Position numbers and translations under genes: made by a program. A stretch of DNA of 56,835 nt, from NCBI GenBank assembly GCA_021787985.1, contig JAJYLG010000013.1:1-56835 (forward strand), written 5' to 3'. Origin of the DNA: Chloroflexota bacterium (GTDB lineage Bacteria; Chloroflexota; Dehalococcoidia; DSGV01). Each line of letters opens with the position of its first letter. The stretch's first letter is position 1. Shown here one piece after another: positions 1 to 56,835 of the stretch. The notes below the pieces were generated by a model. That model was given only the letters and a program-made list of their open reading frames with translations, was not told the DNA's origin and did no database searches.

Positions 1-660
1 GTTGAAGGTGTTCATCGCCAGAGCGGCGCCTTCCGAGACGAGCGCGCGGACCGCCGCCGCGGCCTCGTCGCAGGCGCGGTCGAGCGACTCACGCTCGTCG
101 GGCGGCGGGTTGCTGAGCACGTAGGCGGCGACGTGGTCCGGATCATAGGTGGGCTGGCCGCGGTGCATCGGGCGGCCGATGCCGATCCGCACGCGCGGGA
201 AGTCCTGCGCGCCGCCAAGGGCCTGCATGATCGACTTCATGCCGTTGTGTCCGCCGTGGCTCCCACGCTCCCGCACCCGGATCGTGCCTGGCGCCAGCTC
301 CAGGTCGTCCACCACCACGATCATGCGGGCGGGCGGCAGGCCGAAGCGGCGTAGGAGTGGCGCGACGGCGTCGCCGCTGCGGTTGACGTACGCCTGCGGC
401 TTGATGAGCGCCAGGCTCGTCCCGTCCACGTCGGTGAAGGCGGCCCGGGCCGAGCCGCCGACTCTCTGCCAGCTCGCGCCCGTCGCGGACGCCAGGCGGT
501 CGACCGTCCAGAAGCCGACGTTGTGCCTGTTTCGGGCGTGCTCCACGCCCGGATTGCCCAGGCCGACCACCAGCCATTCCACGCGGGGAAGCGGCGCGTC
601 GCCGCGCATCCGTCTCATCACGTTCAGGGTACGGAGCAGCGTCCGGCGGAAACCACTCAT
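1..660 (-). CDS. pth: Peptidyl-tRNA hydrolase (C-terminus cut by the window edge)
   Basis: Cleaves peptidyl-tRNA released from stalled ribosomes and so recycles tRNA in the cytosol. The first 220 codons are present and the frame is open to the edge, so only the C-terminal end is missing. After about 23 extra N-terminal residues the sequence reads VVGLGNPG, then RNRHNVGF (with the catalytic His), VVVDDLELAPG (with the catalytic Asp) and GSHGGHNGMKSI, all hallmarks of bacterial Pth. The family is usually about 190 residues, so the N-terminal extension is real or the true start lies further in. The ATG overlaps the stop of the upstream cysteine desulfurase gene in an ATGA junction, which favours this start and translational coupling. 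Confidence 0.93.
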   Translation of the reverse strand, partial: MSGFRRTLLRTLNVMRRMRGDAPLPRVEWLVVGLGNPGVEHARNRHNVGFWTVDRLASATGASWQRVGGSARAAFTDVDGTSLALIKPQAYVNRSGDAVAPLLRRFGLPPARMIVVVDDLELAPGTIRVRERGSHGGHNGMKSIMQALGGAQDFPRVRIGIGRPMHRGQPTYDPDHVAAYVLSNPPPDERESLDRACDEAAAAVRALVSEGAALAMNTFN

Positions 661-1871
661 CCAGCACGTGAGACGGTGCGCAGGTGCTCGACGATGTGCG
701 GCAGGATCTGGAGCGCGTAATCCACATCCGCGTCGGTTGTCTCGCGGCCGAGCGTGAAGCGGACGGCGCCCACCGCCAGCTCGACCGGCAGCCCCATGGC
801 GAGCAGCACGTGTGAGGGCTCGCGACTGGTACTCTCGCAGGCGGAGCCGCTGGATGCTTCCACCCCGTGCTCGTCAAGCACTTCGACCAGCCGTTCGCCA
901 TCGATGTCCGGGATGGAGAGGTTGACATGCGTGGGCAGCATGCGGGCCGGGTCACCGTTGAGGCGGGCGTCGGGCAGGCGTTCGCGGATCGACTCGCGCA
1001 TGCGCTCCTGCAGCGCCGCGCAGTGGCAGGTGACCTGCGCCCGTAGCGACTCGGCCCGTTCGAGGGCAACGGCCGTGCCGACGACGGCGGCGACGTTCTG
1101 GGTGCCGGCGCGGCGCTGGTGCTCCTGGCCGCCGCCGGTAAGCTGCTCCAGGTACGGAAGGCCGCGGCGCAGCACCAGCACGCCGCCGCCCTTCGGACCG
1201 TAGAACTTGTGCGCCGAGAGGCTGAGCGCGTCCACACCGAGCCGCGCCACGGCGACGGGCAACAGCCCCGGCCCTTGCACCGCGTCGAGGTGGACGAACA
1301 TCCTCCGGCGCAAGGCACGACCGCGCTGTCGCACCGCCTCGACCGTCTCGGCCACCGGCTGTATCGTTCCCACCTCGTTGTTGGCCAGCATGATCGAGAC
1401 CAGCGCCGTGTCGGGGCGCAGCGCCCGCGCCACGGCGTCCGGGCTGACGATCCCCTCGGCGCCGGGGTCGACGATCGTGTGCGTAATGCCGAAGCGTTCG
1501 AGTGCCTGGACGGTGCGCAATACGGCGTCGTGCTCGATCGCGGTGGTGACGATGTGCCGGGCCGTGCCGGCGAGCATCTGGGCCAACGCGATGCCGCGCA
1601 GCGCCAGGTTGATCGACTCGGTGCCGCCGGAGGTGAACGCAACCTCCGCGGGACGGCACTCGAGCAGCGCGGCGACGGTCGCCCGGGCGCGCTCGACCGC
1701 CTCGGCGGCGTCGCGCGCCGAGCGATAGCGGGCGGCCGGGTTGGCGAATCGCTCGGCCAGAAACGGGCGCATCGCCGCGAGCGCCGCCGGGTCGAGCGGC
1801 GTGCTGGCGGCGTGGTCGAGGTAGACGCGGCGGTCCGGCGGTCCACCGAGGGCGGATGGGGGGAGTCCCAT
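657..1871 (-). CDS. Cysteine desulfurase, NifS/IscS family
   Basis: A PLP enzyme that removes sulfur from cysteine as a protein-bound persulfide for Fe-S cluster or tRNA thiolation pathways. The 404-residue protein begins with YLDHAASTPLDP, has SGGTESINLAL for cofactor binding, ANNEVGTIQP, and SAHKFYGPKG with the PLP-binding lysine. The active-site cysteine lies in SSGSACESTSREPSHVL, very close to the IscS motif. No iscU, sufU or mnmA gene is adjacent, so the sulfur acceptor is not known. The stop overlaps the pth start by 4 bp. The ATG at 1871 puts 13 to 14 residues before the first conserved motif, normal for the family. Confidence 0.93.
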   Translation of the reverse strand: MGLPPSALGGPPDRRVYLDHAASTPLDPAALAAMRPFLAERFANPAARYRSARDAAEAVERARATVAALLECRPAEVAFTSGGTESINLALRGIALAQMLAGTARHIVTTAIEHDAVLRTVQALERFGITHTIVDPGAEGIVSPDAVARALRPDTALVSIMLANNEVGTIQPVAETVEAVRQRGRALRRRMFVHLDAVQGPGLLPVAVARLGVDALSLSAHKFYGPKGGGVLVLRRGLPYLEQLTGGGQEHQRRAGTQNVAAVVGTAVALERAESLRAQVTCHCAALQERMRESIRERLPDARLNGDPARMLPTHVNLSIPDIDGERLVEVLDEHGVEASSGSACESTSREPSHVLLAMGLPVELAVGAVRFTLGRETTDADVDYALQILPHIVEHLRTVSRAG

Positions 1872-1925
1872 GCACCGAGTATACGGGGATCGCCGGACGC
1901 GCCCGGCGACCGCCGCCGCCCTTGC

Positions 1926-3377
1926 TCAGGGCGTGGCGCTGTCCAGCGGTAGCATGCCGGCCGCGCGCCGCGCGCGGTCGGTAACCCGGCGGAGCGCGAG
2001 CGCGGCGCGGTCGAAGCTCGGCAGGGCGGCGATGCCGGCGGCTTGCACTCTGGGACGGGCGGTCACGACTTCGGCTTCGGCGAACGACGGGTGCAGAACG
2101 GCGAGGAAGGGCTTGGCGCTCTGCTGCTGGTGCGCTTTGAGCTGGGTGACGAGGGCGTCGAGGGCGGCCGGCTCGCGGACCCAGCGGCGCGCTTGGAACA
2201 GGGCGGAGATCTCCATCACGATGCCGTCCACATGCGTATCGGCGTCCAGGATGTGCAGCAGTCGGTCCAGATTCTCGGAGCTGTCGCGGATGGTGCCGCC
2301 CATGTCGAGCGGGTTGCGGTACGATCCGCCGACGATGTTGAAGAACTCGGAGAGCTCGGTGTAGCTGCGGTCGGTGAGGGTCGGCACCTCGAGGCCGGCG
2401 CGCTCGAAGGCGTCCGTGATAACGACAGACTGGCCGCCCGTCATCGCCATCAGGCCAAGCCGCGCGCCGGTGCCGGGTTTGCAGCGGACCAGCAACTGTA
2501 AGACGTCCAGCAGCTCGTCCACCGAGTTGACGGAGATCGCGTTCGCCTGGCGGAGCAGCCCGCGGAACAGCTCGGGCGATGCGGCCAGCGAGGCGGTGTG
2601 GGACATGGTGGCACGCTGGCCCGCGGGCGTCAGGCCGCCCTTCCACACCACCACCGGCTTGCGCGCCGCCGCCCGGCGCAGCGCCTCGGCGAAGCGGCGG
2701 CCGTCACGCGGCCCCTCGACGTAGATGGCGATAACGTCGGTCTCCGGGTCGTCGAGGAAGTAATCGAGGTAGTCGGGCAGGTCGAGGACGACCGCGTTGC
2801 CCACCGAGACGGCCTTGCTGAGCAGAATGCCGTTGGCAGCGGCCATCAGCGAGACGTTGAGGGCGTGGGTGCCGCTCTGGCTGACGAGCGCGACCCGGCC
2901 GCCCGCTCCCGCCGGCTGGTCCTGGCTGAATCGGACCCCGAGTCGCGGGTTGTAGAGGCCCATGCAGTTCGGGCCGATGAGCGCGATCCCGGCGTCGCGT
3001 GCGAGCAGGACGACCTCATCCTGGAGGCGGATCCCCAGCTCCTCGCCCGTCTCGGCGAAGCCACTGGTGAACATGCCTATCCCGGCCACGCCCGACGCGA
3101 TGCAGTCAACCAGCACGCGCGGCGCCACGTGCCGCGGCACGGCGCACACCGCGTAGTCCACGGGCTCCGGGATCTCGCGCACCGAGGCGAAGTTCCGCAC
3201 GCCGAGCTCCGCGATGCCGGCGGCTTCGTCGGGGTTGACCTGCACCGAGTACACGTGTCCGCTGAAGGTCTGCATCGACCGCAGCCACATGTAGCCGGAT
3301 TGGCGCTTGTCGCCGATGACGGCGACGACCGCCGGGTTCAGGGCACGATCCAGGTTGCGACGCAGGCGCTGGTCCAT
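1926..3377 (-). CDS. ADP-forming acyl-CoA synthetase, alpha-type (CoA-binding) subunit
   Basis: Resembles the alpha half of NDP-forming acetate/acyl-CoA ligases, which interconvert acyl-CoA + ADP + Pi and acid + CoA + ATP. The 483 residues hold an N-terminal Rossmann CoA-binding domain (VVAVIGDKRQSGYMW near the start, IGPNCMGLYNP near residue 145) and a succinyl-CoA-ligase-like flavodoxin domain (GGRVALVSQSGTHALNVS, VSVGNAVVLDLPDYLDYF). SHTASLAAS near residue 255 carries the histidine expected to be phosphorylated. The ATP-grasp partner is encoded 84 bp upstream on the same strand, so the two form one split enzyme. The substrate acid cannot be told from sequence; pairing and order give the assignment. 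Confidence 0.85.
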   Translation of the reverse strand: MDQRLRRNLDRALNPAVVAVIGDKRQSGYMWLRSMQTFSGHVYSVQVNPDEAAGIAELGVRNFASVREIPEPVDYAVCAVPRHVAPRVLVDCIASGVAGIGMFTSGFAETGEELGIRLQDEVVLLARDAGIALIGPNCMGLYNPRLGVRFSQDQPAGAGGRVALVSQSGTHALNVSLMAAANGILLSKAVSVGNAVVLDLPDYLDYFLDDPETDVIAIYVEGPRDGRRFAEALRRAAARKPVVVWKGGLTPAGQRATMSHTASLAASPELFRGLLRQANAISVNSVDELLDVLQLLVRCKPGTGARLGLMAMTGGQSVVITDAFERAGLEVPTLTDRSYTELSEFFNIVGGSYRNPLDMGGTIRDSSENLDRLLHILDADTHVDGIVMEISALFQARRWVREPAALDALVTQLKAHQQQSAKPFLAVLHPSFAEAEVVTARPRVQAAGIAALPSFDRAALALRRVTDRARRAAGMLPLDSATP

Positions 3378-3461
3378 CGGTTCTCCTGTTCCGTGCGGCC
3401 GGTTCCGCGGTGGGTCGGCGGGGCCACAGCCCGCGGACGGGCCGCCCCGGCTGGTACGCTC

Positions 3462-4184
3462 TCAGTCCTCCTCGGAGAGGACGATGCGGGCATCGACGGC
3501 CGTCACACCCTCCGGGTAGGCGAAGACCGGGTTCAAATCCAGCTCGCGGACCTGCGGGTTCGCCTCGACGAAATCGGATACCTGGCAGAGCAGGCGCTCG
3601 ACCGCCGCGACGTCGCAGGCGGGCTGGCCGCGAAAACCCTGGAGCAGCTTGACTCCCCGGATCTCGTGCACCATCTCGCGCGCGTCGCGCGGAGCGAGCG
3701 GCACGACGCGGAACGCCACATCGCGGAACAGCTCCACGAGCACGCCGCCGGTTCCGAACATGATCACCGGGCCGAACTGCGGGTCGGTCGTGACGCCGAC
3801 GATCAGCTCGACGCCTGCCGGCGCCATGCGCTGTACGGCGACGCCGTGGATGCGCGCGTCCGGGACGGCGGCCTGCGCCGCGGCCAGGATCTCGTCGAAC
3901 GCGCGACGCACGGCGGCCTCATCGGCGAGGGCGACGCGCACTCCGCCGACATCGCTCTTGTGAACGATGTCGGGCGAGGTGATCTTGCACACGACCGGGT
4001 AACCGACGTCGCGCGCGATCGCGGCGGCCTCGTCCGCCGTCGAGGCGAGGCGCGTCGTGACCACGGGCAGATCCGCCGCGGCCAGCGCGTCTTTCGCTTC
4101 CACTTCGGTGAGCAGATGGCGGCCCTCGGAGCGGGCCCGGGCGATAGCGATAGCAAGCGTCATGCGGAGCTCCTCGTCAACCAT
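3462..4184 (-). CDS. ADP-forming acyl-CoA synthetase, beta-type (ATP-grasp) subunit
   Basis: A stand-alone ATP-grasp domain of 240 residues, the nucleotide-binding half of an NDP-forming acyl-CoA synthetase. Visible motifs are YPVVCKITSPDIVHKSDVGG, FGTGGVLVELFRDVAFR and RELDLNPVFAYPEG, which match the ATP-grasp_5 family (nucleotide grip, glycine-rich loop and metal-binding Asp-Leu-Asn). The alpha-type gene follows directly downstream. A second ATG seven codons in, giving MTLAIAIARARSEG, is an alternative start. The gene is divergent from the small HTH gene at 4305, with about 120 bp between them. Confidence 0.85.
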   Translation of the reverse strand: MVDEELRMTLAIAIARARSEGRHLLTEVEAKDALAAADLPVVTTRLASTADEAAAIARDVGYPVVCKITSPDIVHKSDVGGVRVALADEAAVRRAFDEILAAAQAAVPDARIHGVAVQRMAPAGVELIVGVTTDPQFGPVIMFGTGGVLVELFRDVAFRVVPLAPRDAREMVHEIRGVKLLQGFRGQPACDVAAVERLLCQVSDFVEANPQVRELDLNPVFAYPEGVTAVDARIVLSEED

Positions 4185-4246
4185 GCGTCAGGATAGCAAA
4201 CGGTGCCGTTGGTCCAAGGCCCCCGGTCAACGCGCGTAGGCAATTC

Positions 4247-4275
4247 TTGACACCCGCAGGGGCATTGGCGAAAAT
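4247..4275 (+). promoter_or_regulatory. Putative sigma-A-type promoter of the small HTH gene
   Basis: A perfect TTGACA (4247-4252) is followed after 17 bp by GAAAAT (4270-4275, 4 of 6 matches to TATAAT). It lies 30 bp upstream of the GTG at 4305 and points towards it. An AGGTGGTGG ribosome-binding site follows at about 4291-4299. Spacing and the -35 are ideal; the -10 is fair. Confidence 0.5.
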
Positions 4276-4304
4276 GCACATGCACCTAAACAGGTGGTGG
4301 CATA

Positions 4305-4517
4305 GTGACACAACCGTTTGAAGACTACCTCGACCTGGTGGAGGCGGCGCGCCTGCTGGGCATCCACCCGCAGAGCCTGCGCAGGCTCATCAAGCAGAAG
4401 AAGCTGCCCGCGGTGCTGTTCGCCGGCAAGTACTTGATCGAGCGGGACAAGCTCGAGATGTTCAAGGCGAACTACGACCCGCGCCCGGGTCGCAAGCCGA
4501 TGCGCCGCCTGCTGTAG
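4305..4517 (+). CDS. Small excisionase/MerR-type helix-turn-helix protein
   Basis: A 70-residue protein that is essentially one winged-helix DNA-binding domain: DLVEAARLLGIHPQSLRRLI is the helix-turn-helix, followed by KKLPAVLFAGKYLIERDKLE, the wing typical of the HTH_17/excisionase family. The tail is basic (RPGRKPMRRLL). It starts with GTG after a good ribosome-binding site and has its own promoter-like sequence. There is no integrase, phage gene or attachment site nearby, so despite the family name a chromosomal regulator or nucleoid-type role is more likely than excision. It stands alone between two leftward units. Confidence 0.8.
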   Translation: MTQPFEDYLDLVEAARLLGIHPQSLRRLIKQKKLPAVLFAGKYLIERDKLEMFKANYDPRPGRKPMRRLL

Positions 4518-4520
4518 CGC

Positions 4521-4733
4521 CTAGCGCACCACGGCCCGCAGCCCGAGCACGGTCGCGAGCAGTACGGCCGTCACCGTCACGCCGAGCGCCACGCCAACCA
4601 TACCGCCGATGGCCAGCGCGCGTGCGACCACGTTCACGCCGGCCTCCTGCCCGCGCATGATGCGCAACGCCACGACCGAGCCGCCGATCAGCACGGGCAG
4701 GGGCGAGAGCAGAATCACCAGCGCGACGAGCAT
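4521..4733 (-). CDS. Small two-helix membrane protein of unknown function
   Basis: A 70-residue hydrophobic protein with two predicted membrane segments, roughly residues 1-24 (LVALVILLSPLPVLIGGSVV) and 40-66 (ALAIGGMVGVALGVTVTAVL), joined by a short polar loop with RIMRGQEAG. No family is recognised. Its ATG shares one base with the stop of the upstream lipoprotein gene (TGATG), so it is translated from the same message. It converges with the HTH gene, with only 3 bp between stop codons. Confidence 0.6.
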   Translation of the reverse strand: MLVALVILLSPLPVLIGGSVVALRIMRGQEAGVNVVARALAIGGMVGVALGVTVTAVLLATVLGLRAVVR

Positions 4734-5422
4734 CAGCTTCCCGCGGGGGGTGTGATCGCAGGCGCAGCGGCGAGGGCGGTCAGGCGGATCTCGATGACAA
4801 AGGCCTGCTGCCCGGCGCCGCCGTGGACGCGGATTCGCTCCGGCAGTGCGCCGCTGTCATGGTACGTGACGTCCACGGCCGTGTCGGCGGGCGGAGACGC
4901 CCCGAGCAGGTCACGCAGCTTCTGCTGCCACTCCGGAAACGCCGAAACCGGTAGGCGATACGTGTCGCCGTCCAGTCGAGCGCCGCTGTGGCGTGGCTGC
5001 TGGGCCGGCTGGCCGCACAGCAGCCGGAGGTCGAGCGGGTCGCCTCCACCGGTGACGCCGCGCCACTGCCCGCCGGCGGCCTGGACCCACGCGCGTGCAC
5101 CGACGCGCACGACGGTCGCGACCGCTGTGGAGCCGGAGAACAGCCGCGTGCGCATTTGCTGTGGCGAAGCGACCTCGCCGTCGGCGGTAGCCACCGGGCG
5201 GCCGTCGCCGCTGCTCACCGTGAGGTGGTAGGCGAACGCCGGCACGCCGGGAAGGCACTCGATGGGAGGTTGAGTGGCGGTCGGTGACGCAAACGGCGGT
5301 GCGGCAGCCGTGGGAGACGTCATCGCGGTGCTGCTCGGCACGGAGCGGTGGGTCGCTTTGCCGCCGCACGCGGCGAGCGACGCGACGAGAACGATGGCAG
5401 CGGCGAGCTCAGCCCTCCGCAC
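4733..5422 (-). CDS. Predicted lipoprotein, unknown function
   Basis: A 229-residue exported lipoprotein. Starting at the GTG at 5422, which overlaps the end of pyrE by 14 bp, it has a short basic start (VRRAEL), a hydrophobic stretch and the lipobox LVASLAAC, then a Ser/Thr/Pro/Ala linker. The mature part includes VARVGARAWVQ-like and YRLPVSAFPEWQQKLRDLLG segments and could be a LolA/LppX-like fold (the shape of prokaryotic lipoprotein LppX/LprG domains), but I cannot confirm this. The open frame runs further upstream inside pyrE; those codons are ignored because the lipobox fixes the N-terminus. It is followed by the small membrane protein. Confidence 0.7.
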   Translation of the reverse strand: MRRAELAAAIVLVASLAACGGKATHRSVPSSTAMTSPTAAAPPFASPTATQPPIECLPGVPAFAYHLTVSSGDGRPVATADGEVASPQQMRTRLFSGSTAVATVVRVGARAWVQAAGGQWRGVTGGGDPLDLRLLCGQPAQQPRHSGARLDGDTYRLPVSAFPEWQQKLRDLLGASPPADTAVDVTYHDSGALPERIRVHGGAGQQAFVIEIRLTALAAAPAITPPAGS

Positions 5423-6065
5423 CGGGGCGAGAACCGTCGCGCAGGTACTCGATGCTGCGCCGATACCACTGCTCTTCGATCTTGCCGCTGGACATGAGGT
5501 AGTTGAGGAGCGTCTCGAGCTGGAGCAGCGGGACGAGGTGGATCCCGTACTTGCGGAGTCGCTCACGGCCGCCCTGGTTGCGGTCGAGCAGGACGATGGC
5601 ATCGTGCACCTGGAGTCCGGCCTCGCGCAGGTGCTGGGCGGTCTCGACGACGCTGGTGCCGCCGGTGATGAGGTCGTCGATGATCACCACCGTCTGGCCG
5701 GCCACATAGGAGCCCTCGATCACGTGGCCCTGGCCGTCGTGCGTCGGATGGAGATAGATGAGGGGCACACCGGTCAGGAGGGAGAAGGCCGTCGCCAGGT
5801 GCAGCCCGCCGAAGGGCACGCCCGCCACCCGGCTGAAGGGTGCGATGTGTGGCTTCATCATCGACAGGTAAGCCTGGGTCTCCTCCTTGATCACCCGCGC
5901 CACGCGACGGAGGGCGGGCGGGTTGGAGACGAGCAGGCGGAGGTTGACGTAAACGGGCGAGTGGCGCGTGTGGCCGATGTTGAAGTCGCCGAACTGCACG
6001 GCGCCGATGTCCCAGAGGACGCGTGCGAGCCAGAGGTTGCCGGTAGCCGTGGGGCGGGAGGGCAT
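5409..6065 (-). CDS. pyrE: Orotate phosphoribosyltransferase-like protein
   Basis: Transfers the phosphoribosyl group of PRPP to orotate to make OMP in pyrimidine synthesis. The 218-residue protein shows the PRPP-binding motif VVIIDDLITGGTSV near residue 125, the expected N-terminal region with YVNLRLLVSNPPALRR, and the flexible-loop region around HDGQGHVIEGSYVAG. No other pyrimidine gene is adjacent; instead a lipoprotein gene overlaps its 3' end. Specificity for orotate is inferred from the overall pattern; another type I phosphoribosyltransferase is possible but less likely. An A/T-rich patch at about 6091-6110 upstream could hold its promoter. Confidence 0.82.
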   Translation of the reverse strand: MPSRPTATGNLWLARVLWDIGAVQFGDFNIGHTRHSPVYVNLRLLVSNPPALRRVARVIKEETQAYLSMMKPHIAPFSRVAGVPFGGLHLATAFSLLTGVPLIYLHPTHDGQGHVIEGSYVAGQTVVIIDDLITGGTSVVETAQHLREAGLQVHDAIVLLDRNQGGRERLRKYGIHLVPLLQLETLLNYLMSSGKIEEQWYRRSIEYLRDGSRPGAEG

Positions 6066-6157
6066 CGAATGCTCCGTCAGGCGGGGAGACCAACAATTAG
6101 TTTAGCTGAGGGCATTGGGAGACGCCACGGGCCCCGCACTTGGAATCGTCTTTCCGA

Positions 6158-6272
6158 GATAGGCGCGCATACGCTGCCGCCCTGTCTTGCGATGTCCGCG
6201 GGGCCCGGCGGTCGGACGTGCCCTGCCTCATCAGCAGGGCTTACCTGTCGACTTGCCACCGCCGGTACAGGT
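6158..6272 (+). ncRNA. Candidate structured RNA (riboswitch-like, class unassigned)
   Basis: Three stems follow one another almost without gaps: 6192-6198 with 6213-6219 (7 bp, one G-T), GCCCTGC/GCAGGGC at 6220-6226 and 6234-6240, and ACCTGT/ACAGGT at 6243-6248 and 6267-6272. Just before them, 6158-6182 reads TAGG, then ATACGCTGCCGCCC, reminiscent of the conserved start of the M-box (ykoK) magnesium aptamer, but the GGCTCC hairpin and later M-box blocks are not evident. Strand is assumed from the downstream transporter genes. A covariance search is needed to assign a class. Confidence 0.35.
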
Positions 6273-6567
6273 CGTGTATCCGCACCCTAACCTCCCATGG
6301 GGCCTGGATGCTGCGGCCTTCCGGTCGGTGGCCACCCGGACGGAGTGCTGGTGCCCGAGTGCCGGTCCGGCCCGTCGGCCTGCCTTCATTTGGCGCGCCC
6401 TGACGGGGCCTTGTCAAGAGGGCGATCTTGACGCCTTGCCGCGCTCGCCGTAGCTTCGATCATGGCCATACATGCGCGGCGTCATGCCGCGGAGGTTGTA
6501 CCGCACCGCATGGAGACCGACCAGGGCGACCATCCGCCGAAGGCGGATCGCCAGTCGCACGAACCCA

Positions 6568-6673
6568 GGGGAGGTGCCTCGCTCCGAGTGAGCTGCTGCT
6601 GACGCGCTGCGTCGCGTAGCCGCGGTTCCTCCGCGGCGGACCACTTCCCACATGAGCGCCGCTCGGGAGGTGG
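6568..6673 (+). promoter_or_regulatory. Shine-Dalgarno sequestering stem with a competing upstream copy
   Basis: The ribosome-binding site of the MgtE-like gene, GGGAGGTGG (6665-6673, six bases before the ATG at 6680), can pair with CCACTTCCC at 6641-6649 (nine pairs, one G-T, 15-nt loop). A near-identical copy, GGGAGGTG at 6569-6576, can pair with the same anti-SD segment. The two pairings exclude each other, the layout of a translational ON/OFF switch. Between them lie GACGC/GCGTC (6601-6613) and GCCGCGG/CCGCGGC (6619-6637) hairpins. The pairing potential is read from the sequence; switching and ligand are inference. Confidence 0.5.
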
Positions 6674-6679
6674 TTTTCG

Positions 6680-7915
6680 ATGCCCTTCCTCAGCCAGGTC
6701 CTCGGTCGCCCCGTCCTCGACGCCGACGGCACCCGCGTCGGCAGCTTGCGCGATCTGCTGGTCGCTACCGATACTCCGTACCCCCCGGTGCGCGGCCTCG
6801 CCGTCCGTTGCGGCCGGCATCTGCATGCCGTGCCGTGGCACGACGTCGCCTCGGTCACTCCGCGCGGCACCGCGCTCCGCCACGCTTTCGATCCCCACGC
6901 CTACCCCCAGCCGACCGACGATTTGATCTGGCTCTCGCGCGACGTGCTCGACAAGCAGATCGTCGATACCCGCGGTGTCAAGCTGGTGCGGGTGAATGAC
7001 CTGGCCCTCACCTCGCTCAACGACGAGCTCCGCCTTGCCGGCGTCGACGCGACCACCGGTGGCCTGGTGCGCCGCCTCGGATTCGATTCACTGGCCCGAC
7101 GGCTCGGCCGCGGTCGGCCGCGTCTGATCGACTGGGAGCAGGTGGACCTCGGCCCGGCGGTCGAGGAGGTCCGCCTCAAGGTGCCGTACGACCGGCTGAG
7201 CCGGATGCGCCCGGCCGACATCGCCACCGTTATCAGCCAGATGTCGCCGGGTGAGGCGGCGGACGTGCTCGAGGCGCTCGACGAGGAGACCGCGGCCCGC
7301 GCGATGGTCGAGCTCTCGGACGAGCACCAGGCTGCCGTCCTGGTCGCCATGGAGCCCGAGGAGGCGGCAGACGTGCTGGAGGAGATGGCGCCCGATGAGG
7401 CGGCGGACGTCCTGGGCGACGTCGAGCAGGAGCGCGCCGAGGAGCTGATGCGGCTCATGGCACCCGGCGCCGCGCGAGAGGTCCGCACGCTCCTGACCTA
7501 CCCCGAGGACACCGCCGGCGGCCTCATGAACAGCGCCGTGGTCGCGGTCCGTGACTCCGACAGTGTCGAAGAGGTGATCGCCGAGCTGCGAAGCGCCGCG
7601 CCCTCCGAGGACGAGATCTACTACCTCTACGTGGTCGACGATGCCGGCCGCCTGCGTGGCGTCCTGTCGCTCCGGGACCTGGTCGTCGCGCAGCCGGAGT
7701 CCCGCGTGGCCGACATCATGCGCCGAGACGTCGAGACCGTGCGCTTGGACGACGACGAGGAGGAGGTGGCTCGCCGGCTGGTGCACTATGACCTGCTCGC
7801 GATCCCCGTGGTCGACGACGAGGGTCACCTCAAGGGCGTGGTCACGGTCAACGATGTGGTCGACCTGGTAACCCCGCGCTCTTGGCAGAACCGGCCCCGG
7901 CGGATGCTGGGCTGA
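6680..7915 (+). CDS. PRC-barrel/MgtE-N/CBS protein: cytosolic magnesium-sensor-type protein without a pore
   Basis: A 411-residue soluble protein built like the regulatory half of the MgtE magnesium channel. Residues 7-30 (VLGRPVLDADGTRVGSLRDLL) begin a PRC-barrel, with a second similar segment near 95-115. Residues about 170-260 are the helical MgtE_N domain with repeated acidic units such as SPGEAADVLEALDEE and EPEEAADVLEEM. TYPEDTAGGLMN near 272 starts a tandem CBS pair running to about 400. The membrane domain of true MgtE is absent. The NRAMP-type transporter gene starts 3 bp after its stop, so it probably gates or senses for that transporter. Its ribosome-binding site sits in a predicted sequestering stem. 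Confidence 0.85.
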   Translation: MPFLSQVLGRPVLDADGTRVGSLRDLLVATDTPYPPVRGLAVRCGRHLHAVPWHDVASVTPRGTALRHAFDPHAYPQPTDDLIWLSRDVLDKQIVDTRGVKLVRVNDLALTSLNDELRLAGVDATTGGLVRRLGFDSLARRLGRGRPRLIDWEQVDLGPAVEEVRLKVPYDRLSRMRPADIATVISQMSPGEAADVLEALDEETAARAMVELSDEHQAAVLVAMEPEEAADVLEEMAPDEAADVLGDVEQERAEELMRLMAPGAAREVRTLLTYPEDTAGGLMNSAVVAVRDSDSVEEVIAELRSAAPSEDEIYYLYVVDDAGRLRGVLSLRDLVVAQPESRVADIMRRDVETVRLDDDEEEVARRLVHYDLLAIPVVDDEGHLKGVVTVNDVVDLVTPRSWQNRPRRMLG

Positions 7916-7918
7916 CCG

Positions 7919-9220
7919 GTGGCGCGGCAGCTCGAGCCCCTGGCGACCTCCGCCCAGCCGGCGACGCCCGGGCTGGGTCTCCGGCAGCGCTTCGCGCTCC
8001 TCCTCGCGGTGGTCGGCCCGGGTCTCATCACCGGGATCGTCGACGACGACCCGACCGGCATCGCCGGCTACTCGCTGGCGGGGGCGCGCTACGGCTACCT
8101 GCTGCTCTGGACGCTCATCCCGATCACCATCGCGCTCGCCGTCGTGCAGGAGATGGCCGCCCGCATGGGGACCGTCACCGGCAAGGGGCTCGCCGCCCTC
8201 ATCCGCGAGCGTTTCGGGGTGCGCGTGACCGCGGTCGCCATGATCGCCCAGTTCCTCGCGAACGTGGCGACGACGATCGCGGAGTTCGCCGGCATCGCGG
8301 CGGCTTCGGAGATCTTCGGCGTCTCGCGCTACATCAGCATCCCGATCGCCGCGGTGGTGATCTACCTGATCGTGGCGTACGGATCGTACCGCCGCGTCGA
8401 GCTCGTGCTGCTCACCGGGTCGCTGGTCTTCATCAGCTACATCATCACGGGTTTCGTGGCACGGCCCGACTGGGGGGCCGTGGCGCGCCACACCGTGGTG
8501 CCCTCCGTCCGGCTGAACGTCGGCTACTTCACCATGCTGATCGGCGTGATCGGCACCAGCATCACCACGTGGATGCAGTTCTACCTGCAATCGACCGTCG
8601 TCGACAAGGGCGTTTCCCGCCGCGACTACTGGCTGGAACGGCTCGACGCGTACTTCGGTTCGATCGCTTCCAACGTGATCGCCTTCTTCATCATCGTCAC
8701 CTGCGCCGCGACCCTGTTCGCGCACGGCCTGCCGGCCGGTACCGTGACCGACGTGGCGCAGGCGTTGCGACCGCTGGCGGGCGGCTTCGCGTCCAAGCTC
8801 TTCGCCATTGGGCTGCTCAATGCGTCCTTGATGGCGGCGGCTGTCCTGCCGCTCAGCGCGTCCTACACCATGTGCGAGGCCTTCGGATGGGAGAGCAGCG
8901 TGAACCGGCCGGTGCGCGAGGCGCCGGTCTTCTTCGGCCTGTTCGCCGGGCTGCTTGTGGTCGGCGCCGCGGCGGTGCTCGTGCCCGGCCTGCCGCTGCT
9001 GATGCTGATGTTCATCCCCAACGTGGTGGAGGGCATCCTGCTTCCGCTGATCTTGATCCTGATGCTCCGGCTGGTGAGCGACCGGCGGATCATGGGGAGC
9101 TTCGTCAATACGGTGCGCCAGAACGCGATCGCCTGGACCACCGCCGTCGTCATGATCGCCCTCACGGCGGCGTACGTCGTGATCGCCGTGCTCCAGGCCA
9201 CCGGTGTGCTCCTCGCCTGA
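7919..9220 (+). CDS. NRAMP-family divalent metal transporter, non-canonical metal site
   Basis: A polytopic membrane protein of 433 residues with about eleven hydrophobic segments and an NRAMP-like pattern. Helix 1 reads GIVDDDPTGIAGY (residues 39-51) where canonical manganese/iron transporters have DPGN. Helix 6 reads IGTSITTWMQFYLQS (about 211-225) where they have an Ala-x-x-Met-Pro-His motif. Loss of the soft methionine ligand is a feature of described NRAMP-related magnesium transporters. Coupling to an MgtE-type Mg sensor gene just upstream fits magnesium, although manganese or another hard cation is possible. It starts with GTG, 3 bp after the upstream stop. Confidence 0.85.
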   Translation: MARQLEPLATSAQPATPGLGLRQRFALLLAVVGPGLITGIVDDDPTGIAGYSLAGARYGYLLLWTLIPITIALAVVQEMAARMGTVTGKGLAALIRERFGVRVTAVAMIAQFLANVATTIAEFAGIAAASEIFGVSRYISIPIAAVVIYLIVAYGSYRRVELVLLTGSLVFISYIITGFVARPDWGAVARHTVVPSVRLNVGYFTMLIGVIGTSITTWMQFYLQSTVVDKGVSRRDYWLERLDAYFGSIASNVIAFFIIVTCAATLFAHGLPAGTVTDVAQALRPLAGGFASKLFAIGLLNASLMAAAVLPLSASYTMCEAFGWESSVNRPVREAPVFFGLFAGLLVVGAAAVLVPGLPLLMLMFIPNVVEGILLPLILILMLRLVSDRRIMGSFVNTVRQNAIAWTTAVVMIALTAAYVVIAVLQATGVLLA

Positions 9221-9290
9221 GCGAGCGAGGCTGGACGTAGCAAGCTCGCTTTGGAAGACTGGACGCAGCACAGGGGACGCGGAGCGTGGG

Positions 9291-9785
9291 ATGGCGATCT
9301 TCAACCGGGTCTGGCGAATCGGCGAGTACGCACCGGCCGCCGGTGAGCCCGGTCTCACGAAGGGCGAGCCGTGGCGGGAGACGCTTGAGCTGAAAGCGGT
9401 GCAGGACGTGGCGGCGGCCCGGTTCAACTACCCGTCGCCCGAGTTCCCGAACTATCGCACCTACGTCAACAAGCCGGAGCGCCAGATGGGCGTGCGGGAC
9501 AGCCACGGTGAGTTCCTCTTCCCCGACGTGGTGGTCGCGGAGATGCCCGGTCTCACCGTCCGCCTGCTGGGCGAGGTCGAGACGCTTCGCTCGCTGCGCG
9601 ACGAAACGCTCGTCGAAAAGTGGCGGGGGTTCGGCGGGCTCGGAGCGTTCTACCTGTTCGTGCCGCTGCAGAAGACGGGCGAGGTCGCCGCTCTCGTGCG
9701 ACGCCTGAAGATCCCGGTGGTCGGCGTGCGCGGCTGGCGCTACATCGCCGGGCAAGACGTGATCGACGTCATCGACGCACCCTGA
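9291..9785 (+). CDS. Conserved-looking protein with a possible PD-(D/E)XK nuclease-like core
   Basis: A 164-residue soluble protein, start chosen at the ATG at 9291 preceded by GGAG; the open frame extends upstream to 9204 but without a better start. The centre reads FPDVVVAEMPGLTVRLLGEVET (residues about 77-98, interrupted here by no gap), with a Pro-Asp, a hydrophobic strand and a Glu-Val-Glu, the layout of a PD-(D/E)XK fold but with Thr after the last acidic residue in place of the usual Lys. The C-terminal half has GAFYLFVPL, LKIPVVGVRGWRY strand-like segments. It follows the transporter by 70 bp. A nuclease role is a guess; I do not recognise the family. Confidence 0.6.
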   Translation: MAIFNRVWRIGEYAPAAGEPGLTKGEPWRETLELKAVQDVAAARFNYPSPEFPNYRTYVNKPERQMGVRDSHGEFLFPDVVVAEMPGLTVRLLGEVETLRSLRDETLVEKWRGFGGLGAFYLFVPLQKTGEVAALVRRLKIPVVGVRGWRYIAGQDVIDVIDAP

Positions 9786-9857
9786 CGGCGCTCCGCCGAC
9801 CGACGATCACGCCGCCAGGAACGTCGGGGCGACTTGCGGTCGCTTCGGCTGGTCGGC

Positions 9858-10946
9858 TCAGGAGGCCAGCACCGCCTCGATCTCGTCACGCCGGTCGGGG
9901 TGCCGCTCGGCGAACGCCTCGACCAGCCCGAAGCAGCCGCTGATCATCATGTCGCCGTGCGGCGTGGCGAAGTACGGGTGGAGGCGGCTGCCGCGCAGCT
10001 TGCCCCGCTGCGGGCCGGTGACGGCCACCACGGCCGGCTTCTCCTCCGGCCGCTCTACGTAATACACTCCGTGGCCGTGCCCCGCGAAAACCTCTTCGTG
10101 GGTCAGCGTGCCCTCCACCAGCCGCTCGGTGAGCGACTCGATGTCCGACGGCTCGAGCAGCCCGGTGTGGTGCTCGTAGAGCGCCAGGATCTCCCGCCCT
10201 TGCAGGTAGAAGCCGAGCGTGTGCATGTTGCCGAGGTTCACCACCACCTGCGGCAGGTTGCCACCCACCTGTGGGTCCTGCAGCGCGCCGAGCGCCGCTG
10301 CCGGACCCGTGTCGAGGAACACCGTCGGCACGTCGGCGTCGACGCAGGAGAGCATGGAGCGGGCGCGCGTCAGGTAGGAGGGGACTTCCTGCGGCAGGTA
10401 GGCGAAGCCGCGCAAGTCATTGCGCGTTCGCACCACGCGTCGCAGGTGGTCGAAGCGGAAGAGCCGGTCCGAGTACCCCGGTGGGGCCTCGCCATGGTCC
10501 AGGCAGCCGAGCGCCAGCCCGTCGAAATCCGTTGGGACCTCGAAGGAGGCGAGCGCCTTGCGAATGGCCACGAGGTCCAGGTCGCGCATCTCGATGCGCT
10601 CGACACCGCGGAGCTGGGTGGCCTCGTCCTCGGAGACCACGCGGACCCCCATACCGGCGACCACCGCGAGGTCGTCGTCGAAGGTCTTCGCCGCCTCGGG
10701 CGTCGCGCACACGGAATGGCCCTCGCGGACGTGCGCCTCGAGCGCCCAATGACACGGGCCGCCGCCCATGGTGACCCCCGTCAGCAGCACCGGCCGGCCC
10801 TCGCGGGTGGCGCGGCGAATGCGGCGGGCGGCGATCTCCGTCGCGCTCGGCATCACCATTTTCACGTTGTTCTCGACCGGGCCGGACGTCTCAAGCAGCA
10901 GGATGTCCTGGGTCCCGGTGCCCATGTCGATCGCCAGGATGCGCAT
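9858..10946 (-). CDS. DUF1786-type protein with an actin/hexokinase-like fold
   Basis: A 362-residue protein starting at MRILAIDMGTGTQDILLL, the phosphate-1 loop of the actin-like ATPase fold. Later come a second glycine-rich segment VFLDTGPAAALGAL and VVVNLGNMHTLGFYLQGREI, a third glycine/asparagine-rich loop, as in the DUF1786 family. No reaction is established for the family that I can name. The start at 10946 is preferred over an in-frame ATG at 10985 because GGAGG lies five bases upstream. It converges with the preceding gene and is followed, on the same strand, by nothing related. The genes around it (serS, metal transport) do not reveal its role. Confidence 0.75.
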   Translation of the reverse strand: MRILAIDMGTGTQDILLLETSGPVENNVKMVMPSATEIAARRIRRATREGRPVLLTGVTMGGGPCHWALEAHVREGHSVCATPEAAKTFDDDLAVVAGMGVRVVSEDEATQLRGVERIEMRDLDLVAIRKALASFEVPTDFDGLALGCLDHGEAPPGYSDRLFRFDHLRRVVRTRNDLRGFAYLPQEVPSYLTRARSMLSCVDADVPTVFLDTGPAAALGALQDPQVGGNLPQVVVNLGNMHTLGFYLQGREILALYEHHTGLLEPSDIESLTERLVEGTLTHEEVFAGHGHGVYYVERPEEKPAVVAVTGPQRGKLRGSRLHPYFATPHGDMMISGCFGLVEAFAERHPDRRDEIEAVLAS

Positions 10947-11002
10947 GGCGGCCTCCGCCCGGCGCGAACGGCGCCGGGCCCGCATATCAGATCAACATAC
11001 CA

Positions 11003-12283
11003 CTAGGGCGCGGGAGCGCCGATGCGTTCCACGCCCCCCATGTAGGGACGCAGCACCGCCGGCACGACGACGCTGCCGTCCGGCTGCTGGTACGTCTCGA
11101 GGATGCCGATCAACGTTCGCGGCAGCGCCAGCCCGGAGCCGTTGAGCGTGTGCACGTGCTCCGGCCGCCCGCCCCGCTCGGCGCGGAAGCGGACGTTCGC
11201 GCGCCGTCCCTGGAAGTCTCGCACGTTCGAGCAGGACGAGACCTCCAGCCATTCGCCGCAACCTGGCGCCCAGATCTCGATGTCGAACGTCCGCGCCGCG
11301 GCGAAGCCCAGGTCACCGGTGCACAGCTCGACCACGCGGTGCGCGAGGCCGAGCCGCCGGCACACCTCGCGGGCGCTCTCCAGCAGGCGCTCGAGCTCGC
11401 GTTCCGACTCCTCGGGGCGGCAGAAGACGTACATCTCCACCTTGTCGAACTGGTGACCGCGCTTGATGCCGCGCACGTCCCGGCCCGCGCTCATCCGCTC
11501 GCGGCGGAAGCAGGGCGTGTACGCCACGTAGCGCAGCGGCAGGTCGGCGCCGTCGAGGATCTCGTCGCGATGGAGATTCGTCAGCGGCACCTCGGCCGTC
11601 GGCACCAGCCAGACGTCCTCCTCCGCGTCGTGGTACAGATTCTCGCGGAACTTCGGTAGCTGCGCCGCCGCGACCAGCGCTTCTTCCTTCACCACAAACG
11701 GCGGGTAGACCTCCACGAAGCCGTGCTCGCGCACGTGGAGGTCCAGCATGAAGCGGATCAGCGCGTGCTGGAGCCGCGCTCCGACGCCGAACAGGACGTA
11801 GAACCGCGACCCGCTCATCCGCGCGCCGCGCTCGAAGTCGACGATGCCCAGCTCCGGTCCCAGGTCCCAGTGAGCGCGCGGCGGGAAGTCGAACGCCTGC
11901 GTCGCCTCTTCCTGCTGTCGCACCACGTTGCCGCTCTCGTCCGGCCCCAGCGGGACGTCCGCGTCGGGGATGTTCGGCACCTCCAGCAGCAGCGCGGCGA
12001 GCCGAGGCTCCACCTCGCGCATCTCCCGCTCGAGCACCGTCACCCGCTCACCGACGGCGCGCGACTCCGCGACGAGCGCCGAACGCGCCGTCTCGTCCCG
12101 CGTCCCGCCGATCCGCTTGCTGAGCGCGTTTCGCTCCGCGCGCAGCTCGTCGAGCTCGCGCTGCAGCTCACGGCGGCGCATGTCCAGCCTGACGATGTCG
12201 TCAAGCGGTGCGGTGACGTGACGTGATGCGACCGCACGGCGCACCTCGTCCGGGTGCTCCCGGATGAATTGCAGGCTCAACAT
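11003..12283 (-). CDS. serS: Seryl-tRNA synthetase
   Basis: A class II aminoacyl-tRNA synthetase that charges tRNA-Ser (and tRNA-Sec) in the cytosol. The 426-residue protein has the N-terminal coiled-coil tRNA-binding arm (MLSLQFIREHPDEVRR, then LQRELDELRAERNALSKRIG), motif 2 (CFRRERMSAGRDVRGIKRGH, QFDKVEMY) and motif 3 (NGSGLALPRTLIGILE). Length and order are standard. The start at 12283 places the conserved N-terminus at residue 1. It has a 97-bp leader containing a hairpin and a possible promoter, and lies downstream of the LarA-like gene. A tRNA-Ser gene occurs elsewhere in the window at 31188. Confidence 0.97.
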   Translation of the reverse strand: MLSLQFIREHPDEVRRAVASRHVTAPLDDIVRLDMRRRELQRELDELRAERNALSKRIGGTRDETARSALVAESRAVGERVTVLEREMREVEPRLAALLLEVPNIPDADVPLGPDESGNVVRQQEEATQAFDFPPRAHWDLGPELGIVDFERGARMSGSRFYVLFGVGARLQHALIRFMLDLHVREHGFVEVYPPFVVKEEALVAAAQLPKFRENLYHDAEEDVWLVPTAEVPLTNLHRDEILDGADLPLRYVAYTPCFRRERMSAGRDVRGIKRGHQFDKVEMYVFCRPEESERELERLLESAREVCRRLGLAHRVVELCTGDLGFAAARTFDIEIWAPGCGEWLEVSSCSNVRDFQGRRANVRFRAERGGRPEHVHTLNGSGLALPRTLIGILETYQQPDGSVVVPAVLRPYMGGVERIGAPAP

Positions 12284-12297
12284 GTTTCAATCCTCAT

Positions 12298-12378
12298 CCG
12301 GTCCGAAGACCGGGTGCGACGTACAGCCGAGGCTCAACACACGCAACGATCGTCCGGGCCGTCGCGCCCGGGTGTCAA
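12298..12378 (-). promoter_or_regulatory. serS leader: possible promoter and a TTCG-loop hairpin
   Basis: On the minus strand TTGACA (12378-12373) lies directly beyond the LarA-like stop; a weak GACGAT (12354-12349) sits 18 bp downstream. Nearer the gene, CCGGTC-TTCG-GACCGG (12313-12298) is a perfect 6-bp stem with a stable tetraloop, 14 bp upstream of the serS ATG, with GAGG between them as the ribosome-binding site. There is no T-box sequence. The hairpin may be a message-stabilising or processing element. Confidence 0.3.
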
Positions 12379-12380
12379 CG

Positions 12381-13769
12381 TCAGCCGACCTGCGCCCGGG
12401 CGAGCGCCGAGTGGTCGATGCACACCACGGTCGCATCCGGCCCGTGGAGCTTACGCGCCTCCGCGACTGCCGCTTCTACGGTGGGCGTAGCGATGAAGCC
12501 CAGGTGCGCGGGAACCGCGGGGTCCAGCGCCCCAGCGACGTATACGCGGGCCGCATGCTTCAGCCGCTTGAGCGGGTGGGTGGCCAGGATCGCGTGCACG
12601 GGGTGGAACGCCACGCCGAACCGATAGCGCTCGATGTAGGCCGGGCTGTGGACGAACTCATCCTCGTATCGCCGGCTGATCTCGTACGGGTCGCGCAGCT
12701 CCGGCAGCACGCGGTCCCACACCTCGCGGTAGGAGGGGTGGTGCTCCATGTCCCAGTCGTCCGGGCAAGGGGTCGCCAGCACCACCGAGCAGCCCGGCTT
12801 ACCGAGCGCCTCGATGTAGCCCCCAAGGTAGCCCAGGCCGGAGGAGATGAGGTAGAGGATCGGGTTCATCCGCGCGAAGGTGGCGTAGGGGCTCCAGTCC
12901 GGCACGCCGTACACGACGATGTCGGCCTTCTCAGCTACGGCGGAGCGCCGCGGCTGGCTGGCCGCCGCGATGTGCTCGACCGCCGCCGCGCGCGTCTCGC
13001 CGACGCCGCCGGCCCACACACCCAACGCGCGGTTGGCGCCCGCGTTTAGCGTCTCGACCTTGAAGACGCGTTTCGCCATTCGCCTCTCCAGGTGCTCGCC
13101 CATCTCGTCGTACACCCGGTGCATACGGTTCTCATGGACCGACATCGACATGCCGTCAGGGTTGTGCGTCCAGCGGATCGAGCGCCAGGTCGACAGCCCG
13201 ACACACACGGACTTCCACCCGCCGTTGAACCCCAGGTGATAGCCGTTGTTGACGTAGACCGCCAGGTCGGCCTCGACGAGCGCCCGGTGCACCTCCACGT
13301 CGTAGCCGGAGCTGGTCGCGCCGAAGTACACGAGGTTCGTGGCGTCCTCCGCGTCGTGGCAGGTCAGCCGGTCGCCCATCTCGGCCGCCAGCGCGGGCGA
13401 GATGGTGGCGCCCAGCTCCTCGCGCGTCCACTTGCGGTGCAGCGCGTTCGCGCAGATGAAGCGGACGTCGCCGTCGGCCACACCCGCGGCACGCAGCTCG
13501 TCGATGACCGCACGGATCACCGGCTCCCGGACGGGCGCCCGGGCCCCAACGGTGGGGTCGTCGAACGCCACCAGCACGCGGCTGCCTGGCCGTACCAGCT
13601 CGCCGATGCGCGGCATGCCCAGCGGCCTGGCCAGCGCGGCCCGCGCGGCCTCGCCCGGGTCGATCGTGGCGTCGCCCCGGGGTGCGCCGGCCGCCGGAAC
13701 GACATGGGCGCCTTCCGGCAGCTCAACATCGACGTGGGATGGGCCAAATGGAAGCGTGACGGTCGGCAT
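12381..13769 (-). CDS. LarA-like (lactate racemase family) protein
   Basis: A 462-residue protein of the nickel-pincer racemase/epimerase family (DUF2088 N-terminal domain). Motifs include VLVAFDDPTVGARAPVREPV, ICANALHRKWTREELG (the family LHR with a conserved His), HLGFNGGWKSVCVGLS (with the lysine that binds the pincer cofactor in LarA) and FHPVHAILATHPLKR. Family members isomerise 2-hydroxy acids, and several act on substrates other than lactate. The cofactor-synthesis genes larB, larC and larE are not in the window, so cofactor supply and substrate stay open. The ATG is followed closely by a normal start (MPTVTLPFGPSHVDVELPEG). Confidence 0.82.
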   Translation of the reverse strand: MPTVTLPFGPSHVDVELPEGAHVVPAAGAPRGDATIDPGEAARAALARPLGMPRIGELVRPGSRVLVAFDDPTVGARAPVREPVIRAVIDELRAAGVADGDVRFICANALHRKWTREELGATISPALAAEMGDRLTCHDAEDATNLVYFGATSSGYDVEVHRALVEADLAVYVNNGYHLGFNGGWKSVCVGLSTWRSIRWTHNPDGMSMSVHENRMHRVYDEMGEHLERRMAKRVFKVETLNAGANRALGVWAGGVGETRAAAVEHIAAASQPRRSAVAEKADIVVYGVPDWSPYATFARMNPILYLISSGLGYLGGYIEALGKPGCSVVLATPCPDDWDMEHHPSYREVWDRVLPELRDPYEISRRYEDEFVHSPAYIERYRFGVAFHPVHAILATHPLKRLKHAARVYVAGALDPAVPAHLGFIATPTVEAAVAEARKLHGPDATVVCIDHSALARAQVG

Positions 13770-13836
13770 GCGACACCTCCTGGCTGCGCCATTCTATCGC
13801 CGTCGCCCGCTGGATCGGTCCGCGCTCGGCGGTGGC

Positions 13837-14382
13837 CTACTCCCGCAGACCGGCGGCGTCACGCCCCGCGGAGCGACCGGCAGGCGAAGCGGCCTTCGCC
13901 GCCACGATCGCCGCCACGCCGAGCTCGCGCACGTCCAGCGGCGGGACGACCGGCGGCTGACCCTCGGACACGGACACGGCCGCGCCTGCCTCCAGCTCCT
14001 CCCGCGTAAACCAGCGCATCGTGCCATCACGGGTCAAGTCCGGCTCAGACGCCGGGTCGGCCGGCACGAGAAAGTAGATCAGGTCCACGTGCTCGTGCCG
14101 CATCTGGCCGTCGGATGCCTGCTCCACGAGGATCGTGAACGGCGGGGGGATCTGCGGCGGGTCGCTGAAGTCCAGCTCGGGCGCGCGGTGCAACACGCGA
14201 CAGACGATGCCGGTTTCCTCCTCGGCCTCCCGCAGCACGCACTGCACCGGGTCCTCGCCCGGCTCGATGTGGCCGCCGAACGGCAGCCAGAGCTGGTTCT
14301 TGCGGTGCCAGTGCAAGAGCGTGCGGTTGCCTCGGGCGATGAAGCCGGTGGCGGTGAGGTGCCGGAGGGAGGGTTGGCTCAC
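13837..14382 (-). CDS. Nudix hydrolase
   Basis: A 181-residue hydrolase of nucleoside-diphosphate-linked compounds. The Nudix box reads GHIEPGEDPVQCVLREAEEE followed by TGI, fitting GX5EX7REUXEEXGU. The start is a GTG at 14382 that overlaps the stop of the FGE-like gene (GTGA), giving VSQPSLRHLTATGFI; the open frame continues upstream but only as a shadow of that gene. The C-terminal tail (about 25 residues, Ala/Arg-rich) is non-conserved. It is last in the coupled greA-lysS-FGE-like-nudix operon. Substrate cannot be deduced. Confidence 0.85.
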   Translation of the reverse strand: MSQPSLRHLTATGFIARGNRTLLHWHRKNQLWLPFGGHIEPGEDPVQCVLREAEEETGIVCRVLHRAPELDFSDPPQIPPPFTILVEQASDGQMRHEHVDLIYFLVPADPASEPDLTRDGTMRWFTREELEAGAAVSVSEGQPPVVPPLDVRELGVAAIVAAKAASPAGRSAGRDAAGLRE

Positions 14383-15314
14383 GTGACGCTCCGCGCCAGG
14401 CGGAAGCCGATGTGCTGGTCGCTGGCGTACTGACCGTGGCGCCGCGCACAGCGCAGCGTATCGACGCCGTCGAACGCGCCGCCCCGGCAGACCCACGTCT
14501 CGTGGCTGAAGTCCAGGTCGCCCTGGTCGAAGCCGAGATAGGGGTAGAACCAGTCAGAGGTCCACTCCTCGACGTTCCCTGCCATGTCGAGCGCTCCGCA
14601 GAGGCTGGCGCCGTCGGGGAAGATGCCCACTGGCGTCGTGTCGCCGATGCCGCTGAGGGCGCTGTTGCAGCGGCCGGGATCGAACGCGTCGCCCCAGGGA
14701 TACTCGCGCCCGTCCGTGCCGCGTGCGGCCTTCTCCCACTCGGCCTCGGTTGGTAGCCGGTACTGGACCCCGGTCTGCGCGCCCAGCCACTGGCAATAGG
14801 CCACGGCGTCGCCCCACGAGACGCCCCACACAGGGTGGTTCGCCTTGCCATCGGGGAAGCTCGTCCCCTGCCAGTAGCGCGGTTGCTGGTACTGCGCGTC
14901 ATCGACGAAGCGCTTGTACTCGAGGTTCGTCACCGGGCAGCGCCCGATCTCAAACTCCGGCAGTGACACCTCGTGCCGCGGCGTCTCCTTCAACAGCCAC
15001 TCGCGGCGCAGCCCGAGCTGCTGGTGGCGTTGCAGGAGCGGGAGCACGTCCTCCGAGCGGGTCCCCATGAGAAAGGGCCCGGGGGCGACGCGCATCATCG
15101 CGGGCGCCAACGGCAAGACGCGCGGATCGCCGACGTAGGAGAGCACGCGGCCGGCGGCGCGGCGCGATGACACGGCCTCTGACGCGTCCTCCAGCACGGC
15201 CATCAGGAAGCGCACTGTCTGGCGACGACCGTCGGCGGGAAGCTCGCGGAGCCGCCGGGCGAAGTCCGCCGGGCTGCCCGTGAGCAGCGCCCGCAAGTCC
15301 TCCTGACCGATCAT
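14379..15314 (-). CDS. FGE/SUMF1-fold protein lacking the catalytic cysteine pair
   Basis: A 311-residue protein. Residues 1-75 are helical (RRLRELPADGRRQTVRFLMA) and the rest is a complete formylglycine-generating-enzyme-like domain: GPFLMGTRSED, VTNLEYKRFVDD, HPVWGVSWGDAVAYCQWL, RLPTEAEWEKAARG, YPWGDAFDPGRCN, DMAGNVEEWTSDW, CRGGAFDGVDTLRCARR and HIGFRLARS. In true FGE two cysteines follow RGGS within six to eleven residues; here those positions are Gly and Arg, with a Cys one residue further on. It is therefore unlikely to make formylglycine, and may be a binding or modified-chemistry member. It overlaps lysS upstream and the nudix gene downstream by 4 bp each. Confidence 0.8.
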   Translation of the reverse strand: MIGQEDLRALLTGSPADFARRLRELPADGRRQTVRFLMAVLEDASEAVSSRRAAGRVLSYVGDPRVLPLAPAMMRVAPGPFLMGTRSEDVLPLLQRHQQLGLRREWLLKETPRHEVSLPEFEIGRCPVTNLEYKRFVDDAQYQQPRYWQGTSFPDGKANHPVWGVSWGDAVAYCQWLGAQTGVQYRLPTEAEWEKAARGTDGREYPWGDAFDPGRCNSALSGIGDTTPVGIFPDGASLCGALDMAGNVEEWTSDWFYPYLGFDQGDLDFSHETWVCRGGAFDGVDTLRCARRHGQYASDQHIGFRLARSVT

Positions 15315-16825
15315 CCCTGGTCCGCGCGCGTCCGTAGCTGAGGAAAGAGCAGCACGTCGCGGATCGAGCGCTGGTCGAGCAGCACCATCAGCAGCCGGTC
15401 GATGCCGATGCCGAGGCCGCCGGTCGGCGGCATGCCCTGCTCCAGCGCGCGTAGGAAGTCCTCGTCGAGCGTCTCGGCCTCCTCTTCGCCGGCGGCGCGG
15501 AGGCCGGCCTGCCCCTCGAACCGCGCGCGTTGATCCAGCGGGTCGTTGAGCTCGGAGTAGGCGTTGGCGATCTCGAACCCGCCGGCGAACGCCTCGAAAC
15601 GCTCCACCAGCTCCGGCTGGCCCGGCTTGCGCTTCGCCAGCGGTGAGAGCTCCACCGGGTAGTCGAGCACGAAGACCGGCTGGATGAGGTTCGGCTCGAC
15701 CACGGTGGACCAGACTTCGTCCAGCGCCTTTCCCCAGCTCGCGCTCTCCGGGACGTCGACTGCAAGCTTCCGCGCGGACGCGATCAGCTCTTGCCGGTCG
15801 CGCACGGCGAGGAAGTCGATCCCCGTCTCGCGTTGCAGCAGCTCGCGCATGGCGAGCCGCGGCCAGGGCGGTGCGACATCGATCTCCGTCTCGCGATACG
15901 GGAAACGGGTGCTCCCGTGGACCTCGCGGGCCGCCGCCGCCACGAGCTCCTCCACCATGTCGGCCACGGCGTGGTAGTCGGCGTACGCCTCGTAACTCTC
16001 GAGCATGGTGAACTCAGGGTTGCGCTTGGTAGAAAGGCCCTCGTTACGGAACACGCGCCCGATCTCGAAGACCTTGTCGAAGCCGCCGACGATCAGCCGC
16101 TTGAGGTGCAGCTCCAGAGCGATCCGCAGATAGCGCTGCTCGTCGAGCGCGTTGTAGTGCGTCACGAACGGGCGCGCCGCCGCTCCGCCGACATGCGCCT
16201 CGAGCACCGGCGTCTCGACCTCGATAAAGCCTCGCGCCTCCATGAAGCGGCGGACCGCCGAGATCACCTTGCTGCGCTTGCGGAAGACCTCGCGCACCTC
16301 GGCATTGGTCATCAGGTCCAGGTAGCGCCGGCGGTAGCGCAACTCGACGTCCTGGAGCCCGTGCCACTTCTCGGGCGGGGGGCGGAGCGCCTTGGCGATC
16401 ACGCACCACGACTGCACGGCGACGGTGGGTTCGCCGGTCTTCGTCCGGAAGAGGCTGCCGCGCGCCTGGACAAAATCGCCCAGGTCGGCGTCTTTGATCA
16501 TCTCGTAGGGCTCGTCACCGAGGACGTCGCGACGGAAGTGGAGCTGAACGCGGCCGGTGCCGTCCTGGACGTCGGCGAACGTCGCCCGGCCCATGCCTCG
16601 CAGCGCCGTCAACCTACCGGCGACGGCGACCTCCAGCGTGGTGCTCAGGGGCCCGCCACGTGCCTCCAGCGCGTAGAGCGTCTCGAGCGCGCCGCGCACG
16701 CTCTGCGTGCGGTGGACGCGCGGCGGGTACGGGTCAGCGCCCCGCGCGCGCAGGCGCTCGAGCTTGGCAATGCGCACGGCTTCGAGGGTCTCTTCTTGCT
16801 CCTGGGACACGGGTCCCCCGCTCAT
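15311..16825 (-). CDS. lysS: Lysyl-tRNA synthetase, class II
   Basis: Charges tRNA-Lys. The 504-residue protein has the N-terminal OB-fold anticodon-binding domain (VAVAGRLTALRGMGRATFAD, VQLHFRRD), then the class II core: YRRRYLDLMTNAEVREVFRK, motif 1 with FIEVETPVLEAHVGGAAARP, motif 2 VFEIGRVFRNEGLSTKRNPE, and motif 3 GLGIGIDRLLMVLLDQRSIR near the end. Length and motif order are normal for bacterial LysRS. The ATG overlaps the greA stop (ATGA) and its own stop overlaps the FGE-like start, so the four genes are translationally coupled. Confidence 0.97.
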   Translation of the reverse strand: MSGGPVSQEQEETLEAVRIAKLERLRARGADPYPPRVHRTQSVRGALETLYALEARGGPLSTTLEVAVAGRLTALRGMGRATFADVQDGTGRVQLHFRRDVLGDEPYEMIKDADLGDFVQARGSLFRTKTGEPTVAVQSWCVIAKALRPPPEKWHGLQDVELRYRRRYLDLMTNAEVREVFRKRSKVISAVRRFMEARGFIEVETPVLEAHVGGAAARPFVTHYNALDEQRYLRIALELHLKRLIVGGFDKVFEIGRVFRNEGLSTKRNPEFTMLESYEAYADYHAVADMVEELVAAAAREVHGSTRFPYRETEIDVAPPWPRLAMRELLQRETGIDFLAVRDRQELIASARKLAVDVPESASWGKALDEVWSTVVEPNLIQPVFVLDYPVELSPLAKRKPGQPELVERFEAFAGGFEIANAYSELNDPLDQRARFEGQAGLRAAGEEEAETLDEDFLRALEQGMPPTGGLGIGIDRLLMVLLDQRSIRDVLLFPQLRTRADQG

Positions 16826-17295
16826 TCGATGGCGACGACCTCGACCAGGGTCAGGCCGTTCGGCGCGCGCACGGCGGCTTCCTCGCCCACCGCCTTGCCC
16901 GCCAGGGCGCGGCCCATGGGCGACTCGTTCGAGATCCGCCCTGCCACCGGGTCCGCCTCAACCGACCCGACGATCTGGAAGGCGCGCTCGGCGCCATCAG
17001 GGTAGCGCACCCGCACTCGCGAGCCGAGCGTCACCACATCGGACGAGCGCGCACGCTCCTCGTCAATCACCATCGCGAACCGGATCATCTCCTCCAGCTC
17101 GTGGATACGGCGCTCGTTCGTCTCCTGCTCCGTGCGGGCGGACTCGTACTCCGCGTCGTGCTGCGGATTCGGGCCCATCTTCGCGGCGTGCAGACGCTCG
17201 GCAATATCCTTGCGGAGGGGACCGGCGCACTGCTCCAGTTGCTCGCGAAGTTGTGCCAGGCCCTCGCGTGTCACGTGATAAACCCGCTGTTGCAT
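16822..17295 (-). CDS. greA: Transcription elongation factor GreA
   Basis: Rescues backtracked RNA polymerase by stimulating transcript cleavage. The 157-residue protein has the N-terminal coiled coil (REGLAQLREQLEQCAGPLRK) with the acidic tip in PQHDAEYESARTEQ, equivalent to the GreA NAEYHAAKEQQ turn, and the C-terminal FKBP-like domain with GSRVRVRYPDGAERAFQIVG, ISNESPMGRALAGKAVGEEA. It heads an operon with lysS, an association seen in other bacteria. A good promoter match lies 64-92 bp upstream. Confidence 0.93.
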   Translation of the reverse strand: MQQRVYHVTREGLAQLREQLEQCAGPLRKDIAERLHAAKMGPNPQHDAEYESARTEQETNERRIHELEEMIRFAMVIDEERARSSDVVTLGSRVRVRYPDGAERAFQIVGSVEADPVAGRISNESPMGRALAGKAVGEEAAVRAPNGLTLVEVVAIE

Positions 17296-17599
17296 CGTCC
17301 TGTAAAGAAAGCGACTGAGCGACCGGTTGGCCCCTCAGTCTGCTGGTGGTCTCGCCGTATGCTATCCGGCATGTCAGCCGCTGTAAAGCGAGCCGGCCGC
17401 CGGGAGGCGAAGGACGGTCCGGGCCAGCGCTGCTCACGACCGCCCGCGGACGCCCCATGTGCCGGGCGCACCGCGCGGCGACCGCAAGCCCGTCGCCAAC
17501 GTCGCACCGCCAGAGGACAGTGGCTGCCTGGCAGGATCCGGGGATGCCCTTGCGGCCGAGAGTATTGACTATCACTTATCGATACGAGATCCTCTGGCC
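17296..17599. other. Divergent intergenic region greA / GntR regulator
   Basis: 304 bp without a convincing gene. The left part holds the greA promoter candidate on the minus strand. At 17565 a TTGACT is followed by the A/T-richer stretch ATCACTTATCGATACGAGAT, whose TATCGATA core is palindromic; it lies directly before the regulator start and is a plausible place for its promoter or operator. The G+C-rich centre shows nothing I can assign. Confidence 0.4.
17359..17387 (-). promoter_or_regulatory. Putative promoter of the greA-lysS operon
   Basis: On the minus strand TTTACA (17387-17382) is separated by exactly 17 bp from TAGCAT (17364-17359), 5/6 and 4/6 matches to the consensus hexamers. 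It points to greA, whose ATG is 64 bp downstream of the -10. Confidence 0.5.
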
Positions 17600-18388
17600 A
17601 TGCCTTCGCTGGCCATCCGCACCGCGGCAGAACATGTGGCCGACTACCTCAGGGACGCCATCCTCGGCGGCCGGCTCCAGCCAGGAGGCCGCATCCGCCA
17701 AGCCGACGTCGCTGCCTTGCTCGGCGTGAGCCAAGGGGTGGTCCGGGAGGCGTTTCGGCAACTCCAGAGTGAGGGGCTCGCCACCCTCGAGCCCCGAAAG
17801 GGCGCCCGAGTCGCGGTTCTCACTCTGGCTGAGATCCGCGAGATCTACGAGCTGCGTGACTTCCTCGAGCCGCTGCTGCTTTCTGCGGCTGCCCCGCACG
17901 TTTCCGACCAGCACCTGGATCAGCTCCAGGACCTCACGGGCCGAATGAGAGAGGCCTACGCCAGCCGCAGCAGCGAGCGCTTCATTCAGTTGAACTTCGA
18001 GTTCCATTTCGTGCTCTATCGCGCCGCGCCGGGCCGGACCTGGGCGCTCAGGATGCTGGCAACCCTGATCGCCGCGAGCATGCCCTACCACGCGCTGTTC
18101 CAGTTCGCCGTTGACTGGAGCCAGACACTTGCCGAGCACCAGGAGATCATCGAAGCGTGTCGCCGGCGCGAATGGCCGCGCGTGATCGAGCTCCACCGAG
18201 TCCATCGGCGCCGCACGCTCGGGCGGCTTCAGGAGTTGCTCTCGCAGAGCGACCCGCAACCGGCCTGTGAGGAGCGAGATGACGCGCACGCCGAATGGCC
18301 CGGTGCGGCTTCCCGCAACAGGCCCGTGAGCTCGCGCCCGCGGGACGAGCCCTCGGAGCGGACTCCCAATCGAGCAAGCCGGAGGTAG
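17600..18388 (+). CDS. GntR/FadR-type transcriptional regulator (FCD domain)
   Basis: A 262-residue regulator. The N-terminal winged helix (HVADYLRDAILGGRLQPGGR, DVAALLGVSQGVVREAFRQL) is of the GntR class, and the helical C-terminal FCD ligand domain shows EIYELRDFLEPLLLSAAAP, FEFHFVLYRAAP and LAEHQEIIEACRRREWPRVI with the usual conserved His. About 45 residues of low-complexity polar tail follow. The start ATG at 17600 is preferred because the upstream extension lacks domain similarity. The stop lies inside the ribosome-binding site of the next gene (GGAGGTAG), so the regulator probably belongs to the operon it controls. FCD regulators of this type usually sense an organic acid. Confidence 0.88.
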   Translation: MPSLAIRTAAEHVADYLRDAILGGRLQPGGRIRQADVAALLGVSQGVVREAFRQLQSEGLATLEPRKGARVAVLTLAEIREIYELRDFLEPLLLSAAAPHVSDQHLDQLQDLTGRMREAYASRSSERFIQLNFEFHFVLYRAAPGRTWALRMLATLIAASMPYHALFQFAVDWSQTLAEHQEIIEACRRREWPRVIELHRVHRRRTLGRLQELLSQSDPQPACEERDDAHAEWPGAASRNRPVSSRPRDEPSERTPNRASRR

Positions 18389-18398
18389 CAGCACAACG

Positions 18399-18935
18399 AT
18401 GGAAACCCAGCCGACCAGCCACATCACCGAGGCGGTCCGGTCTCTGATCGGCGCGCAGTCCGATCAGCAAGAGGCCACCGAGCCGGTCGAGCGCGGCGCA
18501 GTCCGGCGATTCGTCCAGGCGATCCTGGACGATGATCCCGCATATCGAGACGAGCAGTACGCGCAGGGGACCAAGTTCGGTGGGGTCGTGGCGCCGCCGC
18601 TGTTCCCCACCCACATGTTCCGGCGGCGGCCTGACGCCCCAGACCCGCTCGATGTGCTAAGAGACAACCCGGATTGGGACGGCGTCGGCGGGACGGACGC
18701 GCTGCTGCCGCCGGTGCCGGTCCCACTGGGCCGGATCCTCAACGGCGGCGTGGAGGCCGAGTTCCACCAGCTTGCCAAAGTGGGGGACCGAGTATTCGCC
18801 AAGTCGCGCTACGTGGACATCTATGAGAAGGAGGGCAAGGCCGGCAAGATGGTGTTTACCGTTGTCGAGACCAGCTACACGAATCAGGACGGCGCCCTCC
18901 TGGCCGTCGTCAGGAACACCATCATTCGTCGATGA
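18399..18935 (+). CDS. MaoC-like dehydratase, N-terminal (FAS1-like) half
   Basis: A 178-residue hot-dog protein of the FAS1-like dehydratase type, normally the non-catalytic or partner half of a two-part enoyl-CoA hydratase. Visible features: RFVQAILDDDPAYRDEQYA, VVAPPLFPTHMFRR, GRILNGGVEAEFHQLAKVGD, and YEKEGKAGKMVFTVVETSYT, all typical of the domain, which binds the acyl-CoA chain. The second half is encoded by the next gene, 42 bp downstream. Together they probably hydrate or dehydrate an acyl-CoA intermediate. The gene follows the regulator stop by 10 bp. Confidence 0.82.
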   Translation: METQPTSHITEAVRSLIGAQSDQQEATEPVERGAVRRFVQAILDDDPAYRDEQYAQGTKFGGVVAPPLFPTHMFRRRPDAPDPLDVLRDNPDWDGVGGTDALLPPVPVPLGRILNGGVEAEFHQLAKVGDRVFAKSRYVDIYEKEGKAGKMVFTVVETSYTNQDGALLAVVRNTIIRR

Positions 18936-18977
18936 TGAATCGATTGCTGCACGCACCACCGAGAGGAGGCGAGTCCG

Positions 18978-19463
18978 ATGACCAGTGACGGCCGGCTGCG
19001 CCGATGCTTCGAAGATGTCCAGATAGGCGATCTCCTGCCGCCTGTGGTAAAAGGCCCGATGAGCCCGGTGCACCTGATGCGCTGGTCAGCGGCGATCGAG
19101 AACTGGCACCGGATTCACTACGATGGGCGGTTCGCGACGGAACACGACGGCCTGCCGGATCTGCTTGTGAACGGGTCGTGGAAGCAACATGTGATGGTTC
19201 AGGTGGTAAAGGACTGGGTCGGCCTGGACGGCTGGCTATGGAAGATCTCGTTTCAGTTCCGAGGCATGGACCGCGTCTGGGATACAGTGACCGCCTGGGG
19301 CCGGGTCACCGCCAAGGAAGCGAAAGGCAACTACGGGATTGTGCATTGCGAAATTGGTATGCGAAACCAGCGCGGCGAAGAAGGAACCGCGGGCACGGCC
19401 GTATGTGTCTTGCCGATGCGGGGCGGCGACGCGGTGCCGTATCCATTTCATGCCGCGCAGTAG
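18978..19463 (+). CDS. MaoC-like dehydratase, C-terminal half, with Asn in place of the catalytic Asp
   Basis: A 161-residue single hot-dog domain. The hydratase-2 motif region reads AIENWHRIHYDGRFATEHDG, aligning with the usual G-D-x-N-P-x-H: His47 is kept, but the Asp position is Asn42. This may lower or change activity, or the family may use another acid. LPDLLVNGSWKQHVMVQVV and FRGMDRVWDTVTAWGRVTAK complete the fold. It pairs with the preceding N-terminal-type protein. GAGGAGG lies nine bases before the ATG. A role in hydration of an unsaturated acyl-CoA is inferred from fold and neighbours. Confidence 0.8.
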   Translation: MTSDGRLRRCFEDVQIGDLLPPVVKGPMSPVHLMRWSAAIENWHRIHYDGRFATEHDGLPDLLVNGSWKQHVMVQVVKDWVGLDGWLWKISFQFRGMDRVWDTVTAWGRVTAKEAKGNYGIVHCEIGMRNQRGEEGTAGTAVCVLPMRGGDAVPYPFHAAQ

Positions 19464-19497
19464 CGCGGCGCCGGACTTCGTTCGGGGGAGGTCAGAG

Positions 19498-20874
19498 ATG
19501 GGGAGCGGGGCAACCGCGCAACTGGCCGCCTTTGTGGCTGAGTGTCCCGCGGAGGCGGTGACGGACAAGGCGCGGCAGGAGGTCAAACGCGCGGTTCTCG
19601 ACGTGCTGGGGACAGCGCTGGCCGGCGCCAACGAAGAGGTCGGTGCGCTGGCCAGGCGTTTCGTGGAGTCGGAGAACGCTTCCGGACCCGCGGGCGTGCT
19701 GGGTTCGGGTCTGCGAACATCCAGCGCGTTGGCCGCCTGGGCCAACGGCACGCTCGCCCATGCGCTCGATTTCGACGATGTCGGTCTTGGCGTGGGCCAC
19801 CCGAGCGTCGTCGTGGTCCCGGTCGCGTTGGCCGTGGCCGAAGAGACGAATGCCTCCGGGTCGGACTTCGTGGGCGCCATCGCCCTGGGTTACGAGGCGG
19901 CGAGCAGGGTCGGTACAGCGGCCGGCTGGACGCCATATCGGCGAGGCTACCATGGCACGTCGATCTACGGGGTGTTCGGGGCGGCTGCCGCGACGGGCCG
20001 CCTCCTGCGTCTGACACCGGCCGAGCTGCGCAACGCCTTCGGCATTGCCGCGTCGCAGGCCGGCGGCCTCAGGGCGAACTTCGGCACCATGACGAAGCCG
20101 TTGCATGCCGGAGTCACCTGCCAGACCGGCGTGGTCGCGTCGAGGCTCGCCAAGATGGGCTGGACCGCCAACCCGGACATCCTCGAGAGTGCGGTCGGCT
20201 TCGGGCCGGTGATCGCCGGCAGGTCGCTGGACGAATCGTCCGGCATCACCTCGGATCTGGGCGGGACGCTGGCCATCGAGCGGGGCGTGGACATCAAGAA
20301 GTTCCCGTGCTGCTACCTCAACCATGCCGCGCTCGATGCCTTCCTGGGCGTCATGAAGGAGCACGGGCTGTCCGGGCGCGATGTCGCTCAGATCCAGGTG
20401 GACGGTTCCTGGATGCTCAACGAAGTGCTGCTGTATCCGACTCCGGCCACGGGCCTGCAGGGCAAGTTCAGCTTGCAGTACAACCTGGCGGCCGCGCTTC
20501 TGGACGGCGGCGTGACCCGGGCCACTTTTGCAGACGCACGCGCCGCAGATCCCGAGCTACGCGCCACGTTGCCGAGAGTCATCGTCAACGCGCACGAGGA
20601 ATGGCCACGGCCATTGTTCTCCGTTCGACTGACGGTCAGTACCGTCCGCGGCGAGACGATCATCAGGGAGCAGGACAGCATCAAAGGCCAGGCCACCGAC
20701 CCGCTGAGTTGGGACGAGCTGGCGGTGAAGTTCCGGGACAATGCTGCGTCTGTCCTTGGAGCGGAGGCCATTGAGCGCGCGATCGACGCCGTTGCCGATC
20801 TCGACCGCCTGGAGTCGGTAAAGCCGCTGGTTGATCTGTTGGTGGGTCAGCGGCCCGCCGAGGGCGTGCGGTGA
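19498..20874 (+). CDS. MmgE/PrpD family protein
   Basis: A 458-residue member of the family that includes 2-methylcitrate dehydratase and cis-aconitate decarboxylase. Motifs include VKRAVLDVLGTALAGANEEV, NGTLAHALDFDDVG, GHPSVVVVPVALAVAEE, YHGTSIYGVFGAAAATGRLL, TMTKPLHAGVTCQTGVVASR and KKFPCCYLNHAALDAF. Family members act on tricarboxylates or similar acids; the present substrate is unknown. The start at 19498 follows GGGGGAGG by seven bases. Its stop overlaps the GTG of the first CoA-transferase gene. The context suggests dehydration, isomerisation or decarboxylation of a free acid before CoA activation. Confidence 0.88.
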   Translation: MGSGATAQLAAFVAECPAEAVTDKARQEVKRAVLDVLGTALAGANEEVGALARRFVESENASGPAGVLGSGLRTSSALAAWANGTLAHALDFDDVGLGVGHPSVVVVPVALAVAEETNASGSDFVGAIALGYEAASRVGTAAGWTPYRRGYHGTSIYGVFGAAAATGRLLRLTPAELRNAFGIAASQAGGLRANFGTMTKPLHAGVTCQTGVVASRLAKMGWTANPDILESAVGFGPVIAGRSLDESSGITSDLGGTLAIERGVDIKKFPCCYLNHAALDAFLGVMKEHGLSGRDVAQIQVDGSWMLNEVLLYPTPATGLQGKFSLQYNLAAALLDGGVTRATFADARAADPELRATLPRVIVNAHEEWPRPLFSVRLTVSTVRGETIIREQDSIKGQATDPLSWDELAVKFRDNAASVLGAEAIERAIDAVADLDRLESVKPLVDLLVGQRPAEGVR

Positions 20875-22109
20875 GGAAGGTGCTGCCGGAAGCGCCGAGC
20901 GCGCACGCACCTGGTGCGCTGGATGGCGTCCGGGTGCTGGACCTGACGCACGGTGTCGCCGGGCCATTTGCGACGAGGCTGCTGGGCGACCTCGGCGCGG
21001 AGGTTCTCAAGGTCGAGCAGCCGCAGCGGGGGGATTTCGCCAGGTATCTGGGGCCCGCCGTAGCTGAAGGCCCGGTAACCGAGCGCGGTTTGCTGTTCCA
21101 GTACCTCAACTGGAACAAGCGAGGCATCACCCTGGATCTCCGGCGCCCGGACGCGCGGCCGGTTCTCCGTGAGCTCGTGGCCCGGTCGGACATCGTCGTC
21201 GAAGCGTTCGCTCCGGGCACGATGGCCCGTTGGGGCCTTGACGACGATGTGCTTCGCGACTGGAAGAAGGACGGCGCTCTGGTGCTGACTTCGGTTACGA
21301 ACTTCGGGCGGACTGGACCGTACGCCCACTTCGCCGCCGATGACCTCGTGCTGTACGCGATGAGCGGGATCATGCAGATCAGCGGTCGCGCGGACCGCGA
21401 GCCGCTGAAGCACGGGTTACGGCAGTCGCTCTACATCGGGGGTCTCAACGCGGCGTACGCCACGCTGGCGGCCTACCTGTTGGTTGACGGGAGCGACGGG
21501 ATGGAGCACGTGGACGTGAGCATCCACGAGTGCCTGGCGTCGGAGCTGGTGCTGAACGTGGCCTACTACGCCTTCCTGGGCGCGATCCAAGGCCGGCGGC
21601 CGGTCGTCGATGACCCGTTTAGCGGCCGGCCGCTGCGAACCGCGAAAGGCTTGGTGTCGATGCAGATCAACGGGCCTGCAACGATCGCGGGATATGGGAA
21701 GCTGCTCGGCCAGGAGAAGCTGCTCGATGGGCGATACGCCACCTCTGGCGGCAGGACCGCACACGCGGATGAGCTGGAACAGGTGCTGCAAGAGGCGCTG
21801 GCCGGGCATGAGGCCCGCGACCTGTTCACGCGCGGTTCGGAGCAGCGCCTGCTGCTGGGCGTTGTCCAAGGGGCAGCCGAGCTGCTGGACTGCCCGCAAC
21901 TGACGAGCCGCGACTTCTTCGTCGAAGTGGATCATCCCGTGACGGGACGTTATCGATTCCCGGGCGAGCTAGCGCGGTTGTCGAGAACGCCCACCTCGGT
22001 GCGGCGTCGTGCCCCCCTTCTCGGCGAGCACACCGAGCAGGTGCTGCTCGCCGAGCTCGGAATGCCACAGGCGCAGTGGCATGCTCTTGTGGAGGCCGGG
22101 GCGATATGA
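20871..22109 (+). CDS. Family III (CaiB/BaiF) CoA-transferase, subunit with catalytic Asp
   Basis: Moves CoA between carboxylic acids. The 412-residue protein opens with LDGVRVLDLTHGVAGPFATR, LGDLGAEVLKVEQPQRGDFA, NKRGITLDLRRPDARPVL and DIVVEAFAPGTMARWGL, all signature segments of the family. In the region after GRTGPYAHFA the sequence is ADDLVLYAMSG, keeping an Asp where the enzyme forms its acyl-anhydride (about residue 157). It starts with GTG in a GTGA overlap with the PrpD gene and ends overlapping the second transferase gene (ATGA). The pair may form one hetero-oligomer. Confidence 0.88.
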   Translation: MRKVLPEAPSAHAPGALDGVRVLDLTHGVAGPFATRLLGDLGAEVLKVEQPQRGDFARYLGPAVAEGPVTERGLLFQYLNWNKRGITLDLRRPDARPVLRELVARSDIVVEAFAPGTMARWGLDDDVLRDWKKDGALVLTSVTNFGRTGPYAHFAADDLVLYAMSGIMQISGRADREPLKHGLRQSLYIGGLNAAYATLAAYLLVDGSDGMEHVDVSIHECLASELVLNVAYYAFLGAIQGRRPVVDDPFSGRPLRTAKGLVSMQINGPATIAGYGKLLGQEKLLDGRYATSGGRTAHADELEQVLQEALAGHEARDLFTRGSEQRLLLGVVQGAAELLDCPQLTSRDFFVEVDHPVTGRYRFPGELARLSRTPTSVRRRAPLLGEHTEQVLLAELGMPQAQWHALVEAGAI

Positions 22110-23563
22110 GCGTCGATACTGGCGGGAGGGAAGCGAAGACCTCGAGGCTTCCGCTCGCCGGGGTGCGAGTCATCGACCTCTCGTATGTCTTCGCGATCCC
22201 CTATGCCGGCGGGTTGCTCGCGGACCTCGGCGCGGAAGTCATCAAGATCGAGGCGCCGGATCGCCTCGATCAGACTCGCTCGGCGTTTGGCCCATTCCTC
22301 GACAACGACCCGGGCGAAGAGCCGTGGGAGCGGACAGGCATCTTTCAAGTGCTCAATCGGGGAAAGCGCTCCTTCGTCCTCGACATGCGCGACCCCCTGG
22401 GCCGTGATCTCTTCAAGCGCCTGGTGGCCAAGAGTGACATCGTGCTCGATAACTACACGCCACGGGTCATGCGGGGCTGGGGCCTCGAGTACGCCGAGCT
22501 TCGGAAGGTCAACCCCGGCATCATCATGGTGTCCAATACCGGGTATGGCAGCACGGGCCCGTGGGCGAACTTCCCCAGTCAGGGAACGACGCTGGAAGTC
22601 ACCATGGGGATTGCCAACTGCACCGGCTATGCGGGCGATGTCCCCTGGAAAGTCGGCCAGTCGTACCCGGATTTTCTTGCCTGCTGGACGGCGCTGCTGT
22701 CGGTTCTCGCCGCCCTTCACTACCGTCGTAAGACGGGAGAAGGACAGTGGATCGACCTGGGGATGTATCAGGTCGGTGTGGCGCTGATTCCCGAGCCAAT
22801 CCTTCGATATCAATGCGACGGAAGCGATTGGCCGCGCGTTGGGAATCACCACTGGTGGAAAGCGCCGCACAACGTCTACCCGGCTCAGGGGAGGGACTCG
22901 TGGGTCGCCATCAGCATCGGCAGTGAGGAGCAGTGGCGGCATTTCGCGGGCGCGGCCGGACTCGACCGGTTGATTTCCGACGAGCGCTTTGACACAGCTC
23001 TGAACCGATGGAGGAATCGGCAGGAGCTGGACCGCATCATTGCGGGGTGGACGGCAGGACTGCCGGCGGAGGAGGTAATGCATCGCTTGCAGGCGGTCGG
23101 GGTTGCGGCGGGGCCGGTTTGGAACAGCAGAGACCTGCTGACGAACGAACACCTCCGGCAGCGGCAGTTTTATGAGACCGTCGTTCACCCGCAGCCGATC
23201 GGTGCCAGACCGATCATCGGCCGGCCCTTCAAGCTGGCGAGCGCCGAGCTGCGGGCGACGGCTGCGGCTCCGCGGTTCGGCGAAGGGAACCGCTACGTGC
23301 TTTCGGAAGTGTTGGGGCTGAGTGAAGCCGAGGTCGAGCGGCTGCGGGAAGCAGGAGTTGTAGCCGACCGTCCGAGGGTGGTGGTGGTCGGTGCGCCTCT
23401 CAACCTGGAGTACCTGCAGCGCGTTGGAGCCATCGCCGAGGTTGATCGTAACTACGGCGAGAAGCTCGCGATGGCAGAGCCCGCCACGAATGAGGCGATG
23501 AGCGACGGAGATCCCGCCGAGTCACGGCGTGCGGGGCCGCGGTCCCACAACCTGAACGTGTAG
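22106..23563 (+). CDS. Family III (CaiB/BaiF) CoA-transferase, subunit without the usual Asp
   Basis: A 485-residue second transferase: LAGVRVIDLSYVFAIPYAGG, LADLGAEVIKIEAPDRLDQT, NRGKRSFVLDMRDPLGRDLF, DIVLDNYTPRVMRGWGLEYA. After GSTGPWANF the sequence is PSQGTTLEVTMG, so the Asp of active family members is replaced; a Glu lies four residues on. Subfamilies with this Gly/Thr/Glu variant exist and can partner an active subunit, as in the two-subunit benzylsuccinate CoA-transferase BbsEF. The start at ATG 22106 overlaps the previous stop. A C-terminal extension of about 50 residues beyond the usual end is polar. Confidence 0.88.
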   Translation: MSVDTGGREAKTSRLPLAGVRVIDLSYVFAIPYAGGLLADLGAEVIKIEAPDRLDQTRSAFGPFLDNDPGEEPWERTGIFQVLNRGKRSFVLDMRDPLGRDLFKRLVAKSDIVLDNYTPRVMRGWGLEYAELRKVNPGIIMVSNTGYGSTGPWANFPSQGTTLEVTMGIANCTGYAGDVPWKVGQSYPDFLACWTALLSVLAALHYRRKTGEGQWIDLGMYQVGVALIPEPILRYQCDGSDWPRVGNHHWWKAPHNVYPAQGRDSWVAISIGSEEQWRHFAGAAGLDRLISDERFDTALNRWRNRQELDRIIAGWTAGLPAEEVMHRLQAVGVAAGPVWNSRDLLTNEHLRQRQFYETVVHPQPIGARPIIGRPFKLASAELRATAAAPRFGEGNRYVLSEVLGLSEAEVERLREAGVVADRPRVVVVGAPLNLEYLQRVGAIAEVDRNYGEKLAMAEPATNEAMSDGDPAESRRAGPRSHNLNV

Positions 23564-23582
23564 GTGTCGAGGAGGTCGGGTG

Positions 23583-24845
23583 ATGGTGTTGGCGTATGGG
23601 GCGAGCGAGGCGCTATTCAGCCTGCCGCCTGAGCTTGAAGAGATCAAGCGGCTCACTCGCAGGATCGTCGACGAGCAGTGTATTCCACTGGAGCAGAAGT
23701 TCCTCACGGGAGACCCGGCCGCCGCTGAAGGAGGCATGGGGGAGCTGATGGTCGATGGGTCACTCCCGCCGGAGGACTATGCGCGGCTCCGACGGATCTC
23801 TGAGGAGACCGGTCTCTACACGATGCACCTGCCCATCGAGCATGGCGGCGGGGGCTTCGGCGTGCTGGGGAACTTCGTGGTGGCGGAAGAGATCCAGCGC
23901 AGCATCGTCCAGCTCCCCGTGGCCTACGTGCCGATCCCGCTCTACGCCTGCAGCGAGGAACAGAAGGAGCGTTACCTCTATCCGGTGATCCGCAGCGAGA
24001 AGCTGTCCGCGTTCGCCCAGACGGAGCCGCAAGCGGGGTCGGACCCGGGGAACAGCATGCAGACCCGAGCCGTACGTCGCGGCGACTGCTGGGTGCTGAA
24101 CGGCTCGAAGATGTTCATCTCCGGTGCCGATGAGGCGGACTTCCTCATGGTGCTGGCGGTGACAGACCCGGAGAAGCGGCAACGCGGCGGGATAACGATG
24201 TTCCTGGTCGATCGGGGCGCTCCGGGCGTCAGCATCGCACCGATCAACGTCTGGCTGACTCCACGCCGGCCGCACCAGTTCTACGTGTATTTCGACGACG
24301 TCGAGGTGCCAGATGCCAACGTCCTCGGCGACGTCGGTTCCGGGTTCCTCCTTGGCCAGCAGTGGCTTGCCATTCAGGACCGGCTGACCAGGGGCTCTTT
24401 GGCAACCGGCATCCTGACACGTGCGTTGGAGATGGCCGTCGACTGGGCTAAGCAGCGTATCACCTTCGGGCAACCGCTGGCCGAGCGTCAAGCCATTCAG
24501 TGGATGCTGGTCGACGTGTTCATCGACCTGAAGAGCATTCGCGCGATCTCCTACGAGTGCGCGGCACGCGCCGATGCGAGCCTGAAGGTGGGCAGCGCGG
24601 TATTGCCTGAGGATGTACGAGTGCTGGCTTCGATGGCGAAGTACGTCGGGGGCAACTGGGGCCACCGCTCGATCGATAAGATCATGCAGATCTTCGGTGG
24701 CTTGGGAGAGACGCTCGAGATGCCAATTCCTCACTGGTACCGCCAGTTGCGCCATGGCCGTATCGGGGGCGGTACGGACGAGATCCAGCGCATGCTCATC
24801 GCGCGGGCGGTGTTGAAGCATGGCAAGTCGCTGTGGCAGGCCTAG
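23583..24845 (+). CDS. Acyl-CoA dehydrogenase
   Basis: A 420-residue FAD enzyme that introduces a double bond into an acyl-CoA. It shows the N-terminal helical domain (LTRRIVDEQCIPLEQKFL), the beta-domain with SAFAQTEPQAGSDPGNSM, WVLNGSKMFISGADEADF, and the C-terminal helical domain with ITFGQPLAERQAIQWMLVDV, IMQIFGGLGETLEMPIPHWY (containing the expected catalytic Glu) and RIGGGTDEIQRMLIARAVL. The ATG at 23583, six bases after GGAGGT, is preferred over the GTG three bases before. It sits between the CoA-transferases and the lyase, consistent with oxidation of the activated acid. Confidence 0.93.
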   Translation: MVLAYGASEALFSLPPELEEIKRLTRRIVDEQCIPLEQKFLTGDPAAAEGGMGELMVDGSLPPEDYARLRRISEETGLYTMHLPIEHGGGGFGVLGNFVVAEEIQRSIVQLPVAYVPIPLYACSEEQKERYLYPVIRSEKLSAFAQTEPQAGSDPGNSMQTRAVRRGDCWVLNGSKMFISGADEADFLMVLAVTDPEKRQRGGITMFLVDRGAPGVSIAPINVWLTPRRPHQFYVYFDDVEVPDANVLGDVGSGFLLGQQWLAIQDRLTRGSLATGILTRALEMAVDWAKQRITFGQPLAERQAIQWMLVDVFIDLKSIRAISYECAARADASLKVGSAVLPEDVRVLASMAKYVGGNWGHRSIDKIMQIFGGLGETLEMPIPHWYRQLRHGRIGGGTDEIQRMLIARAVLKHGKSLWQA

Positions 24846-24890
24846 CGCCAGAGCATGCGGAACAGCGCGCGGATAGGGAGGTGATGGTCC

Positions 24891-26000
24891 GTGGAATCGT
24901 ACGCGCGGGTGGAAATCACTGAGGAGGGCATGCGGGAAGGGATGCAGATCGAGTCGGCAGAGATCTCCGTTGCCGACAAGATCCGACTACTCGACGCCCT
25001 TTCGGATACCGGCCTGAAGCGCATCGTCGTGGGCTCATTCGTCAGTCCGAAATGGACCCCGCAGATGCGCCACATCGATGAGATCGTCCAGGGTTTCACG
25101 CCCCGGCCCGGTGTGGTCTATACCGCCCTCGCCCTGAACGAGCAGGGCGTCCAACGGGCCTTGCAATACTCCCCACCGTTGACGGTCGAGCGTCAACGTT
25201 TCGTGCTCATGTGCCACATGTGCGATGTATTCGTACGCAGGAACACGAATCGTAGCCAGGCCGACGAGATAGCGCGCTGGCCGGAGATCGCACGCCGGGC
25301 AAATGACGCGGGCGCCAAGGAAGCGGGCATCGGCGTGAACGCCGCGTGGGGCTCGAACTTCGTGGGTGAGTTCTCCGAGGCCGACCGGTTCGAGATGCTG
25401 GAGCGCCAGTACTCGCTCTGGGCGGAGAGCGGCATCAAGGTAGCCTCGGTGTTTCTTGGCGACCCGATGAGCTGGTGCATGCCCAACGTGGTGGAGCGGG
25501 ACCTGGCGGAGGTGAAGCGCCGCTGGCCCGGTATTCACGACTTCTGGCTGCATCTCCACAACGGGCGCGGGATGGCGGTTCCGTCCACCTATGCCGCGCT
25601 CCGCGTGCTCGGCCCTGAGGACACGCTCCACATCGACACGACCATCGGGGGCATCGGCGGCTGCCCATACTGCGGCAACGGTCGCGCAACGGGGATGGCG
25701 CCGACCGAGGATGTGGTCTCGATGCTCGAGGCACTCGGTGTCGGCACAGGGGTCAACCTGGAGCGTCTGATCGAGGTCGTGTGGATGCTCGAGGAGATCC
25801 TGGGGCGACCGACGATGGGTCATGTGTCGAAGGCCGGTCCCCTGCCCCGCGGACAGAAGCTGTACGACGCGAACATGCCGTTCGTCGAGACCTTCGAGGA
25901 AGCCAGGCACTTCCTGAAGGGGCCACAAGCGTACGAGGGCGGCATGCGCCCATGGACTGCCCCCATCGCAAGCCCGCAACTGCAGCGCCTGGCCAGGTGA
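24891..26000 (+). CDS. HMG-CoA-lyase-like DRE-TIM metallolyase
   Basis: A 369-residue TIM-barrel lyase/synthase. The active-site start EEGMREGMQIE (residues 11-21) corresponds to the R-D-G-x-Q of HMG-CoA lyase, with Glu16 in place of the metal-binding Asp. FWLHLHNGRGMAVPSTYAAL (about 217) supplies the two metal histidines, and GGIGGCPYCGNGRATGMAPT (about 250) carries the active-site Cys loop. The set of motifs says C-C cleavage of a 3-hydroxyacyl-CoA or a reverse condensation; the altered first motif argues for a substrate other than HMG-CoA. GTG start after GGGAGGTGATGG. It would be the last chemical step of the local pathway. Confidence 0.83.
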   Translation: MESYARVEITEEGMREGMQIESAEISVADKIRLLDALSDTGLKRIVVGSFVSPKWTPQMRHIDEIVQGFTPRPGVVYTALALNEQGVQRALQYSPPLTVERQRFVLMCHMCDVFVRRNTNRSQADEIARWPEIARRANDAGAKEAGIGVNAAWGSNFVGEFSEADRFEMLERQYSLWAESGIKVASVFLGDPMSWCMPNVVERDLAEVKRRWPGIHDFWLHLHNGRGMAVPSTYAALRVLGPEDTLHIDTTIGGIGGCPYCGNGRATGMAPTEDVVSMLEALGVGTGVNLERLIEVVWMLEEILGRPTMGHVSKAGPLPRGQKLYDANMPFVETFEEARHFLKGPQAYEGGMRPWTAPIASPQLQRLAR

Positions 26001-26147
26001 GCGGCGACCTTCAAGCACAAGCAAGATCAGGAGGTGTGAGGCGGCAGCAGGGAGAAAGGGACGGGCAACCGTCGAGGCAGCCCGCATGGGCCGCGGCGGC
26101 TTGGTCGCCGGCGGCCTGACAAAGGGGAAAGAGACGGAAGGAAGAAG

Positions 26148-27404
26148 ATGAGAGCACAGTTCGGACGCCGCTTCGCACTCGTCATCGGGATCGCGCTGCT
26201 GGTGACGCTGGCTGCTGCCTGTCGCAGCAGCAGCACCAAGTCACCAGCGGCCACTGGGCAAGCCCCCGGCTCAGCTACCGGGCAGGCGCTGACGGCGAGC
26301 GCGCCGGGCGTTACGGCCAGCGAGATCATCATCGGTAGCAACGGGCCGTTGACCGGGCCTGCCGCAGGCTACGCCACCTGGAACAAGGGCATGCAGGCCT
26401 ACTTCGATTACGTGAACGCCAACGGCGGGGTCCACGGCCGCAAGATCGTGTACAAGTACTACGATGATGGCTTCGACCCGTCACGCACCGTGGGCGTCAT
26501 GCAGCGTCTCGTCAATCAGGACCACGCGTTCGCGGTAAGCTGCCTGGGAACCGCACCCTGCAGCTCGGTGTACAAGACCCTCGACGACCAGCAGGTGCCG
26601 ATAGTCGGCATTGGTTCGGGCTCGAGCATCTTCGTCAATCCGGTTCGCAAGTACGTGTTCCCGTTCCTCCAGTCGTATCGCTGGGAGAACGATGTCCTTG
26701 CCCAGTACGCAAAGGAGACCTATCCAGGAGCACGCATCGGGCTGCTCTATCAGAATGACTCCGCCGGGAAGGACTTCTTCGAGTCCTGGACGAGGATCGC
26801 CGGGCCGTCGATCGCGAAGGTCACCACCTATGACGTGGGCGACCCCTCCGTGACGAGCCAGGTCCAGGCTTTGAAGAACAGCGGGGCGACGTTGGTGGCC
26901 TTCAACGGGACCATAAAGTACCCGCCGCTGCTCATGCGAGCGATTGCGGACTTGGGCTGGAAGGTGCCCGTGATTTCCACCGGCGAGGCCATCGATCCGA
27001 CTATCACCATCCCGGCTTCCGGCAGTGCTGCAGAGGGGCTCATCACCGTCGAACCGATGCCGCTGTACAACGACTACAGCAATGAATACGTGCGTCAGTT
27101 CCATGACATCCAGCAGAAGTACGCGCCGGCCGCGGAATGGAGTAGTTTCACGCTCGTGGGCATGGCGACGGCGTACTTCATCGTTGAAGGTCTGAAGGCG
27201 GCAGGCCCCAGCCTGACGCGCGATGGCTTCGTGAAGGCTCTCGAGGGGACCAAAGGTCTCAAAGGACCGTGGTACGGGACGGCGACCCTATCGGCGACGC
27301 AACACCGGGCGCTCAACTGCGAGGGCTTCCTGAAGGTGGAAAACGGGAAGTTCGTGCCGTTCGGCAAGGTGGTATGCCGCGCTCAGGCGGGGGCGGGCGG
27401 CTGA
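26148..27404 (+). CDS. ABC-type branched-chain-amino-acid/organic-acid-binding lipoprotein
   Basis: A 418-residue extracytoplasmic solute-binding lipoprotein of the Leu/Ile/Val-binding type (Peripla_BP_6). The signal peptide ends in VTLAAAC (Cys25), followed by a Ser/Thr/Ala-rich linker. The mature domain begins SEIIIGSNGPLTGPAAGYAT, then NANGGVHGRKIVYKYYDDGF and RLVNQDHAFAVSCLGTAPCS, the usual family pattern. No permease or ATPase gene (livHMGF type) is adjacent, so the membrane partners lie elsewhere or it acts as a sensor. Its position suggests it binds the substrate of the catabolic cluster. An intergenic space of 147 bp precedes it. Confidence 0.9.
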   Translation: MRAQFGRRFALVIGIALLVTLAAACRSSSTKSPAATGQAPGSATGQALTASAPGVTASEIIIGSNGPLTGPAAGYATWNKGMQAYFDYVNANGGVHGRKIVYKYYDDGFDPSRTVGVMQRLVNQDHAFAVSCLGTAPCSSVYKTLDDQQVPIVGIGSGSSIFVNPVRKYVFPFLQSYRWENDVLAQYAKETYPGARIGLLYQNDSAGKDFFESWTRIAGPSIAKVTTYDVGDPSVTSQVQALKNSGATLVAFNGTIKYPPLLMRAIADLGWKVPVISTGEAIDPTITIPASGSAAEGLITVEPMPLYNDYSNEYVRQFHDIQQKYAPAAEWSSFTLVGMATAYFIVEGLKAAGPSLTRDGFVKALEGTKGLKGPWYGTATLSATQHRALNCEGFLKVENGKFVPFGKVVCRAQAGAGG

Positions 27405-27544
27405 GCCGGCGGGATTGCACCGGGCAGGCGGTCGAGACGCAGCGCTGGGACGTCGCTCCGGAGGACGTCCGCTCGGCCGCGTGCCCGGTGCTCGCGTTGC
27501 GGTCGGCGCGGTAAGGTAGGTGCATTGCAGGGAGGAGGTCGCCG

Positions 27545-30500
27545 ATGACGACGACGCTGCCAGCCGTGGGGCGGCGAGAGTTCTCGCTGGACCTGAAGTA
27601 TCGGCAAGAAGAGGGGCGGATCTTCCTGACCGGCATCCAGGGGCTCGTGCGGGTGCTGCTCGACCAGCACCGCGCGGACGGCCGGCGCGGTCTGAACACG
27701 GCAACGCTGGTTTCCGGATATCCGGGCTCGCCGCTGGCCGGCCTGCACGACGAGCTGCTGCGCCAGGCGAAGCTCCTGGGCGAGCATCAAGTGCGGTTCG
27801 TGCCGGGCCTCAACGAGGACCTGGCGGCCACGGCGGTCTGGGGCAGCCAGATGGCGCACCTGTTTCCCCGGCCGAAGTACGACGGCGTGCTGGGCATGTG
27901 GTTCGGCAAGGCGCCTGGAGTCGACCGCTCGGGCGACCCGCTGCGCCACGCCAACTTCACCGGCATCGGCCGGAACGGCGGCGTCCTGGCTCTCGCCGGG
28001 GATGATCCGAACGCCAAGTCGTCGACGCTGCCCAGCGACACGTCGACGACGTTCTCCGACCTGTTGATGCCGCTGCTGTATCCCGGCAACGTGCAGGAGG
28101 TCCTGGATCTCGGGTTGCACGGGTTCGAGCTGTCGCGCGCGGCGGGGCTCTGGGTCGGGTTCAAGGTGGTGACCAATGTGGCCGATGCCGCCGGTACCGC
28201 TGAGGTGTCGCCCGCGCGGGTGAGCGCCACGATCCCGCTGGTGGAGCTCGATGGGCGGCCCTTCGTGCCGTCGATGACGCTGCGCGGACTGGCCACCCCG
28301 CGCATGGTGGCGCTGGAGCACGAGATCCATCAGGCGCGGCTGGAGCTGGCGCGGCAGTACGCGTGGGAGAACAAGCTCAACCGGGTCGCGGTGCCCACCG
28401 AGCGCGCGTGGCTGGGCATCGTGGCGGCGGGGAAGACGTACTACGACGTCCGCCAGGCGCTGAGCGAGCTGGGCCTGGACGACCAGGACCTCCAGCGCCA
28501 TGGGATCCGCGTGCTGCAGATGCGGATGGTCTTCCCGGTCGAGCCGCGCGTCATCCGCGAGTTCGCGCGGGGCCTGGAGGAGATCCTGGTCGTCGAGGAG
28601 AAACGGCCGTTTCTCGAGACGTTCGTCAAGGAGATCTTGTACGGGGCGACGGACCGGCCGGCCGTGGTGGGGAAGTCCGACGAGGAAGGGCGGCCGCTGC
28701 TGCCCGTCCAGGGCGAGCTCGACTCTGACGTGATCGCCCGCGCCATCGCCAGGCGGCTGACGCGGCGAGTGGCGATCGAATCGGTGGAGGCGCGAGCCCG
28801 GCGCCTGGAGGAAACGAGCGGCCCTGCCGTCCCGCTCCCCGTGGCCCGCACTCCGTACTTCTGCTCCGGCTGTCCGCACAACCGCTCGCTGGTGGTGCCG
28901 GAGGGCAGCCTGGTGGGGGCGGGGATCGGCTGCCACGGCATGGCGGGCTTCATCGACCTGCCGGCCGTCGGGCACGTGATTAGCCTGACGCATATGGGCG
29001 GCGAGGGCGCCCAGTGGGTGGGGGCGTCCCCATTTACCGAGACGCCGCACACGTTCCAGAACCTGGGCGACGGGACGTTCTTCCACTCGGGCAGCCTGGC
29101 CGTCCGATTCGCCGTCGCCTCGGGCGCGAACGTCACCTACAAGCTGCTCTACAACAGCGCCGTGGCGATGACCGGCGGCCAGCGGGCGACGGGGACATTG
29201 CCGGTCCCCCGGTTGACGCGCCTGCTCGAGGCGGAGGGCGTCGAGAAGATCATTGTCACCACCGATGAACCGCGGCGGTACCGCCGCGCGCGGCTCGCGA
29301 AGGCCGCCGAGGTCTGGCATCGCGACCGCCTGGTGGAAGCGGAGTCGACGCTGGCGGCCATCCCCGGGGTGACTGTCCTGATCCACGACCAGCAGTGCGC
29401 CGCGGAGAAGCGGCGGCGCCGCAAGCGCGGCCTACAGCCGGACCCGGCCTTGCGCCTCGTCATCAACGAGCGGGTCTGCGAAGGCTGCGGGGACTGTGGC
29501 CACAAGTCCAACTGTTTGAGCGTGCAACCGGTCGAGACCGAGTTCGGCCGCAAGACGCAGATCCACCAGCCTTCTTGCAACAAGGACTACTCCTGCCTGC
29601 GGGGCGATTGCCCGTCGTTCGTGGCGGTGGTGCCGGAAGGAGAACCCAAGAAGCGGGAGCGGCGCTCCCCGGTGGTGGATGTCGAGCTTCCGGAGCCGGC
29701 CTTGAAGGTGGCCGTCGAGGACTTTGGCCTGTACATGATGGGGATCGGCGGCACCGGCGTGGTCACGGTGAACCAGATGCTGGGCATCGCCGCGCTGCTC
29801 GACGGCAAGCACGTCCGGGCGCTCGATCAGACCGGCTTGAGCCAGAAGGGCGGGCCGGTCGTGTCTCACCTGAAGCTCTTCGCGGCGGAGACCGAGGTCT
29901 CCAACACCGTGTCCGCCGCCGGCGCCGACCTCTACCTTGGCTTTGACGTGCTGGTGGCAGCCCAGCCGAACCACCTTGGCAAGGCCGACCCGCGGCGCAC
30001 CGTCGCGGTGGTGTCGACCAGCCGCGTCCCGACCGGGCAGATGGTCACCAACACCAGCGTCCACTTCCCTGAGGTCCGGGATATCCAGCAGCGGATCGAG
30101 GCCGCCACTCGCGCCGGTGAGAATTTCTATCTGGACGCCGAGTCGATGGCAGAGGCCCTGTTCGGCGATCACATGGCGAGCAACGTCGTGCTGCTCGGGG
30201 CCGCGTACCAGCTCGGCACGATCCCCATCTCCGCGGACTCCATCGAAACGGCCATCCGCTTGAACGGCGTGGCGGTGGAGATGAACCTGGCGGCATTCCG
30301 CTGGGGGAGGCTCGCGGTGGCGGACCCGCGGCGGGTAGAAGTCGCGGTCATGAAGGCAGGACGAAAGGCGGAGCAGCCGCGGGAACCGAGCCGCGCGTCG
30401 CGAGAGCTACTCGATGCCGCGGGCGCCACGGGCGAGCTGCGGCGGGTGCTCGAGGTCCGCGTACCGGAGCTCATCGACTACCAGAGCCGGCGCTACGCCC

Positions 30501-31051
30501 GCGAGTACATCGAGTTCGTCACGCGGGTGAAGGGGGTTGAGGAGGAGCGGACACCCGGGCGCACTGCGGTCGCCGAGGCGGTGGCGCGCCACCTCTTCAA
30601 GCTGATGGCCTACAAGGACGAGTACGAGGTTGCCCGGCTGCAGGTCGCGGCGGCGTTCCACGACGACCTGCGGGCGCAGTTCGGCGAGCGGTACAAGCTG
30701 TACTGGTACCTGCAGCCACCCTTCCTGCGCGCCCTCGGGCTCAAGCGCAAGATGCGACTCGGGCGCTGGTTCACGCCCGCGTTCAAGGTGCTGCGCGCGA
30801 TGCGGCGGCTGCGCGGGACGAGCCTCGATCCCTTCGGGCGTGCGTCGGTGCGCCGCACGGAACGCGCGCTGATCGCGGAGTACCGGGCGATGGTGGAAGC
30901 CGCGCTCGCGAAGCTGACGACGGACAACCAGGAGCTGGTGGCGCAGCTCGCGCAGCTCCCGGACGTCATCCGCGGATACGAGCGGGTCAAGCTGGAAAGC
31001 GTCGAGCGGTACCGCGAGCAGGCGCGACAGCTCGCGCAGCGGCTCGGCTGA
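27545..31051 (+). CDS. Indolepyruvate:ferredoxin oxidoreductase-type fused 2-oxoacid oxidoreductase
   Basis: A 1168-residue fused enzyme that oxidatively decarboxylates a 2-oxoacid to acyl-CoA with ferredoxin. The N-terminal part is a pyruvate-oxidoreductase-like TPP domain (VSGYPGSPLAGL near 57). FCSGCPHNRS (about 438), GIGCHGMAG and GDGTFFHSG (about 508) form the TPP/Mg-binding domain. ERVCEGCGDCGHKSNC (about 643-658) is an Fe-S motif. MMGIGGTGVVTVNQMLGIAA (about 730) opens the gamma-type domain, and a C-terminal domain of about 230 residues ends the protein. Two-subunit archaeal IOR is about this size in total. Strong ribosome-binding site GGAGGAGG. It lies 140 bp behind the binding protein, perhaps in its own operon. 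Confidence 0.92.
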   Translation: MTTTLPAVGRREFSLDLKYRQEEGRIFLTGIQGLVRVLLDQHRADGRRGLNTATLVSGYPGSPLAGLHDELLRQAKLLGEHQVRFVPGLNEDLAATAVWGSQMAHLFPRPKYDGVLGMWFGKAPGVDRSGDPLRHANFTGIGRNGGVLALAGDDPNAKSSTLPSDTSTTFSDLLMPLLYPGNVQEVLDLGLHGFELSRAAGLWVGFKVVTNVADAAGTAEVSPARVSATIPLVELDGRPFVPSMTLRGLATPRMVALEHEIHQARLELARQYAWENKLNRVAVPTERAWLGIVAAGKTYYDVRQALSELGLDDQDLQRHGIRVLQMRMVFPVEPRVIREFARGLEEILVVEEKRPFLETFVKEILYGATDRPAVVGKSDEEGRPLLPVQGELDSDVIARAIARRLTRRVAIESVEARARRLEETSGPAVPLPVARTPYFCSGCPHNRSLVVPEGSLVGAGIGCHGMAGFIDLPAVGHVISLTHMGGEGAQWVGASPFTETPHTFQNLGDGTFFHSGSLAVRFAVASGANVTYKLLYNSAVAMTGGQRATGTLPVPRLTRLLEAEGVEKIIVTTDEPRRYRRARLAKAAEVWHRDRLVEAESTLAAIPGVTVLIHDQQCAAEKRRRRKRGLQPDPALRLVINERVCEGCGDCGHKSNCLSVQPVETEFGRKTQIHQPSCNKDYSCLRGDCPSFVAVVPEGEPKKRERRSPVVDVELPEPALKVAVEDFGLYMMGIGGTGVVTVNQMLGIAALLDGKHVRALDQTGLSQKGGPVVSHLKLFAAETEVSNTVSAAGADLYLGFDVLVAAQPNHLGKADPRRTVAVVSTSRVPTGQMVTNTSVHFPEVRDIQQRIEAATRAGENFYLDAESMAEALFGDHMASNVVLLGAAYQLGTIPISADSIETAIRLNGVAVEMNLAAFRWGRLAVADPRRVEVAVMKAGRKAEQPREPSRASRELLDAAGATGELRRVLEVRVPELIDYQSRRYAREYIEFVTRVKGVEEERTPGRTAVAEAVARHLFKLMAYKDEYEVARLQVAAAFHDDLRAQFGERYKLYWYLQPPFLRALGLKRKMRLGRWFTPAFKVLRAMRRLRGTSLDPFGRASVRRTERALIAEYRAMVEAALAKLTTDNQELVAQLAQLPDVIRGYERVKLESVERYREQARQLAQRLG

Positions 31052-31152
31052 CCAGGATCGGCCAGCGCTTGACCGTCCGCGGGGAGGATGTGGGGTCGGG
31101 CCGGCGCTGGCGGGCTGGGCGCCTACCTGGCGTGGTGTGCGGCGGCACGCGG

Positions 31153-31181
31153 TTTACACGCTGGCGCGAAGCCCGCACGAT
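31153..31181 (+). promoter_or_regulatory. Possible promoter of the tRNA-Ser gene
   Basis: TTTACA (31153-31158), 17 bp, then CACGAT (31176-31181). The mature tRNA begins 7 bp after the -10, a normal start distance. The -10 matches only 3 of 6. Confidence 0.4.
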
Positions 31182-31187
31182 GAGGCT

Positions 31188-31278
31188 GGAGGGGTGTCCG
31201 AGCGGCTTATGGTGGCGGTCTTGAAAACCGCTGTCCGCCTTCGGCGGACCGTGGGTTCGAATCCCACCCCCTCCGCCA
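31188..31278 (+). tRNA. tRNA-Ser (anticodon TGA)
   Basis: A 91-nt class II tRNA. The acceptor GGAGGGG (31188-31194) pairs with CCCCTCC (31268-31274); G31275 is the discriminator and CCA (31276-31278) is encoded. The anticodon stem GCGGT/ACCGC holds the loop CTTGAAA with anticodon TGA at 31222-31224, reading UCA and possibly other UCN codons. A long variable arm (GTCCGCC-TTC-GGCGGAC) and the T-arm GTGGGTTCGAATCCCAC confirm tRNA-Ser. A short AGATCC/GGATCT inverted repeat follows directly, without a T-run. Confidence 0.97.
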
Positions 31279-31346
31279 GATCCTGGGATCTGGGCGCTGG
31301 AGACGTGCGCCATGGTACGGGGAGGGCCGGCCGAGAGCAGCGCCGG

Positions 31347-32036
31347 TCAGGGGACCGGCTCGGGGGAGAGCAGGCGGTAGCCGGCGCCGCGCACCGCCTG
31401 GATGAGCGACGGAAGCCCTTCGGCGTTCAGCTTGCGCCGGAGATACCCGACGTACACGTCGACGACGTTGCTGCCGGGGTCGAAATCGAAGTCCCAGACG
31501 TGGCTGAGGATCTGCACACGCGAGAGGACCTGGTTCGGATTCCGCATCATGAACTCGAGCAGCGCCCACTCTCGCGGCGCCAGGTCGATGCGTCTGCCGG
31601 CTCGCCAGGCCGTCTTGGTGGTCAGGTCGAGGCGCAGGTCGCCAACGACCAGCTCCGAGGAGGCGCGCTGGTCCTGGGCACGGAGGGCCGCGCGAATGCG
31701 CGCCAGCAGCTCCTCGAAGTGGAACGGCTTGGTGACATAGTCGGCCGCTCCGGAGTCGAGGCCCCACACCTTCTCCCGCACGTCATCCCGCGCGGTGAGA
31801 ATGATCACCGGCAGCGCCGGGCGGCGCGCGCGCAGCACGCGCAAGACCTCGCGGCCGTCGGTACCCGGCAGACCGAGGTCGAGCAGCACCAGGTCCAGGT
31901 CTTCCAACAGCGAGGCGGGCATCTCGATGGCCTCGGCGCCGTCACGGACGATCATGGTGGCATAGCCCTCGGCCTTGAGCCCCTTGACCAGAAACGAAAC
32001 GATACGCGCGTCGTCCTCGACGATCAAGATGTTCAT
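31347..32036 (-). CDS. OmpR/PhoB-type response regulator
   Basis: A 229-residue two-component regulator. The receiver domain starts MNILIVEDDARIVSFL, has the phospho-acceptor in DLVLLDLGLPGTDG (about Asp51) and the switch Lys in DYVTKPFHFEELLARIR. The C-terminal winged helix reads REWALLEFMMRNPNQVLSRV and VDVYVGYLRRKLNAEGL, then VRGAGYRL. The start at 32036 overlaps the kinase stop (ATGA), so the open frame upstream is ignored. It converges on the tRNA gene, 68 bp away. Target genes are unknown; the neighbouring polysaccharide operon is a candidate. Confidence 0.93.
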   Translation of the reverse strand: MNILIVEDDARIVSFLVKGLKAEGYATMIVRDGAEAIEMPASLLEDLDLVLLDLGLPGTDGREVLRVLRARRPALPVIILTARDDVREKVWGLDSGAADYVTKPFHFEELLARIRAALRAQDQRASSELVVGDLRLDLTTKTAWRAGRRIDLAPREWALLEFMMRNPNQVLSRVQILSHVWDFDFDPGSNVVDVYVGYLRRKLNAEGLPSLIQAVRGAGYRLLSPEPVP

Positions 32037-33481
32037 GGCGTCACCGCCACCTGCTCGTCGGCCGCGCCCTCCAAGGGCTGTTCGACGCACCTTCGGGGCA
32101 GGACGATTCGGACCACAGTCCCCGAGCCCGGCGAGCTCTCGATCGTGACGTGGCCACCGTGTCCTTCGGCCACGGCCTTGACGATGGCAAGACCGAGCCC
32201 TGATCCGGGCTCATCCGTGGCCCCGGGGCGCGCGAAGCGCTCGAACGCGCGCGTCTGCTGGCCTTCCGGAATGCCCCGGCCGCCGTCGGCAACCGCCAAG
32301 ACGAGCTCGTCGCCCACGTGCGCCTCGAGGGCGATGAACTGATCCGGCCCGGTTGCCTTGACGGCGTTGTCGATGAGGTTGAGCAACGCTCCGCGCAGCT
32401 TGACCGGGTCGCAGAGGATGACCACATCAGGCACGGAACCGAGCGACCAGCGGCGGGGAGCGAGCGCCTGGCCCGCCTCGAACACCTCACCCATGAGCGC
32501 GCGCAGATCGACCCGCTGGCTCTCGATGAAATCCGGCTCCATCGACCTGCCCAGCAGCAGCAGGCGATCGACCAGCGACGCCGTATGGTCCAGCTCGTCC
32601 AGCACCAGGTCCACGGTCTCGCGCACCTCCGCCTGGTCGTCGAAACCACCGCGTCGCAACACCTCGAGATGTCCACGGATGACGGTGAGGGGCGTGCGAA
32701 GCTGGTGCGAGACGTCTGAGAGGAGCTGACGCTGCGCGGTGAAGGCGGAATCCATGCCTGACAGCATGCGGTCGAACGTCCGCGCCAGGCGGCCGATCTC
32801 GTCGTCGGGTCCCCGGTACGCAAGGCGATACTGCAATCCCTGGCGACCGATGACGTCGGCCGCCTCCGTCACCCGCCCGACGATGCCCAGCACCCGGCGC
32901 AGGATGAGGTAGGTGCTGCTCAAGGCGATGATGACGGCCGCCGCCGCTTCTGCCCCGGCGATCATCAGCCACTCCCTCGATTCATGGCGCGCCTTCGCCA
33001 GGCTGGCCGCGGCGATGAACTCACCGGCTCGCTGCCCGTTGATCACGATGGGCGTCGCCATGGCGTGATAGCTCTGTCCGCCCGCCTTGATGGCTGTCAA
33101 GACCGGTGCTGAGGGCGGGTTCGCAAGCCAGCGCTGCACCTGGGGGGAGCCTTGCAGGGCTTGCGCGCTGCTGCTGGCCACCGTGGTGCCGTCGCTCAGT
33201 CTGATCACCACGAGGGTCGTGCCGGGAACGAGCGTGTTCGCGTACGCGGCGGAGAAGCTGCCGATGCTCTGGTCCGGCGACCGCATGCCGGCAGCGTGAG
33301 CGTACTCGCGGGCCTCATCCGCGAGCTCGGCGTCGAGCGAGCGCAGCAGGCTGCCGGAAACCACCTGGTCCACTACCAGGAATACCAGGCCCATCGCCAC
33401 GGCCAGGACAACGAAGTGCAGGAGTATGAGGCGTGTGCCCAACCCCATGCGGCGATAGATACCGAAGATGCTTCGTGCCAT
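32033..33481 (-). CDS. Membrane sensor histidine kinase
   Basis: A 482-residue kinase, partner of the overlapping response regulator. It has a first membrane segment near residues 18-40 (LILLHFVVLAVAMGLVFLVV), an extracytoplasmic sensor of about 130 residues, a second membrane segment near 172-194 (LMIAGAEAAAAVIIALSSTY), a HAMP region (RVTEAADVIGRQGLQYRL), the HisKA site SDVSHQLRTPLTV (about residue 256), and HATPase boxes LLNLIDNAVKA, VADGGRGIPEGQQ and GSGLGLAIVKAVAEGHGG. The start at 33481 puts a short cytoplasmic tail before the first membrane helix; an in-frame start at 33547 is possible. Confidence 0.92.
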   Translation of the reverse strand: MARSIFGIYRRMGLGTRLILLHFVVLAVAMGLVFLVVDQVVSGSLLRSLDAELADEAREYAHAAGMRSPDQSIGSFSAAYANTLVPGTTLVVIRLSDGTTVASSSAQALQGSPQVQRWLANPPSAPVLTAIKAGGQSYHAMATPIVINGQRAGEFIAAASLAKARHESREWLMIAGAEAAAAVIIALSSTYLILRRVLGIVGRVTEAADVIGRQGLQYRLAYRGPDDEIGRLARTFDRMLSGMDSAFTAQRQLLSDVSHQLRTPLTVIRGHLEVLRRGGFDDQAEVRETVDLVLDELDHTASLVDRLLLLGRSMEPDFIESQRVDLRALMGEVFEAGQALAPRRWSLGSVPDVVILCDPVKLRGALLNLIDNAVKATGPDQFIALEAHVGDELVLAVADGGRGIPEGQQTRAFERFARPGATDEPGSGLGLAIVKAVAEGHGGHVTIESSPGSGTVVRIVLPRRCVEQPLEGAADEQVAVTP

Positions 33482-33550
33482 CGGTACCCCATACTCTAGC
33501 AGCAGAGGGCGATCGGTTGTTTCCCGGTCACGGTGTGGTGGCGCCACGAG

Positions 33551-35020
33551 TCATGGCCCATGGGCCTTCACCACTCCGTTACGAACCGAGCTCGGTTCGG
33601 CCATCATGCCGGAGATGTCCCTGGCGTCGGCTTCATCCGACGATGCGCTCGCGCCGTCCCGCGCCCAGAGGATGGGCTGCCAGATGACCGGGTGGAAGCC
33701 GGTCGGAATGCCGCGCCCGACACCGTACACGCTGAAGCCGGCGGCGCGCCATCTCGCCGGGTCGAGAGCGTTCACGGCGTCGAGAACGATCGGCCGGCCC
33801 ACGAGCGGCCTGATTCGGGCGGGATCAAGCCCCGCGAACTGCGGCCACGCGGTGGCCACCACCAGGGCCTCGGCGTCGCGCGCCGCCGCGTCGGGGTCGT
33901 CCACCTGCTCGGCCGGCAGGTCAGCCAGTCTCGCCAGCGGATCGTGCGCCCGCACCAGCGCGCCCCGCGCGGCGAGCGCGCGCACCAGGGCGACCGCGGG
34001 GGAATCCCGCACGTCGTCGGTGCCCGGCTTGAACGCCAAGCCGAGTACGGCGACCCGGGCTCCCGCGAGCCCTCCCAGGATTAGCTCCAGCTTGTCCACC
34101 AGCGCCTGGTGCGCCCGCGCATTGACGGTGCGTGCGGCGTGCGCCAACGGCGTGTCGCAGCCGGCCGCGGACGCCACCGAGATCAGCCCGGACAGGTCCT
34201 TGGGCAGGCATGACCCGCCGAATCCGATCCCGGGGCCGAGGAACGCCGGGCCGATGCGTGGGTCCAGGCCGACCGCGCGCAGCACCGGCAGCGCGTCGGT
34301 GCCGAGGCGCTCGCAGAGGCCCGCGATCTCGTTCGCGAAGGAGATCTTCAACGCCAGGCAGGCGTTGGCCGCGTACTTCACCACTTCGGAGCCTCGTCGG
34401 TCGCACAGCACCACGGGGGCGTCCGCGCGGTACAGGTCGGCCACCTCGCGGGCAACGGCCGGGCTCTCCGCGCCCACGACGACGCGGTCCGGATTGAAGA
34501 AGTCCTCCACCGCGCGCCCCTCCCTGAGGAACTCCGGGTTCGACACCGTCTGGATGCGCACGTCCGGGGCGGCGTCCGCGGCGCACAGGATCTCCAGCGC
34601 CTCGCACGTGCCGGGCGGAACGGTGCTCTTCACCACCAGCACGAGCTCGGACTGGGCGGCCCGCGCGATCTGACGCGCCGCGTCGGCCAACTGACTCAGG
34701 TCAGGAGTGCCATCCGACCGCGGCGGAGTGCCGACGCAGAGGAACACGAACCGCGCCCGTCCGAGCGCCTCGCCGACGTCGTCGCCAAAGGTCAGCCTGC
34801 CGCCGGCCCTCCCGCGCGCGACCAGCTCCTCGAGACCCGGTTCGACGATCGGGATCACGCCCGCTTGGAGCAGGGCGAGGCGGCGTTCGTCAGCCTCGAG
34901 GCAGCGCACCGTGTGACCAAGCTCCGCCAGACAGGCCGCCGCCGTCAGCCCGACGTAACCGGCGCCCACGACCACGATCTCGGTGGCAGGTTGGGTCGAG
35001 CTCCGCAACAAGTCGTTCAT
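33551..35020 (-). CDS. ugd: UDP-glucose 6-dehydrogenase
   Basis: Oxidises UDP-glucose twice with NAD to UDP-glucuronate for polysaccharide synthesis. The 489-residue protein has the Rossmann start EIVVVGAGYVGLTAAACLAE, VFLCVGTPPRSDGTPDLS, VVKSTVPPGTCEAL, SNPEFLREGRAVEDFFNPDR, and the catalytic Cys in GFGGSCLPKDL (about residue 270), then VLGLAFKPGTDDVRDSPA for the C-terminal UDP-binding domain. It is last in a seven-gene overlapping operon and overlaps the ABC transporter stop by 4 bp. The C-terminal 40 residues beyond the core are variable. The epimerase at the other end of the operon could use its product. Confidence 0.95.
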   Translation of the reverse strand: MNDLLRSSTQPATEIVVVGAGYVGLTAAACLAELGHTVRCLEADERRLALLQAGVIPIVEPGLEELVARGRAGGRLTFGDDVGEALGRARFVFLCVGTPPRSDGTPDLSQLADAARQIARAAQSELVLVVKSTVPPGTCEALEILCAADAAPDVRIQTVSNPEFLREGRAVEDFFNPDRVVVGAESPAVAREVADLYRADAPVVLCDRRGSEVVKYAANACLALKISFANEIAGLCERLGTDALPVLRAVGLDPRIGPAFLGPGIGFGGSCLPKDLSGLISVASAAGCDTPLAHAARTVNARAHQALVDKLELILGGLAGARVAVLGLAFKPGTDDVRDSPAVALVRALAARGALVRAHDPLARLADLPAEQVDDPDAAARDAEALVVATAWPQFAGLDPARIRPLVGRPIVLDAVNALDPARWRAAGFSVYGVGRGIPTGFHPVIWQPILWARDGASASSDEADARDISGMMAEPSSVRNGVVKAHGP

Positions 35021-36819
35021 AGTGCTCCTCTCTCCGACAGGGACAGCCGCCCGTCTCGATGAACCTTGTCGTCAATCGTCACAGGTCGGTTCGCCCACGA
35101 TACCGTTGGACGTCGCTCCAGCAGCTCACGCGGGCTGCCGACATCTACAATTCGACCGCGTTCGATGGTGGCCACGACGTCGGCCCCACGGACGGCGGCC
35201 GCGTCGTGGCTCACGACGATGGTCGTGCGACCCTCCGAGACCCGGTCGAGCGCCGCCAGCACCATCCCCTGCGCCCGCGCGTCCAGCCCGGTGGTCGGCT
35301 CATCCAGGAGCAAGACCCTCGGGTTGCGCGCCATGGCCCGAGCCAGAGCGACGCACTGGCGCTGGCCGCCGGAGAGGGTCGCCCCACGTTCGGCCACCAC
35401 GGTGTCGTAGCCGCCGCTGAGCTTGGAGAGCACCTGATGGACGCCCGCGGCATGGGCAGCCGCGATGGCGGCTTCGCGTGACATCCCGCGACCGCCGTAG
35501 GCGATGTTCTCCCAGACGGTGCCTCGAAAGATGTACGGCTCCTGGGGCACCAGCGCGATCTGGCAGCGCAGGCTCTCCAGCGTCAGCTCTCGGACGTCGG
35601 CCCCGTCGAGAAGCACGGCTCCCGAGGATGGGTCCAGGAACCTGGGGATCAGGCGCAACAAGGTGCTCTTGCCCGACCCGGTGACACCCACCAGCGCCAG
35701 GCGAGTGCCGGCCGGCACCTCGAGGTCAACTCCCGAGAGCACCTCAGGCCCGCCCGCGTACTGGAACCCGACGTCCCGCAGCGACAGGGCACCGCGCGCG
35801 GGTACGGCGTCGCGCGCGCCCGGCAGCTCGGGGACTCGCTCGTCCGTGTCGAGGATCTCGGCGATACGCTCGCCGGCCGCTATCCCGCGGCCCACAACCC
35901 CGGCCAGCTTGGCGAGCTGGCGCACGGGGGAGTACATGCCACGCAAGTACGCCATGAAAACCAGCAGGTCACCGGGGGTCAGGCGCCCGTGGATGACCGA
36001 GCGCGCACCAAGCCACAAGACCAGCACGGTGGCCACGGTCATGGTCGCGGCCATGATCGGCGTGAAGGCGGCCTGGAGGACCACGGTCCGGCGGTTCGCA
36101 TCGAGGCCGCGCGACGTGGCACGACCGAAACGCGCCGCTTCGTCTGGCTCGCGGCCGAAGGCCTGTACGGCGGTGATCGAGGTCAGGACTTCCTGAGCGA
36201 TGGTCGCGGACTCTCCCTCCCAGCGGCGGGCGTCGCGTTGGGCGGCCTTGATGTTGCGCAAGAAGTACCGGATGGTCACGTAGATCAGCGGCATGAGCGA
36301 CAGCGCCAGCAGGGTGTAGCGCCAGTCCAGGACCAGCATGATTGCCAGCATCCCGGCGAGCGTCAGCACGTTGCTCACCAGGGTGGGGACGGCGTTGACC
36401 ATCACGCCCTGGAGCGCCTGCGCGTCTCCGCCCAGCCGGGTGAGCAGGTCGCCGGCCGTGCGGCGCTGGTGGAAGGCCAGCGACTGCGCCTGGATGTGCC
36501 CAAAGAGGTCCTGCCGGATGTCGTAGACGACGCGCTGCCCTGCCTCGGCCACCAGGCGCGTGGCGCCGAACGAGAACACGCCCAGCAGCACCGCGATTGC
36601 CAGCATGAGGATGACCAGCACGTTCAGTCGGGCTTCCGGCGTCGCGGGCAGGAAACCCATTAGCGCGGGGACCGGTCGGTGGGCCATCACGCTGTCGAAG
36701 ATCACTTTGAGCGGCCACGGCGCCAGCCACTGCATGGACGCCTGCAACACGCTGGCGGCGAGCCCGAGGGCGAGGGTGAAGCGCACCGGCCGAAGGTAGG
36801 GAAGGAACCGTCGGACCAT
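35017..36819 (-). CDS. ABC exporter (fused membrane and ATPase domains)
   Basis: A 600-residue half-transporter of the MsbA/lipid-exporter type that works as a homodimer. The first 310 residues hold six membrane helices; the ATPase domain has Walker A LVGVTGSGKSTLLRLI, Q-loop VPQEPYIFRGTVWENIAYGG, signature TLSGGQRQCVALARAMA, Walker B RVLLLDEPTTGLD and the switch His in IVVSHD. Its place between glycosyltransferases and ugd suggests export of a lipid-linked glycan or glycolipid. It overlaps the upstream gene by one base (TGATG) and ugd by four. Substrate is inferred only from context. Confidence 0.92.
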   Translation of the reverse strand: MVRRFLPYLRPVRFTLALGLAASVLQASMQWLAPWPLKVIFDSVMAHRPVPALMGFLPATPEARLNVLVILMLAIAVLLGVFSFGATRLVAEAGQRVVYDIRQDLFGHIQAQSLAFHQRRTAGDLLTRLGGDAQALQGVMVNAVPTLVSNVLTLAGMLAIMLVLDWRYTLLALSLMPLIYVTIRYFLRNIKAAQRDARRWEGESATIAQEVLTSITAVQAFGREPDEAARFGRATSRGLDANRRTVVLQAAFTPIMAATMTVATVLVLWLGARSVIHGRLTPGDLLVFMAYLRGMYSPVRQLAKLAGVVGRGIAAGERIAEILDTDERVPELPGARDAVPARGALSLRDVGFQYAGGPEVLSGVDLEVPAGTRLALVGVTGSGKSTLLRLIPRFLDPSSGAVLLDGADVRELTLESLRCQIALVPQEPYIFRGTVWENIAYGGRGMSREAAIAAAHAAGVHQVLSKLSGGYDTVVAERGATLSGGQRQCVALARAMARNPRVLLLDEPTTGLDARAQGMVLAALDRVSEGRTTIVVSHDAAAVRGADVVATIERGRIVDVGSPRELLERRPTVSWANRPVTIDDKVHRDGRLSLSERGAL

Positions 36820-38015
36820 CAGCCGACCTCCTTCAGCCGCCGAATCGGCGATGGGCAGGCAGCCGCGCCCGCAGCCGCGAGGATCTGCTCAGCCACCGCG
36901 GTCCAGGTGAAGCGCGCACAGGCGCGTGACCGAGCGGCTCGGGCCATTTCGCGGGTGGCGCTGGGGTGGTCGAGCAGATCGGCCAGGGCACCGGCCAGAG
37001 CCACCGGATCGCCGGGCTGGACCAGCCGACCGGTCGCGCCGAGCATTCGCTCGATCGAGGGGAAGCGCGACGCGACGACCGGCCGTGCGGCGGCCATGGC
37101 CTCCACCACCTTGAGGGGGGAGAAATAGAAATCGTCGCTCGGCAGATAGGGCGCGGTGGCGATGTCGAACGCCCCGACGTGCGCCGGCACCGCGGATCCC
37201 GGGACCGCACCCGTGAAGCGCACGCGGTCGAGCAATGGCTCCGGGATTCCAGCTTGCAGCGCGGGCAGCAGCGGACCATCGCCCACGATCAGGACGCGCA
37301 GTAGCGGTCGGACCGCGGCCAGCCGCCCGGCCGCCTCCAGCAGCACGTGCACGCCGTGCCACGGCTTGAGGCTGCCGGCAAACCCGATGACCTCCGCCCT
37401 GTCGAGCTCGAGGGCGCTGCGCACGGCGCGTGCCTGCCCGCCGATCCGCTCGGGCGCGAAGCGGTCCACGTTGGCGCCGTTGGGCACGACGCGGACCCGC
37501 GCGGCGCCACGCTCCAGCGCCCAGGCGGTGAGCGGCTGCGAGACCGCGATCACCGACGCACCGGCCAGCGCTCGCCGCTCCAGCGCCTCCGCGACGGCCC
37601 GTCGGGTCAGTCCGAAGTGACGCGCGCGCTCCGCCGCCACCGGGGCGTTGACCTCGACCAGCCGGGGGATTCGCAGGCGTGCCGCCAGGGCGCCGCCATC
37701 GCCGGCGAACAGGGAGAAACGCTCGTAGATGAGGTCCGCGTCGAAGGCCGCGACGGTCGACTCGGCGCGCCGCAGGAACCGCTCTACCGCGGCCAGCCGC
37801 TGCGACTCGCCCTCCGCTCCCTTGGGCAGCGGTCCCGAGTCCAGGTGCACCAGCTCGACGCCGGGCGGCGGGTCGCCGGCCGCGGACATCGCCACCAGCA
37901 GCACCGTGCAACCTCTGGCGTGCAGCGCGCTGCATGCCTCGGCGACGTGGATGGACGCCCCTTTCGTCCCGCCGACCGGAATGCCGGGGTCAGGCAACAG
38001 GTACGCGATTCGCAT
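36819..38015 (-). CDS. Glycosyltransferase family 4 protein
   Basis: A 398-residue GT-B fold transferase. The N-terminal domain begins MRIAYLLPDPGIPVGGTKGA, with IYERFSLFAGDGGALAARL; the C-terminal nucleotide-sugar domain shows VRVVPNGANVDRFAPERIGG, EVIGFAGSLKPWHGVHVLLE, LIVGDGPLLPALQAGIPEP and VVEAMAAARPVVASRFPSIE with the E-x7-E pattern. It adds a sugar in the local surface-glycan pathway; donor and acceptor are unknown. Its start lies within the end of the upstream gene (26-bp overlap), giving tight coupling. Confidence 0.9.
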   Translation of the reverse strand: MRIAYLLPDPGIPVGGTKGASIHVAEACSALHARGCTVLLVAMSAAGDPPPGVELVHLDSGPLPKGAEGESQRLAAVERFLRRAESTVAAFDADLIYERFSLFAGDGGALAARLRIPRLVEVNAPVAAERARHFGLTRRAVAEALERRALAGASVIAVSQPLTAWALERGAARVRVVPNGANVDRFAPERIGGQARAVRSALELDRAEVIGFAGSLKPWHGVHVLLEAAGRLAAVRPLLRVLIVGDGPLLPALQAGIPEPLLDRVRFTGAVPGSAVPAHVGAFDIATAPYLPSDDFYFSPLKVVEAMAAARPVVASRFPSIERMLGATGRLVQPGDPVALAGALADLLDHPSATREMARAARSRACARFTWTAVAEQILAAAGAAACPSPIRRLKEVG

Positions 38016-39282
38016 CTCGGGCCTTCATGAGCAGGGGTGTCGTCCCAGCAAGGAACAGCGGAGCGATGGCGTGGACCGCCCTCGTCCGGTCGAAGCGCTC
38101 GACCACGTGTGCGCGGGCGTTCGCGGCCAGGGTGCGGCGAAGCGCCGCGCCGTCGGCCAGGCGGGTGATCGCGTCGGCCAGCGCCCCGGCGTCGCCGGGC
38201 GGCACGAGCAGCCCGGTCGTCTCCGGGACGATCACTTCCGGGATGCCCGCCACGGCGCTGCCGATCACCGCAAGGCCACTGGCCATCGCCTCGAGGACCG
38301 CGTTCGGAATGCCGTCGCGGTCACCATCGGCCAGCACGACGCTGGCCTGCACGAAGGCGTCCGCGGCGTGATACGCGGCCGCCACCTCGTCGTGTGTTCG
38401 GGCACCCAGGAAGACGACCGTGTCGGCCAGCCCGAGCCGCACCGCTCGCGCTTCGAGCTCGGCACGCAGCGGCCCCGCGCCGATGATGCGGCAGGTGACC
38501 CGCCGACCCGCGGCGTTTACTTGCGCGAGGGCGTCCAGCAGCACCGGGTATCCTTTCTTGTCCACCAGCCGTCCCACCGCCAGCAGGCGGAGCGGTCCCC
38601 GTGGACCCTCGTGGAGCCCGTCGGCGATCGGCGGCGGCCGGAAGCGCTCGGTGGCGACGCCGTGGTATGCGAGGCGGACCTTGTCCGCGGCGGGCCCGGC
38701 AATGGTCCGCAGCGCACGCTCCGCGGAACGGGAGCATACGAGGACGAACTCGGCGGCTGCCACCTTGCGCGCCAGGAGGTCGGGTGCCGAGCGGTAGAGG
38801 TCTTTGGCGTGCGCGCTGAAGCTGAACGGCAGGCCGGTCAGCAGGTGGACGAAGTGCGCCACGGACGCGGGCCCGTGGGCGAAAGCCGCGTGCACATGCT
38901 GGGCGCCGTCCCGTTCCAACTCCGCGGCCAGGCGGCCCGCCTCGAAGAAATGCCGCACCGTGCTCCAGTGCCGCCGCTTGCGCGCGATGTAGCAGACGGT
39001 CGAGATGTAGCGTCTCGGTCTTCGAGCGAGGAGGCGCGCGTGGCAGGCTGCGGTCGCCAGCGTGGCGGCCAGCGTCTCGCGCCGTCCGCCCGTGCCCCGC
39101 AGGTAGGTGACCGTGCTGCGCACGCGGGCCACGTCCGGCTGGACCACGGCCTCGTGCGGATGACTGATGGCGTAGAGCCTGAGCGGCACTCCCGCGGCCT
39201 CGAGGCCGAGGATCTCGTCGAGGATGAAGGTCTCAGACAGGCGGGGAAACCGCTTCGTGAGGTAGCCTACCGGAGCGCTCAC
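37990..39282 (-). CDS. Glycosyltransferase family 4 protein
   Basis: A 430-residue GT-B glycosyltransferase. The N-terminal half starts VGYLTKRFPRLSETFILDEI, typical of capsule/exopolysaccharide transferases of the colanic-acid WcaL type, and includes HVHAAFAHGPASVAHFVHLL and FSFSAHAKDLYRSAPDLLAR. The C-terminal half shows LLAVGRLVDKKGYPVLLDAL, IIGAGPLRAELEARAVRLGL and PNAVLEAMASGLAVIGSAVA. The ATG overlaps the upstream stop by 4 bp. The wcaL-like start suggests transfer onto a lipid-linked oligosaccharide. Confidence 0.9.
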   Translation of the reverse strand: MSAPVGYLTKRFPRLSETFILDEILGLEAAGVPLRLYAISHPHEAVVQPDVARVRSTVTYLRGTGGRRETLAATLATAACHARLLARRPRRYISTVCYIARKRRHWSTVRHFFEAGRLAAELERDGAQHVHAAFAHGPASVAHFVHLLTGLPFSFSAHAKDLYRSAPDLLARKVAAAEFVLVCSRSAERALRTIAGPAADKVRLAYHGVATERFRPPPIADGLHEGPRGPLRLLAVGRLVDKKGYPVLLDALAQVNAAGRRVTCRIIGAGPLRAELEARAVRLGLADTVVFLGARTHDEVAAAYHAADAFVQASVVLADGDRDGIPNAVLEAMASGLAVIGSAVAGIPEVIVPETTGLLVPPGDAGALADAITRLADGAALRRTLAANARAHVVERFDRTRAVHAIAPLFLAGTTPLLMKARDANRVPVA

Positions 39283-40493
39283 GCTGGCAGCTCCGCGGCG
39301 ACCCGTGTTGGCTCATCGCGGCCGGAGCGCTCGGTCTCAGCCAGCAACAGGCCGCGCAGTCGCGCCAGCCCTTCGCCGTCAAATGAAGCCGGTCGTCGGC
39401 GGCCCTGACTGAGCGCCGTCCGCAGCACGGGTGTGAGGCGTGCGTCCAGGTCCGGACCGGGCTCGACGACGTGCACGAGACCGCGGTCGGCGAAGAGCCG
39501 CGCGCGGATCGCCTGCTCCCGGCGTGGCCAGACGCGCGGCACGACGACGGCAGGCACGCCACTGGGGATGACCTCGCACAGGGTGTTGTAGCCTGCCATC
39601 GAAACAACCGCTGCCGCGTTCGGCAGCAACGTCTCGAGTCCCGCGACGAACTCCTCCATGCGACCCGCTCGGCTCGCCCGCACCGCCGCTGCGAGGTCAC
39701 ACCGATCGCCGTTGCTCATGAACGGGCCGGTGATGAGCAGGCTCGGGAGTGCCAGCGCTTCCGCCGCGCGCAACGTGGCAATCAGCACGTCGAGCCCGTC
39801 GCCGCCGCCGCCCGCGGTGCCCAGCACGAATCGGTCGTCGCTCGACGGCCCGGCCACCGATGGCGCCGCCTGGGGCCGGCAGATGTAGCCGCAGTACGAG
39901 GTGCGGTCCAGCACGGCCGGCGGGAAGCCGTACTCGGCGGCGACGTCGAGCAGGTCGCGGGAGCCGTACACCACGACCCGGTCGTAGACGCGCTCCAGCG
40001 TGTCGAGCACGCCCTGCTCCCGCCACAACTGGCGCACGACGGTGGGGTCGTCGAGCACGTCGCGCAGGCCGAGCACGATGCGCGTTGCGGGTGAGTGGTT
40101 GCGCAGCGCTTCGAGCGCGGGCAGCAGCTCCCCCTTCATCCCGTGCGGGGCGTGGTCGACCAGGAACACGTCGGGGCAGAAGCGGCGGGCCACGTCAGCG
40201 ATGATGGCCGCGCGTGCCTGCCGCACGACCGCGAAATCAACCCGCGGATCGCGGCCGCGGTACTCCTCTGGACCCACCTTCACCACGGGCGGCAGGGACA
40301 CCAGGGTAAGGCCGCGCGGCAAGGGAAACCGTCTCGCGGTCGGCGAGCCGCTCATGAGCACGACTTGCAGCCCCGGGACCGTGGCCAGCAGGTGGTTCGC
40401 GATAGCCAGGTTGCGCCGCAGGTGGCCGAGGCCGTACGTGTCGTGTGAGTACAGCAACAGCCGATGCAGCCCGTGATCGCGTGACGTCCTCAT
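39279..40493 (-). CDS. MurG/GT28-like glycosyltransferase
   Basis: A 404-residue protein resembling the MurG-type GT-B fold. It begins near LLLYSHDTYGLGHLRRNLAI (Gly-rich N-terminal loop with His), continues VVLMSGSPTARRFPLPRGLT and FLVDHAPHGMKGELLPALEA, and ends with the donor-binding motif SMAGYNTLCEVIPSGVPAVV then PRVWPRREQAIRARLFADRG. ATG at 40493 is chosen because GGAGG lies nine bases upstream and the start overlaps the epimerase stop (ATGA); an ATG three codons earlier sits directly on the GGAGG. Donor and acceptor are unknown. Confidence 0.85.
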   Translation of the reverse strand: MRTSRDHGLHRLLLYSHDTYGLGHLRRNLAIANHLLATVPGLQVVLMSGSPTARRFPLPRGLTLVSLPPVVKVGPEEYRGRDPRVDFAVVRQARAAIIADVARRFCPDVFLVDHAPHGMKGELLPALEALRNHSPATRIVLGLRDVLDDPTVVRQLWREQGVLDTLERVYDRVVVYGSRDLLDVAAEYGFPPAVLDRTSYCGYICRPQAAPSVAGPSSDDRFVLGTAGGGGDGLDVLIATLRAAEALALPSLLITGPFMSNGDRCDLAAAVRASRAGRMEEFVAGLETLLPNAAAVVSMAGYNTLCEVIPSGVPAVVVPRVWPRREQAIRARLFADRGLVHVVEPGPDLDARLTPVLRTALSQGRRRPASFDGEGLARLRGLLLAETERSGRDEPTRVAAELPA

Positions 40494-41458
40494 GTGCGAC
40501 ATCCTCCGTTCAGACCGATGCGTTGTCGGAGCCACTCGACCTCCCGGGCGTAGCCATCGGCGAAAGCGACCCGCGGCGCGAAGCGGAGCAGCTCCCGCGC
40601 GCGCGTGAGGTCCGCCTCGGTATGGCGCACGTCTCCGCGGACCGCCGGCTCGAATCTCACCCGGACCTTGCGTTGCACCAGCTCTTCGAGGAAAGCCAGG
40701 ACTTCCAGCAGATTGACTCGGGAGCCGCCGCCGACATTGATCGCCAGTCCCGCGACCGGCGCCTCGGCGGCGCGGTACGTCGCCGCGACGATGTCCTCGA
40801 CGAATGTGAAGTCACGGCTCTGAGTGCCGTCGCCGAACACTCGGATCTCCTGATCGCGCAGCGCCGCTTCGGCGAACCGGCGGAGCGCCAGGTCTGGACG
40901 CTGCCCCGGTCCGTAGACCGTGAAGTAGCGCAGGGCCACGGTTTCAAGCTCCTCGGGCGGCGCCGACAGGCAGCAGCGCTCGGCCTCCAGCTTGGTGCGG
41001 CCGTACGGGGAGATCGGCGCGGGCGGCAGGTCCTCTCGAAACGGCAACGGCGCGTCCCCGTACAAGGAGGAGGACGAGGCGTAGATCAGGCGGCGCACGG
41101 AAGGGCCGGCGCGACACGCATCGACCAGCCGAGCCGTGGCGCAGACGTTGTCGTGCTGGTACTGGTGCTCCAGATCGAAGCTGGGGCGTACGCCGGGACG
41201 GCCGGCGAGGTGGAAGACCACCTCCACGCCCCGCAGCAGCGGCTCCAATGGCAGGTGGACGAGGTCGCCCGCGACGTGGCGGTAGCCCGGATTCCGGACC
41301 AGCCGGGCCGCGCGCTCGAGCTTCTCCGCCGGATCGTAGGAATCGGTGAACGCGTCCACCCCGGTGACCTGCCAGCCCTCGTCAAGCAGGCGGCGGGTGA
41401 GGTGATATCCGATGAACCCGGCGGAGCCGGTGACGAGACAAGCTGGTCGGGCGCTCAT
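40490..41458 (-). CDS. NAD-dependent nucleotide-sugar epimerase/dehydratase (UDP-glucuronate epimerase-like)
   Basis: A 322-residue extended SDR enzyme: CLVTGSAGFIGYHLTRRLLD for NAD, VVFHLAGRPGVRPSFD, LIYASSSSLYGDAPLPFRED and the catalytic YGRTKLEAE. The segment VTGVDAFTDSYDPAEKLERA resembles UDP-glucuronate 4-epimerases, which would fit with ugd in the same operon (UDP-glucose to UDP-glucuronate to UDP-galacturonate). UDP-glucose 4-epimerase or a related enzyme is the alternative. Its start overlaps the upstream Pro/Ala-rich gene, and its stop overlaps the MurG-like gene. Confidence 0.87.
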   Translation of the reverse strand: MSARPACLVTGSAGFIGYHLTRRLLDEGWQVTGVDAFTDSYDPAEKLERAARLVRNPGYRHVAGDLVHLPLEPLLRGVEVVFHLAGRPGVRPSFDLEHQYQHDNVCATARLVDACRAGPSVRRLIYASSSSLYGDAPLPFREDLPPAPISPYGRTKLEAERCCLSAPPEELETVALRYFTVYGPGQRPDLALRRFAEAALRDQEIRVFGDGTQSRDFTFVEDIVAATYRAAEAPVAGLAINVGGGSRVNLLEVLAFLEELVQRKVRVRFEPAVRGDVRHTEADLTRARELLRFAPRVAFADGYAREVEWLRQRIGLNGGCRT

Positions 41459-42027
41459 GAGTCGCCTCCTGGCGGGGTCGTGTGCTGGCCGGCGTCTGTT
41501 GAGCTACCTGGGTCGACGGAGTCCCGGCTGTCGGAGCTCTCGCCGACGGAACCTGCCTGACCGGTGGGCTGCACGACCGCCGCCGGCGCCGTCGGAGAGG
41601 CCCCCGTTGGGGTAGCCATCGGCTGAGTGGCCGGGACGGTCGGGGCCGCCGTCGCCGGGACGGCCGGCGCACTCGTCGGGGTGGCCGGCGCGGGCTGGCC
41701 GGAGGACGGCTCGACTGGAGCCGGGGTGGCGGCCGGCCGGTCGACGGACGCGGCTGGGCTGTGGGACGGCGCGGACTCGGGCGACGCCGCCTCCATCGCG
41801 GGCCGCGTGGCCGCCGCGACGGCCGGCCGAGACGCCCGGCGGGATGCGAGGCGCGGCTGCGCAACAGAGGATCCCGCGTCGATGATGACGGCCGGCGGCG
41901 GCTTGACGGCGGGGACCAGCTCTCTGCCAAGGCCGCCCACGGTGATCGCGATCAGGCCGCCCGACATCACGACTAACCCCGCGAGGAGGGCGCGTGTTCC
42001 CAATCCTGTCAGTGCCTCTCGATGCAT
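41455..42027 (-). CDS. Membrane-anchored Pro/Ala/Thr-rich protein
   Basis: A 190-residue protein: a short N-terminal tail, one membrane segment (ALLAGLVVMSGGLIAITVGG, residues about 13-33), then about 150 residues of low-complexity Ala, Pro, Thr and Ser, for example PATPTSAPAVPATAAPTVPA. No folded domain is seen. It would span the membrane once and place a flexible, possibly glycosylated stalk outside. There is no LPXTG-type sorting signal at the end (TTPPGGDS). It is first in the seven-gene operon, with AGGAGG five bases before its ATG, and overlaps the epimerase gene by 4 bp. Confidence 0.7.
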   Translation of the reverse strand: MHREALTGLGTRALLAGLVVMSGGLIAITVGGLGRELVPAVKPPPAVIIDAGSSVAQPRLASRRASRPAVAAATRPAMEAASPESAPSHSPAASVDRPAATPAPVEPSSGQPAPATPTSAPAVPATAAPTVPATQPMATPTGASPTAPAAVVQPTGQAGSVGESSDSRDSVDPGSSTDAGQHTTPPGGDS

Positions 42028-42116
42028 GCCGCCTCCTGCGGACGGGATTGACGGTGAGCCGCTTGGCCGGCTCGTCTTAACGATGACCGACGGCGTTGCG
42101 GCGGCGATGAGTCGGG

Positions 42117-42134
42117 GATGAGAGTGTTCTCATC
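42117..42134. promoter_or_regulatory. Operator-like perfect palindrome
   Basis: GATGAGA-GTGT-TCTCATC: two perfect 7-bp half-sites around a 4-bp centre, 90 bp upstream of the leftward operon. The length and symmetry suit a dimeric regulator. It stands out in G+C-rich surroundings. No copy was noticed elsewhere in the window. Confidence 0.45.
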
Positions 42135-42369
42135 TGCCGGTACGGGATGTCCGTGCGCCGAGGAACGCGGGTGGGAAACGCCGGGTCTCGGGCCGGCGGT
42201 GTTATCCATGAGGGCGCGGACGAGGCGGGCGGTCGGGCCAAGGCAGGGTTCGGGCTCTGGCCTGCCCACGGCGTTGGCGCCCGGACGGACCCGAGCGTCA
42301 TGGCCCGCGCCCTTGGTGAAGTAAAGGTTCGGAAAGCCGGTCCATCAAGGGCGAAGATGGCCTGCCTGC

Positions 42370-42424
42370 GGACCGATAACCTTTGCGGGCCAGCGTGAGC
42401 AATGGCGCCGCATGGCATCGGTCC
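42370..42424. repeat. Nested inverted repeat, possible RNA stem-loop
   Basis: GGACCGAT (42370-42377) pairs perfectly with ATCGGTCC (42417-42424). Inside, GCGG/CCGC and GCCA/TGGC close a second stem around GCGTGAGCAA. Together they could fold a stable ~55-nt hairpin with an internal loop. There is no T-run, so it is not a typical terminator. Strand is undetermined. Confidence 0.4.
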
Positions 42425-42677
42425 AGGCGAGCGCCGCTCGCCGGCGGATGTCGTCAAGGGGTTGCAGGGAAGGAGCTTTCCACATCGCGAGTCCGACATC
42501 CCGGCGAGGGCGGCGCCGGCCACCAGCGAGACAAGGCTTGCCGGCATGTCCATCGGCCGCGCCGCCATCGGAGGCGGGCGAGTCGGCCCTGGCAGGCGGG
42601 CAGACGGAGCGAATGCGTGGCGTCCAGGCTGACGCGCCATCGTTCGTCAGCACGAGCGGTCGAAGACCGAGGGGGTC

Positions 42678-43370
42678 GTGAGAGTTAGCGTACGGTTTCC
42701 GCGTCGCTTGGTTTCGCCGCGAGTCGGCATCGCGCTGGCGGGCGTCGCCTGCGTGGCTGCGGCGATCGTCGCCGCGATCGCGGCACTGCCGGTGCAGCCG
42801 CCCGCGCAGCACCAGCTCGGCTCCCCGATGAGCGCCGCGGACCTGGCATTCCAGAGCGTGGGGATCTCGTCGCCCGATGCGCGCGTGAGCCCCGTGCGGG
42901 TCAGCTCGCCCTCGCCCGCCGATGGAGCGTCGCTGAAGCGGATGATCATCCCGGCCATCAGCGTGGACGCGCCGCTGGCGGTCGTCGGGAGGGACGCCGG
43001 CGGCGTCATGCAGATGCCGCCCGACCCCAAGACCGTGGCCTGGTACGGTTTCACGGCCCGACCCGGCAGCGGCAGCAACGCCGTCTTCGCCGGGCATCTG
43101 GACTACGTGCACTACGGCCCGGCCGTGTTCTGGAACCTGCACAAGCTTCGCTACGGCGATCAGATCGAGATCACGCTCGCGGACGGCACCGTGTATCGCT
43201 ATCGGGTGGTCTCGTCCGAGGCCTACGACATCTTCCACGCGCCGGTCGCCGACATCATCGGTCCCACCACGTACGACGCCATCACGCTGATCACGTGCAC
43301 GGGCTCCTACAACTGGTCGTTGCACCTGTACGAGGAGCGGCTGATCGTGCGGGCTCAACGGGTGTCCTGA
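42678..43370 (+). CDS. Sortase (class E/F-like)
   Basis: A 230-residue membrane-anchored transpeptidase with an N-terminal membrane segment (GIALAGVACVAAAIVAAIAA). The sortase core shows the catalytic His in FAGHLDYVHYG (about 139), the catalytic Cys in ITLITCTGSYN (Cys207) and the Arg in YEERLIVRA (about 221). It resembles the single-domain sortases of actinobacteria and Chloroflexota. GTG start. The stop is followed directly by the GTG of the DUF4012 gene. No protein with an evident LPXTG-type signal is in the window, so its substrates are elsewhere or use another signal. Confidence 0.9.
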   Translation: MRVSVRFPRRLVSPRVGIALAGVACVAAAIVAAIAALPVQPPAQHQLGSPMSAADLAFQSVGISSPDARVSPVRVSSPSPADGASLKRMIIPAISVDAPLAVVGRDAGGVMQMPPDPKTVAWYGFTARPGSGSNAVFAGHLDYVHYGPAVFWNLHKLRYGDQIEITLADGTVYRYRVVSSEAYDIFHAPVADIIGPTTYDAITLITCTGSYNWSLHLYEERLIVRAQRVS

Positions 43371-45347
43371 GTGGTCGCGCCAGGTGGGACCGAAGGCGGA
43401 CTGCCACGGCGGAGGCACCGCAGCAGGCGCTGGTATCGACGGCGCAGGGTCGCGCTCGTCGGTCTGGGGCTGGTGTCAGTTGTGGCGATCGCGTTGCTGG
43501 CGTATCACTACCTGGCGGTCATCAGCGGAGCGCGGGCGGGCCGCGCCCAGCTTTTGGCGGCGACCACGCAGCTCCTCCACGTCGGCGTCGGTGTCTCACA
43601 GGCCGAGCTTGATCAGTTGGACCGCGAGGTCCGGACGGGGCGCGACGAGATGCAGGGCGCGCAGCTCAGCGTGAGTCGCGATCCGCTTGTCTGGCTTGCG
43701 AGCCGCCTGCCGCGCGTCGGTACGCAGGTGCAGGCGGGCGAGCGGCTGCTGGACGCGAGCTTGACCGCCGCGGACGCCGGGCTGGGAGTGATCGCTGCCG
43801 GACGGATCGCGCTGCGCGAACGCGATGATCCCGGCGGCGGACGCCTCACCCAGCGGGCGGTGAACGTGGTGCAGGAGTCGCAGCCGTACCTGGCGCAGGC
43901 ACAGCGGGCGGTCGAACGCCTGCGGGAGACGCACCGACAGCTCGCGGGCGAGTCGCTGCTGTCGCCGCTCGCGCGGGCCAACGAGGAGCTCGGAACGCGG
44001 CTGCCCGAGATGGAGCGGCTGGTCGGCGAGTGGCAGGCTGCTCGGCAGCTCCTGCCGGGGCTGCTGGGGTTCGAGGGCAAGCGGACCTACCTGCTGCTGG
44101 CGCTGAACGAAGGCGAGCTGTTTCCGGGTGGTGGCTTCGTCACCGTCGCGGGCACGCTCACGGCCGACCACGGCGCGATCCAGGTGGGCGCGCTGGAAGA
44201 CACGATCCGCTTTGGGCAGGAGTGGCAGGACCGCGGTGGCGGCTACGTACAGCCCCCGGCGCCGCTGAAGCAGTACCTGCTGCGGCAGGTCACGTGGAAC
44301 CTGTCGGTCTCCGACTGGTCTCCCGACTTCCCGACGAACGCCCAGCGGGCGGTCGAATTCTGGAAGCTTGGCGGGGGGGCGCCGGTAGACGGGGTGATCG
44401 CGGTCAACCTGGCCACGTTGCGGGACCTGCTGGCGCTCTACGGTCCCGTGCGGTTGCCGGACTACGGGTTCACCTTCACCAGCGACAACGCGATCCTCGA
44501 GCTCGAGCGACTGACGCGACGGCCGTTCGATCCGGCAAGCCCGGATCGCAAGGCGGCGGTGGGAGAGCTGGCGCGGGCGCTCATTCCTCGCGTCCTGAGC
44601 ACGCCTCCCACGCAGTGGGACGGACTGAGCCGGACCCTGGGCGAGCTGATCGGCGGGAAAGACCTGATGATCTGGTCCCCTGACCCGCAGCAGGAGCGCG
44701 CCATTGCGGCGCTGGGCGCGGATGGCGCGGTGCGCGCCGTGCCGTCCGATTACCTGATGCTGGTCGACGGAAGCGTGCAGAGCACGAAGCTGAACTTGAT
44801 CATCCATCCCCAGGTGGACCTCAACGTGAAGTTGTCGGCCTCGGGGGGCGCGGAACACACGGTGACGGTCACCTATCGCAACGACCTGCCGAGCTGGGAA
44901 AAGGGCCAGGACATGAAGCTCGTGCGGCAGCTCATGCTGGCCGGTGTGTACGGCGACTACGCGCGTCTGTATGTGCCGCAAGGCAGCGATCTTACCTCAC
45001 TGAAGCTGGATGGGCGGGAATCCGGGGCGCAGGCGGTCGAGACGGAGCTCGGCAAACAGAGCTTCGCGCGTTTCTTCACGGTTGGCTCCGGGCAGACGCG
45101 CGTCGTCCAGTACGCGTACCGGACGCCGGGCGTGCTACGCTTGTTACCAACGGCTGCAAGCTATGCGCTCTACCTGCAGCGGCAATCCGGCGCGAGCGGA
45201 ACGTGGGTCACGCTCCACATCGACCCACCCCCCGGCTATCACGTGGCGTGGCTGGCCACGAACGGGCAGGTCCGGAATGGGGTTACCGACGCGCGCGTCC
45301 TGCTGGACCGGGACGTGCTGGTGACCGTCGGCCTGGAGCGCGGCTAG
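43371..45347 (+). CDS. DUF4012 family membrane protein
   Basis: A 658-residue protein with a basic start (RRRHRSRRWYRRRRVALVGL), one membrane segment at about residues 27-48, a coiled-coil-like stretch to about residue 220, and then the DUF4012 domain: LLGFEGKRTYLLLALNEGEL, FPGGGFVTVAGTLTADHGAI, NLSVSDWSPDFPTNAQRAVE and VDGVIAVNLATLRDLLALYG. The family is common in Chloroflexota and actinobacteria and its biochemical role is not settled; the domain looks related to the LytR-CpsA-Psr phosphotransferase theme in context only. It follows sortase with no gap and precedes the Wzz/BY-kinase gene by 48 bp, pointing to cell-surface glycan or protein attachment. Confidence 0.85.
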   Translation: MVAPGGTEGGLPRRRHRSRRWYRRRRVALVGLGLVSVVAIALLAYHYLAVISGARAGRAQLLAATTQLLHVGVGVSQAELDQLDREVRTGRDEMQGAQLSVSRDPLVWLASRLPRVGTQVQAGERLLDASLTAADAGLGVIAAGRIALRERDDPGGGRLTQRAVNVVQESQPYLAQAQRAVERLRETHRQLAGESLLSPLARANEELGTRLPEMERLVGEWQAARQLLPGLLGFEGKRTYLLLALNEGELFPGGGFVTVAGTLTADHGAIQVGALEDTIRFGQEWQDRGGGYVQPPAPLKQYLLRQVTWNLSVSDWSPDFPTNAQRAVEFWKLGGGAPVDGVIAVNLATLRDLLALYGPVRLPDYGFTFTSDNAILELERLTRRPFDPASPDRKAAVGELARALIPRVLSTPPTQWDGLSRTLGELIGGKDLMIWSPDPQQERAIAALGADGAVRAVPSDYLMLVDGSVQSTKLNLIIHPQVDLNVKLSASGGAEHTVTVTYRNDLPSWEKGQDMKLVRQLMLAGVYGDYARLYVPQGSDLTSLKLDGRESGAQAVETELGKQSFARFFTVGSGQTRVVQYAYRTPGVLRLLPTAASYALYLQRQSGASGTWVTLHIDPPPGYHVAWLATNGQVRNGVTDARVLLDRDVLVTVGLERG

Positions 45348-45395
45348 CGTTTCCGGGCCGCGATTCGGCGGCACAGGGAGGCGACGAAGAAGATC

Positions 45396-46871
45396 ATGGA
45401 ACTGCGACGATACCTGGCAATTGTCCGACGCTGGTGGTGGGTCCTCGTGGTGGGGACCGCGGTCGCCGCCGCCTCAGCCTTCTTCGTCAGCCGCGCGATG
45501 ACGCCCATCTATCGGGCGCAGTCGACGCTCCTGATCAACCTGGCGCAGCAGCCGGCCGCGCCCACCTACCAGGACGTCACCACCAGCCAGGCGCTCACCA
45601 AGACCTACGCGCAGCTCATCACCTCGCGGCCGGTGCTCGAGGAGGCGGCTCGCCAGCTCGGCGGCGGCGTCACCGCCGAGCGTCTGACGGGCGTGTCGGG
45701 CAGCGTCGTCCAGGACACCGAGCTGCTGCACGTCTCGTTCGAAGACCGGGACCCCGCCTTCGCCGCCCAGGTGGTCAACGCCGTGTCCCAGGTGTTCGCC
45801 AAGCGAGTCCGCGACGCCCAGCTCGGCCAGACGAGCAGCGCGGCGACCACTGCCACGCCGACCAGCATCAACACCGTCTTCATCGCCGAACCGGCGGACA
45901 TCCCGCATGTTCCGGTATCGCCCAAGACGTCTCAGAACACCGCGCTCGGCGCGATCGCCGGCTTCCTGCTGGCGGCCGGGCTGGTGGCGCTGTTGGAGTA
46001 CCTGAACGACACGGTGAAGGATCGCGAGGACCTGGCAAAGCTGGAGCTGCCGTCCATGGGCGTGGTGCGTCGCGGGCGCCGGAAGGGCGGCCCGTCGCTG
46101 CTCGATCCGGCGGCCGCGCGCGGCGCGCTCGCGGAGGACTATCGGCAGCTCCGCACGAACATCGAGTTCGCGTCGCGGGCGGGCGAGGTGCGGAGCCTGG
46201 TCGTGACCTCGGCCAGGTCGGGCGAGGGAAAGACGACGACCGCGTGCAACCTGGCGCTGGTCCTGGCGGCGGCCGGACGGCGCGTGGCCCTGGTGGATGG
46301 CGACCTGCGGCGCCCGGGCGTCCACCGTTTCTTCGGGCTGCCGAACCAGTCCGGCCTGACCACGGCCTTCCTGAGCGGGCTGGAGGCGCTCGATGGGCTG
46401 CTGCGGGTCGGGCCGCAGGAGAACCTCCTCATTCTTACTACCGGCCCCATCCCGCCCAACCCGGCGGAGCTGCTCGCCGGGCCAGGCATGAGCGCCATCA
46501 TGGAACGGCTGCGGTCGCTGGCCGACATCGTCGTCGTCGACTCGCCGCCGGTGCTCGGGCTCGCCGACGCATCCCTGCTCGCGGCCGGGGCGGACGCTGC
46601 CCTGCTGGTGGTGGACGCACGGCGCACCCGGGCGGGCGCCGTCCATCTGGCCGTGGACACGTTGCGGCACTCCGGAGTTCGCATCGTCGGAGCCACCCTC
46701 AACCGCGTGACGAGCGAGGGCGTGGGCTACGGGTACTACTACGTCTACGGCTCGGGGGATGACGAGAGCCAGTTCGCGACGGCAGAGACTGGATCCGAGA
46801 GCAACGGCCGCCGGCGCGGGGGAGCGGTGGCAGGGACATCGCGCGCTCCCACTCGGGGCGAGCGCGGCTGA
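45396..46871 (+). CDS. Wzz/BY-kinase: polysaccharide co-polymerase with tyrosine autokinase
   Basis: A 491-residue protein controlling polysaccharide chain length and export. It starts with a Wzz domain (MELRRYLAIVRRWWWVLVVG, first membrane helix; second near 185-205, LGAIAGFLLAAGLVALLEYL) and continues into a CpsD/CapB kinase: Walker A TSARSGEGKTTTACNLAL (about 269), Walker A' VALVDGDLRRPG, Walker B DIVVVDSPPVLG. The C-terminal tail has a Tyr cluster, GVGYGYYYVYG, for autophosphorylation. It ends 2 bp from the convergent LysM gene. GGGAGGCGACGAAGAAG precedes the ATG. Confidence 0.93.
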   Translation: MELRRYLAIVRRWWWVLVVGTAVAAASAFFVSRAMTPIYRAQSTLLINLAQQPAAPTYQDVTTSQALTKTYAQLITSRPVLEEAARQLGGGVTAERLTGVSGSVVQDTELLHVSFEDRDPAFAAQVVNAVSQVFAKRVRDAQLGQTSSAATTATPTSINTVFIAEPADIPHVPVSPKTSQNTALGAIAGFLLAAGLVALLEYLNDTVKDREDLAKLELPSMGVVRRGRRKGGPSLLDPAAARGALAEDYRQLRTNIEFASRAGEVRSLVVTSARSGEGKTTTACNLALVLAAAGRRVALVDGDLRRPGVHRFFGLPNQSGLTTAFLSGLEALDGLLRVGPQENLLILTTGPIPPNPAELLAGPGMSAIMERLRSLADIVVVDSPPVLGLADASLLAAGADAALLVVDARRTRAGAVHLAVDTLRHSGVRIVGATLNRVTSEGVGYGYYYVYGSGDDESQFATAETGSESNGRRRGGAVAGTSRAPTRGERG

Positions 46872-46873
46872 CG

Positions 46874-47569
46874 CTACCGCAGGCGGATCTGCTGGCCCGC
46901 GTAGATGATGCCGTCCCTGGGGATGCCGTTGAGGCGGCGGAGCGTGTCCGCGTCCAGGCCGTAGCGGGCGGCGATGGATGACAGGCTGTCGCCGGGCTGA
47001 ACGATGTAGATCCGGGGCGGCGTGGGTGAGGGCGTCGGCGGCACGGTTGCCGAGGGCGCCGTCGCGGATGGCGACGGAGACCCGTCGTTGGGCGTGGCCG
47101 TCGCCGTTACCCCGATCGCTCCCTGGACGGTCGACCGCGTGTGCCGGCTCGCCAGCGTATTGGTGACGACCAGGATACCCGCGACCGTCAGCATTACCGC
47201 CACCAGCACCGCCGCGGTCCACAGCACCAGACGGCGGGCGGCACGCTCCAGCGGTGGGCGGGGATAGGCCGCAGCACCCAGGTACACGGGACACGATGCG
47301 TAGCCAGAGCGGAGACAGAGCCGCCGCTGGACCTCCAGCGCGATGGGACGAGCGCCGCCGTGCCGGTAGCAGCGGTGCGCGGCCGTCGTGAACATGCACC
47401 AGGTCGAGGGGTCGTCCACCAGGCCCAGGTAGGGACAAGGCCCCTGGGGAGACGCCTCGCGCTGCTCCTCGACCGCGCCCTGTTCCTGCTGCCCGGCCTG
47501 ATCGTCCACTCGCTTCTCCCGCTTGCGGCGTTTCGGTCGTTCCCGCTTCGCTTGCAACTCGTCCCTCAT
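46874..47569 (-). CDS. Cys-motif/transmembrane/LysM protein
   Basis: A 231-residue protein with three parts. Residues 1-40 are basic and polar (KRERPKRRKREKR). Residues 45-95 carry five cysteines in the pattern CPYLG (C45), STWCMF (C58), HRCYRH (C67), RRLCLR (C85) and ASCPVY (C93). A membrane helix spans about 113-135 (LVLWTAAVLVAVMLTVAGIL). After a Ser/Thr/Pro linker a LysM domain ends the protein (YIVQPGDSLSSIAARYGLDA, TLRRLNGIPRDGIIYAGQQI). The cysteines would face the cytoplasm and the peptidoglycan-binding LysM the outside. Its ATG overlaps the methyltransferase stop (ATGA). A metal or Fe-S site is inferred, not shown. Confidence 0.8.
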   Translation of the reverse strand: MRDELQAKRERPKRRKREKRVDDQAGQQEQGAVEEQREASPQGPCPYLGLVDDPSTWCMFTTAAHRCYRHGGARPIALEVQRRLCLRSGYASCPVYLGAAAYPRPPLERAARRLVLWTAAVLVAVMLTVAGILVVTNTLASRHTRSTVQGAIGVTATATPNDGSPSPSATAPSATVPPTPSPTPPRIYIVQPGDSLSSIAARYGLDADTLRRLNGIPRDGIIYAGQQIRLR

Positions 47570-48588
47570 CGCTCGCGGGCGGCCGTGGGCTCCTTGCCCG
47601 CGGCCGTTGGCCGCGCCGGGACGCAAGCGCTTGCCGCCCGCGGTGCCGCGGCCCTCACCGCCGAGACCGTAAGCTTGTTGCCCGCGCGCCCGATGGCCGC
47701 GTTGGCGGCGCGCCAGGCGGCCGTCACCGCCGGCAGCAGCCACGGCCGGCTCAGCAGCCGGAAGGCGCGCCCCGGCTCGTGGCGGTAGTACATCGCGTAA
47801 CGCTCGGCATGGACGATCTCGAAGCCGCGCGCGCGTAACGCGTCCGCCACCTCGGCGGGCGTCAAACGCGCCACGCGGTTGCCGGCATCCTCCTGTTCCA
47901 GCGCCAGGCCGAGCCGTACCGCCAGCGCCGTGGCGGCGGCACGCGCCGGCTCCGTCACCGAAACCGCCCGCCCGGCGACCCGCGCCATCTCCTGCAGACC
48001 TCTCGTCGGCTCCTCCAGGTGGTGCAGCCCGTCGTGAACGTAGACGAGATCCAGCGACCCGTCCGCGAACGGCAGGCCCTCCACGTCGGCCACCAGCGGC
48101 ACGATCGCCAAGCCGTGGCGGCGCGCCCGCTCGCGCGCCCGCCGTGCCGCGCCCAGCGAGATGTCGGCGGCGATGACGCGAGCGCCCGCGCGTGCGAGCA
48201 GCTCCGCATCCATGCCGGAGCCGGCGCAGACGGCCAGCGCCGTGGCGCCGGGCACGGCCGCCTCCAGCCCCGTCATGCTGCGGCGGAACTTCTCGACCAG
48301 CAGCCAGCGATAGAGCGCGGGCGTCCCGTGCGGCCGCGTGATCTCGAACTCCTCCGCCAACTCCCGGTCGAAGAACGCTGCCTGCTGGTGCTTGTGCTGG
48401 TGTCCGTGCAGGTGCTCTATCTCGTCGTGCTCCGCCGCCGACCGTTCCACCAACATCACCGGGATGCCGTCCAGCACCGGATACGCGCGGCCACAGCTCG
48501 CGCAGCGCCCTTCCGCTTGCGACCAGGCGAGCGCGCCGCGGCACGCCGGGCAGACGAGCAGGGCGTGGAGATCATCGACGGGGGTCAT
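47566..48588 (-). CDS. SAM-dependent methyltransferase with N-terminal zinc ribbon
   Basis: A 340-residue protein. The N-terminal 45 residues are a Trm112-like zinc ribbon (LLVCPACRGALAW, EGRCASCGRAYPVLDGIPVM). A His-rich segment HLHGHQHKHQQAAFF follows. The class I methyltransferase core has ALAVCAGSGMDAELLARAGA (motif I), RVIAADISLGAARRARERAR and LDLVYVHDGLHHLEEPTRGL. The tail is Ala/Arg-rich. It overlaps the GT2 gene by 17 bp and the LysM gene by 4 bp. Context suggests methylation of a sugar or lipid precursor of the surface polysaccharide. Confidence 0.85.
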   Translation of the reverse strand: MTPVDDLHALLVCPACRGALAWSQAEGRCASCGRAYPVLDGIPVMLVERSAAEHDEIEHLHGHQHKHQQAAFFDRELAEEFEITRPHGTPALYRWLLVEKFRRSMTGLEAAVPGATALAVCAGSGMDAELLARAGARVIAADISLGAARRARERARRHGLAIVPLVADVEGLPFADGSLDLVYVHDGLHHLEEPTRGLQEMARVAGRAVSVTEPARAAATALAVRLGLALEQEDAGNRVARLTPAEVADALRARGFEIVHAERYAMYYRHEPGRAFRLLSRPWLLPAVTAAWRAANAAIGRAGNKLTVSAVRAAAPRAASACVPARPTAAGKEPTAARER

Positions 48589-49429
48589 GCCCGCCTCCGG
48601 TTTGGAGCTCCAGTAGCCTCGCGTCGATCATCGCCTCATACGCTGCGAGCAACTGGCAATAGACCAGGCCCTGCCTGCCGTCGAGGAATCCCCGTTTCCA
48701 GAAGTACATCCAGGCAAAGCGGATCGCGGGGCGCCACGGCAGGCGGTACCAGACGCGGAGCTTGAGCCAGCGGCGGCGTTCGGGCCACGAGCCGAGCAGC
48801 CGACCGGTCCGCTGTGTCGTGGTCTGGCGGGCGCGCGCCTTCAAGATCTCCTGCGCTTCCAGGGCCGCGTAGCGCACATGGCGCTCAAGGAACGCGGCGA
48901 TCCCCTTGAGGTTCTCATGCATCAGCGGGTTGCGCACGAAGCCCACCCGGCCGTTGACCTCCACGTGTTCGTGCACGAGCCGTTCCTCGAACCGGCCCTT
49001 ACCCGTTCGAAACAGGCGGAGCTGGTAGTCGGGATACCACCAAGCATGCCGCAGTACCCTGCCAAGGAAGATGTTCTGCCGCGGCATGTAGAAGCCATCG
49101 CAGGACGCACTTCGGACGGCACGGCGGATCTCTTCTCGGAGCTCCGGCGAGAGGTATTCGTCCGCATCGAGGAAGAGCACCCAGGGGGTAGCGACGGGAA
49201 GATGTTCCAGCGCCCAGTTCTTCTGGTCGGCGTACCCAGACCAGGGATGCTCGTGCACCGCTGCGCCCAGCGACTCCGCGATCGCACGGGTGTGGTCGCG
49301 GCTGCCTGCGTCCACCACGAATACAGGGCCGAGTGGTACCGCCGACTGGACCGCGCGACCGATATGGAGCTCCTCGTTCAAGGTCGGGATGATGGTCGAG
49401 ACGTGAGCAGAGGCTGCATCGCTCGTCAT
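48572..49429 (-). CDS. Family 2 glycosyltransferase
   Basis: A 285-residue inverting glycosyltransferase of the GT-A fold, similar in layout to LPS core transferase WaaE/KdtX. It starts VSTIIPTLNEELHIGRAVQS, has VFVVDAGSRDHTRAIAESLG and the DXD-type metal site in WVLFLDADEYLSPELREEIR. Later come FYMPRQNIFLGRVLRHAWWY and the membrane-associated C-terminus with VWYRLPWRPAIRFAWMYFWK. It overlaps the upstream methyltransferase stop by 4 bp (ATGA). The donor sugar is unknown. Confidence 0.92.
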   Translation of the reverse strand: MTSDAASAHVSTIIPTLNEELHIGRAVQSAVPLGPVFVVDAGSRDHTRAIAESLGAAVHEHPWSGYADQKNWALEHLPVATPWVLFLDADEYLSPELREEIRRAVRSASCDGFYMPRQNIFLGRVLRHAWWYPDYQLRLFRTGKGRFEERLVHEHVEVNGRVGFVRNPLMHENLKGIAAFLERHVRYAALEAQEILKARARQTTTQRTGRLLGSWPERRRWLKLRVWYRLPWRPAIRFAWMYFWKRGFLDGRQGLVYCQLLAAYEAMIDARLLELQTGGGHDPRR

Positions 49430-50094
49430 GAGCGGTTGTTGAGCGGCCTGGCGACAACAATGAAGTGTGCCGACAGCCGCGGCAGTGCGTCACCGAGCAG
49501 AGCGAAAATCACAAACGTCCTTGAGTGGCGCACGCCGGCCAGGACGTGCGAGCCTCTTACCTCGAGGATGTCGAAGTACCTGCTGACTTTTTCTCGCAAG
49601 TCGTCCCAGACAAACATTCGCACATGGTAATCGGCATAGGCGAAGTAAGGTTGCTTGCCGAAAAGCATAGCCACCCTGTTCACCCAGAACAGCAGGTTCG
49701 GAGTCGTGAGGATGAGGATGCCATCCTGTTTCAGCACCGTCGCGCAATGACGGAGAAAGGCGTCGGTATCAACGATGTGTTCGATGACCTCCACCGCGAT
49801 CACCACGTCGAATTCTCTGCCGAATGGAAAAGGGAGGCTTGCGTCATGTTCGACAATGAAGGTTTCATTCTGTGGTTGCAGCTCGATACCGGCAACTGTC
49901 CAGCCACGTGATCGGAGGAGTGAGAGATAACGCCCGTCCAGGCACCCGACCTCCGGCACCTTCCTTGGTCGCATGCGCCTCATGATGCGATCCACTTTCC
50001 GGTACAGGGAATGGCGATCCAGCGGAATGTGGCGCTCAGACCACTGCTGCTGCCGATTGATCTCTTGGATCACCGGTTGCGCGGTTCCTTTCAC
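49426..50094 (-). CDS. Class I SAM-dependent methyltransferase
   Basis: A 222-residue methyltransferase of the Ubi/Coq5-like superfamily. KVPEVGCLDGRYLSLLRSRG is a degenerate SAM motif I; FDVVIAVEVIEHIVDTDAFL and DGILILTTPNLLFWVNRVAM are the usual later motifs. It starts with GTG at 50094, so its first 59 bases lie inside the upstream glycosyltransferase gene; GTG at 50073 is an alternative. Its base composition is visibly more A/T-rich than neighbours on either side, which suggests separate acquisition. The role is probably sugar or glycolipid methylation. Confidence 0.85.
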   Translation of the reverse strand: MKGTAQPVIQEINRQQQWSERHIPLDRHSLYRKVDRIMRRMRPRKVPEVGCLDGRYLSLLRSRGWTVAGIELQPQNETFIVEHDASLPFPFGREFDVVIAVEVIEHIVDTDAFLRHCATVLKQDGILILTTPNLLFWVNRVAMLFGKQPYFAYADYHVRMFVWDDLREKVSRYFDILEVRGSHVLAGVRHSRTFVIFALLGDALPRLSAHFIVVARPLNNRS

Positions 50095-51247
50095 GAACTG
50101 TTCGGTAAAGGTCTTCGAGCCCTTGAGCAGCGGCAGCCCACGAATAGCTTCGTCTGACGAGCTCTCGGCCTCGATTCCCCATGGCCGCTATCAGATTCGG
50201 GTCGGCAAGAGCGCGGATGACGGCATTCGCCACGGCCTGGGGAGTGCGAGCTACCACCCAGCCGGCCCCCGCGTCCGCGATCTCTTCGTGAATGGCGACG
50301 CCTTGCGTGACCACCACAGGCGTGCCTGCTGCCATCGCCTCGACGACGCTCACGGCAAAGTTCTCATCGGCCGACGGCAGGGCGAAGGCGCTCGAGCGCT
50401 GCAGCAGCGCCACTTTGGCTTCGCCGCCCACGAATCCGGCGAACGTCACGCGCGAGCGCAAGCCAAGCCGGCGAACCTGCTCCGCCAGGCGACTCCCGAG
50501 GCCCTCGTCGTCGGGTCCCGCCAGCACCAGGTGGGCATCCGGCTGCTCGGCGATGAGGGCAAACGCGTCGATGAGGATGTCGAGGCTCTTCTTCGCCGCC
50601 AGCCGGCCCATGAACGTGACCAGCCTACGGTCGACGAGCTCGGGGAACCGCCGGAGCAGATCATCGGGACAGGCCGGGCGCTCGAAATCCTCGATGTCCA
50701 CGGCCAACGGCACCACGAAGCCCGGTGCAGTGACGCCGTGCGCCTCGGCCTGCTGCTGCTCGGCCCGCGAGGTGTAGTGGATGCCCGCGGCACGGTTGAG
50801 GTTCCGGCGCTCGACCAGCCACTCGTAGAGTGCCTTGCGTCCTCGGTGTCGCGCCCGGTGATAGGCGTCGAGCGTGCCGTGGGGCCGGATGACGTACGGC
50901 ACACCGTGTCGGCGGCAGCAGAACGCGGCGACGGCGGTGTGGAAGAGATAGAGACTATGGATATGCACGACGTCAAACTCGCCCACGCGCCGGAAAAGCG
51001 CGCGCGCCAGCGCGGGCGAGGTACCGTACCGCCGCGGCCACCGCGCCGGGTAGTACGTCGTGGTGAAGCCATCGCTTGCGATCGGCTCGCCGAGCGGCAC
51101 CGGCAGCGCGCTATGACCGTCGATGTTCGTGGTCCAGAGCTCGACCTCGTGGCCCCGCGCCGCCAGCGCTCGGCACATCGCCGGGAGCGCCGCGCTCGGT
51201 CCGCCATAGCGAGGCGCGATGCTGGCGATCACGTGAAGGACCCTCAC
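50036..51247 (-). CDS. Glycosyltransferase family 4 protein
   Basis: A 403-residue GT-B transferase starting VRVLHVIASIAPRYGGPSAA, with FDVVHIHSLYLFHTAVAAFC and YVIRPHGTLDAYHRARHRGR in the acceptor domain. The donor domain shows FVVPLAVDIEDFERPACPDD, VTFMGRLAAKKSLDILIDAF and FALPSADENFAVSVVEAMAA, typical of GT4. The GTG at 51247 overlaps the asnB stop (GTGA) and fixes the start; the longer open frame is a shadow. Its 3' end overlaps the following methyltransferase gene by 59 bp. Confidence 0.9.
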   Translation of the reverse strand: MRVLHVIASIAPRYGGPSAALPAMCRALAARGHEVELWTTNIDGHSALPVPLGEPIASDGFTTTYYPARWPRRYGTSPALARALFRRVGEFDVVHIHSLYLFHTAVAAFCCRRHGVPYVIRPHGTLDAYHRARHRGRKALYEWLVERRNLNRAAGIHYTSRAEQQQAEAHGVTAPGFVVPLAVDIEDFERPACPDDLLRRFPELVDRRLVTFMGRLAAKKSLDILIDAFALIAEQPDAHLVLAGPDDEGLGSRLAEQVRRLGLRSRVTFAGFVGGEAKVALLQRSSAFALPSADENFAVSVVEAMAAGTPVVVTQGVAIHEEIADAGAGWVVARTPQAVANAVIRALADPNLIAAMGNRGRELVRRSYSWAAAAQGLEDLYRTVRERNRATGDPRDQSAAAVV

Positions 51248-53145
51248 GCCACACGTCCCCGACGGATCGCAGCGGAGCCTGCCGGCAGGTGGCGCTCGCC
51301 CCACACTTTGAGGACGTACAGCGACCAGGGGCGTACCCACTCCGCCTTCCCTTGCTGGAAGCGGTCCCAGATCCGGACGATCGCCTCGTGGTCGAGTGCC
51401 TCGGCGACCTGACCGCCGAAGCGCGGGTCGCGCAGGGCGGATTCCACCTCGTGGCGCGGCGGCCCGCGCAGCCATTCCGCGAACGGGAGCGTGAATCCCA
51501 TCTTCTTCCTGTGGACCACCTCCCCGGGCAACAGGTCAGCAACGGCTTCCGTGAGCAGAGGCTTCGGCGCTCCTCCGTTTCGCTTCAGCTTGCCGGGCAG
51601 CCCGGCGACGAACTCCACCAGCCTGTGGTCAAGGAATGGGACTCGGACCTCCAGCCCGTGCGCCATGCTCATGACGTCGGTGTCGCGCAGCAGCACGTTC
51701 CGCATGTAGCGGCTGAGCTCCAGGTAGCTCGTCCCGTTGATGTCGTCCAGGTCCGGCTCGGCCGCTTCGGTCGCGCCCGAGCCACCGTTCGCCGTCGGTG
51801 AAAGGTGCGCGAGCACGTCCGGGGCGAACAGCTCGCGCCGCAGGCTGTAGGCGGTCAAACCGCGGTCGCTGCGTCCCAACCAGCGCGCGAGCTTCTCTGC
51901 CCGGTCGCTGCCGCCCCACGCCAGCCGCGCCAACCCCGCGGCCGCCGGCGCAGCAGCGGCTGGCACGAGCCTGCGCGCTTTCCGGAGCGCCGGCACGATG
52001 CGAAACGTGTCGTAACCGGCGAAGAGCTCGTCGCCTCCCAGGCCCGACAGCGCCACGGTGAGCCCCGAGTCGCGGGCGAGCTTGGACACGATGTAGGTGT
52101 TGACTGCGTCGAAGCTCGGCTGGTCCATGGCCGCCAGGGCAAGCGGCAGCTCGCGCCGTGCGGCGGCATCGTCCAGCTCAACCTGGGCGTGCTGGGTCCC
52201 GAACCGTTCGGAGACGGTCCGGATAAGAGGCCCTTCGGAGTACCGCTGTTGTGGAAACACCACCGACGCGGTCCGAGGCGGTTGCCCCGCGACCATGGTC
52301 ACGAGCCCGACCAGGGATGAGGAGTCGAGGCCGCCGCTGAGAAAGACGCCCAGTGGGACATCGCTCACCAGGTGCAGGCGCACCGCCTCCACGAGCAAGC
52401 TCCGTAGCTCCTCGGCGGCGACGGAGCGATCTGTTGCCGGCGCCTCGTGCTGGAAGGCTTCCATCAGTGACCAGTACGGGCTGATCTGGAGGCGGTCATC
52501 CTTCCAGACGGCGTAATGGCCGGCCGGCAGCATCAGCACGTCCTCGACGATGGACAGCGGCTCCTGAACCGCGCCCCATGCCAGGTAAGAGGCCAGCCCT
52601 TGCGACGACAAACGCCCGTCCGCCAGCCCGGCCGTGAGCAACGTGCGCAGTTCCGAGGCGAAGGCGAATGCGCCCGGCCGCTCGCGGTAGTAGAGCGGCT
52701 TGATGCCCAGGCGGTCGCGGGCGAGAAAGAGGCGCTGCTCCCGCGCATCCCACACGGCGAACGCGAACATGCCGCGGAGGTGCTCGAGGCATCCCGGCCC
52801 CCATTCGTCGTAGGCAGCCAGCAGGACCTCCGTGTCCGAGCCGCCCCGGAAGCGGTAGCCGTGGCTTTCGAGCTGCAGCCGGAGCTCGCGCACGTTGTAG
52901 ACCTCTCCGTTGAGGCAGAGCCAGCTCCCCGTGCGTTCACTCATCATCGGCTGATGGCCGGCGGCGCTGAGGTCCTGGATGGCAAGCCTGCGGGCCACCA
53001 GCCCGACGTGGAGCGATCCATGGGCAACGACCGCGGTCCCTTCGTCGTCGGGACCACGATGCGCCATGGCGCCTGCCATCGCAGCCAGTGTCCGGTCTAG
53101 CTGCTCCGTCGGCATCGCGACCACAACACCACCGATGCCGCACAT
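51244..53145 (-). CDS. asnB: Asparagine synthetase (glutamine-hydrolysing) family amidotransferase
   Basis: A 633-residue class II amidotransferase. It begins MCGIGGVVVAMPTEQL, leaving Cys2 as the catalytic nucleophile after Met removal, which fixes the start at 53145. The N-terminal glutaminase shows MAHRGPDDEGT, LCLNGEVYNVRELRLQLES and YRFRGGSDTEVLLAAYDEWG. The synthetase domain has the pyrophosphate loop VFLSGGLDSSSLVGLV and ALSGLGGDELFAGYD. Such genes inside polysaccharide clusters often serve to amidate a sugar acid instead of making asparagine. It starts 2 bp after the upstream stop. Confidence 0.93.
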   Translation of the reverse strand: MCGIGGVVVAMPTEQLDRTLAAMAGAMAHRGPDDEGTAVVAHGSLHVGLVARRLAIQDLSAAGHQPMMSERTGSWLCLNGEVYNVRELRLQLESHGYRFRGGSDTEVLLAAYDEWGPGCLEHLRGMFAFAVWDAREQRLFLARDRLGIKPLYYRERPGAFAFASELRTLLTAGLADGRLSSQGLASYLAWGAVQEPLSIVEDVLMLPAGHYAVWKDDRLQISPYWSLMEAFQHEAPATDRSVAAEELRSLLVEAVRLHLVSDVPLGVFLSGGLDSSSLVGLVTMVAGQPPRTASVVFPQQRYSEGPLIRTVSERFGTQHAQVELDDAAARRELPLALAAMDQPSFDAVNTYIVSKLARDSGLTVALSGLGGDELFAGYDTFRIVPALRKARRLVPAAAAPAAAGLARLAWGGSDRAEKLARWLGRSDRGLTAYSLRRELFAPDVLAHLSPTANGGSGATEAAEPDLDDINGTSYLELSRYMRNVLLRDTDVMSMAHGLEVRVPFLDHRLVEFVAGLPGKLKRNGGAPKPLLTEAVADLLPGEVVHRKKMGFTLPFAEWLRGPPRHEVESALRDPRFGGQVAEALDHEAIVRIWDRFQQGKAEWVRPWSLYVLKVWGERHLPAGSAAIRRGRVA

Positions 53146-53147
53146 CG

Positions 53148-54254
53148 TCAGGGGCACTCCTCGTCGAGCATGTCCTTCAGGAAGACATCGAGACCTAGTC
53201 GAGGTGCCCACCCCAGCTCTCGGCACGCTGAAGTCGGATCTGCCTGGATCGCGGCCGGGTCGCTCGGCCGGAGCAAGCTCGGGTCGACCACCACGGCGCA
53301 GCTTCCAGTGTCGGCGTACGTCGCGCACCACTGCGCCGGGTCTTCGCCCTGCAGGTGCCACTCCAGAGTCATGCTCGCCAGAGCAAACGCGCGGTCGACC
53401 AACTCCCAGACCGGGTACAGGCGACCAATGCCGAGAACGTAATCGCGGTAGTAGGCCGCCTCATCCGGATCCGGCGAACGGCCGCTGATTCTCGCGCGGA
53501 CCTCGATCTGGCGCAAGATGAGCTGCATGCCGAGGGCGAAATCCGGCGCGAAGCCCCAGTCCCTGCGCGCCCTCAGGTTCCCCATCCTCAACGGTGGCAT
53601 TCGCACCCGCTCGGCGTCGCTCAGGCCACGGAGGTTCCGCACGTGGTCGACGACCTTTCGCGTGACAAACCCTTGTCCGCGTCGCCGAGACTCGTGATTG
53701 AAGAGGATGCCGCAGGCGACACGAAGACCGTAGACACGCCGGTACGTTCGGCAAGCGGTGTGGGCGGCGGCCTTGGCGGCGGCGTACGGGCTCTGCGGAT
53801 CTAGCGGTGACGATGCGTCGTGGACCACGCTGCCTGAAGGTTCCCAGCCGAACATCTCACTGGTCGATGCTTGGTACATTCGGGTTGCGGGGCTCGCGCG
53901 GCGAACGGCCTCCAAGAGGATCAGCACAGCTTCCAGGTTCACGCGCCATGCAGCGAGCGGGTCTTCGAACGACGCAGAGACACTGCTCCGGCCGGCCAGG
54001 TTGTAGAGCTCCTGCGGCTTCAGCTCTCCGATTAGCTCCTGGATGTGAGGCGCGTCGAGGACGTCCCGTTCGTGCACCACAAGCCGGGTCCGATGGTCGG
54101 TTCGGTCTGTCAACTCGCAGAGCGCCCGAGCGTCGCGGGCGACCGCGTGGACGGTCCATCCGTCTGTGAGCAGCTGCCCGGTCAGGTAATAGCCGTCCTG
54201 GCCGCCTGCGCCCGTGACCATCGCGATGCGCGGAGGGAAGGCGCCAGCGATCAT
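53148..54254 (-). CDS. gmd: GDP-mannose 4,6-dehydratase family protein
   Basis: Converts GDP-mannose to GDP-4-keto-6-deoxymannose, a precursor of fucose, rhamnose and other deoxysugars. The 368-residue protein has MVTGAGGQDGYYLTGQLLTD for NADP, LYNLAGRSSVSASFEDPLAA, ASTSEMFGWEPSG (catalytic Thr/Glu region), SPYAAAKAAAHTACRTYRRV (YxxxK) and LFNHESRRRGQGFVTRKVVD, then MGNLRARRDWGFAPDFALGM, all as in Gmd. The ATG at 54254 overlaps the upstream stop. No reductase for the keto product is in the window, so it is made elsewhere or by a gene beyond the edge. Confidence 0.9.
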   Translation of the reverse strand: MIAGAFPPRIAMVTGAGGQDGYYLTGQLLTDGWTVHAVARDARALCELTDRTDHRTRLVVHERDVLDAPHIQELIGELKPQELYNLAGRSSVSASFEDPLAAWRVNLEAVLILLEAVRRASPATRMYQASTSEMFGWEPSGSVVHDASSPLDPQSPYAAAKAAAHTACRTYRRVYGLRVACGILFNHESRRRGQGFVTRKVVDHVRNLRGLSDAERVRMPPLRMGNLRARRDWGFAPDFALGMQLILRQIEVRARISGRSPDPDEAAYYRDYVLGIGRLYPVWELVDRAFALASMTLEWHLQGEDPAQWCATYADTGSCAVVVDPSLLRPSDPAAIQADPTSACRELGWAPRLGLDVFLKDMLDEECP

Positions 54255-55453
54255 CGCCGGCATCCCATCTGCGGTGCTGCTTTCTTCTCGCTCGGGCAGC
54301 TCATCGCCTCTTCCGCCACCGCCGCGTACACCCGGGCGTATTCGCTGACGGTCCGCTCCCACGTGTACCTTGCCGCGCGCTCCAGGCCAAGCCGCCGGAG
54401 TCGCATCGCAAGCTCGCCCGATTCCAGAACCGAGCGGACCGCGGCGGCGAGCGCGTGGGTGTCCTCTGGCGGTGCCATCAGCCCGGCGTCGCCGACCACT
54501 TCGGCCAGGGCGCGGCAGTCGGACGTAACGACCGGCGTGCCGCACGCCATCGCCTCGAGCGGTGGCCAGCCGAAGCCTTCGTAGTACGAAGGGAACAGCA
54601 ACACGTCGGCGGCGTTATATAGCTCGACGAGACGTTCGTCGGACACTCGCCCGCAGTCGATAATCGCACCGGCAACCCGGAGCCGGTGCGCCAGTGCACG
54701 CTCACCCTGGTTCAGAGGCTTCCCAACGCGCACAAGAACGACGTCAATTCCCGACTGGCGGAGGGCCGCAAGGACTTGCAGCGTTCCAGGCACGTTCTTG
54801 TACGGATCGCCGGTCGACACGTGGAGCACCGCATACCGCCCCAGGGCAGGAATCCCGGCCTTCAGTCGGGAAACGGCTTCCTCGCCGAGGAAGCGAAAGC
54901 GGCGGTCCACCCCGAGCGGCACGACGGCGACACGGCCCTCGGGGACCCCACGCAGGCGGATCACGTCTCCTTTGGTGGCATGACTGTCACAGACAACGCG
55001 GGCGGCCCTCTTGAGGTAGGAGGTGCTCCAGCGGAAGCGGGCGACGGAGAGCCGGCGACCGCGGAACCCTGCCTCGCCGTCGTCGGCCCTCAGGAGCATC
55101 AGGTCGTGGCACGTGATCACGGTCCTGCCTCGTGGGAGCAGCGCGGCAAGGTGGGCGTACCCGTGGTCGGCGATGTGGTAGATGTCAGCCACTCGCCGCC
55201 AGGCGGCGAGTGGGTAGCGCACGAACCGCGCAAGGTAGCTGTCGAGACGGCGGAGCCTCGACGAGACCGCCAGTGGTGACGGGCGGACGGCGGTCGCGGC
55301 CATTCGAACCGCCGAGTGGCCGGCGAAACCGCGCTCGAGCTCGTCGGCGAAGCGCTCCATCGAGAGTCGGCGCTCCTCCGGCATATCACGGAGAAGAAGC
55401 ACACTTATCGGAGCAGCTTCCCGGGTGTCAGCTATGACGGCGAGACTGCTCAT
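54251..55453 (-). CDS. Glycosyltransferase family 4 protein
   Basis: A 400-residue GT-B transferase with ADIYHIADHGYAHLAALLPR and VITCHDLMLLRADDGEAGFR in the N-terminal domain and VVPLGVDRRFRFLGEEAVSR, AVLHVSTGDPYKNVPGTLQV, ADVLLFPSYYEGFGWPPLEA and MACGTPVVTSDCRALAEVVG in the donor domain, as in mannosyl- or related GT4 enzymes. Start at ATG 55453 overlapping the methyltransferase stop (ATGA). It precedes gmd in the same message, so a GDP-linked donor is possible. Confidence 0.9.
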   Translation of the reverse strand: MSSLAVIADTREAAPISVLLLRDMPEERRLSMERFADELERGFAGHSAVRMAATAVRPSPLAVSSRLRRLDSYLARFVRYPLAAWRRVADIYHIADHGYAHLAALLPRGRTVITCHDLMLLRADDGEAGFRGRRLSVARFRWSTSYLKRAARVVCDSHATKGDVIRLRGVPEGRVAVVPLGVDRRFRFLGEEAVSRLKAGIPALGRYAVLHVSTGDPYKNVPGTLQVLAALRQSGIDVVLVRVGKPLNQGERALAHRLRVAGAIIDCGRVSDERLVELYNAADVLLFPSYYEGFGWPPLEAMACGTPVVTSDCRALAEVVGDAGLMAPPEDTHALAAAVRSVLESGELAMRLRRLGLERAARYTWERTVSEYARVYAAVAEEAMSCPSEKKAAPQMGCRR

Positions 55454-56064
55454 TTCCGTGCCCGCAACTCCCAGCTTGAAGCCCACAGTTGGTTGAATAC
55501 TGGGAGTCGCAGCAGATAGGGGACCAGCCAGATCAGCCCAAGGCGACTCGAAAGCGGCACGCCTCCCATGGACCAGACAGCCTCCACGGTGAAACCGGCG
55601 TCCTTGAGCAAGAGGCAGGCGGAGCGCTTCGTGAACCCACGGACGTGGGTGTAGTCGGCCCACACGCGGCTGGCCCGCGCCATCACCAGCGACGCCACGA
55701 GCACGCCTCCGGGGCGGATGACCCGGTAGATCTCGCGCGCCAGCCGGCCGGGGTCCTGCACGTGCTCGAAGATGTCTTTGGCGAGAACCGCGTCGAAGCT
55801 GCCATCCTCGTACGGCAGAGGCGAGGCCTCGACGTCCAAACACACAACGACTTCAAAGCGGCACGCCTGCTTGGCCGCCCCCGCGTCCGAGTCAACACCA
55901 TGGATCTCGACGTCCGGCGACGGCCGATAGCGACCCAGGCCACCGGTGCCACAGCCGACGTCCAGGATCGTCCGTGCATCGCCGAACTCGCGGAAATAGC
56001 GGGCGGCGAGCCCGGGTACCATGCCGCGGTCTCGGTAGTATGCTTGTTTGGAGACCGGCGTCAC
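55450..56064 (-). CDS. Class I SAM-dependent methyltransferase
   Basis: A 204-residue methyltransferase. TILDVGCGTGGLGRYRPSPD is motif I, VEIHGVDSDAGAAKQACRFE follows, and SFDAVLAKDIFEHVQDPGRL and EIYRVIRPGGVLVASLVMAR complete the core. The C-terminal part has GFTKRSACLLLKDAGFTVEA and a hydrophobic end, common in polysaccharide-cluster enzymes. The GTG at 56064 overlaps the preceding glycosyltransferase stop (GTGA), so the longer frame is not used. Likely target: a sugar of the surface glycan or its lipid carrier. Confidence 0.87.
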   Translation of the reverse strand: MTPVSKQAYYRDRGMVPGLAARYFREFGDARTILDVGCGTGGLGRYRPSPDVEIHGVDSDAGAAKQACRFEVVVCLDVEASPLPYEDGSFDAVLAKDIFEHVQDPGRLAREIYRVIRPGGVLVASLVMARASRVWADYTHVRGFTKRSACLLLKDAGFTVEAVWSMGGVPLSSRLGLIWLVPYLLRLPVFNQLWASSWELRARK

Positions 56065-56835
56065 GCGCAACTCAGTTGCTCCCGCTCTCTGAGCCGACCA
56101 TTGCTGCCGGCGAGGCACGCCGCCACAATGCCATCGGCGGCCGCCTCGATGCTGTACTGAGCCACCAACTCACGGCTATGTACGCCGTAAGCTCGCCGCG
56201 ATTCCTCGTCGGCGACGAGCATGGCAATGGCGCGCGCCAGCCCTTGCGCGTCGCGGTGCGGGAAGATGAAGCCGTTCCACCCAGGGCGTACCAGGTCTGC
56301 CCCACAGCCCACCTTGTCGGATACGACCACAGGCAGTGAGAAGTTCATCGCCTCATTGACGACCAAGCCCCAGGTTTCGTGGAATGCCGACGGTAGGACG
56401 AAGATGTCCGCGGCCGCGTAGGCTGCGGGCAGTTCCGTCTGGTTGAGGAAGCCCGCCATTCGCACGTTAGGGATCTGGTGCCGTGCGATCAGCCCCTCGG
56501 CCGCTTGTCGCAACGGCCCATCTCCAACCAGAAGCAGCCAACAGCGATGTCCGCGGCGAACTCGCTCGAAAGCTTCAAGAAGCAGTAGCGGCTGTTTCTT
56601 CTCGATGAACTTGCCCACGAACAGCACCACCGGCGCGTCGTCATCGATCCCGAACGTCGCGCGCACCGTGTGCCGCCGCGGCGAGAGCTCCGCCGCTTTC
56701 TGCTGAAAGAAGTCGTTATCCACGCAGTAGCGCGCGGGGAAGAGCCGTGAACGCGGCACGCCGTAGTGGAGGAAATAGTGCCGGTTTTGTTCTCCAATAT
56801 ACAGCCCGGAGACCTGGCTGAGCAGCGTCCTCAGC
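56061..56835 (-). CDS. Glycosyltransferase family 4 protein (N-terminus beyond the window)
   Basis: The frame is open to the right edge, so this is the C-terminal 257 codons. It shows YIGEQNRHYFLHYGVPRSRL and YCVDNDFFQQKAAEL before the donor domain VVLFVGKFIEKKQPLLLLEA, WLLLVGDGPLRQAAEGLIAR, DIFVLPSAFHETWGLVVNEA and NFSLPVVVSDKVGCGADLV, a clear GT4 pattern. It is the first gene seen of the ten-gene leftward block. The real start lies beyond 56835. Confidence 0.9.
   Translation of the reverse strand, partial: LRTLLSQVSGLYIGEQNRHYFLHYGVPRSRLFPARYCVDNDFFQQKAAELSPRRHTVRATFGIDDDAPVVLFVGKFIEKKQPLLLLEAFERVRRGHRCWLLLVGDGPLRQAAEGLIARHQIPNVRMAGFLNQTELPAAYAAADIFVLPSAFHETWGLVVNEAMNFSLPVVVSDKVGCGADLVRPGWNGFIFPHRDAQGLARAIAMLVADEESRRAYGVHSRELVAQYSIEAAADGIVAACLAGSNGRLREREQLSCA

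Follow-up and report, generated by a model that had tools for sequence, protein, structure and literature searches.

A predicted two-state leader with a candidate magnesium-sensing upstream reading frame precedes an MgtE_N-NrmT operon in Chloroflexota

The window, by which we mean the whole 56,835-nucleotide stretch of Chloroflexota DNA that was analysed, carries on its forward strand, together with the leader elements described below, an operon for metal transport. Its first gene (6680-7915) encodes a protein with a PRC-barrel, an MgtE_N domain and two CBS domains, without the MgtE membrane domain (Pfam), and the next (7919-9220) encodes an NRMT-type Nramp Mg2+ transporter, for which the best phmmer match was EleNRMT (7qia, E=1.3e-111), followed by MntH (3.4e-25). 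Assignment to the NRMT type was based on clade membership and on D55, G58, T224 and no Met at 227 (EleNRMT numbering); in the window's protein the D, G and T are kept and the binding-site Met is absent, with DPTG and GTSIT aligned to DAGG and GTTIA. The metal transport genes named in the original prediction can thus be specified more exactly as this gene pair. A 193-aa open reading frame without a Pfam match lies at the operon end (9204-9785). The window's genome, a 3.5-Mb draft, encodes one CorA and has no MgtE transporter domain, so recognised routes for Mg2+ uptake may number only two, the NRMT operon being one of them. By eye, no obvious leader of the kind described below was seen upstream of this CorA.

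The window's nearest homologs are found in Dehalococcoidia/Chloroflexi MAGs. Eight leaders that align throughout (the window, L031, L112 and L032-L036), with gene products 57-72% identical to those of the window, were taken as a close set, while a wide set comprised 134 leaders of the homologous operon, in which leaders within one family are not independent. Upstream of the window's operon lies a promoter, TTGACG-N17-TAGCTT (6428-6456), and TTGAC-N17-TAnnnT occupies the corresponding place in 7/8 leaders of the close set, which would put the transcription start at about 6463. The promoter was not listed by an automatic consensus scan, owing to its weak second hexamer. After a 5' hairpin whose sequence varies between relatives (CGCGGC-GTCAT-GCCGCG, 6475-6491) comes an upstream open reading frame (uORF) of 30 codons (6510-6602, stop TGA at 6600-6602) for the putative leader peptide METDQGDHPPKADRQSHEPRGGASLRVSCC; its ATG is invariant in 8/8 leaders. 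The SD-like sequence GGAGG (6491-6495) stands 14 nt before the start codon and, given this long spacing, initiation at the uORF is predicted to be probably weak in the window.

The Shine-Dalgarno sequence (SD) of the first operon gene, GGGAGGTGG (6665-6673), can pair with an anti-SD, CCACTTCCC (6641-6649), in a duplex of 9 pairs including one G-U, and the same anti-SD can form 8 pairs, again with one G-U, with GGGAGGTG (6569-6576), a near-identical copy of the SD located 96 bases upstream of it. These segments and their spacing are as originally predicted. The upstream copy, hereafter copy 1 (GGGGAGGTG, 6568-6576; the anti-anti-SD), coincides with codons 20-23 of the uORF. Between the uORF start and segment A (see below), no site in the window pairs more strongly with the anti-SD than copy 1 (-12.6 kcal/mol), a duplex strength matched by 2% of 300 dinucleotide shuffles, and in 8/8 leaders the best anti-SD site falls at the aligned place of copy 1 (shuffle fractions for individual leaders, 0.02-0.30). 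The original prediction would be contradicted by homologous leaders lacking conservation of the three segments, or by transcription starting downstream of 6576. All three segments are conserved in the 8 Dehalococcoidia leaders, and a promoter at the matching place in all but one of them makes it very probable that the transcript begins before copy 1 and so includes it.

A second pair of alternatives, absent from the original prediction, was found between the uORF end and the anti-SD. Segment A (GAGCTGC, 6590-6596), which like copy 1 lies within the uORF and is situated just 5' of its stop, can pair with segment B (GCGGTTC, 6622-6628), and B can instead form a local hairpin with segment C as its 3' arm (CCGCGGC, 6631-6637). 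The helices thereby fall into two mutually exclusive sets. In the 8-leader alignment the ON set (A:B with copy 1:anti-SD) has 85.6% of cells paired versus 45-54% when slid, with changes on both sides at 4 pairs; A:B alone reaches 92.9%, with compensatory G-C/A-U exchanges at two pairs. The OFF set (B:C with anti-SD:SD) has 97.1% of cells paired versus 46-61% when slid, and for the 5 central pairs of B:C the figure is 100%. The conservation of the segments, together with alternative helices that covary far better than the slid controls, lends good support at the level of sequence to a switch with two states at the ribosome-binding site, and the proposal that two competing pairings around the SD form a translational expression platform is likewise supported.

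Whether the switch is seen depends on how folding is calculated. At equilibrium the SD of the complete leader is paired in nearly all states, and masking by a ribosome at single places did not open it. In a calculation on nascent RNA, with the SD not yet made, A:B (0.57-1.0) dominates B:C in all 8 leaders and copy 1:anti-SD reaches 0.14-0.88, dominant in most (0.39 in the window), whereas masking copy 1 through A, as by a ribosome at the uORF end, gives B:C and anti-SD:SD. The switch is therefore visible only in the nascent-transcript calculation and, since the SD is mostly paired in the finished RNA whatever is masked, any switch must be kinetic or co-transcriptional, acting while the RNA is being made or slowly.

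The original prediction guessed at a metal-sensing riboswitch; its expression platform is supported, while a ligand-binding aptamer is not, there being no Rfam riboswitch match and the uORF being the conserved upstream feature. Searched with the riboswitch families of Rfam, the window leader gave nothing at E=10 or below, and the leaders of close relatives nothing at E=5 or below. The suggested searches with M-box (RF00380) and yybP-ykoY (RF00080) were run: M-box gave no match in the window leader (E=10) or in L031 and L112-L117 (E=5), and yybP-ykoY no covariance-model match in the window leader or close relatives. A degenerate M-box, to which a GCTGCTG resembling the M-box core by eye had pointed, was rejected, as it had no covariance-model score. 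We also built a covariance model, R1, from six of the 8 leaders. It recovered a seventh, L112, at 82.5 bits and did not retrieve L036; across 393 genomes of the class it produced nothing else convincing (best other match, 22.5 bits). Since R1 matches only this operon in those genomes, a stand-alone RNA elsewhere in the genome or class was rejected.

With a threshold for membership of at least 44 bits for a covariance-model match in the leader, M-boxes were found in four Chloroflexota relatives, upstream of the same acidic uORF and mgtE_N-nrmT operon: L045 (355-517, 105 bits), L250 (385-558, 128 bits), L255 (395-560, 107 bits) and L267 (213-376, 132 bits). These leaders seem to hold two Mg2+ devices in series.

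The window's peptide starts METDQGD, with acidic residues at E2, D4 and D7; Ser appears first at codon 16, as TCG, and then at later codons, none of them AGT. At residue 2 the peptides of L033-L035 carry Cys, and that of L036 lacks an acidic residue close to its start. Indels of 3, 3 and 12 nt separate the uORFs of the window, L031 and L112, and in the window's clade the stops TGA, TAA and TAG occupy the same place before CGCG. Substitutions showed no codon-position bias (78/69/72, pN/pS 0.85), and the lack of an excess at position 3 rules out a conserved peptide body. Directly after the acidic codons, and within the uORF, lies a hairpin, P2 (GGCGA/TCGCC, extended in the window; 6525-6552), with 90.5% of cells paired and, across 7 leaders, 2 pairs in which both sides have changed; this covariation inside the uORF means that conservation is partly at the RNA level.

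In the wide set, leaders of the same operon from Chloroflexota, Armatimonadota and Acidobacteriota share a motif that opens with ATG, GTG or TTG as start codon, continues with an Asp or Glu codon and has an in-frame AGT Ser codon within ten codons. It occurs in frame in 36/134 leaders versus 4 and 1 in the other frames, and shuffles of the 134 leaders gave 2.6 +/- 1.6 where 36 were observed. In another count there are 38 leaders in frame versus 5 and 1, and by families 19 versus 4 and 1; other second codons in place of Asp/Glu gave 2-8, and the motif was present in 0/404 control tiles of the window. Residue 2 is acidic in 53/134 leaders (17.1 +/- 3.5 in shuffles). The distance from ATG to AGT varies by clade (codons 4 to 10) and is always a multiple of three. 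AGT accounts for 35/74 Ser codons in uORF codons 2-11 versus 4/157 in nine window genes. The early Ser codon is mostly AGT (~40 leaders), a rare codon in these GC-rich genomes, for which slow decoding or a role of the RNA might account. An SD-like match precedes 30/49 uORFs, and for the remaining starts of these leaders the rate is 21%; in f104 a perfect AGGAGG is placed 8 nt ahead of the uORF. Peptides with the motif include MDDDHSH (L151), MDDGPSR (L049), MEPGPSRRG (L146), MDADGSKS (L218) and MDGGHSS (L045), and in MDADPSGDRS (L002) the Ser position is AGC. Actinobacterial and other homologs (L055-L110) had the motif in 1/53, so it is not general there.

Several individual leaders show further features. 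In L144-L172 (uncultured Chloroflexota family f118), uORF codons 9-13 contain a perfect short hairpin, GGCGC...GCGCC, in which the loop varies freely and changes in the stem compensate each other, surrounded by a GGACC/GGTCC pairing. In L264 (G518) and L269 (G563) the uORF starts only 6-13 nt past the -10 box, so that the mRNA from which the leader peptide would be translated may be almost leaderless. The Armatimonadota mgtE_N-nrmT leaders L043 and L046 combine a uORF containing an in-frame AGTACG with an intrinsic-terminator-like hairpin just 5' of the gene.

We propose, with a probability of roughly 55%, that the leader is a Mg2+-responsive, translation-sensing attenuator of the MgtE_N-NrmT operon; here we infer the translation of the uORF, the Mg2+ signal, the abortion by the ribosome and the direction of control. 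A leader peptide with an acidic start would be translated from 6510-6602 of the same mRNA. When Mg2+ suffices, the ribosome would reach the stop at 6600-6602 and cover copy 1 and segment A, allowing the B:C and anti-SD:SD hairpins to form and turning the operon off. In low Mg2+ the ribosome would be destabilised on the acidic first codons and drop off, so that neither copy 1 nor A is covered; while the RNA is nascent, A would then pair with B and copy 1 would take the anti-SD before the SD is made, so that the SD would be exposed and the operon on. As in MgtL/MgtQ-type systems, a short open reading frame lies between the promoter and a Mg2+ transporter operon, its first codons are acidic (weakly so or not at all in L033-L036), and mutually exclusive RNA foldings around the downstream ribosome-binding site are predicted and conserved; systems of this type also feature a ribosome abortion at low Mg2+ that bL31 counters. 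Against this reading stand the absence of AGT from the window's uORF, the poor acidic start of L033-L036, the 14-nt spacing of GGAGG, the lack of codon-position bias, the paired SD at equilibrium and the covariation of P2. Mg2+ is the natural signal, given the NRMT-type transporter, closest to the structurally solved Mg2+ transporter EleNRMT (PMC8806188), and the M-boxes both in the four relatives and ahead of NrmT operons with an MgtE fragment in other bacteria (PMC4072509). This is not proof, because the A. capsulatum NrmT carries mainly Mn2+ (PMC4072509).

The main competitor to uORF-based sensing is a new metal-binding riboswitch, in which P2 and its surroundings would be a Mg2+/Mn2+ aptamer and copy 1, anti-SD and SD its translational platform. 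The covariation of P2, a CAGTA-like loop conserved in f33, a platform logic as in the M. tuberculosis pe20 M-box (PMC12810186) and the metal transport operon downstream would all suit it. However, the riboswitch searches of the window and its close relatives were negative, outside the uORF nothing conserved and unpaired was found once helices were set aside, and translation, not an aptamer, explains an ATG that never changes and an AGT that keeps its frame at varying codons. We therefore regard an aptamer as unlikely and uORF translation as the likelier sensor. The leader peptide could also be real without sensing Mg2+ by ribosome abortion; slow decoding of AGU-Ser and a peptide-specific arrest are examples of what it might respond to instead. 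The excess of AGT among early Ser codons would fit such a signal, but the window's uORF has no AGT and the operon and co-occurring M-boxes point to Mg2+, making this a distinctly improbable account.

Transcription attenuation, with the anti-SD:SD hairpin followed by TTTT acting as an intrinsic or Rho-dependent terminator instead of or besides hiding the SD, draws on the terminator-like hairpin that follows the uORF in 13/53 leaders, overlapping the SD in some (L002, L194); SD pairing follows it in 33/53. Yet no intrinsic terminator or terminator-like site (GC hairpin and T run) was found in the window, and f33 leaders are without a T run, so that we give attenuation of this kind little credence. 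It could finally be argued that nothing is regulated, the SD hairpin setting a constant low expression with the uORF incidental; folded as a single sequence, 6490-6690 shows no unusual stability (z -1.26), and chance uORFs of such length are common in GC-rich DNA. Against this, the exclusive helix sets and the uORF motif are conserved beyond shuffles and control tiles, and an unregulated leader seems very improbable.

Returning to the reading of the leader as a Mg2+-responsive attenuator, we put forward tentatively, at a little short of even odds, that it belongs to a so far undescribed family of leader peptides that sense Mg2+, M-[D/E]-...-Ser(AGU), which in Chloroflexota, Armatimonadota and Acidobacteriota would act by ribosome destabilisation before mgtE-fragment/nrmT operons. 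Some lineages would have it after an M-box; in others, the window's among them, no other sensor is recognisable. In the open-access literature we found no description of a uORF at Chloroflexota Mg2+ transporters, and the leader-peptide Mg2+ sensing that we found there concerns only a few enterobacterial genes. If the proposal is true, ribosome-based Mg2+ sensing is far older, or has been invented more often, than the enterobacterial examples suggest. A codon motif shared across phyla and sometimes stacked on an M-box would provide an independent test of ribosome destabilisation as a general Mg2+ sensor, and the reading explains how mgtE-nrmT operons without an M-box may be controlled. Because only a few codons are conserved, a leader-peptide class of this kind is invisible to RNA-family searches.

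The MgtL peptide starts MEPDPT. Some relatives start MEPGPS and resemble it, the MEP-x-P likeness being limited to a few f118 leaders, with peptides that are short and variable. As proposed here, acidic/proline uORFs control Mg2+ uptake genes in mgtL and corL (E. coli/Salmonella mgtA, corA; PMC11552253); these act by Rho-dependent termination, whereas the window's leader would hide the SD and other relatives have intrinsic-terminator-like hairpins. The mgtE-fragment/nrmT M-box operons (PMC4072509) and EleNRMT (PMC8806188) share the gene pair and the transporter family; the available portions of these reports mention no uORF or leader peptide, and the window's leader lacks the M-box. In the M. 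tuberculosis pe20 M-box leader (PMC12810186) an SD1 serving as anti-anti-SD, an anti-SD and an SD2 are arranged as in the window, in a Mg2+ context and with uORFs, but that leader has an M-box aptamer, which the window's clade does not, and its conserved uORF2 is reported to be mycobacteria-specific and is the regulated reading frame, not the sensor. In Salmonella mgtQ, located between mgtC and mgtB, Asp2 and Glu5 make the ribosome unstable, and the mgtB ribosome-binding site becomes accessible through alternative stems (PMC8092293). That peptide has 8 codons, is intergenic and serves the P-type ATPase MgtB, while here about 20-30 codons lie in a 5' leader before an NRMT in a different phylum, with no detectable homology and a mechanism that is proposed. 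What mgtQ and the window's leader have in common is an early Asp/Glu, alternative stems, and the ribosome-binding site of a Mg2+ transporter gene that is, or in the window would be, hidden or freed at the level of translation.
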